Origin: Sphingomonadales bacterium BRH_c3
GTDB taxonomy: Bacteria > Pseudomonadota > Alphaproteobacteria > Sphingomonadales > Sphingomonadaceae
Assembly (NCBI GenBank): GCA_001515985.1
Contig: LOET01000008.1
Span: forward strand, 1-52,175
DNA length: 52,175 nucleotides
Direction of reading: 5' to 3'
Positions 1-52,175 of the stretch are shown here, piece after piece. The translations under genes were made by a program, and so were the position numbers. Each line of letters opens with the position of its first letter. Within the stretch, counting starts at the first letter, position 1. Below the pieces are notes generated by a model. It ran no database searches and was not told where the DNA came from. It worked only from the letters and a program-made list of their open reading frames with translations.

Positions 1-92
1 GCAAGCCGCCACATTCCCCACGCAATCGGAGCGATCTCGATACCGCTTTGTCCCAACCGACGGTTGGCAGGTGGAGGCAGCAATGCGTTCAT
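1..92 (-). CDS. Aldo/keto reductase, N-terminal fragment (runs off the left edge)
   Basis: Reading the minus strand from the ATG at 92 gives 30 residues, MNALLPPPAN followed by RRLGQSGIEIAPIAWGMW, then the window ends. The arginine-rich first strand followed by LGxSGIE and a GMW/GTW turn is the standard start of aldo/keto reductases, NAD(P)H-dependent carbonyl reductases. Its ATG overlaps the TGA stop of the upstream lacI gene (ATGA), so it is the third gene of the sulfoquinovosidase-lacI operon. In the known oxidative desulfonation route for sulfoquinovose (sulfo-SMO), an aldo/keto reductase (SmoB) reduces 6-dehydro-glucose to glucose, so a similar job is an attractive inference. The active-site Asp-Tyr-Lys-His residues lie outside the window, and only the family call is supported by sequence. 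Confidence 0.75.
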   Translation of the reverse strand, partial: MNALLPPPANRRLGQSGIEIAPIAWGMWRL

Positions 93-1102
93 ATTTCTGT
101 CCTTATGGGCGCCGTTATCGAAGCGCGTTCGACCAATCGGTGCGGCAGCCGGCGGTGCGTGATATCGCCGCCATTGACGAGGATTTCAGCAGCGCTTCGG
201 GCAAGTTCTACCATTGGCTGGTGAATGGTTGTGAGTGGCGGCCAGACCGTCCGCGCAAGCGTGGTATCATCAAAGCCCGCAACCGAAAGTTCGCCGGGCA
301 AGTTCATGTTGCGATCATGCGCCACTGCCAGAACTCCGGCAGCCATATCATCATTGGAGGCAAAGATTGCCGTGGGCGGACAGCTCATGTCCAATAGCAG
401 GCGCGCAGCGCGCACCCCGCTATCAAAGTCAAACTCACCGTCGCACACCAGGCCGGGCTCGAAGGGTATTCCCGCACGGTCGAGCGCGCGGCGATAACCG
501 AACAGGCGCTCTTCACTTGCCATATGGCTCCTGTGGCCCTTGATGAAACCAATCCGCCGGTGTCCGCAATTGACGAGATGGGTGGTCATATCATCTGCAG
601 CCTGCACATCGTCCATGAACACGGAACTTGTCAGCGCGTGGTTTGTACCGGGCGAGATCCGCACAAACGGAATGTCGAGCGCGTCAAGCGTCCGCAAGAC
701 CGGCTCGCAATCTGTGACCGGCGATGACAGTATCAACCCGTCGACCTGCGTTTCCGAGACGAGGCCGCGCACCTGCTCGCCGACATCGGGATCTTCGACA
801 TTAACCGGCTGGGCAAGCAGGCGTATGCCCTTTTCATGGCAATAGTCCCAGCACCCCTTCTGGATCTGGAACATGTAGTAAGGGCTGTGATTGTCATAAA
901 TCAGCGCGATCTGGTTGGATTTCGCACCTGACAGGATCCGGGCTGCGACGCTGGGACGGAAATCAAGCGCTTTCATGGCCGACTCCACTCGTTCGCGCAT
1001 TTCCTTGCTGACATAGGGATGGCCGTTCAAAACCCGGCTGACAGTCTTGACCGCCACGCCTGCCTTGGCCGCAACATCCCTGATATTGGCCCGTTCGCTC
1101 AT
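89..1102 (-). CDS. LacI-family repressor of the sulfoquinovoside locus
   Basis: This 337-residue protein has a LacI-type DNA-binding head at residues 1-55 (RANIRDVAAKAGVAVKTVSR, then the RVLNG hinge-side helix). A periplasmic-binding-protein-like sugar sensor domain follows, with VAGFDDTTLA and a TTIHQP segment near the end. Length is normal for the family. It starts with ATG overlapping the stop of the GH31 gene (ATGA), preceded inside the GH31 gene by a strong AAGGAGGTG ribosome-binding site, so the two are translationally coupled. The following aldo/keto reductase gene overlaps its own stop. It probably binds the divergent promoter at 3130-3199 and responds to sulfoquinovose or a derivative; the ligand is inferred only from the neighbours. 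Confidence 0.9.
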   Translation of the reverse strand: MSERANIRDVAAKAGVAVKTVSRVLNGHPYVSKEMRERVESAMKALDFRPSVAARILSGAKSNQIALIYDNHSPYYMFQIQKGCWDYCHEKGIRLLAQPVNVEDPDVGEQVRGLVSETQVDGLILSSPVTDCEPVLRTLDALDIPFVRISPGTNHALTSSVFMDDVQAADDMTTHLVNCGHRRIGFIKGHRSHMASEERLFGYRRALDRAGIPFEPGLVCDGEFDFDSGVRAARLLLDMSCPPTAIFASNDDMAAGVLAVAHDRNMNLPGELSVAGFDDTTLARTVWPPLTTIHQPMVELARSAAEILVNGGDITHRRLPHRLVERASITAPIRTEI

Positions 1103-3099
1103 GCGGCGAGCACCTCCTTCAGACCTGAAAACAGCGTGGCATGCGCGCTGTCAGAGTTATAGAATACCGGCGGCTGACCGATCGGCGCCGCAATCTCGTG
1201 CGTGCCGGGGGCAAAGTCCATGCCTGTCCAGGCGTGCCGCCAGGCCCGATCGCCCGGCAGGCTCACGCGGCGCGACGTCGCGCCAGCTTCAATGACCGGT
1301 GCCACCAGCAGGTCGGCTCCGTACAGATATTGGTCCTGCACCGCAAACAGGCCGGCATCCTCAGGATAGTGTAGAAAGATCGGGCGCTGCAATGGCAGCC
1401 CGCTTGATGCCGCCTCGCGGCAAAGCGTGCGGACATATGGTGCAAGATGGGCGTGCACCCTGCTCCAGCGCGCAAAGCAGCCCAGCAGTTCGGGCGTGCT
1501 GTCATACTGCAAATTCTCGTCAGGCCGATTGCCTTCATGGCTGCGCATTACCGGCGCAAATGCGGCAAGTTCGCACCAGCGCTGCATCAGTTCCTCAGTC
1601 CGGATATTGCCAAGCAACGAAGTGTATCCGCCGCAGTCCGAATGGCTATAGGCATTACCGACAAGGCCTGCCGAAAGCGCAGCTGTGATCACCGTTCCAA
1701 TCCCGTCATGGCGGGAGAAATCAACCGACTGGTCACCTGCCCAAAGCAACGGACAGTGCGCCTGCACCCCGGAAAATCCGGCGCGCATGAAGAACACCGC
1801 ATCGCCTGTCTTGCCGCGCTTGGCCACGGCATGCGCGTTGACTTCGGCCCACAGCACCGGCCAATTGTTGTGCGCTTCCATCGGGTTCGATCCGTCAGAC
1901 AAACGAACATCGGTCGGCAGATATTCGCCAAAATCGGCCATCCAGCCGGAGATGCCGATATCGAGCATCTCGCGCCCCAATATCCGTTCGGCAAACCACT
2001 CGCGAGTTTCCTCTCGTGTAAAGTCGAGCACGCCGCAATCGAACTCGCCAAAATCAACCAGATAAACCTCATCGCTGTCCGGCCTGAGGCAGAGATGCCC
2101 GCCTTCGGCGGCTTCGCGGTAGAGGCTGCCCTCTTTGCTTAGGTAAGGGTTGGCATAGGCAAGAAAGCGGATGCCGCGCTGTTTCAGGCGAGCGATATGC
2201 TGCGGCAAATCGGGGTATCGCCGCTCGTCGCGCTGCCAATCCCAGAACAGCCGGCGGCCAAAGCTCGTCTCGCGGATGCCGGCCCAATCCTCGCACCACA
2301 ATCCAGAGATAGCCGTCCCGGCCTCAATGAAACGCTCTAGCCGTTCAAGGCTGCCCAATCCGTCTTTCAGACCGACGATCGCGCCGCCGATTGCCCATTC
2401 CGGCAATTCGGGCTGGCGGCCGAACCGGCCGGCCAATTGCTGCACCAGCCCGGCCGGGCCTTCATCCACAAAACATTCGAAGCGCGCTTCCCCGGCCCAG
2501 ACCTCGACATTGTGCCGCGCCGGATCGGTGAAATCGAGCGCGCTGAAGCAAGTGGCATCAAGGTGCACCGCCAACCAGCGCGAAGTAAGGAAGGTGGGCT
2601 GCGGATAATTGGTGTTCCAGTAATCACCGCCAGCCATCCCCTGCGCATCCATTTGCCGGGTAATCTCGCTCGACTTGTCGCGGCCAACGCCGGGTTCGCT
2701 GGTCCACATCGGAAAGCGCCGTCCGTTGAGCGCCAGGTAACTCATCTGTTCGCCCCCGCCCCACACGGTTTCACCCGCTTCGGCATAAAGGCTCAGCCAC
2801 AGCCGGTCCGCCGCCGGATCTTGAGCGCGGACGGTGAACCATTCATCGCCAAGCGTAATTCGGGCAACCGGATTGCCCTCGACAAGCAGTTCGACGCCGC
2901 CAGGCCGCACCTGCCATTCGCGCGGCGTCAAATGATCGAAGGGGTTATCCTCGATCCGGAAATTGCCGCGATACATCTCCACAACGGGCGCGCCGCGAGC
3001 TATGACCACCGCAGGACAGTCCGGAGTATGGCGCAAGACGATTTCCCCCCTAACAAGGAGTTCGAACCCGCCAGAATCCTCCAAAACCCGCAGTTGCAC
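1099..3099 (-). CDS. yihQ: GH31 sulfoquinovosidase, KERWY type
   Basis: Probable glycoside hydrolase family 31 enzyme that releases sulfoquinovose from sulfoquinovosyl glycerol or sulfolipid. It aligns by eye along its length with E. coli YihQ. With the GTG start at 3099 the protein has 666 residues, against 678 for YihQ. On this numbering the nucleophile is Asp389 (MADFGEYLP) and the acid/base Asp456 (WAGDQ). The sulfonate-binding set is Lys245, Glu270, Arg283, Trp286 and Tyr492, the K-E-R-W-Y pattern described for Agrobacterium-type sulfoquinovosidases (E. coli has Q-Q-R-W-Y). No signal peptide is seen, so it is cytoplasmic. I chose GTG at 3099 because GAAGGGGG sits just upstream; an ATG at 3201 would add 34 unlikely residues and overlap the promoter. 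It begins a minus-strand operon with lacI and an aldo/keto reductase. Confidence 0.88.
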   Translation of the reverse strand: MQLRVLEDSGGFELLVRGEIVLRHTPDCPAVVIARGAPVVEMYRGNFRIEDNPFDHLTPREWQVRPGGVELLVEGNPVARITLGDEWFTVRAQDPAADRLWLSLYAEAGETVWGGGEQMSYLALNGRRFPMWTSEPGVGRDKSSEITRQMDAQGMAGGDYWNTNYPQPTFLTSRWLAVHLDATCFSALDFTDPARHNVEVWAGEARFECFVDEGPAGLVQQLAGRFGRQPELPEWAIGGAIVGLKDGLGSLERLERFIEAGTAISGLWCEDWAGIRETSFGRRLFWDWQRDERRYPDLPQHIARLKQRGIRFLAYANPYLSKEGSLYREAAEGGHLCLRPDSDEVYLVDFGEFDCGVLDFTREETREWFAERILGREMLDIGISGWMADFGEYLPTDVRLSDGSNPMEAHNNWPVLWAEVNAHAVAKRGKTGDAVFFMRAGFSGVQAHCPLLWAGDQSVDFSRHDGIGTVITAALSAGLVGNAYSHSDCGGYTSLLGNIRTEELMQRWCELAAFAPVMRSHEGNRPDENLQYDSTPELLGCFARWSRVHAHLAPYVRTLCREAASSGLPLQRPIFLHYPEDAGLFAVQDQYLYGADLLVAPVIEAGATSRRVSLPGDRAWRHAWTGMDFAPGTHEIAAPIGQPPVFYNSDSAHATLFSGLKEVLAA

Positions 3100-3129
3100 G
3101 CGGAAAACCCCCTTCAAATCCCGATATGT

Positions 3130-3199
3130 GTTATTCTGAGCACACACACGCCGCGTCAATATGACACCGCTTGACATATCGCCGCGGCCAGCGCAAATC
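3130..3199. promoter_or_regulatory. Divergent promoter and candidate LacI operator of the sulfoquinovoside locus
   Basis: Between the GH31 gene and the receptor gene lies an imperfect palindrome at 3159-3179, with arms ATATG and CATAT and the core GACACCGCTTGAC. A TTGACA at 3171-3176 could be the -35 of the receptor promoter, with a weak -10 near 3194-3199. On the minus strand TTGACG (3154-3159) and AATAAC (3130-3135) are 18 bp apart and would place the GH31 transcript start near 3120, just ahead of its ribosome-binding site. A repressor bound here would cover both -35 elements. The positions are direct reading; the binding assignment is inference, and the arms are short. Confidence 0.45.
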
Positions 3200-3279
3200 A
3201 AGCAGCAATTACGTTAAGGACGGGATGTGCCCCGGCGCAATCCTCGTCTGCTGGATGACATGGGAAGAGGAGGAATTTG

Positions 3280-5628
3280 ATGAGGTACAACACCACCGTG
3301 CGCGCGCGCGCATTGGCCATTTCTGCGAGCGCTCTGGCTCTCGCAGCCAGCGTTCCTGCGCTGGCTCAAAGTTCTGGCGATGTGGAGGACGAAAGCGGGA
3401 TCAAGACAATCGTCGTGACCGCACAGAAAGTCGCGGAAGATGTGCAGGACGTCCCGATTTCCATCACCGCTGTCACCGGTGAGCGCCTGGAGCAGACTGG
3501 GACCAACAGCCTCGAAGGGCTGACTCAACTTGTCCCCTCTGTCACCTTCCGCAAGGGGACCACCAGCGCCAATAGCGCGATAGTCATGCGCGGTGTGGGG
3601 ACCATCACTTTCTCCGTCGCTGCCGAACCAAGCGTATCGACCGTAGTGGACGGCATCGTCCTGAGCCGTTCAGGCCAGGCATTCATGGATCTGGTCGACG
3701 CCGAACGCCTGGAAGTCCTGCGCGGTCCGCAAGGCACGTTGTTTGGCAAGAACGCATCGGCGGGCCTCGTCAACATCGTCTCGAAAGGGGGCACGGACTC
3801 GCTTGAGGTAACAGGGCGTGCGGATTGGTACGAAGGTGACGAGTATCGCCTGCGCGGCTCTGTATCCGGGCCGCTCTCCACTGACCTGTCAGGCCGCCTC
3901 ACCGGCTTTTACGGCAGTTATGACGGCAACATCACCAATGTCTTCGGCGGAGAAGAGAACAAGGTCAACGGCTACGAGCATTACGGTGCCCGCGGGTTGA
4001 TCGATTACGATAACGGGCCTGCACGGTTGCGGCTGATCGCGGATTATTTCCGCGCAGATGACGATTGTTGCGCCGATGTAACGACAGTCAGCCGGGGCGC
4101 AGTGCTCGATGCGGAGCTGGGCCTGCCCGGGGGTGTCGCGCAGGGATTGGACCAGCGCTATGTCAATCATAACCTGGTAACGCAAACACGCGATCGCCAG
4201 TGGAGCCTGACCGCGTCGGGCGACTTTGACGTGCTCAGCGACCACACACTGAGTGTCGTGACAGGATATCGCAACTGGCAGAACACTGAGATCCGCGAAG
4301 GGGATTTCCTGCCGCGTGCACTGGTAGGCACCGCAGAGCTGCACGATCTTGGCGTGGTCAAGACCGAGCAGTTTTCGGTCGAGGCAAGGCTCGCGTCGGA
4401 CCAGAGCAAACCATTCTTTTACCAGATTGGCGGCTTCTATTGGCGATCGGACAACCAGCAACAGTTCACGCGTGAAGACATTACATGCGCCAGTTCCACT
4501 CTGCCGGTCGATCCGGTTACCGGCGGGCAACCGTGCAACCTGACGGATACGGTCAACACACTGTTCCCCACCGCCACATCGGATAGCGATGTCGATTCGC
4601 GCAACTACGCATTGTTTGGCCAGGCGACCTATCGCTTCAGCGACATGTTCGCAGTGACTGGCGGCCTGCGCTACACATGGGACGAGCTCGATTTCGTCCA
4701 TATTCGCGCGCCGGGCGTCAATGCCACCGACGGCACGCCTGCAACCGGCCCGGGCGTTTCCGGCAATCCGGCCGGTGGCACTATTGCCAGTGGCGGCAAC
4801 GGCACCAACACTTCAACCGGCAGCAGCAGCAATGGCAATTTGTCGGGCAAGGCCGTGCTGCAGTTTACCCCGAGCGAAGACGCGATGTTTTATGGTTCTT
4901 ACACCCGAGGCTACAAGGGGCCGGCATTCAACGTCTTCTTCAACCATACCGCACCCAACAATGCGGTTCCGATTGACGCAGAAACTTCGGACGCGTTTGA
5001 AATCGGCCTGAAGTCTCAGTTCGCGGACAATCGGATTCAGTTCAACGTTTCGGCATTCACTGTCGAGTATGATGGCTTCCAGGCAAATAACTTTGTCTTG
5101 CTTAACGGAGCAACCGTCACCAACCTGACCAATGCCGGCACCGTAAAGAGCGAAGGTTTCGAAGTCGATGTGCTGGCAGTGCCGGTTGACGGGCTCACCC
5201 TGCGCGCAAGCGGTGCCTATGCCGATGCCAAGGTGAAGAAATTCAATCCGAATCCGATCACCAATGCGCCAGATGCCCGCGACGGCACGAAGCTGCCGCT
5301 GGCGCCGGAGTTCGTATATACACTTGGCGCCAGCTATGAGACCGATGTCGGCGCCCTGCGGCTTTATGCAGACACCGACTTCCGGCATGTCAGTTCGCAG
5401 TTCTCCGATCTTGGCGAGGGCGGACCGATCGATTCCTATGGCATCTGGAACGCGTCCATTGGCGTATCCGATCCGGATGATCGCTATCGCCTGACGTTCC
5501 ACGTGCGCAATATCACCGATGAAAGCTATGCCTTGCTGAATGTCGGCAATGGCCAGCGCCTGCAGATCCCGCGCGATGCGGACCGCTATTTCGGAGTGAG
5601 CTTGCGCGTTGGTTTTGGTGGCAACTGA
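3280..5628 (+). CDS. TonB-dependent outer-membrane receptor (sulfoquinovoside locus)
   Basis: This 782-residue protein has a signal peptide ending in SVPALA-Q at about residue 30. A TonB-box-like IKTIVVTAQK follows at about residues 41-50. The plug domain carries the hallmark LEVLRGPQGTLFGKNASAG, and many aromatic beta-strands extend to the C-terminus. It would import a substrate larger than about 600 Da, or a scarce one, across the outer membrane with energy from TonB-ExbB-ExbD. The ATG at 3280 has GAGGAGG six bases upstream; a TTG codon directly before it is not needed. It is transcribed divergently from the sulfoquinovosidase operon and followed by the MFS permease, so a sulfoquinovosyl glycerol or sulfolipid-derived glycoside is the inferred substrate. 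The C-terminus (GFGGN) lacks the usual terminal aromatic residue. Confidence 0.92.
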   Translation: MRYNTTVRARALAISASALALAASVPALAQSSGDVEDESGIKTIVVTAQKVAEDVQDVPISITAVTGERLEQTGTNSLEGLTQLVPSVTFRKGTTSANSAIVMRGVGTITFSVAAEPSVSTVVDGIVLSRSGQAFMDLVDAERLEVLRGPQGTLFGKNASAGLVNIVSKGGTDSLEVTGRADWYEGDEYRLRGSVSGPLSTDLSGRLTGFYGSYDGNITNVFGGEENKVNGYEHYGARGLIDYDNGPARLRLIADYFRADDDCCADVTTVSRGAVLDAELGLPGGVAQGLDQRYVNHNLVTQTRDRQWSLTASGDFDVLSDHTLSVVTGYRNWQNTEIREGDFLPRALVGTAELHDLGVVKTEQFSVEARLASDQSKPFFYQIGGFYWRSDNQQQFTREDITCASSTLPVDPVTGGQPCNLTDTVNTLFPTATSDSDVDSRNYALFGQATYRFSDMFAVTGGLRYTWDELDFVHIRAPGVNATDGTPATGPGVSGNPAGGTIASGGNGTNTSTGSSSNGNLSGKAVLQFTPSEDAMFYGSYTRGYKGPAFNVFFNHTAPNNAVPIDAETSDAFEIGLKSQFADNRIQFNVSAFTVEYDGFQANNFVLLNGATVTNLTNAGTVKSEGFEVDVLAVPVDGLTLRASGAYADAKVKKFNPNPITNAPDARDGTKLPLAPEFVYTLGASYETDVGALRLYADTDFRHVSSQFSDLGEGGPIDSYGIWNASIGVSDPDDRYRLTFHVRNITDESYALLNVGNGQRLQIPRDADRYFGVSLRVGFGGN

Positions 5629-5644
5629 CCGCAGCTAAAGCTTG

Positions 5645-5678
5645 AAATGGGCCGCCGGAGCAATCAGGTGGCCCATTT
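5645..5678 (+). terminator. Hairpin after the receptor gene (possible weak terminator)
   Basis: AAATGGGCC at 5645-5653 pairs perfectly with GGCCCATTT at 5670-5678, forming a 9-bp stem with a 16-base loop, 17 bases after the receptor stop. The T run after the stem is only TTTTG, so termination would be partial. It could lower expression of the following permease relative to the receptor. Confidence 0.45.
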
Positions 5679-5744
5679 TGCCTGAAGTCGGGGCAAAGTA
5701 GGCGCTGATCCTGGGCATTCCAGCGTGAAATGAGGAAGAAATTG

Positions 5745-7007
5745 ATGGGCGTTCTTTCACCAACCCGTCGCTGGTCGCTCTTTATCGTGCTGTGCATTGC
5801 CGGGATTTTCAACGCGATGGATCGGCCCATCATCGCGATCCTCAAACCCGATATGATGGCCGACTTCGGGTGGACAGACAGCGATTTTGGTGACCTTGCC
5901 GCAGTAACGCAGTTCGCCGCTGCCTTTGCGTTTCTGTTCACAGGCTGGCTGGTCGATCGCCTTGGCGTCAATCGCTCGATGCAGCTTGGCGCATCTGCGT
6001 GGAGCGTGGCCGCCATGGCTCATGGCTGGGCGATTACTACCTGGCAGGTGGTGGGCGCGCGCGTTGGCCTGGGCGTTACCGAAGCGGTCCAGACCCCGCT
6101 GACGATCAAGGCAGTGGCCGCGCTATTCGAACCTAATCGCCGTTCGCTGGCATTTGGAGTTGCGACGCTTCTGGCCGGAGCCGGCACGATTGCCATGCCG
6201 TTTGTCATACCTGCTCTGGCAGTCACGACCGGGTGGCGCGGCGCACTGGTGGTCGGCGGTATCGGCGGGCTTATATCGCTGGCACTATGGATGTGGTTGG
6301 CGCGCGGCATAGATTTTACCGTGCGATCATCGAATGAAACGGCAGAAGCGGGCACCGGCAACCCAGGCAACCCCGTTTTGGATTATGGCCCGATCTTGGC
6401 CAATCGCAAGACCTGGGCAATCGTGATTGCCAAGGCGCTGTCCGATATGACGTGGTGGTTCATAAATTTCTGGCTGGCGGATTTTTACCGCAAGGAGTTC
6501 GGGCTGACCATTCTGGAGCTGGCGATCCCTCTGGCGATCGCCTTTGCCGGATCCGGCCTGGGCGCAATGTTGGCAGGATGGGGCTCAACCCGCTTGCTCG
6601 AACGCGGCTGGTCGGTGAATCGGGTGCGCAAAACAGTCATGCTGTTATCAGCACTCGTCGTTGCGCCCTTGCCTTTGGTGCTGGAGCTGAATGCCTTCTG
6701 GCCGGTTGCCATCATGATGGGTGTCGTGATGGCAGGCCACCAGGGTTTCTCATTGTCGATCTTTTCCGTCATCACGGATGTTGTGCCCACAGCCAAGGTT
6801 GGCCGTGTCACCGCCTTCGGCGCTTTCATGGGCAATATGGGCGGGGTGCTGATCAGCCTGGTGACCGGCAGGGTCCTGGATGCCGGATTTGGCTTCGCTC
6901 CCCTGTTCCTGTTCGCTGCAGCTTCATACCTGCTGGCGCTGGCGTGGTTCCAGTTGCTGCTCCCGGAAATTCGGCGTGATGAGGGGGCCCTGGAGACAAT
7001 GGCCTGA
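5745..7007 (+). CDS. MFS permease, organic-anion (ACS-like) type
   Basis: Major facilitator superfamily transporter of 420 residues with about 12 hydrophobic segments. The N-terminal segment resembles the anion:cation symporter branch (hexuronate and related acids): NAMDRPIIAILKPDM, then DFGWTDSDFGDL before helix 2 and the loop motif GWLVDRLGVNR. The ATG at 5745 is preferred because GAGGAAG lies eight bases upstream; an ATG at 5730 would overlap that site and has none of its own. The position, downstream of the TonB receptor and divergent from the sulfoquinovosidase, suggests it carries the anionic sugar sulfonate across the inner membrane. That substrate is inferred; another acidic sugar is possible. 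Confidence 0.85.
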   Translation: MGVLSPTRRWSLFIVLCIAGIFNAMDRPIIAILKPDMMADFGWTDSDFGDLAAVTQFAAAFAFLFTGWLVDRLGVNRSMQLGASAWSVAAMAHGWAITTWQVVGARVGLGVTEAVQTPLTIKAVAALFEPNRRSLAFGVATLLAGAGTIAMPFVIPALAVTTGWRGALVVGGIGGLISLALWMWLARGIDFTVRSSNETAEAGTGNPGNPVLDYGPILANRKTWAIVIAKALSDMTWWFINFWLADFYRKEFGLTILELAIPLAIAFAGSGLGAMLAGWGSTRLLERGWSVNRVRKTVMLLSALVVAPLPLVLELNAFWPVAIMMGVVMAGHQGFSLSIFSVITDVVPTAKVGRVTAFGAFMGNMGGVLISLVTGRVLDAGFGFAPLFLFAAASYLLALAWFQLLLPEIRRDEGALETMA

Positions 7008-7096
7008 GTGCTGCCAACCTGGATGCGATGTTCCAGGCAATCGGTTGCGGATTTGTCCGCTAGCAGACGGTTTGGAAAATCGGTTTGGGACCAGAT

Positions 7097-8176
7097 ATGA
7101 CGGATCCGCAGAGAATTTCGATCGACAGCAAAGGTGACCTTTTCGGCGAGATCTATATTGCCGAACAGGGCAGCGATGGGGAAAACCAGCCCAAAGGGTC
7201 CCTTTTGCCCGGCCTTCTGGTGACATTTGCCGCAGCCGCAGCCGCTGCATGGCTTTCGGAACACTATGGTTTCCCGATTATCCTGATGGGGCTGCTGGTG
7301 GGGCTTTCGCTCAATTTCGTGTCGCGCGATACTGCAGTTCACCGCGGTCAGGATTTCGCTAGCCAGACCTTTCTGCGTTTGGGGATCGTCGCTCTTGGGT
7401 TGCAGGTAACGCTCGATCAAGTGCACGGACTGGGCCTTCAGTCGCTCCTAGCGCTGATCGGAATCATGACCGTTACCTTCATTGCCGGTATTGCCGGAGC
7501 CCGCCTAACAGGCCAGTCGCGCTATGCCGGGATATTGGCCGGCGGGGCGACCGCCATCTGCGGTGCCAGCGCTGCCTTGGCACTATACGGGGTCATCGGG
7601 CGGAAACGCCTTCCCCAGGCGCAATTCGCGCTCACCCTGGTCGGTGTGAGCCTGGCCAGCGCGCTGGCGATGTCGCTTTACCCAATGATTGCCGCCGAGA
7701 TCGGGCTGACCGACCGGCAAGCCGGTTTCCTGATCGGCGCATCGGTACACGATGTCGCCCAGGCCATTGGCGGCGGGTACGCTTATTCCGACCTTGCCGG
7801 AAGCGAAGCGACGATTGTCAAATTGTCTCGTGTCGCCTTGCTTGCACCGGTGGTCATGCTGATATCGCTGTGGCTTGGTGCCGCCGAAGTATCCGGGTCA
7901 CGGCTTTCGCTGAAGCGGTTGCGGTTGCCCTGGTTCATCACGGCCTTTGCCCTGCTGGTGATCCTCAACAGCAGTTTCGATCTGCCTGAGCAGGTTCGCA
8001 CGATGTCGCTGGCGGGCTCGAAGGGCTTGCTATTGCTCGCGGTTACAGCAACCGCCATGCGATCGCGCGTCGACCTGATCATGGAGTTGGGCTGGAAAGC
8101 GGGGACGCCGATCGTAGCCGCATCGCTTGCCAGCTTCCTAGCATCACTGGCTTATGTGGTCTGGATCGGATTTTAA
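7097..8176 (+). CDS. yeiH: YeiH-family putative sulfate/sulfite exporter
   Basis: Membrane protein of 359 residues with about 10 hydrophobic segments. It carries the YeiH/UPF0324 family signatures: GASVHDVAQAIGGGYA in the second half and GGATAICGASAALAL in the first. The family is classed as putative sulfate exporters, but its chemistry is poorly tested. It lies 89 bp after the MFS gene on the same strand, probably in the same transcript. In a sulfoquinovose locus, export of sulfite or sulfate set free by desulfonation would be its natural job, a role usually given to TauE-type exporters. The start is the ATG at 7097; an in-frame TTG upstream at 7085 has no better ribosome-binding site. The first 40 residues are hydrophilic and acidic. 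Confidence 0.85.
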   Translation: MTDPQRISIDSKGDLFGEIYIAEQGSDGENQPKGSLLPGLLVTFAAAAAAAWLSEHYGFPIILMGLLVGLSLNFVSRDTAVHRGQDFASQTFLRLGIVALGLQVTLDQVHGLGLQSLLALIGIMTVTFIAGIAGARLTGQSRYAGILAGGATAICGASAALALYGVIGRKRLPQAQFALTLVGVSLASALAMSLYPMIAAEIGLTDRQAGFLIGASVHDVAQAIGGGYAYSDLAGSEATIVKLSRVALLAPVVMLISLWLGAAEVSGSRLSLKRLRLPWFITAFALLVILNSSFDLPEQVRTMSLAGSKGLLLLAVTATAMRSRVDLIMELGWKAGTPIVAASLASFLASLAYVVWIGF

Positions 8177-8283
8177 GTGAATGGGGGGCAGCATCTGGGC
8201 CGCTGGCTGGATCACTGCTTCTCGGGATAAAGGCGAGAGCCCGGAAGGATAGGCTTCGGGCGGATGATTTGCCAGTGCGTCAT

Positions 8284-8301
8284 CAGTTTCTCCTGAAACT
8301 G
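8284..8301 (-). terminator. Hairpin directly after the sucrose lacI stop codon
   Basis: CAGTTTC and GAAACTG form a perfect 7-bp stem with a TCCT loop, immediately after the lacI stop at 8302-8304. There is no T-run on either side, so it may be an RNA-stabilising stem-loop or a weak terminator between two convergent transcripts. Confidence 0.35.
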
Positions 8302-9339
8302 CTACGCGGTTTCACGGGCTATCAAATGTGGTGGCAAAACCAGGCTTTCAGTATCCACGCCGGCAAGCCTCCGCAGGAGCAAATCTACAAGGCCTTTAGC
8401 TCCTGCGGCAATATCCTGTCTCACAGTCGTAAGCGGCGGGACCGTCTGGCTCGCGATCGGTAGATCGTCGAAGCCGATCACTTTCACAGAATTTGGCACC
8501 GACACTCCACGCTCTCGAAGCTCTCTCAAGCAAGCAACCGCTACAGCGTCGGTGGCCGCAAAGATTCCGTCGACCTTGCCTTCGATCTCGCTCAAATGCT
8601 CCGCGATCTCTCCGTTCATGCGATCAGCCGAAAGATGTGTAGGCAGCGCGCGGATCGGGATCGACATTCGATCGGCGATTTCTTTCGCACCGGCAAATCG
8701 GGCTGCGAACTCGATCGGTTCGGTATCGCCCAGAAAGGCAAGGCTTCTGGCCCCTGCGGCAATCAGCCTTTCAGCGGCGAGCTTGCCGCCGAGCCGGTTG
8801 TCACTGCCGACAACGCAGTGGCGCTGCCCCTCCTGGTGGTTGCCCCAAACAACCATTGGCAAATATCCATCGGCAATCTCCTCGATCCGGTCGAACTGGT
8901 CGGACTGGCCGATCACAATCACGCCATCGACTATGCCGGAGCCGATAAAGCGATCTAGCCAATCCTCATCCTGTGCCGGGATCACGCGCCGCAGCATCAG
9001 ATCGTACCCCTTATCCGTGAGCTCATCGGCCAAATGGCCGAGCAGCGTCATGAAGAAGGTATCGGAAATCTGCTGATGCACATCGTGGCCTAGCGGAATG
9101 GCCACCCCTATCACGCCGGTCTTCTGCCTGCGCAGCTTGCTCGCCATCTGGTTGGGCCGGAACCCATGCTGTCGCGCAAGCGCTTCGATCTTTTCGCGCG
9201 TTTTGGCGTTGACCAGGCTCTTGCCTGCAAGTGCCCGCGATACCGTGCCCGGAGACACGCCTGCAAGCCTGGCCAGATCGGTAATGTTACGGACGGGCCG
9301 GCTGGTGTTTTCCGATTCAGGATGTTCGTGTTCAGACAT
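8302..9339 (-). CDS. LacI-family repressor of the sucrose locus
   Basis: LacI-family regulator of 345 residues. A hydrophilic lead of about 16 residues is followed by the helix-turn-helix NITDLARLAGVSPGTVSRAL, and then the sugar-sensor domain with VIGFDDLPIA and PPLTTVRQD near the end. Its ATG follows the TAA of the MFS permease gene with no base between, so the two are cotranscribed. The perfect palindrome at 10745-10760 with a central CG fits the operator type of this family. It is the likely repressor of both divergent transcripts, relieved by sucrose, fructose or a fructose phosphate. The effector is inferred. Confidence 0.9.
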   Translation of the reverse strand: MSEHEHPESENTSRPVRNITDLARLAGVSPGTVSRALAGKSLVNAKTREKIEALARQHGFRPNQMASKLRRQKTGVIGVAIPLGHDVHQQISDTFFMTLLGHLADELTDKGYDLMLRRVIPAQDEDWLDRFIGSGIVDGVIVIGQSDQFDRIEEIADGYLPMVVWGNHQEGQRHCVVGSDNRLGGKLAAERLIAAGARSLAFLGDTEPIEFAARFAGAKEIADRMSIPIRALPTHLSADRMNGEIAEHLSEIEGKVDGIFAATDAVAVACLRELRERGVSVPNSVKVIGFDDLPIASQTVPPLTTVRQDIAAGAKGLVDLLLRRLAGVDTESLVLPPHLIARETA

Positions 9340-10674
9340 TTAGCTTGCAATCGGTTCTTGCTCACGCGGTACGCGATGTCCAGCGTCAACAAACAGCGTT
9401 GCTATCGCCCCGGCAATCATCAGCATCCCGCCCAGCATCAGGACATTGCGCGGATCACCGCCTAGTATCGGGTTGTAGATCAGCGGCATCGTCAATGTCT
9501 GGATCAACATGGGAATGACAATGAACATGTTGAAGATGCCCATATAAACTCCATTGCGTTCAGCCGGGATGGAATCCGCCAGCATCACATAGGTATTCCC
9601 CATCATTCCGGCCCAGCCGATCCCGATCCCCAGCATCAGCACGAACAATGCGGCCGGCGTTTCAACCCCGGGCAACATCAGCATGGCCGTGCCCGATGCA
9701 GTCAAGCAGGCCGCATGTACCAGCCTTGCGCCGAGCCGGGCAACGATCGGGATCAGCGCAAGTGCACCGACAAAGGCGATGAAATTATAGAACGCACCGG
9801 CTTGCTGAGTGGTGAGCGTCGCCTCCCTGAACGCGGCGCTTGACGGGTCACTGGTATCGTAAAGAGCCCGGCCAACGGCAAAGGTCACATATTGCCAATA
9901 GGCAAACATTGCGTACCACTGACACAGCATGGCCACGGCAAGTTGTCGCATTGGCCTGGGCATGTCGCGGATGGCGTCGCCGATCTCGGTCAATGTGGCT
10001 TTGACAGTCATCGGCTTACTTTCGAGCACATCCTTTTCGTCATCGGTCATCGGCAACTCAGGAACACGCCACACCGACCAGACGATTGTCGAGATCGACA
10101 GGATCGCTCCGATCGTGAAGGCGATGCGTACGATAACCGGTATCCCATTATCGTCGAGAACGTCGCGGGCGACGAACGCGGTCAGCAAAGTCGGAGCGAG
10201 ATAGGAAAGCGTCTGTGCAAGGCCAGTAAATGCGCTTTGTGTGAGGAATCCCATAGAGCGCTGGTCGGGCAACAGCCGATCGGCAACATAGGCGCGGTAG
10301 GGCTCCATTGTGATGTTGTTGCCTGCATCGAGTATCCAGAGCAGCGAAGCTGCCATCCACAGCGTGCTCGAATAAGGCATCAGGAAAAGGCTGATCGTGC
10401 AAATGATCGCGCCGATCAGGAAATAGGGCGTACGGCGGCCATAGCGCGAATTGGTGCGATCGCTCATCGCCCCCACGATCGGCTGGATGATGAGGCCGGT
10501 CATCGGCCCAGCCAACCACAGCAGCGGCATGGTAGCCTCGTCTGCGCCAAGGAAACCATAGATCGGCCCCATGTTGGCCTGCTGCAGCCCGAAACTGAAC
10601 TGAAGGCCGAAAAAGCCGATATTCATTTCGATGATTCGCAGCAGTGAAAGCCGTGGTTTTCCGGCAGTTTGCAT
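9340..10674 (-). CDS. MFS sucrose/maltose-type proton symporter
   Basis: Permease of 444 residues with about 12 membrane spans. It belongs by appearance to the SLC45/GPH-like sucrose transporter branch: FGLQFSFGLQQANMGPIYGFLG in span 1 (only the general pattern is conserved), GPMTGLIIQPIVGAMSD, and the loop motif RYGRRTPYF. Proteins of this type import intact sucrose or maltose with protons, as proposed for the Xanthomonas and Caulobacter homologues. The ATG at 10674 has AGAGGG about nine bases upstream; an ATG at 10701 is less likely. It forms an operon with lacI and is divergent from the receptor and GH68 genes, which supports sucrose as the substrate. Confidence 0.88.
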   Translation of the reverse strand: MQTAGKPRLSLLRIIEMNIGFFGLQFSFGLQQANMGPIYGFLGADEATMPLLWLAGPMTGLIIQPIVGAMSDRTNSRYGRRTPYFLIGAIICTISLFLMPYSSTLWMAASLLWILDAGNNITMEPYRAYVADRLLPDQRSMGFLTQSAFTGLAQTLSYLAPTLLTAFVARDVLDDNGIPVIVRIAFTIGAILSISTIVWSVWRVPELPMTDDEKDVLESKPMTVKATLTEIGDAIRDMPRPMRQLAVAMLCQWYAMFAYWQYVTFAVGRALYDTSDPSSAAFREATLTTQQAGAFYNFIAFVGALALIPIVARLGARLVHAACLTASGTAMLMLPGVETPAALFVLMLGIGIGWAGMMGNTYVMLADSIPAERNGVYMGIFNMFIVIPMLIQTLTMPLIYNPILGGDPRNVLMLGGMLMIAGAIATLFVDAGHRVPREQEPIAS

Positions 10675-10714
10675 GATCAGATCCCTCTCTCGCACCAGCA
10701 TTCCCCTGGCGTTG

Positions 10715-10730
10715 TGTCATTTTCGTGACA
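10715..10730. promoter_or_regulatory. Short inverted repeat near the permease promoter
   Basis: TGTCA and TGACA are separated by six bases (TTTTCG) 41 bp upstream of the permease start. The spacing resembles a CRP/FNR-type half-site pair, but the arms are only five bases. It may be a regulator site or part of a -35 element; no firm call is possible. Confidence 0.25.
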
Positions 10731-10744
10731 TAGAACACCCGCAA

Positions 10745-10784
10745 TTGCAAACGTTTGCAACTTTGTTATTGCAATCGTTTGCAT
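10745..10784. promoter_or_regulatory. Tandem LacI-type operators of the sucrose locus
   Basis: TTGCAAACGTTTGCAA at 10745-10760 is a perfect 16-bp palindrome with a central CG, typical of LacI-family operators. A second, imperfect copy, TTGCAATCGTTTGCAT, lies at 10769-10784. The centres are 24 bp apart, a little over two helical turns, so two dimers could bind on nearly the same face. Both lie between the divergent permease (start 10674) and receptor (start 10848) genes and would control both. Confidence 0.8.
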
Positions 10785-10847
10785 TGGAATTATTCCTTGT
10801 CGCGAATCGCGCATTGATGGTGCGAGCCAATGAGGAGAGTTTTTGCC

Positions 10848-13319
10848 ATGAAGTTTCGTCACGCTCTGGCTTTCGGCGTTGCGCTGAATGCCATTTCGAC
10901 CCCTGCCTTCGCGCAGGATCAGTCCCCCGCCGCTAATGCCGATTCGACGCAAGAGGACAATGTCATCATCGTCACTGGTGTGGCCCGCAGCCAGAACCGC
11001 CTCGAAAGCTCGGTATCCATCAGCGCAGTCAGCGCAGAATCGATTGCCAATTTGAACCCGCGATCTTCCGCTGACCTCATTCGCCAGATCCCGGGTATTC
11101 GATCAGAGGCTTCAGGCGGTGAAGGCAATGCCAATATTGCGGTACGCGGCATTCCCGTGTCGACCGGCGGTGCGCGCTATATCCAGCTTCAGGAAGATGG
11201 ACTGCCGGTTCTAGAGTTCGGCGACATCATTTTCGGCAATGCTGACAATTTCGTTCGCGCAGATCGCAATATTGCGCGGGTTGAAGCGATCCGCGGCGGT
11301 TCGGCATCGACATTTGCTTCGAACTCACCCGGCGGCATCATCAACTTCATCTCCAAGACGGGCACCCAGGAAGGCGGCGCCATCCAGGGAACGGTTGGTG
11401 TGGATTTCGAGACCTACCGCCTCGACTTCGATTATGGCTCAAGCCTCAGCGAAGATACCTATTTCCACGTCGGCGGTTTCTACCGCACTGGCGAAGGTGC
11501 CCGCGACACCGGCTTTAACGGCAGTAACGGCGGCCAGATCAAGGCAAACCTGACCAAGGAATTTGACAGCGGCTTCGTCCGCTTCTCCGCCAAATATCTG
11601 GATGACAGCACGCCCACGATCCTGCCCCAGCCCGTGTTCGTCGGTGGGACTGACAGCAATCCCGATTTCAATGCGATCCCAAATTTCGATCCGCGCCGGG
11701 ATTCGCTTTACAGCCGCTTCATCACCAACGCGGTCACGCTGGATGGGGACAACAACCCCACCTCGTTCAATTTCAATGATGGCCTGTCGGTCAAGTCCAA
11801 GGCTTTCGGCGTCGAAGCCGAGGTCGAGTTCGCCCCCGGCTGGACGCTCAACAACAAATTCCGCTTTGCTGACAATTCGGGCAGCTTCCTCTCGCCCTTC
11901 CCGGCAAGCGCCGGAGATGCCCAGTCTATCGCTGATGGAATTGGCGGCGCGGGCTCAAGCATTGTTTTCGCAAGCGGGCCCAACTCCGGCTCGGTTGCTG
12001 ACCCTGCCCTCATCGGCGGCAATGGCCTGCTGACCAATGTCGTGGTGTTCAACGTCCGGCTCAACAGCCTCGACAACATTACCAACGACATGCGCGTGTC
12101 GAAGGATTTCGACTTCGGTGGTGGTTCAGCCAGCTTCACGGCCGGCTTCTACGCATCGCGTCAGGACGTGAACACTGACTGGCTATGGACTTCGCACGTC
12201 CAGACGGTTGAGGGTGACGGAAACGCCGTGCTGGTCGACATCCTCGATGCGAATGGCGATCCCGTGACACAGAACGGCGTCGTGGGATTTGGGGCCAGCT
12301 TCTTCGGCAACTGCTGCCGCCGCAATTACGATGTTCGCTACGACACATATGCGCCCTTCGCTTCGCTCTCGCTCGAACTTGATCGCCTTACCCTCGATGG
12401 CAGCATCCGCTATGATTTCGGCGAGGCTGACGGCACGATCACCGGGTCGGACAGCGGCTTTGGCATTGGCCTGACGAGTTTCGATTTCAACAATGACGGC
12501 GTGATCGATCCAGCTGAGGCGCAAACCGGCGTCTTGCCGCTGACCGATGCGCGCCCGGTCAATTACGACTACGATTTCTTCTCGTTCTCGCTGGGTGCGA
12601 ACTATCTGCTCACCGATGATCTCTCGATCTTCGCGCGTTACAGCCAGGGCGGGCGCCATACGGCAGACCGGAGCCTGTTCTCACCTGCGGTAAGCGCAGT
12701 CGATGGCGATACGCCCGGCGGTGACGGCGGGGTGATTGCAGACGTCAATCAGATGGAGGCAGGCCTGAAGTACCAGGGTGGAGGTGCCTCGCTTTATGCC
12801 ACCGCCTTCTACGCCGAAACGAGCGAAACCAATGTCGAGATCGCGCCACTCGTGCTCACAGACACGGACTATGAAGCATTCGGTATCGAGCTCGAAGGCG
12901 CTTACAGAATGGGGCCGTTCTCGATTTCGGCCGGTGCAACCTGGACGGATTCCGAAATCAAGCGGGCGCTCGACGCCAGCGTTGTCGGTAATACTCCTCG
13001 GCGCCAGGCTGACTTCGTCTATCAGGCCACTGCACAATATGAAGATGACTTCATCACGGCTGGCCTGAATGCCATCGGCACGACCGACAGTTTCGCGCAG
13101 GATTCCAACCAGCTGAAATTGCCGGGCTATACGCAGGTCAACGCCTTCCTTGCGGTGCGACCGCTTGAACGGCTTGAACTGTCGCTCAACGCGAATAACC
13201 TCTTCAATGAATTCGGCTATACCGAAGCGGAAGAGGGCTCAATTCCGGCCAACGGGATCGTGCGCGCGCGTTCCATCGCCGGTCGTACGATTTCGGCTTC
13301 GGTCCGCGTCAATTTCTGA
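10848..13319 (+). CDS. TonB-dependent outer-membrane receptor (sucrose locus)
   Basis: Receptor of 823 residues. The signal peptide is MKFRHALAFGVALNA onward with cleavage after AFA, at about residue 21. A TonB-box-like DNVIIVTG follows at about residue 37, then a plug domain with IPGIR and VEAIRGGSASTFASNSPGG, and a long barrel ending in ASVRVNF with a terminal phenylalanine as expected. The start at 10848 is backed by GAGGAG ten bases upstream. It is the first gene of the plus-strand transcript, under the tandem operators, and is followed by a strong terminator before the GH68 gene. It probably imports sucrose or small fructans across the outer membrane, a role like that of SuxA in Xanthomonas. 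The substrate is inferred from the neighbours. Confidence 0.92.
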   Translation: MKFRHALAFGVALNAISTPAFAQDQSPAANADSTQEDNVIIVTGVARSQNRLESSVSISAVSAESIANLNPRSSADLIRQIPGIRSEASGGEGNANIAVRGIPVSTGGARYIQLQEDGLPVLEFGDIIFGNADNFVRADRNIARVEAIRGGSASTFASNSPGGIINFISKTGTQEGGAIQGTVGVDFETYRLDFDYGSSLSEDTYFHVGGFYRTGEGARDTGFNGSNGGQIKANLTKEFDSGFVRFSAKYLDDSTPTILPQPVFVGGTDSNPDFNAIPNFDPRRDSLYSRFITNAVTLDGDNNPTSFNFNDGLSVKSKAFGVEAEVEFAPGWTLNNKFRFADNSGSFLSPFPASAGDAQSIADGIGGAGSSIVFASGPNSGSVADPALIGGNGLLTNVVVFNVRLNSLDNITNDMRVSKDFDFGGGSASFTAGFYASRQDVNTDWLWTSHVQTVEGDGNAVLVDILDANGDPVTQNGVVGFGASFFGNCCRRNYDVRYDTYAPFASLSLELDRLTLDGSIRYDFGEADGTITGSDSGFGIGLTSFDFNNDGVIDPAEAQTGVLPLTDARPVNYDYDFFSFSLGANYLLTDDLSIFARYSQGGRHTADRSLFSPAVSAVDGDTPGGDGGVIADVNQMEAGLKYQGGGASLYATAFYAETSETNVEIAPLVLTDTDYEAFGIELEGAYRMGPFSISAGATWTDSEIKRALDASVVGNTPRRQADFVYQATAQYEDDFITAGLNAIGTTDSFAQDSNQLKLPGYTQVNAFLAVRPLERLELSLNANNLFNEFGYTEAEEGSIPANGIVRARSIAGRTISASVRVNF

Positions 13320-13332
13320 CCGGACGAGGACT

Positions 13333-13374
13333 GGGCCGACCGGATTCCTCCCTTCCGGTCGGCCCTTATTTTTT
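13333..13374 (+). terminator. Strong intrinsic terminator between receptor and GH68 genes
   Basis: GGGCCGACCGGA (13333-13344) pairs with TCCGGTCGGCCC (13354-13365) as a perfect 12-bp stem with a 9-base loop, followed by TTATTTTTTCT. It lies 13 bases after the receptor stop and only 26 bases before the GH68 start, leaving little room for a separate promoter. Readthrough expression of the enzyme genes is therefore likely. Confidence 0.88.
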
Positions 13375-13399
13375 CTGACGCTTTGACTAGGGTGCTGGA

Positions 13400-14515
13400 A
13401 TGACCACAGCCTGGACCGCCGATTGCGTGCGGAAAATCGATCTGCAGCATGCGTCGCGCGTGCCGGTCATTCACTCAGTCGGCCGATCCGAACTCGATCC
13501 TGACCGCGTCTATTGGGACATGTGGCCGATCCAGGATCTGGATGGGCGCATCGCGAACCTTGGCGGCCGCGAATTATGGATGGCGCTGTCTGCTCCAAGG
13601 CGTGACGATCCTGCACTTCGCCACTTCGAAGCGAAGATTCGCTTGCTCGAACGGTTGGGCGATTGCTGGATCGATCGGGGCGATGCATTGCCAGAATTTC
13701 CGGTTGATTATGAGCGCGAATGGGCAGGCTCGGCGGTGAGCGATGGCACCAACGTAACGCTATATTTCACCGCCGCCGGAACCAGCGATCGCCCGGGGGG
13801 CTATCAGCAGCAACTGGTCGAAACCCGTGCCCAGATCGGCGCAGACGGGTTGCCGAAGAACTGGACCCTGCCGCAGCGGTCGGTAACCGCAGATTCCGAA
13901 TTCTACATGCCTGCCAACGCGCACGAGGGCGAGGCTGGCAAGATCAAGGCCTTCCGCGATCCGGCATATTTTCGCGACTCTGCGGACGGAAAGGAATATC
14001 TCATCTTCACGGCCTCGCTCGCCGGGTCAAAGAGCGCCTACAATGGCGCGGTCGGCATCGCACGCCGAAGCGCCGATGGCTGGCAGCTGATTGCCCCGCT
14101 GATCCACGCCGATGGAGTCAACAACGAACTTGAGCGCGCCCATGCGGTTTTCCATGACGGACGCTATTACGTGTTCTGGGTTACCCAGAGCGCCACATTC
14201 GCGCCGGACCTGCAGCATGCGCCCACCGGGCTCTATGGGATGGTGGCGGACAATCTGCTGGGGGACTATAGGCCGCTCAACGGCTCTGGTCTCGTGATTG
14301 CCAATGCCGAAGAAGAACCGTTGCAAAGCTACAGCTGGTTCGTCACGAAAGAGCTGTTGGTATCAAGCTTTGTCGACTTTTATGGATTGAAGGGCAGGCC
14401 CTTGCCAGGACAGGCGCATGAGGCGAGCAGATTCTTCGGCGGTGCGCCCGCTCCCTTGCTGCAGCTGTGCATCGATGGTGATCGATGCAATTTGGCCAAG
14501 CCGGATTTGACATGA
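13400..14515 (+). CDS. GH68 sucrose-cleaving enzyme (levansucrase/invertase family)
   Basis: Family 68 glycoside hydrolase of 371 residues, which splits sucrose and may transfer fructose to water or to fructan. The catalytic triad is readable against Bacillus SacB: nucleophile Asp40 in VYWDMWPIQD, transition-state stabiliser Asp187 in FRDP, and acid/base Glu245 in ELERAH. There is no signal peptide. With a sucrose-type permease and fructokinase in the same locus, it most likely acts in the cytoplasm as an invertase and not as a secreted levansucrase. Some sphingomonad relatives (Zymomonas) export GH68 enzymes without a classical signal, so location is not settled. It overlaps the fructokinase gene by ATGA, showing translational coupling. 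Confidence 0.9.
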   Translation: MTTAWTADCVRKIDLQHASRVPVIHSVGRSELDPDRVYWDMWPIQDLDGRIANLGGRELWMALSAPRRDDPALRHFEAKIRLLERLGDCWIDRGDALPEFPVDYEREWAGSAVSDGTNVTLYFTAAGTSDRPGGYQQQLVETRAQIGADGLPKNWTLPQRSVTADSEFYMPANAHEGEAGKIKAFRDPAYFRDSADGKEYLIFTASLAGSKSAYNGAVGIARRSADGWQLIAPLIHADGVNNELERAHAVFHDGRYYVFWVTQSATFAPDLQHAPTGLYGMVADNLLGDYRPLNGSGLVIANAEEEPLQSYSWFVTKELLVSSFVDFYGLKGRPLPGQAHEASRFFGGAPAPLLQLCIDGDRCNLAKPDLT

Positions 14516-15387
14516 CTGAAACTGGCCAGAAGCTGTTGGGAGCGATTGAGGCGGGCGGCACGAAATTCGTTCTTGCTGTGGGTCTTTCGCCGTCGGACAT
14601 CACCGCCCGGCATACAATACCAACCCGCGACCCGGCGACCACCCTGGCACAAGCTGCTGAATGGTTTGAAGGCCAGGGCAATCTTGGCGCTCTCGGCATT
14701 GCCAGCTTTGGCCCAGTCGAGCTCGACAGAACGTCGCCTGAATGGGGGCACATCACAAGCACTCCCAAACCAGGCTGGGCGAATTGCGACATTGCCGGGT
14801 ATTTTTCCGAGCGGCTTGGCGTGCCAATCGGATTCGATACTGACGTAAACGCTGCGGCACTTGCAGAATACAAGTACCGTCCATGCAAGAATGCGACGTC
14901 ACTCGCGTATGTCACTGTCGGAACCGGCATCGGCGGAGGTCTGGTGATCGATGGACAACCGGTTCATGGTGCAGCCCACCCCGAAATGGGGCACATATAC
15001 CCGCAGCGCCATCCAACCGACCAGCAGTTCGACGGTATCTGCCCACATCACGGCGATTGCCTGGAAGGACTGGCGAGCGGGCCGGCAATCAAGGCCCGCT
15101 GGGGCGAATCATTGTCGCAGCTTCCTTCAGATCACGAGGCGCACGAGATAGTCGCCGCCTATCTGGCGCAGCTTTGCCATACCCTTATTGCCATTTCGGC
15201 AGTAGAGCTCGTCGTGCTCGGCGGCGGGGTTATGAAGACAAACCGTCTGCTGGAGCTGATCAATGCGCGAGTGTCCGAACTGGGAGCGAGCTACTTCCCC
15301 GGACAGTCCAAGCACAGGATTGTTGCGCCGAGCTTGGGTGACGATGCCGGGATCATCGGAGCGCTAACCCTGGCGCGAACCGCTTGA
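14512..15387 (+). CDS. ROK-family fructokinase
   Basis: ATP-dependent fructokinase of 291 residues. It carries the phosphate-binding start GAIEAGGTKF at about residues 9-18, the ROK segment GHIYPQRHP and a zinc-site region CPHHGDCLEGLASGPAI. The C-P-x-H-x-D-C form is typical of YdhR/GmuE-like fructokinases and unlike glucokinases. The start at 14512 overlaps the GH68 stop (ATGA); an in-frame ATG 27 bases upstream lies deeper in the GH68 gene. It traps the fructose released from sucrose as fructose 6-phosphate. No glucokinase is present in the locus, so glucose would be phosphorylated elsewhere. Confidence 0.9.
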   Translation: MTETGQKLLGAIEAGGTKFVLAVGLSPSDITARHTIPTRDPATTLAQAAEWFEGQGNLGALGIASFGPVELDRTSPEWGHITSTPKPGWANCDIAGYFSERLGVPIGFDTDVNAAALAEYKYRPCKNATSLAYVTVGTGIGGGLVIDGQPVHGAAHPEMGHIYPQRHPTDQQFDGICPHHGDCLEGLASGPAIKARWGESLSQLPSDHEAHEIVAAYLAQLCHTLIAISAVELVVLGGGVMKTNRLLELINARVSELGASYFPGQSKHRIVAPSLGDDAGIIGALTLARTA

Positions 15388-15846
15388 CGTCCGCTTTGGG
15401 GTACTAGGAAACTGAGACTTAACGCCTTGGACGAGGTGCAAGGTGTCGTCGGCCAAACGCCAACCACTCACCGCACCAGGCAATAAATGGAAAACGCGAA
15501 ACGGATTGGCCGGTTTCCTGGGTGTTGGCGGCCGGATGGGCGATCCGTTCCGCCTCAGTCGGCCACCAGTTGCAATCGGTGTGATAAAGCCCACGGGCTC
15601 TGGTATCGCCCGAGAACGTCAACGGCCGATACAATGCATCTAATGTGAGGCTCTCATCCTCACCGCGCTTGCTCAACCATGGTATAGTCCCGCTAACACC
15701 AATGTCCTGTTGATAGATCGGCTGCATCCTGACAACACGTGCCTATTGCGCGCCGAGTCCCAGCACGAAGAATTGCAAGCGAACCGGAAGATGTGTGAGA
15801 AAGTTTAGAGGTTCAGTGCCTCTCGCAGGCTAAGGTTATTTACCTG
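15388..15846. other. 459-bp stretch with no recognisable gene
   Basis: Short open frames exist on both strands, the longest on the minus strand at 15419-15727 (102 codons), but I recognise no protein in it and see no convincing ribosome-binding site. It may be a decayed gene or a junction scar. The last 60 bases probably hold the promoter of the PilZ gene. Confidence 0.5.
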
Positions 15847-16356
15847 ATGGGTAAATTCGTCCGTCCATTGAAAGGCGAAATTCAGCGGGAAAACCGCAGC
15901 GATGAGCGGCGCACGCTTCGTTTGTCGGCAAGGGTCTCCTCTTCAAGCGATTGGGCTCAGGTTCTGATCCATGATCTGTCCGAAACAGGTTTGATGTTCG
16001 AAACCTCTGCCAGGCTTGCGATCGGCGAAATTGTCTCTGTCGATTTGCCATATATCGGCAAGAGCGAGGCTAGAATCGTGCGGAAGGAAGGGGATACCCT
16101 GGGGTGCGAATTTTTAGTCCCCGTATCTCGAAAAACTGTAAGTGCTGCCTTGCTGCAGGCGTCCGGCGATCTGCGGGATAGCGAAATCGAGACGACCGTT
16201 GAGGAATTTCCAGTCGGTATCAAGCCAAGCCTTGAGGATCTGACAAAGTGGAGGCTGGACTTTGAACAAACCAAGGGGGCGCAGGGCTACAGACTTGTCG
16301 GCTTTCGGCAGGCACCCGATGGCATGACTATCGCCATGATAACGAAGACAAACTGA
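15847..16356 (+). CDS. PilZ-domain protein (probable c-di-GMP receptor)
   Basis: Protein of 169 residues with an N-terminal PilZ domain at about residues 15-95. It has the arginine motif (NRSDERRTLR) and the second half-motif DLSETGL (D/NxSxxG), which together bind cyclic di-GMP. The remaining 70 residues have no recognised domain. There is no membrane segment. It stands alone between the sucrose locus and the exopolysaccharide region; c-di-GMP often controls exopolysaccharide export, so a link is possible but unproven. The ribosome-binding site is weak (TAAGG, 14 bases upstream). Confidence 0.85.
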   Translation: MGKFVRPLKGEIQRENRSDERRTLRLSARVSSSSDWAQVLIHDLSETGLMFETSARLAIGEIVSVDLPYIGKSEARIVRKEGDTLGCEFLVPVSRKTVSAALLQASGDLRDSEIETTVEEFPVGIKPSLEDLTKWRLDFEQTKGAQGYRLVGFRQAPDGMTIAMITKTN

Positions 16357-16627
16357 TCAAGCTCGGCCCATTATTTCAAGTTCAGGGCTGCCAAAGCGAT
16401 TAGGCCATTTTCGAGGTTCGTCTGCGCGCATAATGCAATCAAGCGCTGTCAGACCAGCGGCTTCGCTGCCGCACCGCCCCCCTCTTTTGGATTATATCCG
16501 TTGTGGGACTGATCATGTTACGCTCTTTGTTATAGATATTCAGGGTGTGAGCCAGAGACATATCGTGCCTATTGAACCGGATGAGAACTGACCATGCGGT
16601 CTGAGCTTGTTTTGAGGGGTGACTGCG

Positions 16628-17053
16628 ATGAGTAACAATGAAGAGCAAGAACGCCGGCGAAGCTTGGCCGAGATTGAAGTTGATCTCATAAAGGCCGAGA
16701 ACGCATTCGCCGATGCCGATGCACGTTTCAAAAAAGCGCAGCATGATCGCCGTGAAGCGATCAACATGATCGACAAGCACCAAGTTGAGATGGATGAGTG
16801 CTTTATCGAATTGCGGCAGCGCAGTGTGCCAGGCTCGAAGTGGCGCCAAGAGTTTGGCGAATCCGCAGAGACATTAGTGCTTCATTCGGAGGACATCGTG
16901 TCAGGAGAAGCACGGCAAGCTTCGGGCGACGAACGCCTGACATCGGAGTTGACCAAGAAGGCTCTCGGCAGGGATTTCGATCGCTTGAGGGAGTCTGCCA
17001 ACTCAACGGCAGAAGACCCGGTGCTCAAAGTCGTTTCCGGCCCAAGAAGGTAG
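16628..17053 (+). CDS. Small coiled-coil protein of unknown function
   Basis: Charged protein of 141 residues that I do not recognise. Residues 5-60 are heptad-like and rich in Glu, Lys, Arg and Ala, suggesting a coiled coil. There is no signal peptide or membrane span. The ATG at 16628 is preceded by GAGGGG at 8-9 bases, a good ribosome-binding site. The upstream 270 bases are more AT-rich than the surroundings. No partner is evident from the neighbours, a PilZ protein and a cell-wall hydrolase. Confidence 0.65.
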   Translation: MSNNEEQERRRSLAEIEVDLIKAENAFADADARFKKAQHDRREAINMIDKHQVEMDECFIELRQRSVPGSKWRQEFGESAETLVLHSEDIVSGEARQASGDERLTSELTKKALGRDFDRLRESANSTAEDPVLKVVSGPRR

Positions 17054-17226
17054 AGCCCTTCAAAGCTCCTGCCTTAGTCGTCGATGAACTGCATGGCGCG
17101 GCGTCATGGCTGGCCGCGCGAGATGTGATCATTATGGGGCCAAGCACTAACTCCAAAGCGCAATAGCGGTGCAACTGCGATGGATGGTAGACGTCAAGAC
17201 TTGCTTGATGTCGCATTGGGAGCCGA

Positions 17227-18450
17227 ATGAGGAACCCCTCGAACACCGGTATCGCTAAACAGAGTCATGCGAATTTCGCGCGATTGCGCCAGCTCGTGCA
17301 AGGATCTCTGCCGAAGTTTATGTCCTTGGCATTCGCCGGTAGCTTCGCAACTTTCGTCATCGTTTCCGGCCCGCCCCAAGGGCCCGATTGGCGGACGCAA
17401 GATGACCTGTCTGGCGGTGCAGACAAGGCCGACCATCGTGCAAGAGCGCACCCGGATGATCCAGACGGCGCCTCGCTTTTTCCGGCGAGCACAGATGCCG
17501 CCTTACGCTTGTCAGGATTATCGAAGGCCGAACCGTTCCACTATCAGGGTACGGCGGCCAACCGTGCAAGAGCCGTGGAATGTCTTGCAGCCGCAGCATG
17601 GTATGAAGCCGGCGATGATCCGGCCGGGCAGCGGGCGGTAATTCAAACCGTGGTCAACCGGGTGAACCACCCGCGCTGGCCCAATTCGTTCTGCGGTGTC
17701 GTGTTTGAAGGATTCGAACGGCAGACCGGGTGCCAGTTCACCTTTACTTGCGACGGCTCGCTCAAACGGCGCCAGCCTTCAAGCGCCGCATGGAAACGCG
17801 CCATCCTGCGCTCAGAGCAGGCCCTGAACGGTTTCGTGGATGAGAGTGTGGGAACAGCAACGCATTATCACGCTTCCTATGTGTCCCCCTGGTGGAGCGG
17901 AAAGCTTCAACGTTTGACCTCAGTTGGGCCGCATATTTTCTACCGCTGGGCTGGCGGAAAGGAAGCAAACCGGCAGCAAAGGCATCTTGGAACAGAGCAG
18001 GACTACAAGACGCTGGTGCTGAAGAGCGTAGAGCGGTCGAAGGTATTTGAACTTGCTGCCACGCAACCGGTCGGCCAGCTTTCGGATCGCATTGAGGCAG
18101 CCATACCAGAAACCGCACCGGATGCGGCAGCCATGCCACCTGACCGTGCCATATTCCTGCCTCTAAAGGAAAGAGAGGCAAGCGGCCGGTGGGCACTTGC
18201 GGCTATGAAATCCTGCAAGGGCCGCCAGGACTGCCAGGTTTTCGGCTATGATGATGGGGATGACATCAGGCGGAATCAGGCTCGAGCCGCGCAAGAGCGG
18301 GAACGACCAATTTTTCTGTTTGTTCGCGATGCAGCTTCGGCAATGACCCTCGCACTTTGGGACTGCCAAAGGGTTGAGCGGCCGCGGAAAAGCGAATGCC
18401 TGCCGATCGAAAGACGGGCGCTGACCGAACTTATGCGAGAGCGTGGTTAA
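17227..18450 (+). CDS. SleB-type cell-wall hydrolase with N-terminal membrane anchor
   Basis: Protein of 407 residues. After a basic N-terminus there is one hydrophobic segment at about residues 37-48 (LAFAGSFATFVIVSG), which could be a membrane anchor or uncleaved signal. Residues 110-240 form a Hydrolase_2 (SleB/CwlJ-like) domain with AAAWYEAGDDPAGQRAVIQT, including the conserved glutamate, FCGVVFEG, and HYHASYVSPWW toward its end. This family cuts peptidoglycan glycan strands, probably as a lytic transglycosylase. The last 150 residues are unassigned. It is likely periplasmic. It converges with the LuxR-type gene. Confidence 0.85.
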   Translation: MRNPSNTGIAKQSHANFARLRQLVQGSLPKFMSLAFAGSFATFVIVSGPPQGPDWRTQDDLSGGADKADHRARAHPDDPDGASLFPASTDAALRLSGLSKAEPFHYQGTAANRARAVECLAAAAWYEAGDDPAGQRAVIQTVVNRVNHPRWPNSFCGVVFEGFERQTGCQFTFTCDGSLKRRQPSSAAWKRAILRSEQALNGFVDESVGTATHYHASYVSPWWSGKLQRLTSVGPHIFYRWAGGKEANRQQRHLGTEQDYKTLVLKSVERSKVFELAATQPVGQLSDRIEAAIPETAPDAAAMPPDRAIFLPLKEREASGRWALAAMKSCKGRQDCQVFGYDDGDDIRRNQARAAQERERPIFLFVRDAASAMTLALWDCQRVERPRKSECLPIERRALTELMRERG

Positions 18451-18464
18451 TCAGGTTGGCCTTT

Positions 18465-18479
18465 GCGCGGAATCCGCGC
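18465..18479. terminator. GC-rich hairpin between convergent genes
   Basis: GCGCGG-AAT-CCGCGC forms a 6-bp perfect stem between the stop codons of the SleB-type and LuxR-type genes. There is no T run, so it is at best a weak or Rho-assisted end point. Confidence 0.3.
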
Positions 18480-18514
18480 TGTGCGGCTCAGTTATTGACG
18501 TCCGATAGCCGGTG

Positions 18515-19177
18515 CTATGCAGCCATGTGATAGTTTGAAAAACCTCTCGTGCTGGCCCAGATTGCAGCTTGCGTCCTGTTGCTCACATCCAACTTCCGAA
18601 GAATGGCTTTCACGTGCACCTTTACGGTGGCTTCGCAAACGTGAAGCTCGCGCGCAATGACCTTGTTGGAGTATCCCGCCATAAGGCAGCACAGCACATC
18701 GCGTTCACGTACTGAAAGGTTCGCGCTCTCCATCTCATGCTCCAGATCTCCGCCCGGCACAGCGTGATCCAGATTATGCCGACTGAGCACATCCGCAAGC
18801 TCGGACGGCAAAACCTTTTGTCCAAGTGTTACCAAGCGAAGCGCGGCTATAAGAGGCTGCGAGCTCATCGATTTGACGATATAACCGGCTACTCCGGCAT
18901 CGAAGCATTCGACCATGCTGCTTATTTCGAATTTTTCAACGAGAATGGCAATTTTTACCCCAGGGTAAGCCGCGTTGATCGCCCTTACGGCCTCCATCTG
19001 GGTCTCGTGATCCTGCAAATCGATCACGACCGAGCAGTCAGGATCGATCCCCGATTCAACAATTCGGCTGACATTTCGACATGAAATTAGAATATTGAAT
19101 CCGTCTGAAGACAGAATTCGATGCAGTCCTTCACGAGAAATATCGTGCAAGCTGACTAAGCATAGGTCGCTGGACAT
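18515..19177 (-). CDS. LuxR/NarL-type response regulator
   Basis: Regulator of 220 residues. An N-terminal receiver-like domain (about 1-120) has Asp12, a candidate phospho-acceptor Asp53 (VVIDLQD) and the conserved lysine in GYIVKS. It lacks the usual paired acidic residues and the switch Thr/Ser (LVEKF at that position). The C-terminal LuxR helix-turn-helix reads LSVRERDVLCCLMAGYSNK, then VKVHVKAILRKL. No histidine kinase gene is adjacent. It lies just left of the exopolysaccharide genes, so control of that cluster is plausible. An AAGGA ribosome-binding site precedes the ATG at 19177. Confidence 0.85.
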   Translation of the reverse strand: MSSDLCLVSLHDISREGLHRILSSDGFNILISCRNVSRIVESGIDPDCSVVIDLQDHETQMEAVRAINAAYPGVKIAILVEKFEISSMVECFDAGVAGYIVKSMSSQPLIAALRLVTLGQKVLPSELADVLSRHNLDHAVPGGDLEHEMESANLSVRERDVLCCLMAGYSNKVIARELHVCEATVKVHVKAILRKLDVSNRTQAAIWASTRGFSNYHMAA

Positions 19178-19424
19178 GGGCGTTCCTTGGCAATTTCGAT
19201 GTTTACCCCAGACCGTTCAGACCAATAACCACGGTTGGAATTATTATCGAGAAATTGCCGTGGCAGCGACTCCGAACGGCGAAAACGAATGATGCGGTAA
19301 TGCGTCTAACAAATCAATGAACTTTTTTAACCAGTCCAAGGAAGTCGCATTACGGGACAGTCAGCGAAACAGGTTCTCTGGTTTTATCACGCTGCCAGGG
19401 CGCAAGAGTCATCCCGAGGGTGGC

Positions 19425-20027
19425 TCAGAAGAACGCCTCCTGCACGATAATCGTATCGCCAGGGGCAACCTTCAGCGCAGCCTTTCCCAGCTTGATCAGT
19501 TTGCTTTCCGCCCAGTCCTGACGCTTCAGCACAACCGAAGACTTCTGGGCACGTGGTGTGAAGCCGCCAGCCTTCGCAACAGCCTGCTCCAAGGTAAGCT
19601 CACCCCCATGTGGGTACGCGCCAGGCGCAGCGACTTCGCCGAGAATAAAGAAGGGACGATATTCAAGGATGTCTACGGACACTCTGGGATAGAGCACATA
19701 TCCGCCGGCAGACAGCTTTTCCTCTATGATCTGCGCAACCTGCCTGGGATTCATGTTCTTCACCATGATGGGCTCCAGCAGCGGCAGAGATATGGCCCCC
19801 CCCATCCCCACATCATATTCTCCTGTCAGCGGCTCTTCATCGAATACGGTTACCTTCAGCTTGTCTCCTGCGTCGATGAGATAGCCCGTTGCGAGTTCGC
19901 TGTTGGCTTGCGACACGGTCATGACTGCCAGGTTATTCGACGCGCATGCCGCAGCCAGGCCGAACAATGCGGCAAGGATTGCTCCCCTGAACAGTCGCCG
20001 CATCGAAACGATCGTTGCTTCAGACAT
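19425..20027 (-). CDS. Polysaccharide export lipoprotein (GumB/Wza family, short form)
   Basis: Outer-membrane polysaccharide export protein of 200 residues. A lipoprotein signal ends in LAAAC with the lipidated cysteine at residue 28. The Poly_export domain starts with YLIDAGDKLKVTVFDE and is followed by one SLBB-type domain (FFILGEVAAPGAYPH). It is much shorter than Wza (about 380 residues) and, like GumB, lacks the C-terminal membrane-spanning helix, so it probably needs another outer-membrane channel. The beta-barrel encoded at 21475 is the obvious candidate. The start at 20027 is chosen for the GGGAAG site upstream and correct signal geometry. It is divergent from the priming transferase gene. 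Confidence 0.9.
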   Translation of the reverse strand: MSEATIVSMRRLFRGAILAALFGLAAACASNNLAVMTVSQANSELATGYLIDAGDKLKVTVFDEEPLTGEYDVGMGGAISLPLLEPIMVKNMNPRQVAQIIEEKLSAGGYVLYPRVSVDILEYRPFFILGEVAAPGAYPHGGELTLEQAVAKAGGFTPRAQKSSVVLKRQDWAESKLIKLGKAALKVAPGDTIIVQEAFF

Positions 20028-20311
20028 GCAATCTTCCCTTTTCCTGACAAATCCGGATGATGCATTTCGCGCCACTCGGTTTTAGTTGGGTTAGGCCATG
20101 CCGACTTACCTTTGAATTACCATTTGGGGGGATCTGCGCGGGTTTTCGGTCGCCCCCGTTAGCCCCTTTGGCTGGACTAGACTTACAACCGATGCGCGAT
20201 TGTTCATGTGGCCATTCTGGTGAAGCTTGTGGTTCTGGTGCCCGTTGGATCGAACCGATTTCCGGACGAGCCAACGGCCCCAGTTAATCAGCAATCGAAC
20301 AACCGAGCACC
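20028..20311. promoter_or_regulatory. Divergent promoter region of the exopolysaccharide cluster
   Basis: These 284 bases separate the export lipoprotein (minus) from the priming transferase (plus) and must hold the start signals of both transcripts. I see no convincing -35/-10 pair and no clear inverted repeat, and no gene. Confidence 0.45.
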
Positions 20312-21061
20312 ATGCACACGACCAAACATGACAGTGCCCTGAGAGATGCAAAAGCATCTGGCGACACGCTGTTTTTCGGCGCGAACTCGTCGCTTTCCGA
20401 ACGTGAACTGATCGTGATGGCATCCGATCTGGCCACACAATCTCGAGCTAGGAACGAGCTGCTGGTTCGGGTGCGCGACATAGCAATTTCGGCCAGCATG
20501 CTCGTTGTGCTTTTCCCGGTGATGGCATTTGCAGCGTTGCTCATTGCAATTACGAGTCCGGGCCCGGTCGTATTCAAACAGACGCGCGTTGGCATGAACG
20601 GGCGGGGTTTCGGCTGCTACAAATTCCGCTCGATGCGGATTGACGCGGAAGAGCATCTTGCAAATTTACTTGAAACTAGGGCTGAGCTCCGACGCGAATG
20701 GGACCGCAATCATAAGCTTAGCCGCGATCCGCGAATAACCCCGATCGGCCGGTTCTTGCGGCATTCCAGCATCGATGAGCTTCCCCAATTGATCAATGTC
20801 ATCCGTGGCGACATGAGCCTGGTGGGGCCACGCCCGATCGTGTCTTCCGAAGTGCCAAAGTACGGTCGCTACATTACGAGCTATTTCAGTGTGAGGCCGG
20901 GCCTGACTGGCCTTTGGCAAGTTACCGGTCGCAACAATTCGACTTATCGCCGCAGGGTCGCTGCCGATGTACTTTATTCCCGGTCGAAATCGCTGTGGTT
21001 CGATTTCAAGATCTTGCTGTTGACCATTCCCGCAGTGATCACAGGCAAAGGATCCTGCTGA
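20312..21061 (+). CDS. Priming sugar-phosphate transferase (bacterial sugar transferase family)
   Basis: Polyprenyl-phosphate sugar-1-phosphate transferase of 249 residues that starts the repeat unit on undecaprenyl phosphate. One membrane hairpin lies at about residues 55-85. The cytoplasmic catalytic domain follows with KFRSMRIDAE, DPRITPIGRFLRHSSIDELPQ, GDMSLVGPRP and RPGLTGLWQVTGR. It is the short form without the N-terminal four-helix region of WbaP/GumD. The upstream ribosome-binding site is weak. It is the first plus-strand gene of the cluster; the frame containing the next gene is open from before its stop. Confidence 0.93.
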   Translation: MHTTKHDSALRDAKASGDTLFFGANSSLSERELIVMASDLATQSRARNELLVRVRDIAISASMLVVLFPVMAFAALLIAITSPGPVVFKQTRVGMNGRGFGCYKFRSMRIDAEEHLANLLETRAELRREWDRNHKLSRDPRITPIGRFLRHSSIDELPQLINVIRGDMSLVGPRPIVSSEVPKYGRYITSYFSVRPGLTGLWQVTGRNNSTYRRRVAADVLYSRSKSLWFDFKILLLTIPAVITGKGSC

Positions 21062-21474
21062 TGCGCCATTTGTCCGATCACCAGACCAACCAGAACAAGA
21101 GGGCCCAGAGCGCCAGGGCAGCGGGCAAAGCAAAGAGTACCCCCCGGGCAAAGCCTGGGCGCGGCGTCTTTCGATCACAGCCACGACGCGAACTGATTGG
21201 TTTGGAAGATTCCAGCATGCCGATCGCACTATCCATAGTGGTTATAGACCTACTCCTTTTGGCTGAAAATTTCTATAGGAGAATTGGTTTAGGCATCACC
21301 CGTGTCCAAACCCTGCTGAAGGCTCGCAAGTCTCCTGCGGCCAAACAGCGCCGCTCTCAGCGGACCCGGCCCATCAAGAACTCGGGCTTGGCAAAGAATT
21401 TCGGGCAGGAGCTTGAAGACCTCGCGTTCATCATCTGCTTGGCGTTTGTGCCGAGGAGGCGAAATTCCAAATCC
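21062..21474. other. 413-bp leader before the beta-barrel gene
   Basis: No separate gene is recognised. The reading frame of the downstream barrel is open throughout, and an ATG at 21061 overlaps the transferase stop (TGATG), so a long N-terminal extension is formally possible. The translated stretch is mostly basic and disordered apart from a short hydrophobic run near 21217-21260. A GAGGAGG site at 21453-21459 and a signal peptide after 21475 argue that translation starts at the end of this region. Confidence 0.45.
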
Positions 21475-22755
21475 ATGTACGAGGCGATCTCGGCAAGGGC
21501 AGGGTCTGGAAGAAGACACCATGGCGGCATCATTTTGCGTCTCGCTGCCTTCACCTGCATGTGCCTCGTGGCGCCGAGACTGGCATTGGCCGAAGCGCCA
21601 GAAGTTGTAACGCCGGTCAAGCTGTTCGATCCGGATTCAGGCGAAGGGATTAGGGTTTCGCCGGGGTTCATCCTGTATCCGCAGGCGATCGTAGATCTGA
21701 CCTACGACACCAATATCTATAATGTCGATTCTGGCGAGATCGAGGACGGCGTTGTGTCGCTAAGGCCGGCCTTCGCCCTCCGGTCCGACTTCTCGCGGCA
21801 CGCTGTCAGCTTGGAAGGCGCCGCTGAATTGAGGCGATACTTCGACATATCCGATGAAAATAGCGAACAATACAGGCTGAACGCCCGGGCTCTGTTGGAG
21901 CTAGGCCTTGGTATCGATGTTGCGGCCAATGCAGGGTACAACCGGGGGATCGAACGGCGCGGGACGGCTGGCGATATCTTCTTCAGCGACGAGCCTATTT
22001 CATTCCATGAAAAAACGGCCGGAATCGAAGTGGCGCGGACCGGGAACAAGCTGGAAATCGCGCTTGGGGCAGGTGTCATCAAACGAGACTATTCGGACAC
22101 TGTGCTCGGCGGGGCTCCAATCGATCTTTCGTTGCGCGATGTCACTGTGCGCACGGCGAAGTTCAGGGCTGACTTGGGAGTCAACGCCAAGACCAAGATC
22201 TTCGGCGAATTGCGCGGCAATGAAATCGATTACCAGACTGCGACCATCCCCTCGCGAAACTCGAGCGGTTATGCGGCGCTGATCGGCGTCAGGCATGAAC
22301 TCACCGGCCTGATCGATCTGGAGGCAGGCATCGGTTATATCAGCCAGGATTTCGATGACCCTTCGATCAAGTCGGCAGGTGAAATAAACTACCGGCTTGC
22401 AGCGAGCTGGACTCCTTCGCCGAAATGGAAACTTGACGCCAGCGCCAGCCGTCTTGTCGATCCGAGCAGGAGCCAGGAAGCGCCGGCAATCATCACAAGC
22501 GAATTCAAGCTCTCAGCGCAGCACGCCATCGGCGATCGCGTCTTGGTAGGCGCCGAGGCCGGCTACCTGGAGGAAGAGTACAAGACCACCCCCCGTAAAG
22601 ACAAACGCGCATTTGTATCCGGATCAACAACTTACAGGCTGGCGGACAGGATCGGAGTTTTCGTGTCGGTTGGATACCGCGACCAGGACGGGGGAGCATT
22701 CGGCCGTTCATACAAGGGCTTTGCAGGCACCATTGGCCTGCGATCGGCATGGTGA
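21475..22755 (+). CDS. Outer-membrane beta-barrel protein of the exopolysaccharide cluster
   Basis: Protein of 426 residues. The signal peptide has a basic start and a hydrophobic core (IILRLAAFTCMCLV) with cleavage after LALA at about residue 39. The rest consists of alternating beta-strands such as DLTYDTNIYNV, RLAASWTPSPKWKLDAS and VFVSVGYRDQDGG, ending in TIGLRSAW. It resembles the putative beta-barrel porin 2 family (PF10082) often found in sphingomonad exopolysaccharide loci. It likely supplies the outer-membrane pore missing from the short export lipoprotein. The GAGGAGG site is 15 bases from the ATG, rather far. It lies between the priming transferase and the Wzc-like kinase genes. 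Confidence 0.8.
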   Translation: MYEAISARAGSGRRHHGGIILRLAAFTCMCLVAPRLALAEAPEVVTPVKLFDPDSGEGIRVSPGFILYPQAIVDLTYDTNIYNVDSGEIEDGVVSLRPAFALRSDFSRHAVSLEGAAELRRYFDISDENSEQYRLNARALLELGLGIDVAANAGYNRGIERRGTAGDIFFSDEPISFHEKTAGIEVARTGNKLEIALGAGVIKRDYSDTVLGGAPIDLSLRDVTVRTAKFRADLGVNAKTKIFGELRGNEIDYQTATIPSRNSSGYAALIGVRHELTGLIDLEAGIGYISQDFDDPSIKSAGEINYRLAASWTPSPKWKLDASASRLVDPSRSQEAPAIITSEFKLSAQHAIGDRVLVGAEAGYLEEEYKTTPRKDKRAFVSGSTTYRLADRIGVFVSVGYRDQDGGAFGRSYKGFAGTIGLRSAW

Positions 22756-22824
22756 GGTCGAAATGAAACGGCAGCGCCAGCTCAATAATTATCGTTTCTG
22801 CTGCAGGAAACGTGGAGATCATGG

Positions 22825-24960
22825 ATGAGTGGATCGACTGATCTGGTCAGGGCAAGCGCGCCTGGTACCGGAATGACCAATTATGGTGCATATCCACCGG
22901 CCCAGACCGACCGGCTAGATTTGCGCGAGAGCGTAAGTTTCTTCCATCGGCAGCTCAAGCTGATCCTGCTGGTAACAGCCGCGGCCCTGCTGGCCGGTCT
23001 GGCGATTTCGCTGTTGGCTGGAAAGACATACCGCGCGGAAGCGACCGTGATGTTGACGAACGATGCAGCGATCGTAACTCAATCGACATCCACACTTTCA
23101 GCCCAGCCTGTGTTGAGCGATGAAGTGGTCGAGACGCAGATACAGATCATCACTTCTCAGGAGATGGCCCAACGCGTGGCTCAGGAGCTGGGCCTGACCG
23201 AAGGCATGTCTGACAGCGATCAGCGTGCCCTTCTTGAACAGCTCCAGGAACATGTTTCAGCAAGGCGGGCGGGCGAAAGCTACGCCTTGGCCATTTCCTA
23301 TGAGGCCGAGGAGGCAAAGGCTGCTGCCGATATAACGAACGAATTTGCACGCCAGTTCGTCAATTGGGAACTCGATTCAGAAAAGCAGCGGAATGCAGAG
23401 GCCCGCAATATCGTGGAGCAACGCCTGGCCGAGCTGCGCGATCAGGCTCAGGCCGACACTCAGGCACTCCAGCAATACAGGATAAAGAATAACCTGCTCA
23501 GCACTTCGGGCGCATCCCTTACGGAGCAGGAAATCGCAACCTACAACCAGGAGGTAACAACAGCGCGTGCGGCAGCGGCAGCAGACCAGGCGCGGCTGCG
23601 AACCGCCCTCGCCCAGCTCAGTTCCGGTTCAACGGGGGATGATGTCGGTGAAGCACTGGATTCGCCGGTCATTTCCTCATTGCGCTCCCAGGAAGCCCTG
23701 GCTGCGACCAGCGTTGCAGACCTGTCGGCGAAATACGGCCCCAATCACCCACTGCTCATTCGCGCGCAGAGCCAGCTGGACGAGGTTCGGCGCAGGATCG
23801 AAGCAGAGATCGGTCGAGTGGTTTCCAACCTGAGGGCCAAGCAGGACGTCTCGCAACAGCGCCTCGCATCTTTGACTTCCAGTCTCGCTGCGGCGCGCGG
23901 TCGGCTATCCCAAAACAATGATGCAATGGTTGGTCTCAGCGAATTGGAGCGCGCCGCCGAAGCATCTCAAGGCATCTACGAAACCTATCTTAACCGCTTC
24001 AAGGAGCTTATTGCAGCGGAAGGCAGCGAAAAACCGAGTGCAAATATCCTCACCTTGGCGGAAGCACCAATCTTTCCCGCTTCGCCGAACATAATCCTCA
24101 ATATGGTATTGGCATTGGTCATTGGCCTGGGCCTGGGAGTATTGGCAGCCTACATCAAGGAAGCCCTGTTCCATGGTCTTTCCACGCCCGAAGAAGTGGA
24201 ACGCGACCTGGGCATTCCGTGCCTGGCGTCGATCCCGCTCCTGTCATCGATCGACGATGGCAACGACCACCCGGCAACGGCCATACAGGATGCTCCGAAA
24301 TCGGGATTCTCAGAGGCGTTCCGTTCGCTCGGCGCATCGATTGATCTGGCCACGCAGGGACAGGCAAAAGTGATCGCGATTACGTCCGCGCTGCCCAACG
24401 AAGGCAAAACGGTCATGTCGTGTTGCCTGGCCAGCGTATTGGCGGCGGGCGGGATGCGCACCATGCTGATTGATTGTGATTTGCGCAGGCAAGGCATCAG
24501 CCGGCTGCTGAACATGCAGGCAGGGCAAAAAGGTCTTATCGATGTATTGAAAGGGACGGCGCCGATCGATTTTGAGCAATATGTAGGAGAGAATGTCTTC
24601 TGCGTTCTTCCGCTGTCACCAAGCGCGGAGGAACCGGAGCACCTGCTGCGCGGACAGGAATTCGTGGACCTCCTGGAGCGGCTTCGCGGCCATTTTGACA
24701 GGATCATTCTCGACCTGCCGCCAGTCCTTCCGATAGCCGCCTCTCGCATATTGGCGGGCCGCGCCGATGTTGTTGTATTTGCAACAAAATGGCGCGCAAC
24801 TTCGAAGTTTGCGATCCGCGCCGCGCTGAGGAGGCTCCCACCCGACAAGGTCAATGTCCTTGGCGCCGTGCTTAACGGTGTCAACATGAAACGCCGGTCG
24901 TTCCTCGATCCGCACGACCCGTATTTCTATTATTCGCAGTACAAGGAATATTATGCCTAG
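22825..24960 (+). CDS. Wzc-like chain-length regulator and tyrosine kinase
   Basis: Protein of 711 residues. An N-terminal Wzz domain begins with a membrane segment at about residues 48-66, followed by a long periplasmic coiled-coil region (about 180-390) and a second span at about 425-445. The cytoplasmic BY-kinase domain has Walker A NEGKT with Lys528, Walker A' MLIDCDLRR and Walker B IILDLPP. The tail is a tyrosine cluster (PYFYYSQYKEYYA), the autophosphorylation site that controls chain length. Like GumC/ExoP, regulator and kinase are one polypeptide. GGAG lies 8-9 bases upstream of the ATG. It overlaps the next gene by 8 bases. Confidence 0.95.
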   Translation: MSGSTDLVRASAPGTGMTNYGAYPPAQTDRLDLRESVSFFHRQLKLILLVTAAALLAGLAISLLAGKTYRAEATVMLTNDAAIVTQSTSTLSAQPVLSDEVVETQIQIITSQEMAQRVAQELGLTEGMSDSDQRALLEQLQEHVSARRAGESYALAISYEAEEAKAAADITNEFARQFVNWELDSEKQRNAEARNIVEQRLAELRDQAQADTQALQQYRIKNNLLSTSGASLTEQEIATYNQEVTTARAAAAADQARLRTALAQLSSGSTGDDVGEALDSPVISSLRSQEALAATSVADLSAKYGPNHPLLIRAQSQLDEVRRRIEAEIGRVVSNLRAKQDVSQQRLASLTSSLAAARGRLSQNNDAMVGLSELERAAEASQGIYETYLNRFKELIAAEGSEKPSANILTLAEAPIFPASPNIILNMVLALVIGLGLGVLAAYIKEALFHGLSTPEEVERDLGIPCLASIPLLSSIDDGNDHPATAIQDAPKSGFSEAFRSLGASIDLATQGQAKVIAITSALPNEGKTVMSCCLASVLAAGGMRTMLIDCDLRRQGISRLLNMQAGQKGLIDVLKGTAPIDFEQYVGENVFCVLPLSPSAEEPEHLLRGQEFVDLLERLRGHFDRIILDLPPVLPIAASRILAGRADVVVFATKWRATSKFAIRAALRRLPPDKVNVLGAVLNGVNMKRRSFLDPHDPYFYYSQYKEYYA

Positions 24961-26098
24961 ACTGGCCGCCGAGCGGACGGGCTTGGATCATTCTTTGATC
25001 AATGGAACCTTTTCGGAACGGCGCGTGGCGATTGTACACTATTGGTTTGTCGCAATGCGCGGCGGCGAACGGGTGGTCGAGCGGCTCCTGCGGATCTTTC
25101 CGAATGCCGACATTTTTACCAATGTCTATGATCCGCACAGCATGTCGGCGACCCTGAAGAAGGCGCCGATCAAGGCGGGTTTCGTCAACCGGCTTCCGTT
25201 CGCACGGCGTTTGTATCAATATTACCTGCCGCTGATGCCGATGGCGCTCGAGTGCCTCGATCTCACTGCCTATGACCTTGTCATAAGCAGTGAATCCGGC
25301 CCTGCAAAAGGTGTGATCACCCGGCCAGACGCGATGCATCTGTGCTACTGCCATTCCCCCATGCGATACTTATGGGATCACTATCACCAGTATCGCGCCG
25401 AAGCACCCTTGCTTGCTCGCGGGGCGATGCCGTTGATCTATCATCGCTTGCGTCAGTGGGACGTCACCTCGAGCGCGCGGGTCGACCAGTTCATTGCCAA
25501 TTCCCATTTCATCCAGCAGCGCATCCGCAAGGTCTGGCGCCGCGAATCCGAGGTGATCCACCCTCCGGTCGATATCAGTCTTTTCCACCAGTCGGCCGAG
25601 ATCGATGACAACTACCTCTGGGTCGGACAGATGGTACCTTACAAGCGCCCTGACCTTGCGGTTGAGGCCTTCAATGCGAACGGTTTGCCGCTGACCATGG
25701 TCGGCTCGGGAAGCATGTTGAAGAAATTGCGGGCCATCGCGCGGCCGAATATCGTCTTTATCGATCGGCTCGATTTTACCTCGCTCAAGAATGCCTACGC
25801 GCGTTGCAAGGCGCTGGTCATCACGGCGGAAGAAGACTTCGGCATTTCCCCTGTCGAAACCATGGCTTCGGGCCGCCCCGTGGTCGCATACGGACGCGGC
25901 GGGGTAAGGGACAGCGTCGTACACGGCCAGACCGGGATCTTTTTCGACGAGCAGACGGCCGGATCACTCATCGAAGCAGTCGAACAGATGGAGTTTTTCC
26001 TGAAGGATTTTGATCCTGCAGCGGCCATCAAACAGGCAAGCCTTTTCGAGCCCGAGCAGTTCGACCGGAAGATATTGCAACTGGCGCAGCCGAACTGA
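24953..26098 (+). CDS. Glycosyltransferase family 4
   Basis: Probable retaining GT-B glycosyltransferase of 381 residues. The N-terminal acceptor domain has VAIVHYWFVAMRGGERVVE, and a middle stretch CHSPMRYLWDHY is common in mannosyltransferase-like members. The C-terminal nucleotide-sugar domain has LWVGQMVPYKRPDLAVEAF and the E-x7-E signature in EEDFGISPVETMASG. The start overlaps the Wzc-like stop by 8 bases, so translation is coupled. It adds one sugar of the repeat unit on the cytoplasmic face; the sugar cannot be told from sequence. Confidence 0.92.
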   Translation: MPRLAAERTGLDHSLINGTFSERRVAIVHYWFVAMRGGERVVERLLRIFPNADIFTNVYDPHSMSATLKKAPIKAGFVNRLPFARRLYQYYLPLMPMALECLDLTAYDLVISSESGPAKGVITRPDAMHLCYCHSPMRYLWDHYHQYRAEAPLLARGAMPLIYHRLRQWDVTSSARVDQFIANSHFIQQRIRKVWRRESEVIHPPVDISLFHQSAEIDDNYLWVGQMVPYKRPDLAVEAFNANGLPLTMVGSGSMLKKLRAIARPNIVFIDRLDFTSLKNAYARCKALVITAEEDFGISPVETMASGRPVVAYGRGGVRDSVVHGQTGIFFDEQTAGSLIEAVEQMEFFLKDFDPAAAIKQASLFEPEQFDRKILQLAQPN

Positions 26099-26110
26099 GC
26101 GAAGAGGGCA

Positions 26111-27565
26111 ATGGAACTCACCATTATCGGCATGGTCCAGATCCTGATCGGCACCTATGTCGTGCTGGCTGGCAGCGTGCGAGGCGCACTTATCTTTCTT
26201 GTCATCAGCGCGCTTCTTGATGGTTCCGCCGCCATTGCACTTCCTGGCTTGGGGGGCTCATCCATCCCGCCGGTTCAATTCGCGCTGCTGTTTACCAGCC
26301 TCAGAATTCTGGCTCCGAAGGGCGGCTATCTCCGCTTTTTGCCAGCTGCTGTGAGCGAGAATAAATGGATCGTCTTCTTTGTTTTATACGGCATGGTCTG
26401 CGCGTATCTGGCGCCGCGCATGTTTGGCGGCATGGTGGATGTTTTTCCCATGCGGCCGGACCCATCGATGGGCCCCTTCGACACCGTCCCGCTGCAGCCT
26501 ACCTCGCAGAACATGACCGCTGGCTTCTATCTGTTGGGCGCACTGCTGCTCGCAATCTCAAGCTATATATTTTGCCGTCTTCCTTCAGGTGGTGACGCCC
26601 TGGTCGCGGCGCTCATCCTCGCCAGCTGGCTTCATATAGGAACGGGTGTTCTTGACCTGCTGACACGCGGGACGAGTTTCGAGGTAATCCTCAGTCTATT
26701 CCGAAATGGCGGTTACACACCGCTCGATTTGTCCATTTCAGGCTTCATCCGCATCAGAGGCGTGCTTCCAGAGGCATCAAGCTACGCTGGGCTGGGCTTC
26801 ACTCTTTTTCTCGCGATGGCTGAATTGTGGTACCGGTCGATCCGGACAAGGGCAACGGGATTGGCGGCGGCGGCTCTTGCACTGATGCTGGTGTTAAGCA
26901 CCGCATCAACCGCATATGTGGCGCTTGGTGCCTACGCCCTGTTCTTCACATTTCGCGCAATGATCTTTCCTGCTGCAACCCCGCCCGGGAAATTGGCGCG
27001 CGCGGTAATTGCAGCCTGCGGTATTCTGTTCTTACTGGCCGTCCTTATGGCGACTATCCCGCGGCTGCCATTTGCCGTTTATGAGTTGATCATCGACATG
27101 ACAGTCGGAAAGCCAGCCAGCTTTTCCGGTCAGCAACGGCTGTTCTGGGCTCTCCAGGGTTGGGACAGCTTTATAGCGTCGTATGGACTGGGGATTGGCC
27201 CGGGCAGCTTTCGATCATCAAGCATGGTCACGGCCATCCTCGGTTCGACCGGATTGATCGGCATAGTAACATTTGGAATTTATCTGAAATCGGTTTTCCA
27301 GGCTTCGAAGAAGTCGACCTGGGGTATTGGCCCGATCCCTTACCAGTCCATCGGCGGTGCTCTGGCAACCGCAGCGGTGGTGAGCCTCGTTCCAGCGGCA
27401 GTATCCTCACCTCATGCGATACCCGCCGCCCTGTTTTCCATCATGGCCGGTGCTGCGATTGCCTTGCGTACGAGCTTGGCAGATGTGGCCGAAGAACTGA
27501 AACCCCCGTTTAGGGAGTTTCGCTGGGAAAGCCGGGTTAAGACGGAAAAGGTCACCACGTCGTGA
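26111..27565 (+). CDS. Wzy/O-antigen-ligase-like polymerase
   Basis: Integral membrane protein of 484 residues with about 11 hydrophobic segments. The large periplasmic loop contains FSGQQRLFWALQGWDSFIAS and YGLGIGPGSFRSSS, a pattern typical of the Wzy_C/O-antigen ligase superfamily. It probably polymerises the lipid-linked repeat units in the periplasm. A GAAGAGGG ribosome-binding site precedes the ATG at 26111. It lies between a GT4 and a FemAB-like gene in the plus-strand operon. Confidence 0.88.
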   Translation: MELTIIGMVQILIGTYVVLAGSVRGALIFLVISALLDGSAAIALPGLGGSSIPPVQFALLFTSLRILAPKGGYLRFLPAAVSENKWIVFFVLYGMVCAYLAPRMFGGMVDVFPMRPDPSMGPFDTVPLQPTSQNMTAGFYLLGALLLAISSYIFCRLPSGGDALVAALILASWLHIGTGVLDLLTRGTSFEVILSLFRNGGYTPLDLSISGFIRIRGVLPEASSYAGLGFTLFLAMAELWYRSIRTRATGLAAAALALMLVLSTASTAYVALGAYALFFTFRAMIFPAATPPGKLARAVIAACGILFLLAVLMATIPRLPFAVYELIIDMTVGKPASFSGQQRLFWALQGWDSFIASYGLGIGPGSFRSSSMVTAILGSTGLIGIVTFGIYLKSVFQASKKSTWGIGPIPYQSIGGALATAAVVSLVPAAVSSPHAIPAALFSIMAGAAIALRTSLADVAEELKPPFREFRWESRVKTEKVTTS

Positions 27566-27674
27566 CCCGCCCGCGCCTGCCCTGTCCCGCAGCCACCCAG
27601 ACAGCTGCCAGGCCCTGTCAGGCTCCGGGCCAAACTCTGGGCCGGGCACCCGCCGAATTCATTCGGATGGGAAA

Positions 27675-28796
27675 ATGAAAGCCATGCGAGGCCATTCTCT
27701 GCAAGCCAGCGAGCTTACGCCGGACCTGATCAAACTCTGGAAGGCCTGCTGCCGGGCAAATCCCCTCTATCACAGTCCGTTCTACTGGCCCCAGTTTACG
27801 CAGACAGTTGCCGAAGTCCGCTGCGATGTACGCATTGCCATTTTCGAACAACATGGCGACGTTGTGGGATTCCTGCCATTCCATCTTTTGCGGAGCGGCG
27901 TTGGCAAGCCGGTTGGTGGGCAGCTCAACGATTATCAGGGACCGATCTTGGCTCCAGGTGTGCGGATCAATCCGCATAACCTGCTTCAGGCGGCGGGAAT
28001 TTCCTCTTACGACTATAATCATCTGCCAGCCTCGTTTGAGGAACTGACTGCCGATGCACAGGGCAATTCAATTTCACCGCAGATGAATCTTGGCGACGGA
28101 TATAATGCGTTCGTAGCGCGCAAGGATTCCAGCTGGACCAAGGCAAAGCGCGAAATGCGCCGGCGAAGCCGCAAGACCGAAAAGGACATCGGGCCGCTCC
28201 GCTTCACATTCCACGATTCCCACGATAGTATTTACCGGCGCCACATAGAGATGAAGAATGCTCTTTATGAGCGAGCCGGCACGCAGTTTCGGATCAGGTC
28301 CGATTGGATTAGCGAAGTGCTTGAGAGGCTGCGTCATTATTCCGACCCCGAGTTTTCAGCCGTCATGACGACGCTACACGCTGGCGACAGGCTGTTGGCG
28401 GCGCATTTCGGATTGAGGACATCAAGTGTCTGGCATTGGTGGTTCCCGTCTTACGATCTTGCGGCCTACAAGCTTGGGCCAGGCATCAATCTGGTGGACC
28501 GATGCGCTATGGCCGCGGAGCAGCATGATATTGCCCTGATCGATTTCGGCCGGGGCGACGGTGCATTCAAATTGTTGTTTGCCGACCAGTATGTGGACCT
28601 GTGCGAAGGCGCGATCACGCGCCCGGGGAGCTTGGCCAAAATCCTCAGAACAGGAACCAATGCGGTGGTAACGGCCGCCGAGCGCCTGCCGCTTGGCCGA
28701 TTCGGCACATATCCCCGCCGTGCGGCAGCCAAATTCGTTTCAGGGGTGGTGTTGCCGAACGATGCCCAAACTGCCGGTGATCGGAACGTGCTTTGA
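27675..28796 (+). CDS. FemAB/BioF2-like GNAT acyltransferase
   Basis: Protein of 373 residues with the double-GNAT look of the Acetyltransf_6 (CelD/BioF2) family. An N-terminal half carries VVGFLPFHLLR. A basic linker (AKREMRRRSRKTEK) follows. The C-terminal half has AHFGLRTSSVWHWWFPSYD, AYKLGPGINL and the family hallmark DFGRGDGAFKLLF. Such proteins in exopolysaccharide loci are thought to transfer acyl or aminoacyl groups, but their substrates are mostly unknown. Decoration of the repeat unit is inferred. It overlaps the flippase gene by TTGA. A second member lies at 47032-48090. Confidence 0.85.
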   Translation: MKAMRGHSLQASELTPDLIKLWKACCRANPLYHSPFYWPQFTQTVAEVRCDVRIAIFEQHGDVVGFLPFHLLRSGVGKPVGGQLNDYQGPILAPGVRINPHNLLQAAGISSYDYNHLPASFEELTADAQGNSISPQMNLGDGYNAFVARKDSSWTKAKREMRRRSRKTEKDIGPLRFTFHDSHDSIYRRHIEMKNALYERAGTQFRIRSDWISEVLERLRHYSDPEFSAVMTTLHAGDRLLAAHFGLRTSSVWHWWFPSYDLAAYKLGPGINLVDRCAMAAEQHDIALIDFGRGDGAFKLLFADQYVDLCEGAITRPGSLAKILRTGTNAVVTAAERLPLGRFGTYPRRAAAKFVSGVVLPNDAQTAGDRNVL

Positions 28797-30319
28797 ATCT
28801 GCGGCTGGGCGTAGTGCGCGGTGCATTCTCCCTTGGGGGCGCGCGCATTGCATCGAACCTGCTCAGCATCGGCGCGATACTTGTCCTTGCCAGGCTGTTG
28901 ACCCCAGAAGATTTCGGCATCGTCGCGATCGCGACAGCCATCCTCACAGTCGTGCAATCCTGCACCGAACTCTCGCTCAACAATGCCCTGATCCAGAAGG
29001 ACGAAGTCGACAGATCGCACATTGATACAGCGTGGACCATGGCACTGATCCGCTCGATCATCATCTGCCTGTTTTTCGCGCTGGCTGCCTGGCCATTGTC
29101 ATTGGTCTATTCGAACGCCGACATGGTCCCGGTCTTCATCGTTTCAGGGATCACCGGTGCGATGATCGGATTGCAAAACCCGCATATCTGGTTGGTGACG
29201 AAGAAGATGAGCTTCGCGTCCCTCGCGCTGGTGCAGTTTTCGCAGAAGGCGGCCGGTGTTGGCCTTGCAATCATTCTTGCACTGATTCTGGAATCATATT
29301 GGGCCATCATCGCTGGCAATGCATTTGGCGCGGTAGCCGCAGCCTTGCTGAGCTATCTGCTCATTCCCTATTGGCCACGTCTTTCGCTCAAGCATGTAAA
29401 GGAAATCTGGGCATTCTCGGGCTGGATTTTCCTCAACCAGCTGTTCGAAACATTGAACTGGCGGATCGACCAGCTGATCATCGGCCTCGTCGTTCCCAAG
29501 GCCCAGTTGGGTATCTATGCAATGGCTGACAATTTCGCGGTCATCCCAACCCGCGAAACCATACAGCCTATCAAGCACGCGCTTTTCCCGGGTCTTGCCA
29601 ATCTTTCGAAGGAAATGGCGCGGCTGACCCGGTCGCATCTGCTCGCACAATCCTCCATCGCCATGTTGATTGCGCCGCTTGGCATCGGCCTGGCGTTGGT
29701 AGCCGGGCCTGCAGTCAAGATCGCCTTGGGGGACCAGTGGCTGGCTGCGATCCCCTTCGTGGAGATTTGCGCCCTCTATTATGCTTTGGGTACCTTCACC
29801 GTGGGGCTGCAGCCGGTCGCCATGGCGCTTGGCAAAACGAAGCTGCTTTTCATCCGCCAGATCATCGCAGTATTCGTCAAGATACCCTTGATCATCGGAG
29901 GCTTGATTGGCGGAGGGCTGATTGGCGCAGCCATCGGCCGTCTTGTAAGCGAACTGATAACTGTGATGATCGAACTGCTGTTCCTGCGCCATCTCCTGAA
30001 TATCTCGGTGGCTCATCAGCTGAAGCATCACGGCTTCACAATCTGCGGTCTTGTTTCGATGACATTCGGGGTATTTGCTGTCGACCTTCTGCTCGCAAAC
30101 GCCAACGTCGGCGTCATGATCGACCTGGCCGCAAAAATTCTGGCGGGCGGCGCGTTCTATGCCGCGGCCATCTGCATGGCATGGCTCGCAACCGGACGGC
30201 CCGCAGGGCCTGTTACCGAGATCGTTACTCTGGTTCAGCGAGTTAAAGCCGGGCGGAGAAGCCGCCATGAGTCCAAGGCGCAAGCTGATGGTACCCTTGA
30301 CCAGAACTTGCCGAGTTGA
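28793..30319 (+). CDS. Wzx-type flippase (polysaccharide transporter family)
   Basis: Membrane protein of 508 residues with 12-14 hydrophobic segments. It starts with RLGVVRGAFSLGGARIASNLL and LARLLTPEDFGIVAIATAI, characteristic of the WzxC/PST branch of the MOP superfamily. It moves the undecaprenyl-linked repeat unit to the periplasmic face. Translation begins at TTG (28793), overlapping the TGA of the acyltransferase gene; no ATG or GTG fits the conserved N-terminus. It is the last gene of the plus-strand operon that begins at 20312, and converges with a GT8 gene 49 bp away. Confidence 0.92.
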   Translation: MNLRLGVVRGAFSLGGARIASNLLSIGAILVLARLLTPEDFGIVAIATAILTVVQSCTELSLNNALIQKDEVDRSHIDTAWTMALIRSIIICLFFALAAWPLSLVYSNADMVPVFIVSGITGAMIGLQNPHIWLVTKKMSFASLALVQFSQKAAGVGLAIILALILESYWAIIAGNAFGAVAAALLSYLLIPYWPRLSLKHVKEIWAFSGWIFLNQLFETLNWRIDQLIIGLVVPKAQLGIYAMADNFAVIPTRETIQPIKHALFPGLANLSKEMARLTRSHLLAQSSIAMLIAPLGIGLALVAGPAVKIALGDQWLAAIPFVEICALYYALGTFTVGLQPVAMALGKTKLLFIRQIIAVFVKIPLIIGGLIGGGLIGAAIGRLVSELITVMIELLFLRHLLNISVAHQLKHHGFTICGLVSMTFGVFAVDLLLANANVGVMIDLAAKILAGGAFYAAAICMAWLATGRPAGPVTEIVTLVQRVKAGRRSRHESKAQADGTLDQNLPS

Positions 30320-30368
30320 ATTGCCAGGCCGCGAGCACGCAGTGTCGCAGCATTGAGCTACGCGCGGG

Positions 30369-31469
30369 TCAGGCGAGGCCTATCGGACGGCCCTTGCCAT
30401 GCCCGTCCAGTACTCCTTCTGGCGGCCGGATGAAGCCGCGCTCGCCATGCGCTTCGGAAACAAGCGCGCGAGCCATGTCCTCGACATCCTTGCTGTTTCG
30501 CGGCGCCCAGGGAAGTTCGGAATTGTCGGAGCGGTGCCTTGGCACCTTCATCATATCCAGAACGACAGGCGCATAAAGCGCAAGCGCGTTGCGGATTTTT
30601 GGTGCGTAGCGGAACCTCAGAAAATCGAGCTGCGAGCGTATCTTGTCGCCAGTGGTTTGTTCAGGGATGAACCCCGACCAGATCGTATCTCGCAATTCCT
30701 CCCGGTACCATTGTGCCGCATCCGCCCACCGGGGTGGCCGCCTTTTCGACCAGGGCTTGGTCGAGGTATAATGTTCCAGGTATGGGGTCAGCTTGCCGCC
30801 GAAGTTGAGATAAGTCTCGTGCAGATTCCACCGCGGATCGAGTGGCAGCCACTTTCCTTCAAGGGCATGGTTGAGAGCGTCCTGGTCGGGCGCCTCCATG
30901 CAGCCTTCAGGGTTGTCGACCAGAAATTGTCGTGCGCGTTCGAGTGCGCCGTCCGCCAACAATTTTGGCCAGTCGAACACCATCACGCCTGACTGAAGGT
31001 AAGGGGCGTCATCAGACAGAAACAGGTCCCGGCGGCGTCGCCTGATGTTGCCGCTCAGGTAGTATACGAAATCGTGCACTGCGGCAGCGGGAAACCCTTG
31101 CAGGTCCAAGGCCAGCAGCGGCTCGATCGAGGCCATGATGCGCGTATCAGCGTCAAAATAGATCAGCCGATCGACTTCCGTACCGAAGATCATGTCGAAG
31201 TAGAGCCGCAGATAGGCCGCTCTAGGCCATCTCTGGTTGATCGGCTTGATCTGTTCATCGACGAAATCGGGGAGGATGATATTTGCCGGTACACCCTTGC
31301 TCTCAAAGAATGCCCGCGCCGCGGCGATATCCCCTTCGCTGACATCGCAACAAACCAGGTTCAGGCTGACATCGTATCCATCAGGCAAATGATCGGCGAC
31401 CGATTTGAGCTGGCAACAAGCTGCCGGCAAATAGCCGCTGTCCGTTGCCGTTGTAATCGCGATCTTCAT
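30369..31469 (-). CDS. Glycosyltransferase family 8
   Basis: Protein of 366 residues from the preferred ATG at 31469 (MKIAITTATDSGYLP); an ATG 24 bases upstream is possible. It has the GT8 fold features: a DxD-like metal site in LIYFDADTRIM, LYFDMIFG before it, and LQSGVMVFDW plus PDQDALN afterward. It transfers a sugar, often galactose or glucose, to a growing lipid-linked oligosaccharide. It is the last gene of a six-gene minus-strand operon that starts with the GT2 at 36840. Confidence 0.9.
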   Translation of the reverse strand: MKIAITTATDSGYLPAACCQLKSVADHLPDGYDVSLNLVCCDVSEGDIAAARAFFESKGVPANIILPDFVDEQIKPINQRWPRAAYLRLYFDMIFGTEVDRLIYFDADTRIMASIEPLLALDLQGFPAAAVHDFVYYLSGNIRRRRRDLFLSDDAPYLQSGVMVFDWPKLLADGALERARQFLVDNPEGCMEAPDQDALNHALEGKWLPLDPRWNLHETYLNFGGKLTPYLEHYTSTKPWSKRRPPRWADAAQWYREELRDTIWSGFIPEQTTGDKIRSQLDFLRFRYAPKIRNALALYAPVVLDMMKVPRHRSDNSELPWAPRNSKDVEDMARALVSEAHGERGFIRPPEGVLDGHGKGRPIGLA

Positions 31470-31520
31470 TTCAGCTGCGACCTCAAAAGGCATCCTTCTT
31501 GGACAGGTATCCGATTTCCA

Positions 31521-32753
31521 TCACAGGCATGCCACATCGCAGGAAACGCCCATATCCGAAAGCGACTGCGAAATCTCGCCCTCGTAGATCCGGTTCATGA
31601 CAATCACCAATCCCGGCTGTATCTTCACCAGCTGTTCTGGCGGGACAATCAGCTGGCCTGTCCCCGGCATGTAGTGATTGTGGCGATTGGGATTGATGTC
31701 AGTGACGAAATCGACCTGGTCGGCAATCCCAAGCGATGTCAGGAACGACACGGCCTTCGATCCTGACCCCCAGAGGACCACGGTCTTTCCTTCGGACTTC
31801 GCTTGCTGGACCTTTTCGCGCCAATGCTGCTTGTGAAGTTCGAGCCGTTCCGCAAAGCTGCGCACAAGATCGGCAAGTTCGTCGATCGCGGCGCGTGTCC
31901 CCGTTGCCGAATTCCCGGAGGAAGGCACCGCTTCGATCGTCAGGTACTGATCATCATATTCAATGGCGGTCCTTGTGACCTTGAAACCGCTCCGTTCGAA
32001 CAAGTGGCGAAGCGAACTCTCGGTGAAATAGGAACAATGCTCGTGGTAGATATCCTCGAAGGCGCAATGCCTGATGATCCGGTCTGCCTCGGGCACCTGG
32101 AAGAACACCACGGTCTGCCTGGATTCGTCCAGCCCGGCACGGATCGTTTCAATGAACTCGGAAGTTTTCGTGATGTGCTCCAGAGTCATCTTGCAGCACA
32201 GGAAATCCGGCTGGACCTGGCAATGCCGCGGTTCGAAATACTCGGGAATTAGCGTGACCCGCTCTGCACCGGGCACACCCTCGAGCCGCTCCGGCAGGGC
32301 GCTAGGGTCCACCCCCACGCCGCGATTTTCTCCCAGCTGCGAAAGCAGCACAAGAAACTCGCCCTTGCCGCAGCCGATCTCCATCACGTCCCGGCCGGAC
32401 AGGCCATGGCGTTCGATCATTTCCTCGGCAAGGTTGCGATGGAAGCGTGAGAATGTTGGCGAGAAGCCCTGGGTCTCCTCGTAACGCCCTGAATACTCGG
32501 TCAACTCCTGCTTGAAGCTGGCATTGTAGATAAAGCCGCAACCATGGCAAAAGCGCAGCGCGATGGAGCCCTTGTTGCAGTTCAGCGCCTCTTCCCGGGT
32601 CTCGAACAGGATGCAAGAGTTTGTGGGGACGTTTTCAACCTCATGAAAGAGCTCGGTCCTGCCGGATTTGCAAGTGGGGCAGGTGAACTGCTCTGAAAGA
32701 TCATCAGCTTGGGAAATGGTGTCCGCCGCCAGGAGGCTATCGCCCAGGTTCAT
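31521..32753 (-). CDS. SAM-dependent C-methyltransferase-type enzyme (first of pair)
   Basis: Protein of 410 residues with three parts. An N-terminal zinc-binding region (CPTC near residue 24 and CHGCG near 69), a central Rossmann methyltransferase domain with VMEIGCGKGEFLVLLSQLG, and a C-terminal domain starting VVLWGSGSKAVSFL. This layout belongs to NDP-hexose C-methyltransferases (TylC3-like; Methyltransf_13/14). A central EHCSYFTESSLRHLFERSGF is also typical. The ATG overlaps the stop of the neighbouring methyltransferase (ATGA). With the partner gene, the SDR and the RfbF gene it forms a probable CDP-sugar branch; which carbon is methylated is unknown. Confidence 0.87.
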   Translation of the reverse strand: MNLGDSLLAADTISQADDLSEQFTCPTCKSGRTELFHEVENVPTNSCILFETREEALNCNKGSIALRFCHGCGFIYNASFKQELTEYSGRYEETQGFSPTFSRFHRNLAEEMIERHGLSGRDVMEIGCGKGEFLVLLSQLGENRGVGVDPSALPERLEGVPGAERVTLIPEYFEPRHCQVQPDFLCCKMTLEHITKTSEFIETIRAGLDESRQTVVFFQVPEADRIIRHCAFEDIYHEHCSYFTESSLRHLFERSGFKVTRTAIEYDDQYLTIEAVPSSGNSATGTRAAIDELADLVRSFAERLELHKQHWREKVQQAKSEGKTVVLWGSGSKAVSFLTSLGIADQVDFVTDINPNRHNHYMPGTGQLIVPPEQLVKIQPGLVIVMNRIYEGEISQSLSDMGVSCDVACL

Positions 32754-34015
32754 GCGACAATCCTTGGATGTGGCACGGGTATGATGAACTGACCGCCTTG
32801 CGCCAGATAGGCTTGCTGCTGCGCGATGATTTCATCCGCGAAGTTCCAGGCAAGCATCAGGACATAATCGGGCTTGCGCTCGGCCAGAGCTTCAGGTTCA
32901 AGGATCGGCAGGTGGGCGCCAGGCATGAACTTGCCTTGCTTATTGACGTTGCGATCAACCACGAAGTCAATCTGGCTCCGGTCCAAACCGCAATAATTCA
33001 GCATGGTCGCCCCCTTCGCAGCGGCGCCATAGGCAGCGATCGAATGTCCCTTCGCCTTGAGGTCCGCGATAAGTGCAACCAGTTCCTTCCTAAGCGCATC
33101 GACCCGCGAAGAAAACTCGGCGAAGAAACTGGCCTGGTCGAGGCCAATCGCGCGCTCATGGGCAAGCATGCGGATGACGCTTTGCTCGACCCGCTCGCTA
33201 GGTTCGACGAAGATGCGCAGCGATCCGCCGTGGATCGAAAGCTCCTCGACCCGGTTCAGGAACAGTCCGTGCCTGCGGAACAGTTTGTCCAGCGCCGTAA
33301 GTGAGAAATAGCACAGATGCTCATGATAGATCGTATCGAACTCTATGTGCTCGATCAGCGGCAAGAGATAGGGCATCTCGATCACCGCTACACCTGTCGG
33401 TTTCAGGATCTTTGCTATCCCGGCCACAAACCCATTGGTGTCTGAAACATGTGCCAGGACATTGTTGCCATGCACAACGTCCGCCCGGCCATGGCTTTCG
33501 GCAAAGTCTGCAGCGAATTCCTCGGTAAAGAACTCGCACAAGGTCGGCACTCCGATCTTTCTGGCAGCAGCGGCAGGCCCGTCCGCAGGGTCGATACCCA
33601 TTACAGGGACGCAGTTCTCGACATAATTGCGCAGCAGGTAGCCATCATTGCTGGCGAGCTCGACCACAAGGCTCGAGGGTCCAAGCTTTCGCTCCTCAAG
33701 CTGTGCCAGCGCATTCGCACGCGAATGCTCCATCAAGGCTGGTGAAAAGGACGAATAATAGGGGTAGGCATCGGCAAACAGGATTTCTGGCGCGACTGTC
33801 TCCAGGATCTGGACAAGCGAGCAGTCCGGACAAAAAGCGACAACGAGCGGAAATGTAAGCTCAAGCTCTTCCAGCATCTCTTGCGTCAGGAGCCTGTCGG
33901 CCAGCGGTGTGGAGCCCAGGTCAAGGAATGGTTCGAGCGAATTTCCGCCACAGGAACGGCAGCACGTTTCGGTGCGCGAATATTTGCCGGGTTGTTCCAG
34001 GAAAATCTGGTTCAT
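32750..34015 (-). CDS. SAM-dependent C-methyltransferase-type enzyme (second of pair)
   Basis: Protein of 421 residues with the same three-part layout as its neighbour. The zinc region is CCRSCGGNSLEPFLDLGSTP with later CPDC, the methyltransferase domain has VVELASNDGYLLRNY and GIDPADG, and the C-terminal Methyltransf_14 domain has IAAYGAAAKGATMLNYCG. It is closer to the standard TylC3-type sequence than the first member. Start: ATG at 34015, six bases after an AAAGG site; the preceding ATG (34018) is too close and a TTG at 34036 lies inside the SDR gene. The pair may methylate successive intermediates, or one may have another function. Confidence 0.88.
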   Translation of the reverse strand: MNQIFLEQPGKYSRTETCCRSCGGNSLEPFLDLGSTPLADRLLTQEMLEELELTFPLVVAFCPDCSLVQILETVAPEILFADAYPYYSSFSPALMEHSRANALAQLEERKLGPSSLVVELASNDGYLLRNYVENCVPVMGIDPADGPAAAARKIGVPTLCEFFTEEFAADFAESHGRADVVHGNNVLAHVSDTNGFVAGIAKILKPTGVAVIEMPYLLPLIEHIEFDTIYHEHLCYFSLTALDKLFRRHGLFLNRVEELSIHGGSLRIFVEPSERVEQSVIRMLAHERAIGLDQASFFAEFSSRVDALRKELVALIADLKAKGHSIAAYGAAAKGATMLNYCGLDRSQIDFVVDRNVNKQGKFMPGAHLPILEPEALAERKPDYVLMLAWNFADEIIAQQQAYLAQGGQFIIPVPHPRIVA

Positions 34016-34025
34016 CATTAACCTT

Positions 34026-35081
34026 TCAGGCGGCAACCATTTGCCGGACGGGAAAAAGGTCCTCGCCCACAGTACCCTGGGCGATCCTCTGCTTCATGTG
34101 GGCAATGCGTTTGAAGCGGGGACCCTCGAAGTCCTCGAGAGTCAGGCCGCTGGAAACGAATGCATCGTAGAGTTGCTCAACGCCGCGGCGGCACGTCCAT
34201 TGCGGTTTGAAATTGTGCAGCTTTCGCGCAATATGGTTGCAGTCGACCCGGTAGTTACGCACATCGGGGCTTGCGCCGGCGGAAAAGCCGATCCGCGAAT
34301 TGGGCACCACATCACGGACTATTTCTGCAATTTCCCTGATCTGGTAGTTTTCCGAGGTTTGGCCGACATTGAACACCTCGCAGTGTACTTCGCTGCGATC
34401 GGCTTCAAGGCTGGCAACATAAGCCAGCGCTATATCCTCGACATGGACGATCGGGCGCCAGGCGCTGCCGTCGCTCTTGAGATGGACTTCGCCAGTCGTA
34501 CAAGCCCAGGCTGTCAGATTGTTTACGACGAGATCGAAGCGCAGCATCGGCGACAAGCCGTAAGCTGTCGATGCGCGCAGGAACGTCGGGCTGAAGCTTT
34601 CATCGGCATAAGCCTCGATGGAAATCTCCGCCTCGACCTTCGAGACGCCATAGGGCGTTACCGGGTTGAGCGCCCCGCCCTCGTCGATAAACCCATCGCC
34701 CGAGGCGCCATAGTTGGAGCAGGATGAGGCATAGATAAAGCGGTGTACGCCGGCCGCCTTGGCCAGGCGGGCGAGATCGATCGAGGCCTTCGAGTTGATT
34801 TCCTGCGTAAGGCCGGGCCGGTAATCGCCCAGCGGATCGTTGGACAGGCCCGCAAGATGGATGATCGCATCGAGACCGCGCAGCTTGTCTGCGGCAAAGG
34901 GATCAAGCACGAATTCCCTGATATCTCCCCCGATCGAGGGAATCTCGGCGGTCTCCGGAAGGAAAAAGCAATCCTCGAATAGATTGCTGTCAAGGCCAAC
35001 TAGATCATGACCGCGCTCCAGCAGGCGTCGGGTCAGCACCGTACCGATGTACCCGCGGTGCCCAGTCAAAAGAACTTTCAT
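34026..35081 (-). CDS. NAD-dependent sugar epimerase/dehydratase (extended SDR)
   Basis: Nucleotide-sugar enzyme of 351 residues. The NAD-binding site is GHRGYIG at about residues 7-13. The catalytic pair is YGVSK (Tyr-x3-Lys), preceded by YASSCSNYGASGDGF, and a downstream W-R-P-I-V-H-V-E-D segment is usual in the family. It starts at ATG 35081; the longer open frame upstream runs inside the RfbF gene and is not conserved-looking. The RfbF gene overlaps its first 77 bases. It likely acts on the CDP-sugar made by RfbF, as an epimerase, reductase or dehydratase; I cannot tell which. Confidence 0.87.
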   Translation of the reverse strand: MKVLLTGHRGYIGTVLTRRLLERGHDLVGLDSNLFEDCFFLPETAEIPSIGGDIREFVLDPFAADKLRGLDAIIHLAGLSNDPLGDYRPGLTQEINSKASIDLARLAKAAGVHRFIYASSCSNYGASGDGFIDEGGALNPVTPYGVSKVEAEISIEAYADESFSPTFLRASTAYGLSPMLRFDLVVNNLTAWACTTGEVHLKSDGSAWRPIVHVEDIALAYVASLEADRSEVHCEVFNVGQTSENYQIREIAEIVRDVVPNSRIGFSAGASPDVRNYRVDCNHIARKLHNFKPQWTCRRGVEQLYDAFVSSGLTLEDFEGPRFKRIAHMKQRIAQGTVGEDLFPVRQMVAA

Positions 35082-35886
35082 TGGTCTGGTCCTTCCATAT
35101 CTTCCAGGGCGCCTTTCCAGACGACCAGTATTCGTTGAGTAACTGCTTTTCGCGCATGGTATCCATGCACTGCCAGAAGGACTCATGGCGGTAAGCCATG
35201 AGTTGCCCATCCTCGGCCAATCTCGACAGCGGGCGATGCTCAAACATCTCTTCTTCGTGATCGATGTAGTTCATCACTTCCGGCTCAAGGACGAAGAAGG
35301 CACCATTGATCCAGCCTTCGCCAATCTGCGGCTTTTCGGTGAAGTCCGTTATGAGGTCCCCGTCAAATTGGAGGTGACCATATCTGGCTGGCGGCCTTAC
35401 CGCGGTAAGTGTCGCCAATTTGCCGTGGGATTTGTGGAAGGCCAGGAGCTTGCCGATGTCGATATCTGCGACACCATCACCCCAGGTCACCATCATGGTC
35501 TGGTCGCCGAGCCAATGGGCCAGTTTCTTGATCCGGCCGCCCGTGCCTGACTTCAATCCGGTTTCGACGAGGTCGACATTCCAGTCAGGGACGCAGTCCG
35601 GCGAATGGCGAAGAACCCCGCCCTTGCGCGTATTCAGCGAGATCGAGCCCGACACACTGAAATGTTCGCGGAACCACCGCTTGATGTAATCGCCCTTGTA
35701 GCCCAGCGCGATGCTGAAATCGTTGAAGCCATAGTGCGAATATATCTTCATGATATGCCACAGGATCGGCATTTCACCGATTTCGACCATCGGCTTCGGG
35801 CGGGTCTCGGTTTCTTCGGAAAGACGCGAGCCAAGTCCACCGGCGAGAATACCGACTTTCACTTTCGTCAGGTCAAAACTTGTCAT
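35005..35886 (-). CDS. rfbF: Glucose-1-phosphate cytidylyltransferase
   Basis: Makes CDP-glucose from CTP and glucose 1-phosphate. The protein of 293 residues aligns by eye with RfbF: nucleotide-binding GILAGGLGSRLSEETETRPK at residues 12-31, ILWHIMKIYSHYG, GDGVADIDI, EKPQIGEGWINGAFFVLEP and FWQCMDTMREK. RfbF usually ends soon after a KAPWKxW motif; here about 30 extra residues follow (from DQTNESSFDW), running 77 bases into the SDR gene. It follows the GT2 gene by three bases. In other bacteria CDP-glucose feeds 3,6-dideoxyhexoses through RfbG and RfbH, which are absent here. Confidence 0.93.
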   Translation of the reverse strand: MTSFDLTKVKVGILAGGLGSRLSEETETRPKPMVEIGEMPILWHIMKIYSHYGFNDFSIALGYKGDYIKRWFREHFSVSGSISLNTRKGGVLRHSPDCVPDWNVDLVETGLKSGTGGRIKKLAHWLGDQTMMVTWGDGVADIDIGKLLAFHKSHGKLATLTAVRPPARYGHLQFDGDLITDFTEKPQIGEGWINGAFFVLEPEVMNYIDHEEEMFEHRPLSRLAEDGQLMAYRHESFWQCMDTMREKQLLNEYWSSGKAPWKIWKDQTNESSFDWAPRVHRYGADPTPAGARS

Positions 35887-35889
35887 GTC

Positions 35890-36840
35890 CTACACCATCT
35901 TGCTTGCTTCGTGGTTGCGTTGAGGCTTCGCGAAAACCCGCTTCGCAGCCTGCGCAGCAGCGGGTGAAACCATATGGACCAGCTCAAGGCCGTATCTTCC
36001 CAATTGTATCGGGAGCAGGCTTCGCCGGATCAGCGCCGCACGCAGCGGCCAGGGCGAAGTGATGTCGCTGTGGCGAGAAGCAATCTCGAACAGATGACGC
36101 GCCAGTTGCAGATGTTCAGCTGCTGCTCCGCGGCTCTTCCTGCCGGTTTGCCAAAAGCTACGCTGGACCTTGTCATCGATATTGATCGAGCGCTGCTCGT
36201 GTTCGCGATTGTAGAAGATCGCTTCTTCGACGCGCCGAAATTTTCCCATGATTGCGGCTTCGGCCAGCACTGCCCGGTCCGAGCCGTAATAGGGTCGATG
36301 AAGGGTAGAGCGCTCCAGATTTTCCCTTCGGAAGACGCCGAAAATGGGAAAGCATGTGCCTGACAGTTCAATCGCTCGCTGGAACCGTTCAGCGGGGTTG
36401 TCGCTTTCCAGCGAAGGCGTTTCATCCCCCACCGGACGTACGATTTCATTCTTGCCCGTAATGCCAAGCGTCGATCCAAAGGCCAGCGCGACATCGGGGT
36501 TGGCATCCATCACGCGAATGCAGGCTTCAAGGTAATTGGGGCTCAGCGTATCGTCATGAGCGCACCACTTCAGATATTTTCCCCGACCGTGCCTGAAGCC
36601 CAGATTGTAATTCGCCGACGCGCCGATGTTGCGGGGGTTTCTGATCAATTCGATGCGGCTGTCCTTCGCGGCGTATTGCTGGACTATGTCGCAAGTGTCG
36701 TCTTCGGACGCATTGTCACAAACTATCAGTTCGAAATCTGTAAAAGTTTGCCCAATTATAGAATCAATAGCGTCTCTGATAAAATTTGACCCATTGAAAA
36801 CAGGCATTGCTAATGTAATTTTTCTATTATTTTCTGACAC
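35890..36840 (-). CDS. Glycosyltransferase family 2 (first gene of the minus operon)
   Basis: Inverting GT-A glycosyltransferase of 316 residues. It begins ITLAMPVFNGSNFIRDAIDS, with ELIVCDNASEDDT and KYLKWCAHDDTLSPNYLE supplying the nucleotide- and metal-binding acidic residues. Translation starts at GTG 36840 because the first strand of the fold would be lost from the next ATG. The first 40-50 codons and the upstream 120 bases are strongly AT-rich (runs such as AAAATAATAGAAAAATT), unlike the rest of the gene. It heads the operon GT2-rfbF-SDR-two methyltransferases-GT8. Confidence 0.9.
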   Translation of the reverse strand: MSENNRKITLAMPVFNGSNFIRDAIDSIIGQTFTDFELIVCDNASEDDTCDIVQQYAAKDSRIELIRNPRNIGASANYNLGFRHGRGKYLKWCAHDDTLSPNYLEACIRVMDANPDVALAFGSTLGITGKNEIVRPVGDETPSLESDNPAERFQRAIELSGTCFPIFGVFRRENLERSTLHRPYYGSDRAVLAEAAIMGKFRRVEEAIFYNREHEQRSINIDDKVQRSFWQTGRKSRGAAAEHLQLARHLFEIASRHSDITSPWPLRAALIRRSLLPIQLGRYGLELVHMVSPAAAQAAKRVFAKPQRNHEASKMV

Positions 36841-37184
36841 TATTGTTCAAGCCCGTTTTTGAAAGAAATCCCGCAACTATAAACAAAACCATTTTGTGTT
36901 ATTCATAGCTTCTTATATTTGAAGGCCAATCGGTGCGGGTCTGCATTCTCATTGACTAGCCATCCTTCCGCCATTCATATCGCCTGGAAGCCGCGGGCGG
37001 GAGACGCGCACTGTGCTTAGACCGAACGCGCATCCGTCTAATCCGAAAGGACGAATTGCGGGCAGCGATCGCCGAACATGCAAGGTCAGGAAGCGGAGCT
37101 GCTCAAACCCCGGCTTCGCGAGATATTGCGCCCGAACTACGTTACCATCAGGCCGAAACCCGATGTGTCATTGTCGCAGTGCGA
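36841..37184. other. AT-rich intergenic region upstream of the GT2 operon
   Basis: No gene is seen. The first 120 bases are clearly AT-rich compared with the flanks and probably carry the promoter of the minus-strand operon. The remaining bases return to normal composition. Confidence 0.5.
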
Positions 37185-37496
37185 TCAGCGGCGGCAGGAA
37201 TCAGTCTTCTGATCGATACGATCAGCAAGGCCGCGCAAGATCTTGGGAAGGCTGGCCTGCATGCCGAACAGGTCATAGAGGTTCATTGTGGCGCCCAGCA
37301 TGGCAAATCCTACCATTTCGCGGGGCATCCCCTGGCCAACAAAGCGTGCATAGCCCGCCATCAACATGTCCGACACTTCGATCATGTCGCTAAAATGCAC
37401 GGCGCTATCCGGATCGAAAGTCTTTCCAAGCTCGTGGTAAAGCCAGGCGTGATCCGAAACGTCATCATATATATCAGTTGCTTGCCTGTTAGCCAT
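37185..37496 (-). CDS. Small hypothetical protein
   Basis: Open frame of 103 residues that I do not recognise. The composition looks protein-like (DMIEVSDMLMAGYARFVGQG, MLGATMNLYDLFGM), with amphipathic helices and no signal peptide. An AGGAG site lies 13 bases before the ATG at 37496. It is isolated, with more than 300 bases on the left and 500 on the right without other genes. It may be genuine or chance. Confidence 0.45.
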   Translation of the reverse strand: MANRQATDIYDDVSDHAWLYHELGKTFDPDSAVHFSDMIEVSDMLMAGYARFVGQGMPREMVGFAMLGATMNLYDLFGMQASLPKILRGLADRIDQKTDSCRR

Positions 37497-38013
37497 GACG
37501 ATATCGACCACTCCTATACTTGCCGTTGGCCAGCTATCGGCTGGCATCATGCAGGAAAGCCCCCAAAACGCTCACAGTCATGCACAACACCCAAATTACA
37601 AGTTCCGTCGCTAACGGCAATCCCAACAGGTCCCACTAGTTCGCTATTTCCAGACCGAGGCTGATTGCGCAAAATCAATGTCCTTAAGGTCTAATCCGAT
37701 GGAAGAGGCACGGTGCACGAGTACCGGATCAAGTGATGAAATTACTCTGATCGGCGTTCGTCATTAACCGCGAACGGGGGGCTGAAGTTCTTCAAATCCA
37801 ACCAGTCAGAGGGTTCATGCAAGCAGCGGGGCTGCAAGGCCTCACCGGTCAAAATTGAACTAGTCCGAGATATCCTTTGCAGAAGCAGCGCCCTGCACCC
37901 TAGGTTGAATTTTTGACCAAGGTTTGAAGGTTTTTCGTTGATCAGACAAAGCTGCCCACAAGGCTTTTTTGATCTGCCAGTTTCAAGCGGGTCGATATAG
38001 CGGAGGGTGTTCG
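37497..38013. other. 517-bp stretch with no recognisable gene
   Basis: No protein, RNA gene or repeat is evident. It likely contains the promoter of the GIY-YIG-like gene near its right end; a TTGACC at about 37912 could be a -35 element, but no clear -10 follows. The sequence could be the scar of an insertion or replacement in the cluster. Confidence 0.45.
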
Positions 38014-38727
38014 ATGAGTGGGCAAGAGGGGACCGCCTTCATCCTGACGAACGATGCAATGCCGGGCTTCGTGAGGTTTGAATATACAGTCAAGGACGAT
38101 TTGGCGAACAAGATACGCAAGATCAATGACAAGGATCTCCCGATCCCGTTCCGCTTGTACTATGCCGCGAAGGTGCCCGATTGCGAGTCACTGGACCGGA
38201 ACCTTCACTACCTTTTCTCTGACCATTGTGATGCACGCGATTCGCGGTTCTTCAGGATGAACCCGGACATGTTGCGCGCAGCGATCGAACTGGCTGCCAC
38301 AACAACCGTGAACTTGAGCGACGAGGAACTTGGCATTTCCCCGCAGGTGCGCGCACGCATGGAACAGATCAAGGCTTCGCATGACGCATCCCGCTTCGGA
38401 GCGTTTAGCGCAAAACCCGATACCACCCTCTACTTCTCGAAGGATACTTCCATCACCTGCACTGCGCTGGATAATGGTATGGTCCAATATGAAGGTGAAA
38501 CTGTGACGCCGCAGGAAGCAACCTTGCGTGCCCTGCACAGGATCGGTTTTGACTGGGCTGAGGTGTCCGCGACAGATTACTGGGTGCGGCATGAATTTCA
38601 GCCTTCGAATGCAGCCCAAGCCAAAGCCAGCTCTTCCTTCGTCTTCGACGAGACCCAGCATGTGCCCGTTGCTCGCAACGATGCCGATGAATCGCCCGTG
38701 ATGTTCATAAGAAACAGGAAGATATAA
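38014..38727 (+). CDS. Degenerate GIY-YIG (T5orf172-like) protein
   Basis: Protein of 237 residues. Residues 6-95 resemble the T5orf172/MUG113 branch of GIY-YIG nucleases: AFILTNDAMPGFVRFEYTVK in place of the usual YVL-N--MPGLVKIG-T, then RLYYAAKVPDCESLDRNLHYLF and DSRFFRMNP. The GIY and YIG tripeptides are replaced (FIL, FEY) and the usual arginine after YIG is not obvious, so nuclease activity is doubtful. The C-terminal 140 residues are unassigned. The ATG at 38014 follows a CGGAGGG site by six bases. Its presence between exopolysaccharide genes is unexplained. Confidence 0.7.
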   Translation: MSGQEGTAFILTNDAMPGFVRFEYTVKDDLANKIRKINDKDLPIPFRLYYAAKVPDCESLDRNLHYLFSDHCDARDSRFFRMNPDMLRAAIELAATTTVNLSDEELGISPQVRARMEQIKASHDASRFGAFSAKPDTTLYFSKDTSITCTALDNGMVQYEGETVTPQEATLRALHRIGFDWAEVSATDYWVRHEFQPSNAAQAKASSSFVFDETQHVPVARNDADESPVMFIRNRKI

Positions 38728-38894
38728 GCGCAATAAACCCATCCGGTCCTGAATGGCGATTGGAAGGGAATGCAGTTCAAGGCGCCAGCAAATCACATGC
38801 GACCTTGTTCGATGCCTGGACCTTATCCACTGGATCGCCTTCGGTCAGGAACTCTGATAGCGAGACCGCAAACTGGATCCGAGCGGCCGCTGTC

Positions 38895-40139
38895 ATGAAA
38901 CGAATTGCCCTTCTCAATGTCAAATTCAGCCCGAATTTGGGCGATGGTGTCATTGCCGAATGCCTTGAGAGCGAGCTTGCCCGGGTCCAGCCGGATTGGC
39001 AGGTCCATTCGATCGATCTTGCCGGAAGGGAGAGCTTTGGCAGCGGTTTGGATGCAGGGCGCGGCCGTGTTCTGAAGTTCCTTGATGCCCTGCCCCCGCT
39101 ATTGCGGAGCTTGGGGACCGTTACGGCCCTGATCGCCCTCATCCAGTTAAGGTACCGGAAAATCTGGCGACGGCAGCTTTCGGGAGTGAGCGGCGTGATA
39201 GTTGGCGGAGGGCAGCTGCTCGCCGATACGGATCTCAATTTCCCACTCAAGCTGTATACGGCACTGGGCGAGGCCCGGCGTGTCAATGCGCTGCTGGCGG
39301 TCTTTGGCGTTGGCGTTTCGGAGCACCTGTCGAAACCCGCGCGGCGCCTTTTCTTGAAGGCCTTTTCCGGTTTTAGCCTGGAACATGTGGCTGTCCGGGA
39401 CAGCGTGTCGCGATACAACTGGAATCGCCACTTCGGGCGATCCGGCTTGGCCAAGGCCAACCTCTGTTCAGATCCCGGCCTTCTCGCAGCGGATGTCTAT
39501 ACGGCCAAACCGTCGCCCAGGAGCACTGGCATTCCTGAAATTGGCATCGGCATTATGAATCCTAGAACGCTTGATCGTCATTCCAGGGATGACGACGACT
39601 TTTCATTCAACACCGCGCGGGATTTCTGGTGCGCGCTTGCAAAGGAACTGCTCTCGCGCGGGCTTGGCGTTACGCTGTTCACAAACGGGCCGCAGGACGG
39701 CGAAGCCTTTCTGGAAATCGTTCTCGACGCTGTCGATGACCCAAGGGTAAAAAGGATGCCGCGCCCGCTCGTTCCAAGCGACCTGGCAGAAACGGTCAGG
39801 TCTTTTGACGCCATCGTTGCGCACAGGCTGCATGCCAACATCCTGGCCTATGCTTTCCGGATCCCGCATGTTGGCATGGCGTGGGATCCGAAAATGGAAG
39901 CCTTTTTCGATAGTGTTGGAAGGCGGCAATATTTGGCCAACCACACACAGTCCGAACCAGGTCAGGTTGCCGATTTGATTGAGGCATCGCTTCGTGAAGG
40001 GATTGACAGCGATGCGCATGCCGAAGTGATCATGAAAACGAGGCAAGCGATCGAGGCATGCGCCCGTGAACTTGATTCAGCCATATCTGCGCGCGACAAC
40101 CACAGTAGGTCACAGTTCCAGAATTCGGTCCGGGCGTGA
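38895..40139 (+). CDS. Polysaccharide pyruvyl transferase family protein
   Basis: Protein of 414 residues of the PS_pyruv_trans (PF04230) family. It starts with RIALLNVKFSPNLGDGVIAECLE, has VIVGGGQLLADTDLN in the middle, and ends the core with FDAIVAHRLHANILAYAFRIPHVGMAWDPKM. Members add a pyruvate ketal from phosphoenolpyruvate to sugars of exopolysaccharides, giving negative charge, or act as related transferases. The ATG at 38895 fits the conserved start; a longer frame from TTG 38760 adds 45 unlike residues. Its end overlaps the convergent GT2 gene by 30 bases. Confidence 0.85.
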   Translation: MKRIALLNVKFSPNLGDGVIAECLESELARVQPDWQVHSIDLAGRESFGSGLDAGRGRVLKFLDALPPLLRSLGTVTALIALIQLRYRKIWRRQLSGVSGVIVGGGQLLADTDLNFPLKLYTALGEARRVNALLAVFGVGVSEHLSKPARRLFLKAFSGFSLEHVAVRDSVSRYNWNRHFGRSGLAKANLCSDPGLLAADVYTAKPSPRSTGIPEIGIGIMNPRTLDRHSRDDDDFSFNTARDFWCALAKELLSRGLGVTLFTNGPQDGEAFLEIVLDAVDDPRVKRMPRPLVPSDLAETVRSFDAIVAHRLHANILAYAFRIPHVGMAWDPKMEAFFDSVGRRQYLANHTQSEPGQVADLIEASLREGIDSDAHAEVIMKTRQAIEACARELDSAISARDNHSRSQFQNSVRA

Positions 40140-40985
40140 CTGGCCCCGCAAGATATCGAGAAGGCCCACAAGGTTGCCCTTGAGCCGACCGCGGCGGTCA
40201 ATGAAGGGTTCGGGCCGGACGGATCGTATCAGGTTCACCGCCAGATATTTTATTATGTTCTCGTACATCGGCCTCCTGGGAGCAGTGCCCTTTCGAATGA
40301 GATAGAAGGCATTGGCTATCTGCGAATAGCCCAGGCGAACGCCAGACGTTCGAGCTGCCTTGATACCCCGGTGTGCGCCTACCAACCGGTCCAGCCTGAG
40401 AAGGCGGCCTTCCTGTAGCAACTGGTTTGTAAGATCGAGATCCTCAAGCCAACCGTACAGAGGCATGTTCTCGTCAAACCGCCGGTTGCCAAGTGCCTTT
40501 GTGCGGACAGCCATGTTGCAACCGTAAAGGCCGAAAAGCTGTGTCGCGCGCTCGCTACCCTCCGGAAAACGCTCGGTATGGCGGCGGATCGCTGCAAGCG
40601 CCTCTTCGCGCTCCAGCCCTGCGCCGTTCACGCCGTCGGCCACAACCAGGCCTGTCAGCCCGGCAATGTCATCATCGGCTGCGAAGGCAGCCTCCAGCCG
40701 CTCCAGATATGTTGCCTCCGGAATGAAATCGTCATCGAAAAATATAATGATATCGCAATCTGAAACAACGTGATCGATCGCGCGATTTCTTTGTACGCAA
40801 CTTCCCTTGCGCTCACACAGCAAAGTCTCATTGCCCAATCTTGCGTTGGGCATCGGAGCATCCTCAGCTGTCGTAACCGCAAATATGACCCGATCCGGCA
40901 ACCGCGTCTGAGCGCAAAGATCATTGACCAGATCTTCCGACGCCTGGCGCCTTCCCAACGTGGCAACGATCACCGCAATTCGCAC
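40110..40985 (-). CDS. Glycosyltransferase family 2
   Basis: Protein of 291 residues. It starts RIAVIVATLGRRQASEDLVN, and the metal-binding motif is DIIIFFDDDFIPEATYLERL. It also has GAGLEREEA and a later YGWLEDLDLTNQLLQEG, typical of rhamnosyl- or galactosyl-transferase-like GT2. GTG at 40985 is the start, with GGAGAG about seven bases upstream. It stands alone on the minus strand between two plus-strand genes and overlaps the end of the pyruvyl transferase gene. Confidence 0.88.
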   Translation of the reverse strand: MRIAVIVATLGRRQASEDLVNDLCAQTRLPDRVIFAVTTAEDAPMPNARLGNETLLCERKGSCVQRNRAIDHVVSDCDIIIFFDDDFIPEATYLERLEAAFAADDDIAGLTGLVVADGVNGAGLEREEALAAIRRHTERFPEGSERATQLFGLYGCNMAVRTKALGNRRFDENMPLYGWLEDLDLTNQLLQEGRLLRLDRLVGAHRGIKAARTSGVRLGYSQIANAFYLIRKGTAPRRPMYENIIKYLAVNLIRSVRPEPFIDRRGRLKGNLVGLLDILRGQSRPDRILEL

Positions 40986-41168
40986 CTATGAGCTCTCCGA
41001 TCATCCCGCTGGCAGCCAGCATAGGCAGGCTGAAGCCCATAGCCTGCGGCATCCACCACCTGTGCAGCGGCTATATCGGCAGGCTCCCCGGATTGCAGCC
41101 CTAACCAACATTCGTACCACTTAATATTCCATGCCGGGAGAGCGATGTAGCGGTATGAAGTAACCAAT

Positions 41169-42800
41169 ATGTCCAAGAGCGAGTCATTGCCGCCGCCGTT
41201 ACGCGTGGGAATCCTGGTCTATCCTGGCCAGGACTTCGAGCCATGGGAACTCTCGCTGTTTGAACGCCTGAACCGGCATCCCGCGATATCGCTCGAGGCA
41301 TTCCTCACCCACCAGCGTTTTGCCCGCAAGCGCAGGCCCTCTGTAATTTTTCAGGCCCTGTCAAAAATAGAGAGGGCGCTGTTCTTGCGGGCTGGGAAAC
41401 CATACGCGCGCCTATCGGGTGGGAAGCTCGGCAATATCCCCAGCAAGCCCGCGCATGATCAAGCCATGGCTGAAGCCGGGCTGGACGTGGTGCTTTCCCA
41501 CCTGCCTGGCGCAGATGCGGATTGCCTGCTGGGCTGCGGCAAGGAGTTCTGGGAGTATAACTTCTACGCGGACGCTTCAGGGCTGCCCGAACTATTCGGT
41601 TTTCATGAGAGCCTGGAAGCCATTCCGATTACGCAGAGTGCAATTTTGCGCCGGATGCACGACGGCTCGAGGGAAGTTATCGCCACCTGCACGACCAACA
41701 CGAAATTCAGTGCAACACTCAATGCGCAATATGCCAAAGACATGTTGCCCGCGCTGGTCGAACGGGAAATGCTCGGGAAATTGCGGCAGAGAAGCGGTGA
41801 GGCCCGCTCTGCCAGCCACGCTGCCTTAATGCCCCCCGCGCCATTCCCCGAGTTCGGCTGGCGCGAAGTGCTGCGCTATGGCGCCAAACTGATTGGCCGG
41901 ACTGGTAACCGGATCGCCAAACTCGCTCTCGCGCGCATAGGAGGGCAGCCAGATAACTGGTCGCTGGTTATTGGCGAGGGTGACGTTCTGAGTTCAAGCC
42001 TGGACAACTTGCGGGAACTGCCGCAACCGAACGGCGAATTTCGGGCGGACCCCTTTCTCTTCCGCAAGGGCGGCGAAAGCTGGGTGTTCTTTGAAGCCTG
42101 GAACGGGAATGGTCATGCGGGCAAGATTTGTGTCGGCCGCCTGGATGGGAGCTCGATCAGGGACGTGATCGGGATCGAGCTTGGCGACGTCCACCTTTCT
42201 TACCCCTACGTGTTCGATGCCGGTGGCGAAACTTTCATGATCCCCGAAACTCATGAGCGGAATCGCGTCGAGATTTGGCGCTGCACGGACTTTCCGGGCA
42301 AATGGACGCTCCATGCAACCGCTCTTGAGGGAACATCTCCGGCTGACACCACCCTGATCGAATGGAACAAGCAGTGGTGGATGCTCACCAACCTGTGTTC
42401 CGGGAACATTCTCGATCATTGCATGGAGTTGCATGTCTTTCGCGTCGACGGGCCCGATTTGCAGCATGTCGAGCCGCACCCCATGAACCCGGTAGTCCTT
42501 GATACGACAAGCGCGCGCAACGCTGGGCGCCCATTTGTCAGGGATGGCCGCCTGATCCGCCCCGCACAGATCACCAGCCACGGTCTGTACGGTTACGGAT
42601 TGAAGTTCATGGAAATCACCGAGCTTTCGATGGATGCCTATTCCGAAAGGGAGGTCAGGAGGATCGAACCGGATCGGGCCCAGGCGACTACAGGGTGCCA
42701 TCACATCGACAGCTGTGATGATCTCTTCATCATGGACGTGAGACGTGCCTACGGGTCCAAGTTCTTGGGGGCGCGTCCAATTGCGCTCAGCGCTTCATGA
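41169..42800 (+). CDS. GINT1-like glycan enzyme with N-terminal formyltransferase-like domain
   Basis: Protein of 543 residues with two regions. Residues 10-230 resemble a degenerate formyltransferase fold (VGILVYPGQDFEPWELSLFE, CGKEFWEYNFYAD, SAILRRMHDGS). Residues 260-520 match the look of the GINT1 N-terminal beta-propeller domain seen in plant glucosamine inositolphosphorylceramide transferase and bacterial relatives: ADPFLFRKGGESWVFFEAWN, HLSYPYVFDAGGETFMIPET and WWMLTNL. The role in bacteria is unknown; glycan modification is inferred. It overlaps the next gene by ATGA. Confidence 0.7.
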   Translation: MSKSESLPPPLRVGILVYPGQDFEPWELSLFERLNRHPAISLEAFLTHQRFARKRRPSVIFQALSKIERALFLRAGKPYARLSGGKLGNIPSKPAHDQAMAEAGLDVVLSHLPGADADCLLGCGKEFWEYNFYADASGLPELFGFHESLEAIPITQSAILRRMHDGSREVIATCTTNTKFSATLNAQYAKDMLPALVEREMLGKLRQRSGEARSASHAALMPPAPFPEFGWREVLRYGAKLIGRTGNRIAKLALARIGGQPDNWSLVIGEGDVLSSSLDNLRELPQPNGEFRADPFLFRKGGESWVFFEAWNGNGHAGKICVGRLDGSSIRDVIGIELGDVHLSYPYVFDAGGETFMIPETHERNRVEIWRCTDFPGKWTLHATALEGTSPADTTLIEWNKQWWMLTNLCSGNILDHCMELHVFRVDGPDLQHVEPHPMNPVVLDTTSARNAGRPFVRDGRLIRPAQITSHGLYGYGLKFMEITELSMDAYSEREVRRIEPDRAQATTGCHHIDSCDDLFIMDVRRAYGSKFLGARPIALSAS

Positions 42801-44098
42801 TCCCCGACCCGATCATCATTATCAACGATGCTTCGAAACCGGTCGGAGGCGCCACTTCGCTGGCCCTGCTTTCCGCCCGCCTGTTCGCCGAAAGCGGATA
42901 CGAAGTTGTCTATGTAACCGGGGATTCGGGCGAGGCACACGATCTGCCCGCCAATGTGGAAATTGTCGCGCTCGGGGGCAGCCCACTGCTGTCACTGCCG
43001 TTTCTGGAGCGCATTGAGAAAGGCCTGTTCAACAGAAGGGCGTATGACTTTACAAGACAGGTGATCCGCAAGTTCGACAGCCCAAATGCTGTCTATCACT
43101 TGCATGGCTGGGCACAAATTCTGTCACCATCAGTGCTTTACGCGCTCGCAAGCGTCGAGGGCCGCCTTGTCATCCACGCCCATGACTTCTTCCACGCATG
43201 CCCCAATGGGACTTTCTTCAATTTTCGCCAGGAAAGCGTTTGCAGCCTCCAGCCCATGAGTATCGCGTGCATGAGCACCAATTGCGACAAGCGGAGCAAA
43301 TCGCAGAAGACTTTCCGTGTGGCGCGCATGGCAGTGAAAAGGCGCCTTCTCGACCTTGCTACAACTGATGCGCTTGTCGCTGCCATTCATCCATTCATGA
43401 TCGAGTGGTTGCAAAAAGCCGGCATCGCGGAAGACCGTATCCGGGTAGTACGCAATCCGGTAAAGCCCTTTCGGACAAGTCGGGTTAAGGCGGAACAAAA
43501 TTCCGACCTGTTTTTCATCGGCCGGGTCGAGCAGGAAAAAGGCGTTGAATTGGCGGCAGAAGCCGCTCACCAGGCAGGCCGCCAGCTAAGAATTATCGGA
43601 GATGGTTCAGACCGCCCCCGCCTGGCGAAAAAATTCCCCGATATCGCCTGGGAGGGATGGTGCTCTCACGCGCAGATAGCCGAACTTGTCAAATCCGCGC
43701 GGGGCTTGATCATGCCCAGCAGGCTTCCCGAGCCATTTGGGCTGGTTGCCCTCGAGGCGCTACAATGCGGTGTTCCGCTCATAGCGTTCGCGGATTCTTT
43801 TGTTGCGCGTGAGGCTGCCGAGATGGGGTGCGCTTTCCTTGCCGCTGATCGACAAGCCGGTTCCCTTGCAAAGGCCGTCCAAAAGCTTGACGATGACGCT
43901 GCGGTGGAGAGCGCCAGTCACAAGGCGTTCGATTGCACCATGGCCCTTTCCTGTACGCATGAAGGGTGGCGGGACGAATTGCTGGCGCTTTATGATGAGC
44001 TGCTTCGCACGGCCAGATCGAAGGGCCTGGACCAGAGTTCTGCACATGCCGGAATTGCCGATTCTTCGGCAAGTAGCATGGCTGCAGCTAACCGCTAG
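42797..44098 (+). CDS. Glycosyltransferase family 4
   Basis: Protein of 433 residues. The N-terminal domain starts PIIIINDASKPVGGATSLALL with HAHDFFHACPNG in the acceptor domain. The C-terminal domain has LFFIGRVEQEKGVELAAEAA and the E-x7-E motif EPFGLVALEALQCG. Three or more cysteines at about residues 148-162 (VCSLQPMSIACMSTNC) are common in one GT4 subgroup. It is translationally coupled to the GINT1-like gene. The last 30 residues are low-complexity and probably disordered. Confidence 0.92.
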   Translation: MIPDPIIIINDASKPVGGATSLALLSARLFAESGYEVVYVTGDSGEAHDLPANVEIVALGGSPLLSLPFLERIEKGLFNRRAYDFTRQVIRKFDSPNAVYHLHGWAQILSPSVLYALASVEGRLVIHAHDFFHACPNGTFFNFRQESVCSLQPMSIACMSTNCDKRSKSQKTFRVARMAVKRRLLDLATTDALVAAIHPFMIEWLQKAGIAEDRIRVVRNPVKPFRTSRVKAEQNSDLFFIGRVEQEKGVELAAEAAHQAGRQLRIIGDGSDRPRLAKKFPDIAWEGWCSHAQIAELVKSARGLIMPSRLPEPFGLVALEALQCGVPLIAFADSFVAREAAEMGCAFLAADRQAGSLAKAVQKLDDDAAVESASHKAFDCTMALSCTHEGWRDELLALYDELLRTARSKGLDQSSAHAGIADSSASSMAAANR

Positions 44099-44148
44099 AT
44101 CATGGGCAAGCTTGTTGGAATGAATAACAGACACGGAAGAGGTTGATC

Positions 44149-45282
44149 ATGGACGGTTTGGCAGGATTCAAACGGTTATTCGCCTTCCTCGTCGCACAAG
44201 CGGGCCTGCTTTTGGCATGCGCAGCCTACCTTGCATACGTCGCAATCCATCACTCCGCCCAGTCGGACCTGGCTGCTGCCGGTGCGTTTGCGCTAGTGTT
44301 TACTGCCAGCTCTCTGCTGGTGCTGAGATACGCTTGGCCCATCGGCACCAATGGTGTCGAACTGTTCTGGGGGACAAGCGTAAAGCTGCACATTGAGCGT
44401 TTATTGCAGCCCGCCCTTGTCCTTGGCGCGCTCGCAATGCTTGCCTCGGCAATGTTTCTGCTGCTCGCGAATGACACCTACCTGGCCAGAGCCATTGAGA
44501 TCTTGCTTACCGCCATCGCGATTGGCGCGCCTCTCGCAATTTCCTGTCTGCTGATGATTTCGGCCGTCCGACGCTTGAGAGCTTACCGGCGCAGCCTCGA
44601 GCTTATGGCTGCGAACGATCGAGCAGGAGAAGTGCTTGAGAGAGTGCGTGTTTCAATCAATAGCGAAGCTGGCAATAGCGACACGACCGTCAGGCCCAGC
44701 CCCCAAGGCTTCACATTCGCCGGTCTGACATCGCGGCCATGGCATGATGTGCAGGATTTTCCGTGGGTCAAGGCATTCGAGGATTCTATTGACGAGATTG
44801 CCGGGGAATTTGAGGCAGTAAGCAAGCGGCACAAAGATGAAATTCACGCCTACAAATACGCTGGCCTCGAAGGTGACTTCTGGAAAAGTTTCCAGTTCGT
44901 GACCAGGCACCGCGAAATCCCGGAATGTGAAGCGATGTGTCCCAAGACAACTGCATTGTTGAAGACGATCCCGCACTATCCCTCGTTCCGCGATGCGATG
45001 TTCTCGATCCTGGATGGGGGCGGAGTCATCCAACCGCACCGGGATGTGTCCAACGTCTTTCTGACCATGCATTTGCCGCTCATCGCGCCGGGCAACGGTT
45101 TCATCGAAGTTGGGGGGCTGCGCCGCGAATGGCGCAAGGGCGAGGCAATGATCTTCGATTCATCCTATCACCACCAGGCGCAGAATAATTCCGACGAAGT
45201 CCGCGTGGTGTTGCTGGTGGACTTCCTGCATCCTGAACTCACACCCGAAGAAGCTGCCTGGATCGCTGCGTCACGCCTTTAG
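44149..45282 (+). CDS. Membrane-anchored aspartyl/asparaginyl beta-hydroxylase family protein
   Basis: Protein of 377 residues. The first 150 carry four hydrophobic segments. The C-terminal domain is of the Asp/Asn hydroxylase (LpxO-like) type, an Fe(II)/2-oxoglutarate oxygenase. The iron ligands are His297 and Asp299 (PHRD) with His341 or His342 (SYHHQAQN), and the core has LDGGGVIQPHRDVSNVFLTMHLPL. LpxO relatives hydroxylate lipid A acyl chains; here the substrate may be a lipid or an acyl group on the polysaccharide. The ATG at 44149 follows a GGAAGAGG site by six bases. Confidence 0.85.
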   Translation: MDGLAGFKRLFAFLVAQAGLLLACAAYLAYVAIHHSAQSDLAAAGAFALVFTASSLLVLRYAWPIGTNGVELFWGTSVKLHIERLLQPALVLGALAMLASAMFLLLANDTYLARAIEILLTAIAIGAPLAISCLLMISAVRRLRAYRRSLELMAANDRAGEVLERVRVSINSEAGNSDTTVRPSPQGFTFAGLTSRPWHDVQDFPWVKAFEDSIDEIAGEFEAVSKRHKDEIHAYKYAGLEGDFWKSFQFVTRHREIPECEAMCPKTTALLKTIPHYPSFRDAMFSILDGGGVIQPHRDVSNVFLTMHLPLIAPGNGFIEVGGLRREWRKGEAMIFDSSYHHQAQNNSDEVRVVLLVDFLHPELTPEEAAWIAASRL

Positions 45283-45322
45283 GTTCGAGAACATGGCTGA
45301 GCGGAATGGAGGATTAGCCGAG

Positions 45323-46153
45323 ATGTCAAAATGGCCCCATGGTTTGGCGCTTCAGATTTGCTCATCACTTGCCATGCTGAGCCTGTTCAGCTGTGGAGGG
45401 GCCGCTGAAACAGCCGCACCTAGTGAATTGGAGCTCTCCGATTTCGAACCATCATTCAGGGAGGAATTCGATAGCCTCGATGTCTCCGAATGGGGGTGCC
45501 TTTCCAGGTGGATTGCGCATACGCCCTGGGCGGGGGATTTTGGCTCCGCCCGGTTCATGGCGCCAAAGCGCGGTTTCCCGTTCGAAACACGGGACGGCAT
45601 CCTGCGGATCGAAGCGAAGAAACTGGCCGATGGCAGCTGGGCTTCCGGGATGTTGTCATCCTGGGATGCCTGTAACAGCGGTTTCGCCCAGAAATATGGA
45701 TATTTCGAAGTCAGGGCCCGCTTGCCGGAGGCGCCCGGATTCTGGCCCTCGTTCTGGCTGATCGGCGTCGACAAGCGGCAGGGGACTGCCGAAATCGATG
45801 TTTTCGAATATCTGACGCATGATCCGGACAGGTTCAGCCTGGGGATACACAAGCATCCGCGCGTCGAAGGCGAAGCCAGGCAGACCTTTTCCACGCATCA
45901 CAGTATCGCCGCCGGGATGCTGAGCAAACAATTCAACACCTTCGGCGTTGAAGTCAGCGAGAAAGAAATCGTGTTTTATTTGAACAGGCAGGCGATCTGG
46001 CGGACGCCAACGCTCGAAGAAATGAAGCAGCCGATGTACATGCTCGTCTCCTTCCCCGCCGATACCAGCCAGATGGACGTAACCACACCGGATTCAGTGC
46101 TGATGGAAGTCGATTATGTGCGAGCCTTCCAGCGCAAGCCGATCGGATTCTAG
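45323..46153 (+). CDS. GH16 lipoprotein, probable exopolysaccharide depolymerase
   Basis: Family 16 glycoside hydrolase of 276 residues. A lipoprotein-type signal ends in LFSCGG, so it is likely exported and lipid-anchored. The catalytic motif is AEIDVFE with nucleophile Glu157 and acid/base Glu162, in the E-x-D-x-x-E form of GH16. The barrel context is YFEVRARLPEAPGFWPSFWL. Enzymes of this kind in exopolysaccharide clusters (ExoK/ExsH-like) trim beta-glucan backbones. The ATG at 45323 has GGAGG ten bases upstream; an ATG at 45293 is weaker. The gene ends only seven bases before the convergent proline-dehydrogenase-like gene. Confidence 0.87.
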   Translation: MSKWPHGLALQICSSLAMLSLFSCGGAAETAAPSELELSDFEPSFREEFDSLDVSEWGCLSRWIAHTPWAGDFGSARFMAPKRGFPFETRDGILRIEAKKLADGSWASGMLSSWDACNSGFAQKYGYFEVRARLPEAPGFWPSFWLIGVDKRQGTAEIDVFEYLTHDPDRFSLGIHKHPRVEGEARQTFSTHHSIAAGMLSKQFNTFGVEVSEKEIVFYLNRQAIWRTPTLEEMKQPMYMLVSFPADTSQMDVTTPDSVLMEVDYVRAFQRKPIGF

Positions 46154-46160
46154 CTATAGT

Positions 46161-47018
46161 CTAGACCGCTTTGCGTTGCGGCACGTTGAATTTGCGCCCC
46201 AGGATTGTGTCGCGTGCCAACCAGTAAAGCATGATCGGATTGGCGGCTGCGCGCGAAAGCGAATAGGGAAGCCACGCCGATCCATATGGCAGGTAAACCC
46301 GTGCCGCCGCACCGAACCGTTTCCCCTCCTCCATCGCGGGCGCGATTGGCAAAGGGAAAACAAATTCCTGTTCGAACGGTGTGCCAGCCTCGGCAAGGAT
46401 TTCCATCGCCTTACGGGCGAGCGGCGCATCATGTGTTGCGACACCGACGAACGAAGCGCGCCCGGCCAGGCGTTTGATCACTTGCAGATATCCCTCTCGC
46501 AGGTCGATGTCCGGATCGGTCGGGTCAGCCCATTGCCCCTTCACGACCCGCACTCTCACGCCAAGCTCGATCGCCCGTTCGGCATCTTCCAGGCTGCGAT
46601 GCCAGCGCCCCGGAATGGCCCATCCCATGCCCTCGGGGCCGGTATTCTCAAGCGCCGCGATGATATCATCCGACTTATGGGGGTCATGGGAATCGAAGAT
46701 CACCGGAAAGCCGAGCTCGCGCGCCCTTTTGACGACCCGGTCCACTTCCTCCTGCCGCTCCCAAAGCGCGGGAAGTTTCGCGGCCAGCGCCAGATCGAGG
46801 CCTCGCTCAGCTCCTTGTGACAGGATCTTGAGATATTCGTTCGCTACTTTCGCTGGCTCTTCGGTGCCATCGTTCCAGTAACATAGCGTGCAGGAAAAGC
46901 CGGCCTCGCGGACGCGGCCTGCCAGGCTCAATGCTTCGCCAAGGTCATCGCCTGCAACATAGGTGCGCGTCGCGCGCTTCACGATCGGCATCACTATGGG
47001 CTTGATTATGTTTCGCAA
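46161..47018 (-). CDS. Proline-dehydrogenase-like flavoprotein
   Basis: Protein of 285 residues with the PRODH TIM-barrel signatures: RVRVVKGQWADPTD (RLVKGAY-like), VATHDAPLA (ATHN-like) and ARVYLPYGSAWLPYSLSRAAANP. Proline dehydrogenase oxidises proline to pyrroline-5-carboxylate with FAD and passes electrons to quinone. The start is TTG at 47018, backed by GGAGG five bases upstream. It follows the GNAT gene by 13 bases, with no separate pyrroline-5-carboxylate dehydrogenase nearby. Its role in an exopolysaccharide region is unclear. Confidence 0.85.
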   Translation of the reverse strand: MRNIIKPIVMPIVKRATRTYVAGDDLGEALSLAGRVREAGFSCTLCYWNDGTEEPAKVANEYLKILSQGAERGLDLALAAKLPALWERQEEVDRVVKRARELGFPVIFDSHDPHKSDDIIAALENTGPEGMGWAIPGRWHRSLEDAERAIELGVRVRVVKGQWADPTDPDIDLREGYLQVIKRLAGRASFVGVATHDAPLARKAMEILAEAGTPFEQEFVFPLPIAPAMEEGKRFGAAARVYLPYGSAWLPYSLSRAAANPIMLYWLARDTILGRKFNVPQRKAV

Positions 47019-47031
47019 CTCAGCCTCCGTT

Positions 47032-48090
47032 TCATTTTCTCAGACGCGCTGCAATCCGTTTGGCAGCCAAGCCGATGGCATCAGAGAGAAAGGCGCTGAC
47101 ACCTTGCAAATTGTAGGGGTAAGTCCGGATCGTGGCGATCGGGCGAGCGTGCGAGGCCCAAAGTTTGGTCCACTCGGCTTCCTTGCCCAGAAACTCATAT
47201 CCTTCCAGCCCGCTTTCCGCCGCATATTTGATGGTCTCCCGCATGAGGAGGTTGCCGGGCGAAACGTGCTTGTAAGCCTCGTCATAGCCGACCTTGATCA
47301 ACCAGAAGCGGTTTTCGCACTCAACCGCAAATTGCATGGCTGCCGCCACACCGTCGATGCGCATGAAGCACAATCGCAAAATGCCTGCCTCCATCGCGCT
47401 TCTGGCATAGGCACGGTAGAATGCCTCAGTCCGTTGGTCCTGCTTTATTGCAGTACCCGAACGGCCCTTCCAGCTTCGCGCCTCTATATCGAATGCCTCA
47501 TCCATCAGCGCCTCAAGCTCCTCAGGGCTAGGTTCGACAATCTCGAATGTTACGTCGCCAGATGCCTGGGCCTTTCGCGCCATGCGGCGGAAATCCGATC
47601 GCCGCCGATTGCTGAAATGGTTTTCTGGCTCAGTCCATGAATGATCGAGATCAATCTTCGGCATGGCGCCCATCGGCTGCCGGGCCATGACTACCCACCC
47701 TTTGCCGCGGTAGGCCTGTACCAGGTATTCATGAAACGGCGTGTCGATCGGGTGATGCCCGAACCGTAGCGGGAGGCCGCTGATCGCGATGGTTTCCGCA
47801 AGGTCTCGCAGCGTTTGTTCATCCTGCGCGGCGACCTCGACAGATTCCCAGATATCTTCCGCACCCAGGAGAACCTGCCTGCGCGGACCATTCGCCGGCT
47901 GGGCAAAAGGGGCGACAGCAAGCGGTTTCGACTGCGGACCGATGACAAAAGTCCGAACCTCTCCATTCGCCAGCGTTTCCTGATACGCCGCAGCCCAGAT
48001 GTATTGCCGCATCGGCGTGCGCGGCCGCGCAGGTATTGCGTCCCATACCTCCCGATCGATTTCGGAGAGGGGAATAGTGGCGGCAATCAT
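47032..48090 (-). CDS. FemAB/BioF2-like GNAT acyltransferase
   Basis: Protein of 352 residues of the same Acetyltransf_6 family as the one at 27675. A basic segment (RRRSDFRRMARKAQ) lies in the middle, and the C-terminal half has AAMQFAVECENRFWLIKVGYD, VSPGNLLMRETIKYAAE and the family hallmark YEFLGKEAEWTKLWA. It is the first gene of a two-gene minus-strand unit with the proline-dehydrogenase-like gene. No strong ribosome-binding site is seen at the ATG at 48090. Acyl or aminoacyl transfer to the polysaccharide or cell wall is inferred only. Confidence 0.82.
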   Translation of the reverse strand: MIAATIPLSEIDREVWDAIPARPRTPMRQYIWAAAYQETLANGEVRTFVIGPQSKPLAVAPFAQPANGPRRQVLLGAEDIWESVEVAAQDEQTLRDLAETIAISGLPLRFGHHPIDTPFHEYLVQAYRGKGWVVMARQPMGAMPKIDLDHSWTEPENHFSNRRRSDFRRMARKAQASGDVTFEIVEPSPEELEALMDEAFDIEARSWKGRSGTAIKQDQRTEAFYRAYARSAMEAGILRLCFMRIDGVAAAMQFAVECENRFWLIKVGYDEAYKHVSPGNLLMRETIKYAAESGLEGYEFLGKEAEWTKLWASHARPIATIRTYPYNLQGVSAFLSDAIGLAAKRIAARLRK

Positions 48091-48283
48091 CACACTGACC
48101 GTTTAGCTCAAGTGTGAAGTTGGCGTGAAACGCTCTTATGTCGTACCGCCTTGGGGCAGGTTCCCATGCCTGGCAGGGCTAATACGGCCTAGCGATCCGG
48201 TCGCCACTTGCCTGCGCGCGCGCGGGATTGGATATAGGCCGGGCGGGACACGGCAGGACGCGTGTTGCGAAAGCGGGGCCAAC

Positions 48284-49393
48284 ATGGAAAATGTCGAATG
48301 CATCGTGGTTGGTGCGGGCGTCGTCGGCCTTGCCTGCGCGGCTGCGATCGCTCGCTCAGGACGTGAGGTACTCGTCCTTGAAGCCGAGAATGCGATCGGT
48401 ACGCATACGAGCAGTCGCAACTCGGAAGTCATCCATGCCGGGATCTACTATGAACCGGGAAGCCTGAAAGCCGAATTTTGCCGGCGCGGCAAGCAGCAGC
48501 TCTACGCCTATGCCAAGGATCGCGGCATTCCATTGCGAAACACGGGAAAGCTGATCGTCGCCTGCTCGCAGGAACAGGTCGTGAAGCTCGAAGCAATTCG
48601 GCGCAACGCCATCGCCAATGATGTCATGGACCTCGAATTGCTGACACAGGCCGAAACGCACAGGCTGGAGCCTGCGGTTGCCTGTCATTCCGCGCTACTC
48701 TCCCCCTCCACGGGTATCATCGACAGCCATGCATACATGCTGGCATTGGCAGGCGAGCTGGAAGCGCATGGCGGCATGATCGCGCTGCAAACACCAGTTT
48801 CGGGCTGCGCCGTCAGCGATAGCGGGATCTTCGTTGAAACAGGCGGCAAGGATCCCACCCGGTTGCGTGCGCGCCATCTCATAAATTGCGCCGGTCTGAT
48901 GGCGCCAGCGGTGGCCCGATCCATCAGAGGCCTGAAGGAAAACAGTGTGCCGCAGGCCCACTATGCCATCGGGCACTACTATCGGCTTGGCAGCCGCAGT
49001 CCCTGCCAGCGCCCGGTCTATCCCCTGCCCGAACCCGGCGGCCTGGGTATTCACCTGACCGTCGATCTGGGCGGACAGGCCAAGTTCGGGCCCGATGTCC
49101 GATGGATCGACAAGATCGACTATTCTTTCGATGATAGCCGCTTCGCAGACTTCGTTTCTGCGATAATGACCTATTTGCCAGAGCTGCCGGTGGATCGGCT
49201 GGCACCTGACTATACCGGGATAAGGCCCAAAATCGTCGGGGCCGGACAGCCAGCCGCAGACTTCCGGATCGATGAGGCACAGGTTCACGGCGGGCGCGGC
49301 GTCGTAAACCTGTTCGGGATCGAATCTCCGGGGCTGACCGCAAGCCTTGCCATTGCCGATTATGTTGCAGATCTGGTGCGCCGCTCAGGCTAG
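48284..49393 (+). CDS. FAD-dependent oxidoreductase, L-2-hydroxyglutarate oxidase-like
   Basis: Flavoprotein of 369 residues of the DAO superfamily. The FAD-binding GxGxxG is VVGAGVVGLACAAAIA at about residues 6-21. The LhgO-type segment SSRNSEVIHAGIYYEPGSLK follows, with SPSTGIIDSHAYMLALAGE and YTGIRPKI later. Relatives oxidise L-2-hydroxyglutarate to 2-oxoglutarate. The ATG at 48284 follows AGCGGGG by five bases; a longer frame from 48125 has no support. It is near glutamate dehydrogenase, which also uses 2-oxoglutarate. Confidence 0.85.
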   Translation: MENVECIVVGAGVVGLACAAAIARSGREVLVLEAENAIGTHTSSRNSEVIHAGIYYEPGSLKAEFCRRGKQQLYAYAKDRGIPLRNTGKLIVACSQEQVVKLEAIRRNAIANDVMDLELLTQAETHRLEPAVACHSALLSPSTGIIDSHAYMLALAGELEAHGGMIALQTPVSGCAVSDSGIFVETGGKDPTRLRARHLINCAGLMAPAVARSIRGLKENSVPQAHYAIGHYYRLGSRSPCQRPVYPLPEPGGLGIHLTVDLGGQAKFGPDVRWIDKIDYSFDDSRFADFVSAIMTYLPELPVDRLAPDYTGIRPKIVGAGQPAADFRIDEAQVHGGRGVVNLFGIESPGLTASLAIADYVADLVRRSG

Positions 49394-49453
49394 AGTGCTG
49401 ATGTCAGTTTCATCAGCCGATCCAGACCGGCAAGATACTCCAGGTACCAATTC

Positions 49454-49729
49454 ATGACACAATACAATCGAATCCTGTCGTCGATCCTCTGGGCGCTGAC
49501 CTTTGCAGCAGCGGGAGGAGCGGCGCGTTATGCGTCGCGGTACCTGATCGAAACCCGCTACATTATTGCGCTGTTCTGCCTGCTTGCCATCGTTCTGGAA
49601 TTTGTCATCAGGCCAGCCATGGGTGCACGGCGAGATTTCGCTGCGCTCCTGTTGAATTGTACGGCGGCAACCGTTGCAATCGTCACGGTCAAGTGGATCA
49701 TGGAGGGTATTCATCCGTGGCTTCTGTGA
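49454..49729 (+). CDS. Small membrane protein of unknown function
   Basis: Protein of 91 residues with three hydrophobic segments (about 8-22, 36-54 and 63-80) and short charged loops. No family is recognised and the ribosome-binding site is weak. The gene stands between the FAD oxidoreductase and glutamate dehydrogenase, both on the same strand. The remaining 244 bases up to gdhA hold no clear gene and probably the gdhA promoter. Confidence 0.6.
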   Translation: MTQYNRILSSILWALTFAAAGGAARYASRYLIETRYIIALFCLLAIVLEFVIRPAMGARRDFAALLLNCTAATVAIVTVKWIMEGIHPWLL

Positions 49730-49973
49730 AGCCGGTCCAGGGTCAGGATGGTATTCTCTCACCCAGTCAATCCCGAGGCATTCCGAGCTCAAGACGCGTA
49801 TCTCCGGCCGGATCAACGTATCGTTCGAAATTGGAACAACAGCACCTTCCCTGCGAGCCGCCAAAGTCGTAGGCTTGATTCTGCCTTGCTCCACCTGCTG
49901 GATCGCAGGATTCGCTTGGCAAGCCGGTCGCGCATTCGCGTTCCACGCGATACAACCTTGAGGGGGAGAGCAT

Positions 49974-51329
49974 ATGGCCGTGTCAGATCACGTTGACTTT
50001 GCCGGGTTTATGGAGGGCGTCAAACGTCGCAATCCGCACCAGCCCGAATTTGTCCAGGCAGTGCAGGAAGTGGCGGAAGACATTTTCGACTTCATCGCCG
50101 ACAAGGAAGCATATCACAGTGAACAGATCCTGAGACGCATGGCCGAGCCCGACCGCGTGATCAGCTTTCGGGTGTGCTGGGAAGATGACAATGGCTGCAT
50201 TCGCGTACAGCGTGGATGGCGGGTTCAGAACAACAACGCAATCGGGCCCTACAAGGGAGGCATCCGCTTCCACACCAGCGTGAACGAGAGCGTGCTCAAG
50301 TTTCTTGCCTTCGAGCAGACGTTCAAGAATGCGCTTACCGGCCTGCCCATGGGCGGCGGCAAGGGAGGCTCAAACTTCAACCCCAAGGGCAAGAGCGAAC
50401 GCGAGATCATGCGTTTCTGCCAAAGCTTCATGACCGAGCTCTATCGCCACATCGGTGCCGATATTGACGTCCCGGCAGGTGATATCGGGGTTGGCGGCCG
50501 CGAAATCGGTTACATGTTTGGCCAATACAAGCGGATCACCAACCAGTTCAGCGGAGTACTGACCGGTAAGGGACTGGAGTATGGCGGTTCGCTTATCAGG
50601 ACGGAGGCGACCGGATATGGCGCGGTCTATTTCCTCCAGAATATGCTCGCGACCAGGGACACGAGCATCGAGGGCAAGACCGCAGTCATTTCAGGTTCGG
50701 GCAATGTGGCGACCCATGCTGCGGAGAAAATTGTCCATCTTGGCGGAAAGGTTCTGACCTTGTCTGATTCCGGCGGCTTCATTTACGATCCCGACGGGAT
50801 CGATCTGGAGAAGATAGCCTGGGTGAAGACCCACAAGACCCATCGGCGCGGGCGGATCGAGGAATATGTCGAGGCCTTCCCGAATGCCCAGTTTCATGCC
50901 TGCATGACCCCGTGGAATGTAAGCTGTGACGTCGCGCTTCCCTGCGCAACTCAGAATGAACTGCTGGGCGAGGATGCCCGCACGCTCGTGAAGAACGGCT
51001 GCATGGCAGTATCGGAAGGGGCAAACATGCCCACCGATCTTGAAGGGGTGCATGTCTTCAAGCATGCCAGGATCCTCTACGCCCCCGGCAAAGCCGCCAA
51101 TGCCGGAGGTGTCGCGGTTTCCGGCCTTGAAATGAGCCAAAATTCGCTGCGTCGCTCGTGGAGCGAAGAAGAGCTGCAGGTCATGCTCAAGGAAATCATG
51201 GAGGGCATCCATTCCCGCTGCCTCACACATGGCCGCCAGAGCATTGACTATGTCGACTACGTAAAAGGCGCAAATATCGCAGGGTTCAAGAAAGTAGCCG
51301 ATGCGATGCTGGCCTTTGGAGTGGTGTAG
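49974..51329 (+). CDS. gdhA: NADP-type glutamate dehydrogenase
   Basis: Assimilatory glutamate dehydrogenase of 451 residues, making glutamate from 2-oxoglutarate and ammonium. The glutamate-binding lysine lies in GPYKGGIRFH and the catalytic lysine region in LPMGGGKGGSNFNPKGKS; the nucleotide fold has ISGSGNVATHAAEK. Length and pattern (RVCWEDDNG, GGSLIRTEATGYG) match the hexameric NADP-dependent class. A strong GAGGGGGAGAG ribosome-binding site precedes the ATG at 49974. The next gene starts five bases after its stop. Confidence 0.95.
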   Translation: MAVSDHVDFAGFMEGVKRRNPHQPEFVQAVQEVAEDIFDFIADKEAYHSEQILRRMAEPDRVISFRVCWEDDNGCIRVQRGWRVQNNNAIGPYKGGIRFHTSVNESVLKFLAFEQTFKNALTGLPMGGGKGGSNFNPKGKSEREIMRFCQSFMTELYRHIGADIDVPAGDIGVGGREIGYMFGQYKRITNQFSGVLTGKGLEYGGSLIRTEATGYGAVYFLQNMLATRDTSIEGKTAVISGSGNVATHAAEKIVHLGGKVLTLSDSGGFIYDPDGIDLEKIAWVKTHKTHRRGRIEEYVEAFPNAQFHACMTPWNVSCDVALPCATQNELLGEDARTLVKNGCMAVSEGANMPTDLEGVHVFKHARILYAPGKAANAGGVAVSGLEMSQNSLRRSWSEEELQVMLKEIMEGIHSRCLTHGRQSIDYVDYVKGANIAGFKKVADAMLAFGVV

Positions 51330-51334
51330 GCACG

Positions 51335-51868
51335 ATGAGTGACAGCAGTGAACGGCGCTTCTCGGCGCAAGCGATCCATCTCGTTCGAACCGCCACCATA
51401 TCCAATCTGGCGCTGAGCCAGATGGCCGATCAGAAGGCCAGCCTGCTGATGGGCGCATCATTCGTGGTGTTTTCACTGGCTGTCGGCCAGGCGCGAAGCG
51501 GAGCTGCGTCACCAACCCTCATCCTGCTGGGTTGCTTTGCGTTCATCGCGGCCTTCCTTGCGGTTGCAGCGGTAATCCCGTCTGCGGGGTCGAAACCGGT
51601 AGCCGATACGCGCGCGAACATCCTGTTCTTCGGCGTTTTCACACACATGGATGAAGAGGAGTTTGCCGATCGGGTCATCGACGAACTGGGCGCAGACGAG
51701 GACGTGTTCCGCCTGATGCTGCGGGACATCTACCAGAATGGGCAAGTGCTCCGGCGCAGGAAATATCGACTGCTCGGCTGGTCCTATCGCGTCTTCATGC
51801 TCGGCCTGACCTTGACGCTGGCAAGCTTTCTCATTGAACAGCGCGAAGTGATCTCAAGCCTGCTTTAA
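51335..51868 (+). CDS. Stand-alone Pycsar-effector-like membrane protein (DUF5706-like)
   Basis: Protein of 177 residues with three hydrophobic segments: two near residues 35-90 and one near 150-168. The segments ADQKASLLMGASFVVFSLAV, NILFFGVFTHMDEEEF and DIYQNGQVLRRRKYRLLGWS are typical of the PycTM/DUF5706 family. In Pycsar anti-phage systems such proteins are membrane-disrupting effectors next to a pyrimidine cyclase; no cyclase is in this window. It follows gdhA by five bases and is probably cotranscribed. A housekeeping role is equally possible. Confidence 0.7.
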   Translation: MSDSSERRFSAQAIHLVRTATISNLALSQMADQKASLLMGASFVVFSLAVGQARSGAASPTLILLGCFAFIAAFLAVAAVIPSAGSKPVADTRANILFFGVFTHMDEEEFADRVIDELGADEDVFRLMLRDIYQNGQVLRRRKYRLLGWSYRVFMLGLTLTLASFLIEQREVISSLL

Positions 51869-51893
51869 TCTGCCGGGATCTAGCGCCCTGACT

Positions 51894-52175
51894 CTAGCGT
51901 ACGCCCAGCGCCTGCGCCTCGCGTCGCAGCCGGTTTTCATCTTGCGGGTTGGTGCGCAACGCCGCTGCCAGCGCCTCACGCGCCAGATCAGGTTGCTCAA
52001 GCGTCATCCGGCTCCGCATCAGCATAACCCAGCCCGCGACATCCTTTGGGTTTGCGTCCAATCGCTGCTCGAGCCGTTCGACCATGCCCTCGGCCATAGC
52101 GCGCTGCTCGCTCGGCGGGATTGACCCGGCGGCCGCCAGCTCCGCCTGCGTCGGCCCGCGCGGGGCAGCGCCTGT
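51894..52175 (-). CDS. ccmI: CcmI-like cytochrome c biogenesis protein, C-terminal fragment (cut by the right edge)
   Basis: The last 93 residues of a minus-strand gene whose start lies outside the window. A TPR-like helical repeat reads MVERLEQRLDANPKDVAGWV, MLMRSRMTLEQPDLAREAL, and the frame ends in ALGVR. The MVERLxxRLxxxPxDxxGWxxLxRS pattern is characteristic of the C-terminal domain of CcmI/CycH, which presents apocytochrome c to the haem lyase. A general TPR protein cannot be excluded from this fragment. Confidence 0.65.
   Translation of the reverse strand, partial: TGAAPRGPTQAELAAAGSIPPSEQRAMAEGMVERLEQRLDANPKDVAGWVMLMRSRMTLEQPDLAREALAAALRTNPQDENRLRREAQALGVR

Follow-up and report, generated by a model that had tools for sequence, protein, structure and literature searches.

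The window, the whole stretch of 52,175 nucleotides analysed here, opens contig C8 of a 2.5 Mb assembly (157 contigs, 82% complete). Its left part carries a minus-strand operon and a divergent plus-strand unit of a TonB receptor, an MFS permease and a YeiH-type protein (Table 1). The end of contig C94 is identical to window positions 1-1653, base for base and at 100% identity, and because of this exact 1653-base overlap we placed C94 as the left neighbour of C8. The join is made by the overlap only; it is supported by Erythrobacter sp. BWSM_24 (L176), where the same ten genes sit on a single contig in unchanged order. Across the join the operon reads GH31, LacI, aldo/keto reductase (AKR), monooxygenase, GlpD, FMN reductase and RibB, tightly packed and mostly overlapping, with ATGA overlaps seen directly at the GH31/LacI and LacI/AKR junctions. 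The first-pass annotation had described GH31, LacI and AKR as an ATGA-coupled operon, with which the ORFs and the Pfam/NCBIfam matches agree, and the TonB receptor, MFS and YeiH-family genes as divergent from it, which ORF coordinates and Pfam confirm (TIGR00893 and TIGR00698 stay below cut-off). Its forecast of a desulfonating enzyme, dependent on FMN or 2-oxoglutarate, left of position 1 came true, as C94 carries a luciferase-like monooxygenase that matches 7olf/7oh2. Erythrobacter sp. BWSM_24 is also the closest named relative by SmoC among the matches listed (93%), and the host looks like an Erythrobacter-like bacterium with a seemingly complete gene set for the intake and full consumption of sulfoquinovose (SQ), as judged from its genes.

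Table 1. Features of the locus, in window coordinates or, where marked L005, on the left-hand stretch
Feature	Coordinates	Strand	Remarks
RibB, extra copy	L005 11491-12099	-	Pfam/NCBIfam
Flavodoxin-type FMN reductase	L005 12096-12677	-	PF03358
GlpD	L005 12668-14173	-	Pfam/NCBIfam
Luciferase-like monooxygenase	L005 14175-15323	-	7olf/7oh2 best PDB matches
Aldo/keto reductase (SmoB/SquF-like, predicted 6-dehydroglucose reductase), first 31 codons	1..92	-	PF00248; whole gene L005:15278-16192, contig C94
LacI-family repressor, operon gene 2	89..1102	-	Pfam LacI; below every NCBIfam cut-off
GH31 ORF, predicted sulfoquinovosidase	1099..3201	-	Glyco_hydro_31; NF007746; 5ohy
Predicted LacI operator TGACACCGCTTGACA (15 bp)	3162..3176	+	Conserved in GH31/TonB intergenic regions
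Predicted TonB receptor promoter: TTGACA 3171-3176, 17 bp, CAAATC 3194-3199	3171..3199	+	-35 box inside operator
TonB-dependent outer-membrane receptor	3277..5628	+	Plug and TonB barrel domains; subfamily tied to SQ loci
MFS permease, proposed inner-membrane importer	5730..7007	+	MFS_1; TIGR00893 best NCBIfam, below cut-off
YeiH-type membrane protein, proposed sulfite or sulfate exporter	7085..8176	+	PF03601

We compared the GH31 protein with family models and solved structures. It scored 871.6 bits against NF007746 (PRK10426; cut-off 553), and its best PDB match (E 2.8e-247) was 5ohy, which we take to be the Agrobacterium sulfoquinovosidase (SQase). The six top PDB sequences all lay at E ≤1e-176, four of them named YihQ or sulfoquinovosidase and two generic (8r56 and 6pnr); the seventh was YicI, at 5.9e-40. 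By these PDB scores, rather than by a tree, the protein falls with the SQases as had been proposed, YihQ-type sequences being far ahead of YicI. The five-residue K-E-R-W-Y signature claimed for it, presumably the sulfonate-binding set of GH31 sulfoquinovosidases, is complete in the alignment: K279, E304, R317, W320 and Y526 correspond to K245, E270, R283, W286 and Y491 of 5ohy. Both catalytic aspartates, D423 and D490, are present. The protein is of the YihQ type and a predicted sulfoquinovosidase. A plain alpha-glucosidase was also considered and ruled out by the PDB scores, with YihQ-type sequences far above other GH31 members.

The two core enzymes that follow LacI were compared with solved structures as well. 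The monooxygenase matched 7olf (2.6e-109) and 7oh2 (9e-107), then 7jv3 (4.5e-61) and SsuD 1m41 (1.1e-51); the first two, which bear generic PDB names, we take to be SmoC structures. The SmoC pocket residues, which we take from the Agrobacterium work to be W206, R236, H238, R307 and Y341, map to W223, R253, H255, R324 and Y358 and are invariant in 15 aligned sequences; the enzyme is a predicted SQ monooxygenase (SmoC/SquD). The best PDB matches of the AKR were 7bbz (2.6e-53) and 7bby, generically named and presumably SmoB, and motifs with D, Y, K and H, in our understanding the AKR family motif, were found in its sequence; it is a predicted 6-dehydroglucose reductase (SmoB/SquF).

The last three genes of the operon would serve flavin and glycerol. 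The FMN reductase belongs to PF03358, scores far below the cut-offs of the models for SsuE (25.7 of 164 bits) and MsuE (25.2 of 212.5 bits), and has weak PDB matches, the best at 2.9e-6. Another RibB-domain gene, with a longer frame, lies elsewhere in the genome, so the operon RibB is an extra copy. The FMN reductase may be the partner of the monooxygenase, and together with the co-operonic RibB it is a candidate for the flavin source of that enzyme. A glycerol kinase (its frame read through one TGA) was found outside the locus; no second GlpD was found in the 82% complete genome, the operon GlpD being the only one seen. An extra RibB and the only GlpD within the operon fit the use of SQ-glycerol. 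Of the membrane proteins, the MFS permease has TIGR00893 (D-galactonate transporter) as its best NCBIfam model, at 117.6 bits (cut-off 395), and its ligand may be a sulfoquinovoside. The YeiH-type protein exceeds the PF03601 cut-off (174 bits against 24.5) and falls short of that of TIGR00698 (113 against 232.6), for which reason it is filed at the Pfam level only; its cargo may be sulfite. No sulfite oxidase (PF00174) was found in the 82% complete genome.

The receptor has both Plug and barrel domains. Its predicted structure (mean pLDDT 76) has the TonB-receptor fold, and the fold search returned, in the rows shown, TonB-type receptors only, the best being FyuA at 18% identity. The closest folds and NCBIfam models are siderophore receptors, and the folds hold no sugar site; with a best match as distant as this, the fold does not tell the ligand. 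Scoring the receptor subfamily at E 1e-150, with the two best first-look candidates per genome, we found it in 92 of 397 family genomes: 90 of the 106 with SmoC (16 are without it at this threshold) against 2 of the 291 without (G267 and G327); Fisher tests of such linkage take no account of shared ancestry. Among the 90, the receptor is on a different contig from SmoC in six (G020, G116, G250, G271, G301 and G387), about 54 and 283 kb from it in G038 and G140, and near it in the rest. We infer a sulfoquinovoside as its ligand.

The SmoC genomes were defined by monooxygenase matches at E ≤1e-30, which 119 of the 397 family genomes gave; 13 with only 29-36% identity were dropped, leaving 106. 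When genomes were drawn from the whole class, 21 of 385, our own among them, matched the monooxygenase at 1e-80. Long stretches were taken from 100 of the other 105 family genomes (the five left out have partial, broken or last-ranked monooxygenase matches) and from all 20 class-level ones, which served as an outgroup. The family set thus comprises our own locus and 100 others, 80 of the 101 being at least 15 kb long. Greedy ORF calling produced spurious ORFs in GC-rich loci, and 4 of 20 proteins taken further gave no family. The AKR is present at 98 of these 101 loci, LacI at 64, the receptor at 89 at any identity, MFS at 69, the YeiH-type gene at 41, GlpD at 33, the FMN reductase at 26 and RibB at 24, the FMN reductase occurring together with RibB in 24 of its 26 loci. 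Since only 26 of the 101 carry this FMN reductase, other reductases must serve elsewhere. At ≥38% identity the receptor is found at 84 family loci against none of the 20 outgroup loci, which have one receptor (33% identity), one GH31, 16 GH188-like genes, seven TRAP DctM genes, five MFS genes of another type and two of the window's type. A scan of contigs gave at least 560 relatives; of the best 80, which were kept, all 65 that reach 15 kb have GH31, AKR and receptor, and in 16 of the 80 SmoC is identical to a sequence from the family draw.

The SQase itself is exchanged in this setting. GH31 alone occurs at 51 of the 101 family loci and a GH188-like gene alone at 45, five loci (three of them short contigs) have neither, and none has both; the GH188-like genes were assigned by matches to 8qc2/8qc3 at E of about 1e-95. 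These two entries are SqgA structures according to the part of PMC10755693 available. On a SmoC tree of 121 rows, built by a quick method, the SQase type changes 8 times, at least 7 of them on well-supported branches, and about 5.7 of 7 independent pairs are opposite for GH31 and GH188-like (median p 0.031, range 0.031-0.219). Because two unrelated SQases swap in one setting, this is good evidence that the substrate is a sulfoquinovoside. The receptor subfamily occurs at the GH188-type loci too. Its members fall into two tiers of identity to the window's protein, about 65-90% and 40-47%; on the same tree these tiers are exchanged 8 times and receptor presence changes 3 times. The YeiH-type gene, found at only 39 of the 80 long family loci, changes 14 times.

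Single loci illustrate several of these events. L044, which has a GH188-like gene and groups within GH31 loci, retains LacI, MFS, the YeiH-type gene, GlpD, FMN reductase and RibB, and is likely a recent swap of the SQase. In three loci of the same genus (L038, L042 and L046), in L037 and in named Porphyrobacter loci, GH31 is just 57-61% identical to that of the window, with SmoC, AKR, LacI, receptor and MFS at about 70-87%; most of them have GlpD at the other end of the locus and are without FMN reductase and RibB. This looks like an in-place replacement of the SQase gene. The SQ locus of Sphingopyxis jiangsuensis (L184) has two GH31 matches (81% and 65%), by duplication or frameshift. A SmoC of another family (L124) sits inside the sphingomonad clade with TonB receptor (33%) and MFS (32%) matches close by; it is possibly a transfer of the locus, of which its long branch leaves us unsure.

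We analysed the gap between the divergent units for a shared control site. The listed GH31 start, TTG at 3201, is probably too early: as the PDB alignment starts at residue 44, GTG at 3099, behind AAGGGGG, is more likely, and this start leaves the conserved putative operator in the intergenic gap. The receptor probably starts at the ATG at 3280. The predicted operator lies inside a wider ATATGACA-CCGCT-TGACATAT. Scanning 181 sphingomonad loci gave 115 with a gap of less than 700 bases between the divergent gene and the receptor, 101 of them distinct. The 15-mer is present in 96 of the 101 distinct regions (81 exact, 15 with one mismatch) and absent from five, one of which (L213) has an exact copy just beyond the cut piece; in the family draw alone it is present in 43 of 47. 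The best 9-mer occurs in 103 of the 115 gaps; one mononucleotide shuffle gave no more than 4. A search of the divergent gaps for perfect palindromes yielded no shared element. In the 110 regions with the 15-mer (repeats included), the TTGACA box stands 17 bp from a conserved CAAnTC, and the second -10 position is A in 110 of 110.

The site follows the GH31 type of locus. With repeats included and up to two mismatches, it lies beside the receptor at 111 of 123 sphingomonad GH31 loci and at none of the 47 GH188-type loci; one of the latter carries a degenerate match at another position. Across whole genomes, 35 of the 397 in the family contain the exact 15-mer, once each, against 2 matches for a reversed control; 34 of the 35 have SmoC, and 72 of the 106 SmoC genomes are without an exact copy. 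In the only exception, G305 (L287), none of twelve reference genes was found within its 3015 bases. In our own genome the sole exact copy of TGACACCGCTTGACA is that in the GH31/TonB gap; with two mismatches allowed there are eight sites, against 1 in the reversed control and an estimated 5 or so from base composition alone. Position and co-occurrence suggest that LacI binds the 15-mer.

Gene content and order, kinship to solved enzymes, conserved residues in the active sites, the linkage across the family and the recurring site lead us to read the locus, with considerable confidence, as a sphingomonad version of the sulfolytic SQ monooxygenase pathway (sulfo-SMO/sulfo-ASMO) with its own transport, control and flavin genes. 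A sulfoquinovoside, most likely sulfoquinovosyl glycerol, would pass the outer membrane via the TonB receptor and the inner membrane via the MFS permease, and cytoplasmic GH31 would cleave it to sulfoquinovose and glycerol. The monooxygenase, supplied with FMNH2 by the operon FMN reductase and with flavin by the extra RibB, would convert SQ to 6-dehydroglucose and sulfite; the AKR would reduce 6-dehydroglucose to glucose, GlpD would take the glycerol branch, and the YeiH-type protein would export sulfite. LacI, on one operator between the divergent units and over the receptor -35 box, would switch both together. The earlier interpretation as a sulfoquinovoside utilisation locus is supported. 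A wider proposal is that sphingomonads have a dedicated sulfoquinovoside TonB transporter, which joined SmoC-AKR early, was kept through the GH31/GH188 exchange, is run by LacI over the -35 box in the GH31 type, and in part of the family is accompanied by FMN reductase-RibB as a dedicated flavin supply; we hold this somewhat less firmly, as the more probable account.

Other readings of the locus were weighed. That GH31 acts as a plain alpha-glucosidase within a sugar locus, next to a monooxygenase that scavenges sulfur from alkanesulfonates, could be argued from the NCBIfam label of NF007746 ('alpha-glucosidase') and from the membership of the monooxygenase in the SsuD family; it is hardly credible, given a complete K-E-R-W-Y set, YihQ-type structures that match far better than other GH31, a monooxygenase that matches 7olf/7oh2 above SsuD, and GH188-like SQases that substitute for GH31. 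The enzymes might instead form a sulfo-SMO pathway with which the adjacent TonB receptor, MFS and YeiH-type genes have nothing to do. The siderophore-type relatives of the receptor point that way (it could be, for example, a siderophore receptor), as does the wealth of TonB receptors in sphingomonads, whose genomes mostly give tens of candidates at first look. Nevertheless, the subfamily is almost confined to SmoC genomes and mostly lies within some kilobases of SmoC, its promoter carries the conserved site in GH31 loci, and it is present at GH188-type loci as well, which makes this reading quite improbable. There is a small chance that the substrate of the locus is not sulfoquinovosyl glycerol but free sulfoquinovose or a different sulfosugar glycoside, as the sequence does not tell the aglycone, further SQ glycosides exist, and GlpD is at only 33 of the 101 family loci; yet an SQase of either family is present at 96 of them, and the only GlpD found in the genome sits in the operon, which fits glycerol release.

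The conserved 15-mer could also be merely a constrained promoter and not a LacI site. It includes TTGACA, 17 bp from a conserved -10, and its palindrome is only partial; GH188-type loci that do not have it can carry LacI, too, at 60-67% identity; and L155 is a counter-example, with LacI (67%), GH31 and receptor but not the 15-mer. Against this, the nine bases ahead of the -35 are near-invariant in the 110 regions, beyond what a -35 box needs, and the 12 GH31 loci without the 15-mer consist of two cut before the receptor, nine without a LacI at ≥60%, and only L155 with LacI. We consider the promoter-only explanation unlikely and retain the 15-mer as the putative operator of LacI.

Both flanks of the SQ genes carry other systems. 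Adjoining them, window positions 8302-14515 hold a further LacI gene together with a second MFS, a second TonB receptor and a GH68 levansucrase/invertase; this appears to be an independent TonB-linked locus for fructan or sucrose. At the RibB end, a TPR-sulfotransferase gene (L005:9792-11351) is convergent with the operon; beyond it come one more TonB receptor (L005 7142-9652) and two acyl-CoA dehydrogenases. The TPR-sulfotransferase has a match at only 1 of the 80 named loci, the best of at least 560 (L250, 31%).

Sulfoquinovose is the sulfur-containing sugar found in the membranes of plants and algae. Its output is put at about 10 billion tons a year in the literature available in part. The linkage described here yields a candidate receptor, permease, exporter and operator, each open to a single knockout, and the receptor subfamily together with the site may mark SQ users in environmental genomes. 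From the available part of PMC13372026, Novosphingobium is predicted to have the SQ monooxygenase pathway, and a Novosphingobium variant reached over 55% of an SQ-fed mangrove community in a stable-isotope study; the words transporter and outer membrane are absent from its main text as far as available. The accessible portion of a LacI regulon survey (PMC4052901) gives no match for sphingomonad, sulfo or TonB, and no publication dealing with a TonB receptor for SQ turned up in the open-licence PMC literature, judged by title and start of abstract. Both A. tumefaciens and N. aromaticivorans are described as having the sulfo-SMO/ASMO pathway (PMC12890257, available in part); since it is already known in a sphingomonad, what is novel here is the transport, control and flavin supply. 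It looks as if this sphingomonad arrangement is undescribed in the literature searched.

The sulfo-SMO system of Agrobacterium tumefaciens (SmoABC and SmoI) is alike in having a GH31 SQase, a flavin-dependent SQ monooxygenase and an AKR, and the best solved matches of the locus enzymes, 5ohy/5ohs, 7oh2/7olf and 7bby/7bbz, are entries that we take to represent the Agrobacterium Smo set. The fold of SmoA presumably differs from that of the PF03358 flavin reductase of this locus, which in addition has LacI with a conserved site, and GlpD and RibB in the operon. Import differs too: A. tumefaciens has an ABC importer for SQ-glycerol in the available part of PMC9594981, whereas a TonB receptor and an MFS permease are found here. 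The first-pass annotation had named ABC or GPH importers as usual, and TauE exporters as frequent, in such clusters; of these, the Agrobacterium ABC importer was borne out by that source.

The sulfo-ASMO system of Novosphingobium aromaticivorans (SquD and SquF) belongs to a sphingomonad and shares both core enzymes with this locus (PMC12890257 and PMC9594981, each available in part). According to the accessible text of PMC9594981, its cluster is without SsuE and its reductase is unknown, whereas an FMN reductase and RibB follow GlpD here. The FMN reductase is a specific candidate for the type of reductase left open there; it may not be the answer for N. aromaticivorans itself, because only 4 of 30 Novosphingobium-titled loci (among the best 80 of at least 560 relatives, some cut short) carry it. 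SQ loci with GH188 (SqgA) use the same slot, the GH188-like gene replacing GH31 at 45 of the 101 family loci, and Sphingomonas sp. Leaf17 appears in a figure legend in the available part of the GH188 paper (PMC10755693). Such GH188-type loci are without the 15-bp site at the divergent promoter, whereas the window combines GH31 with the site.
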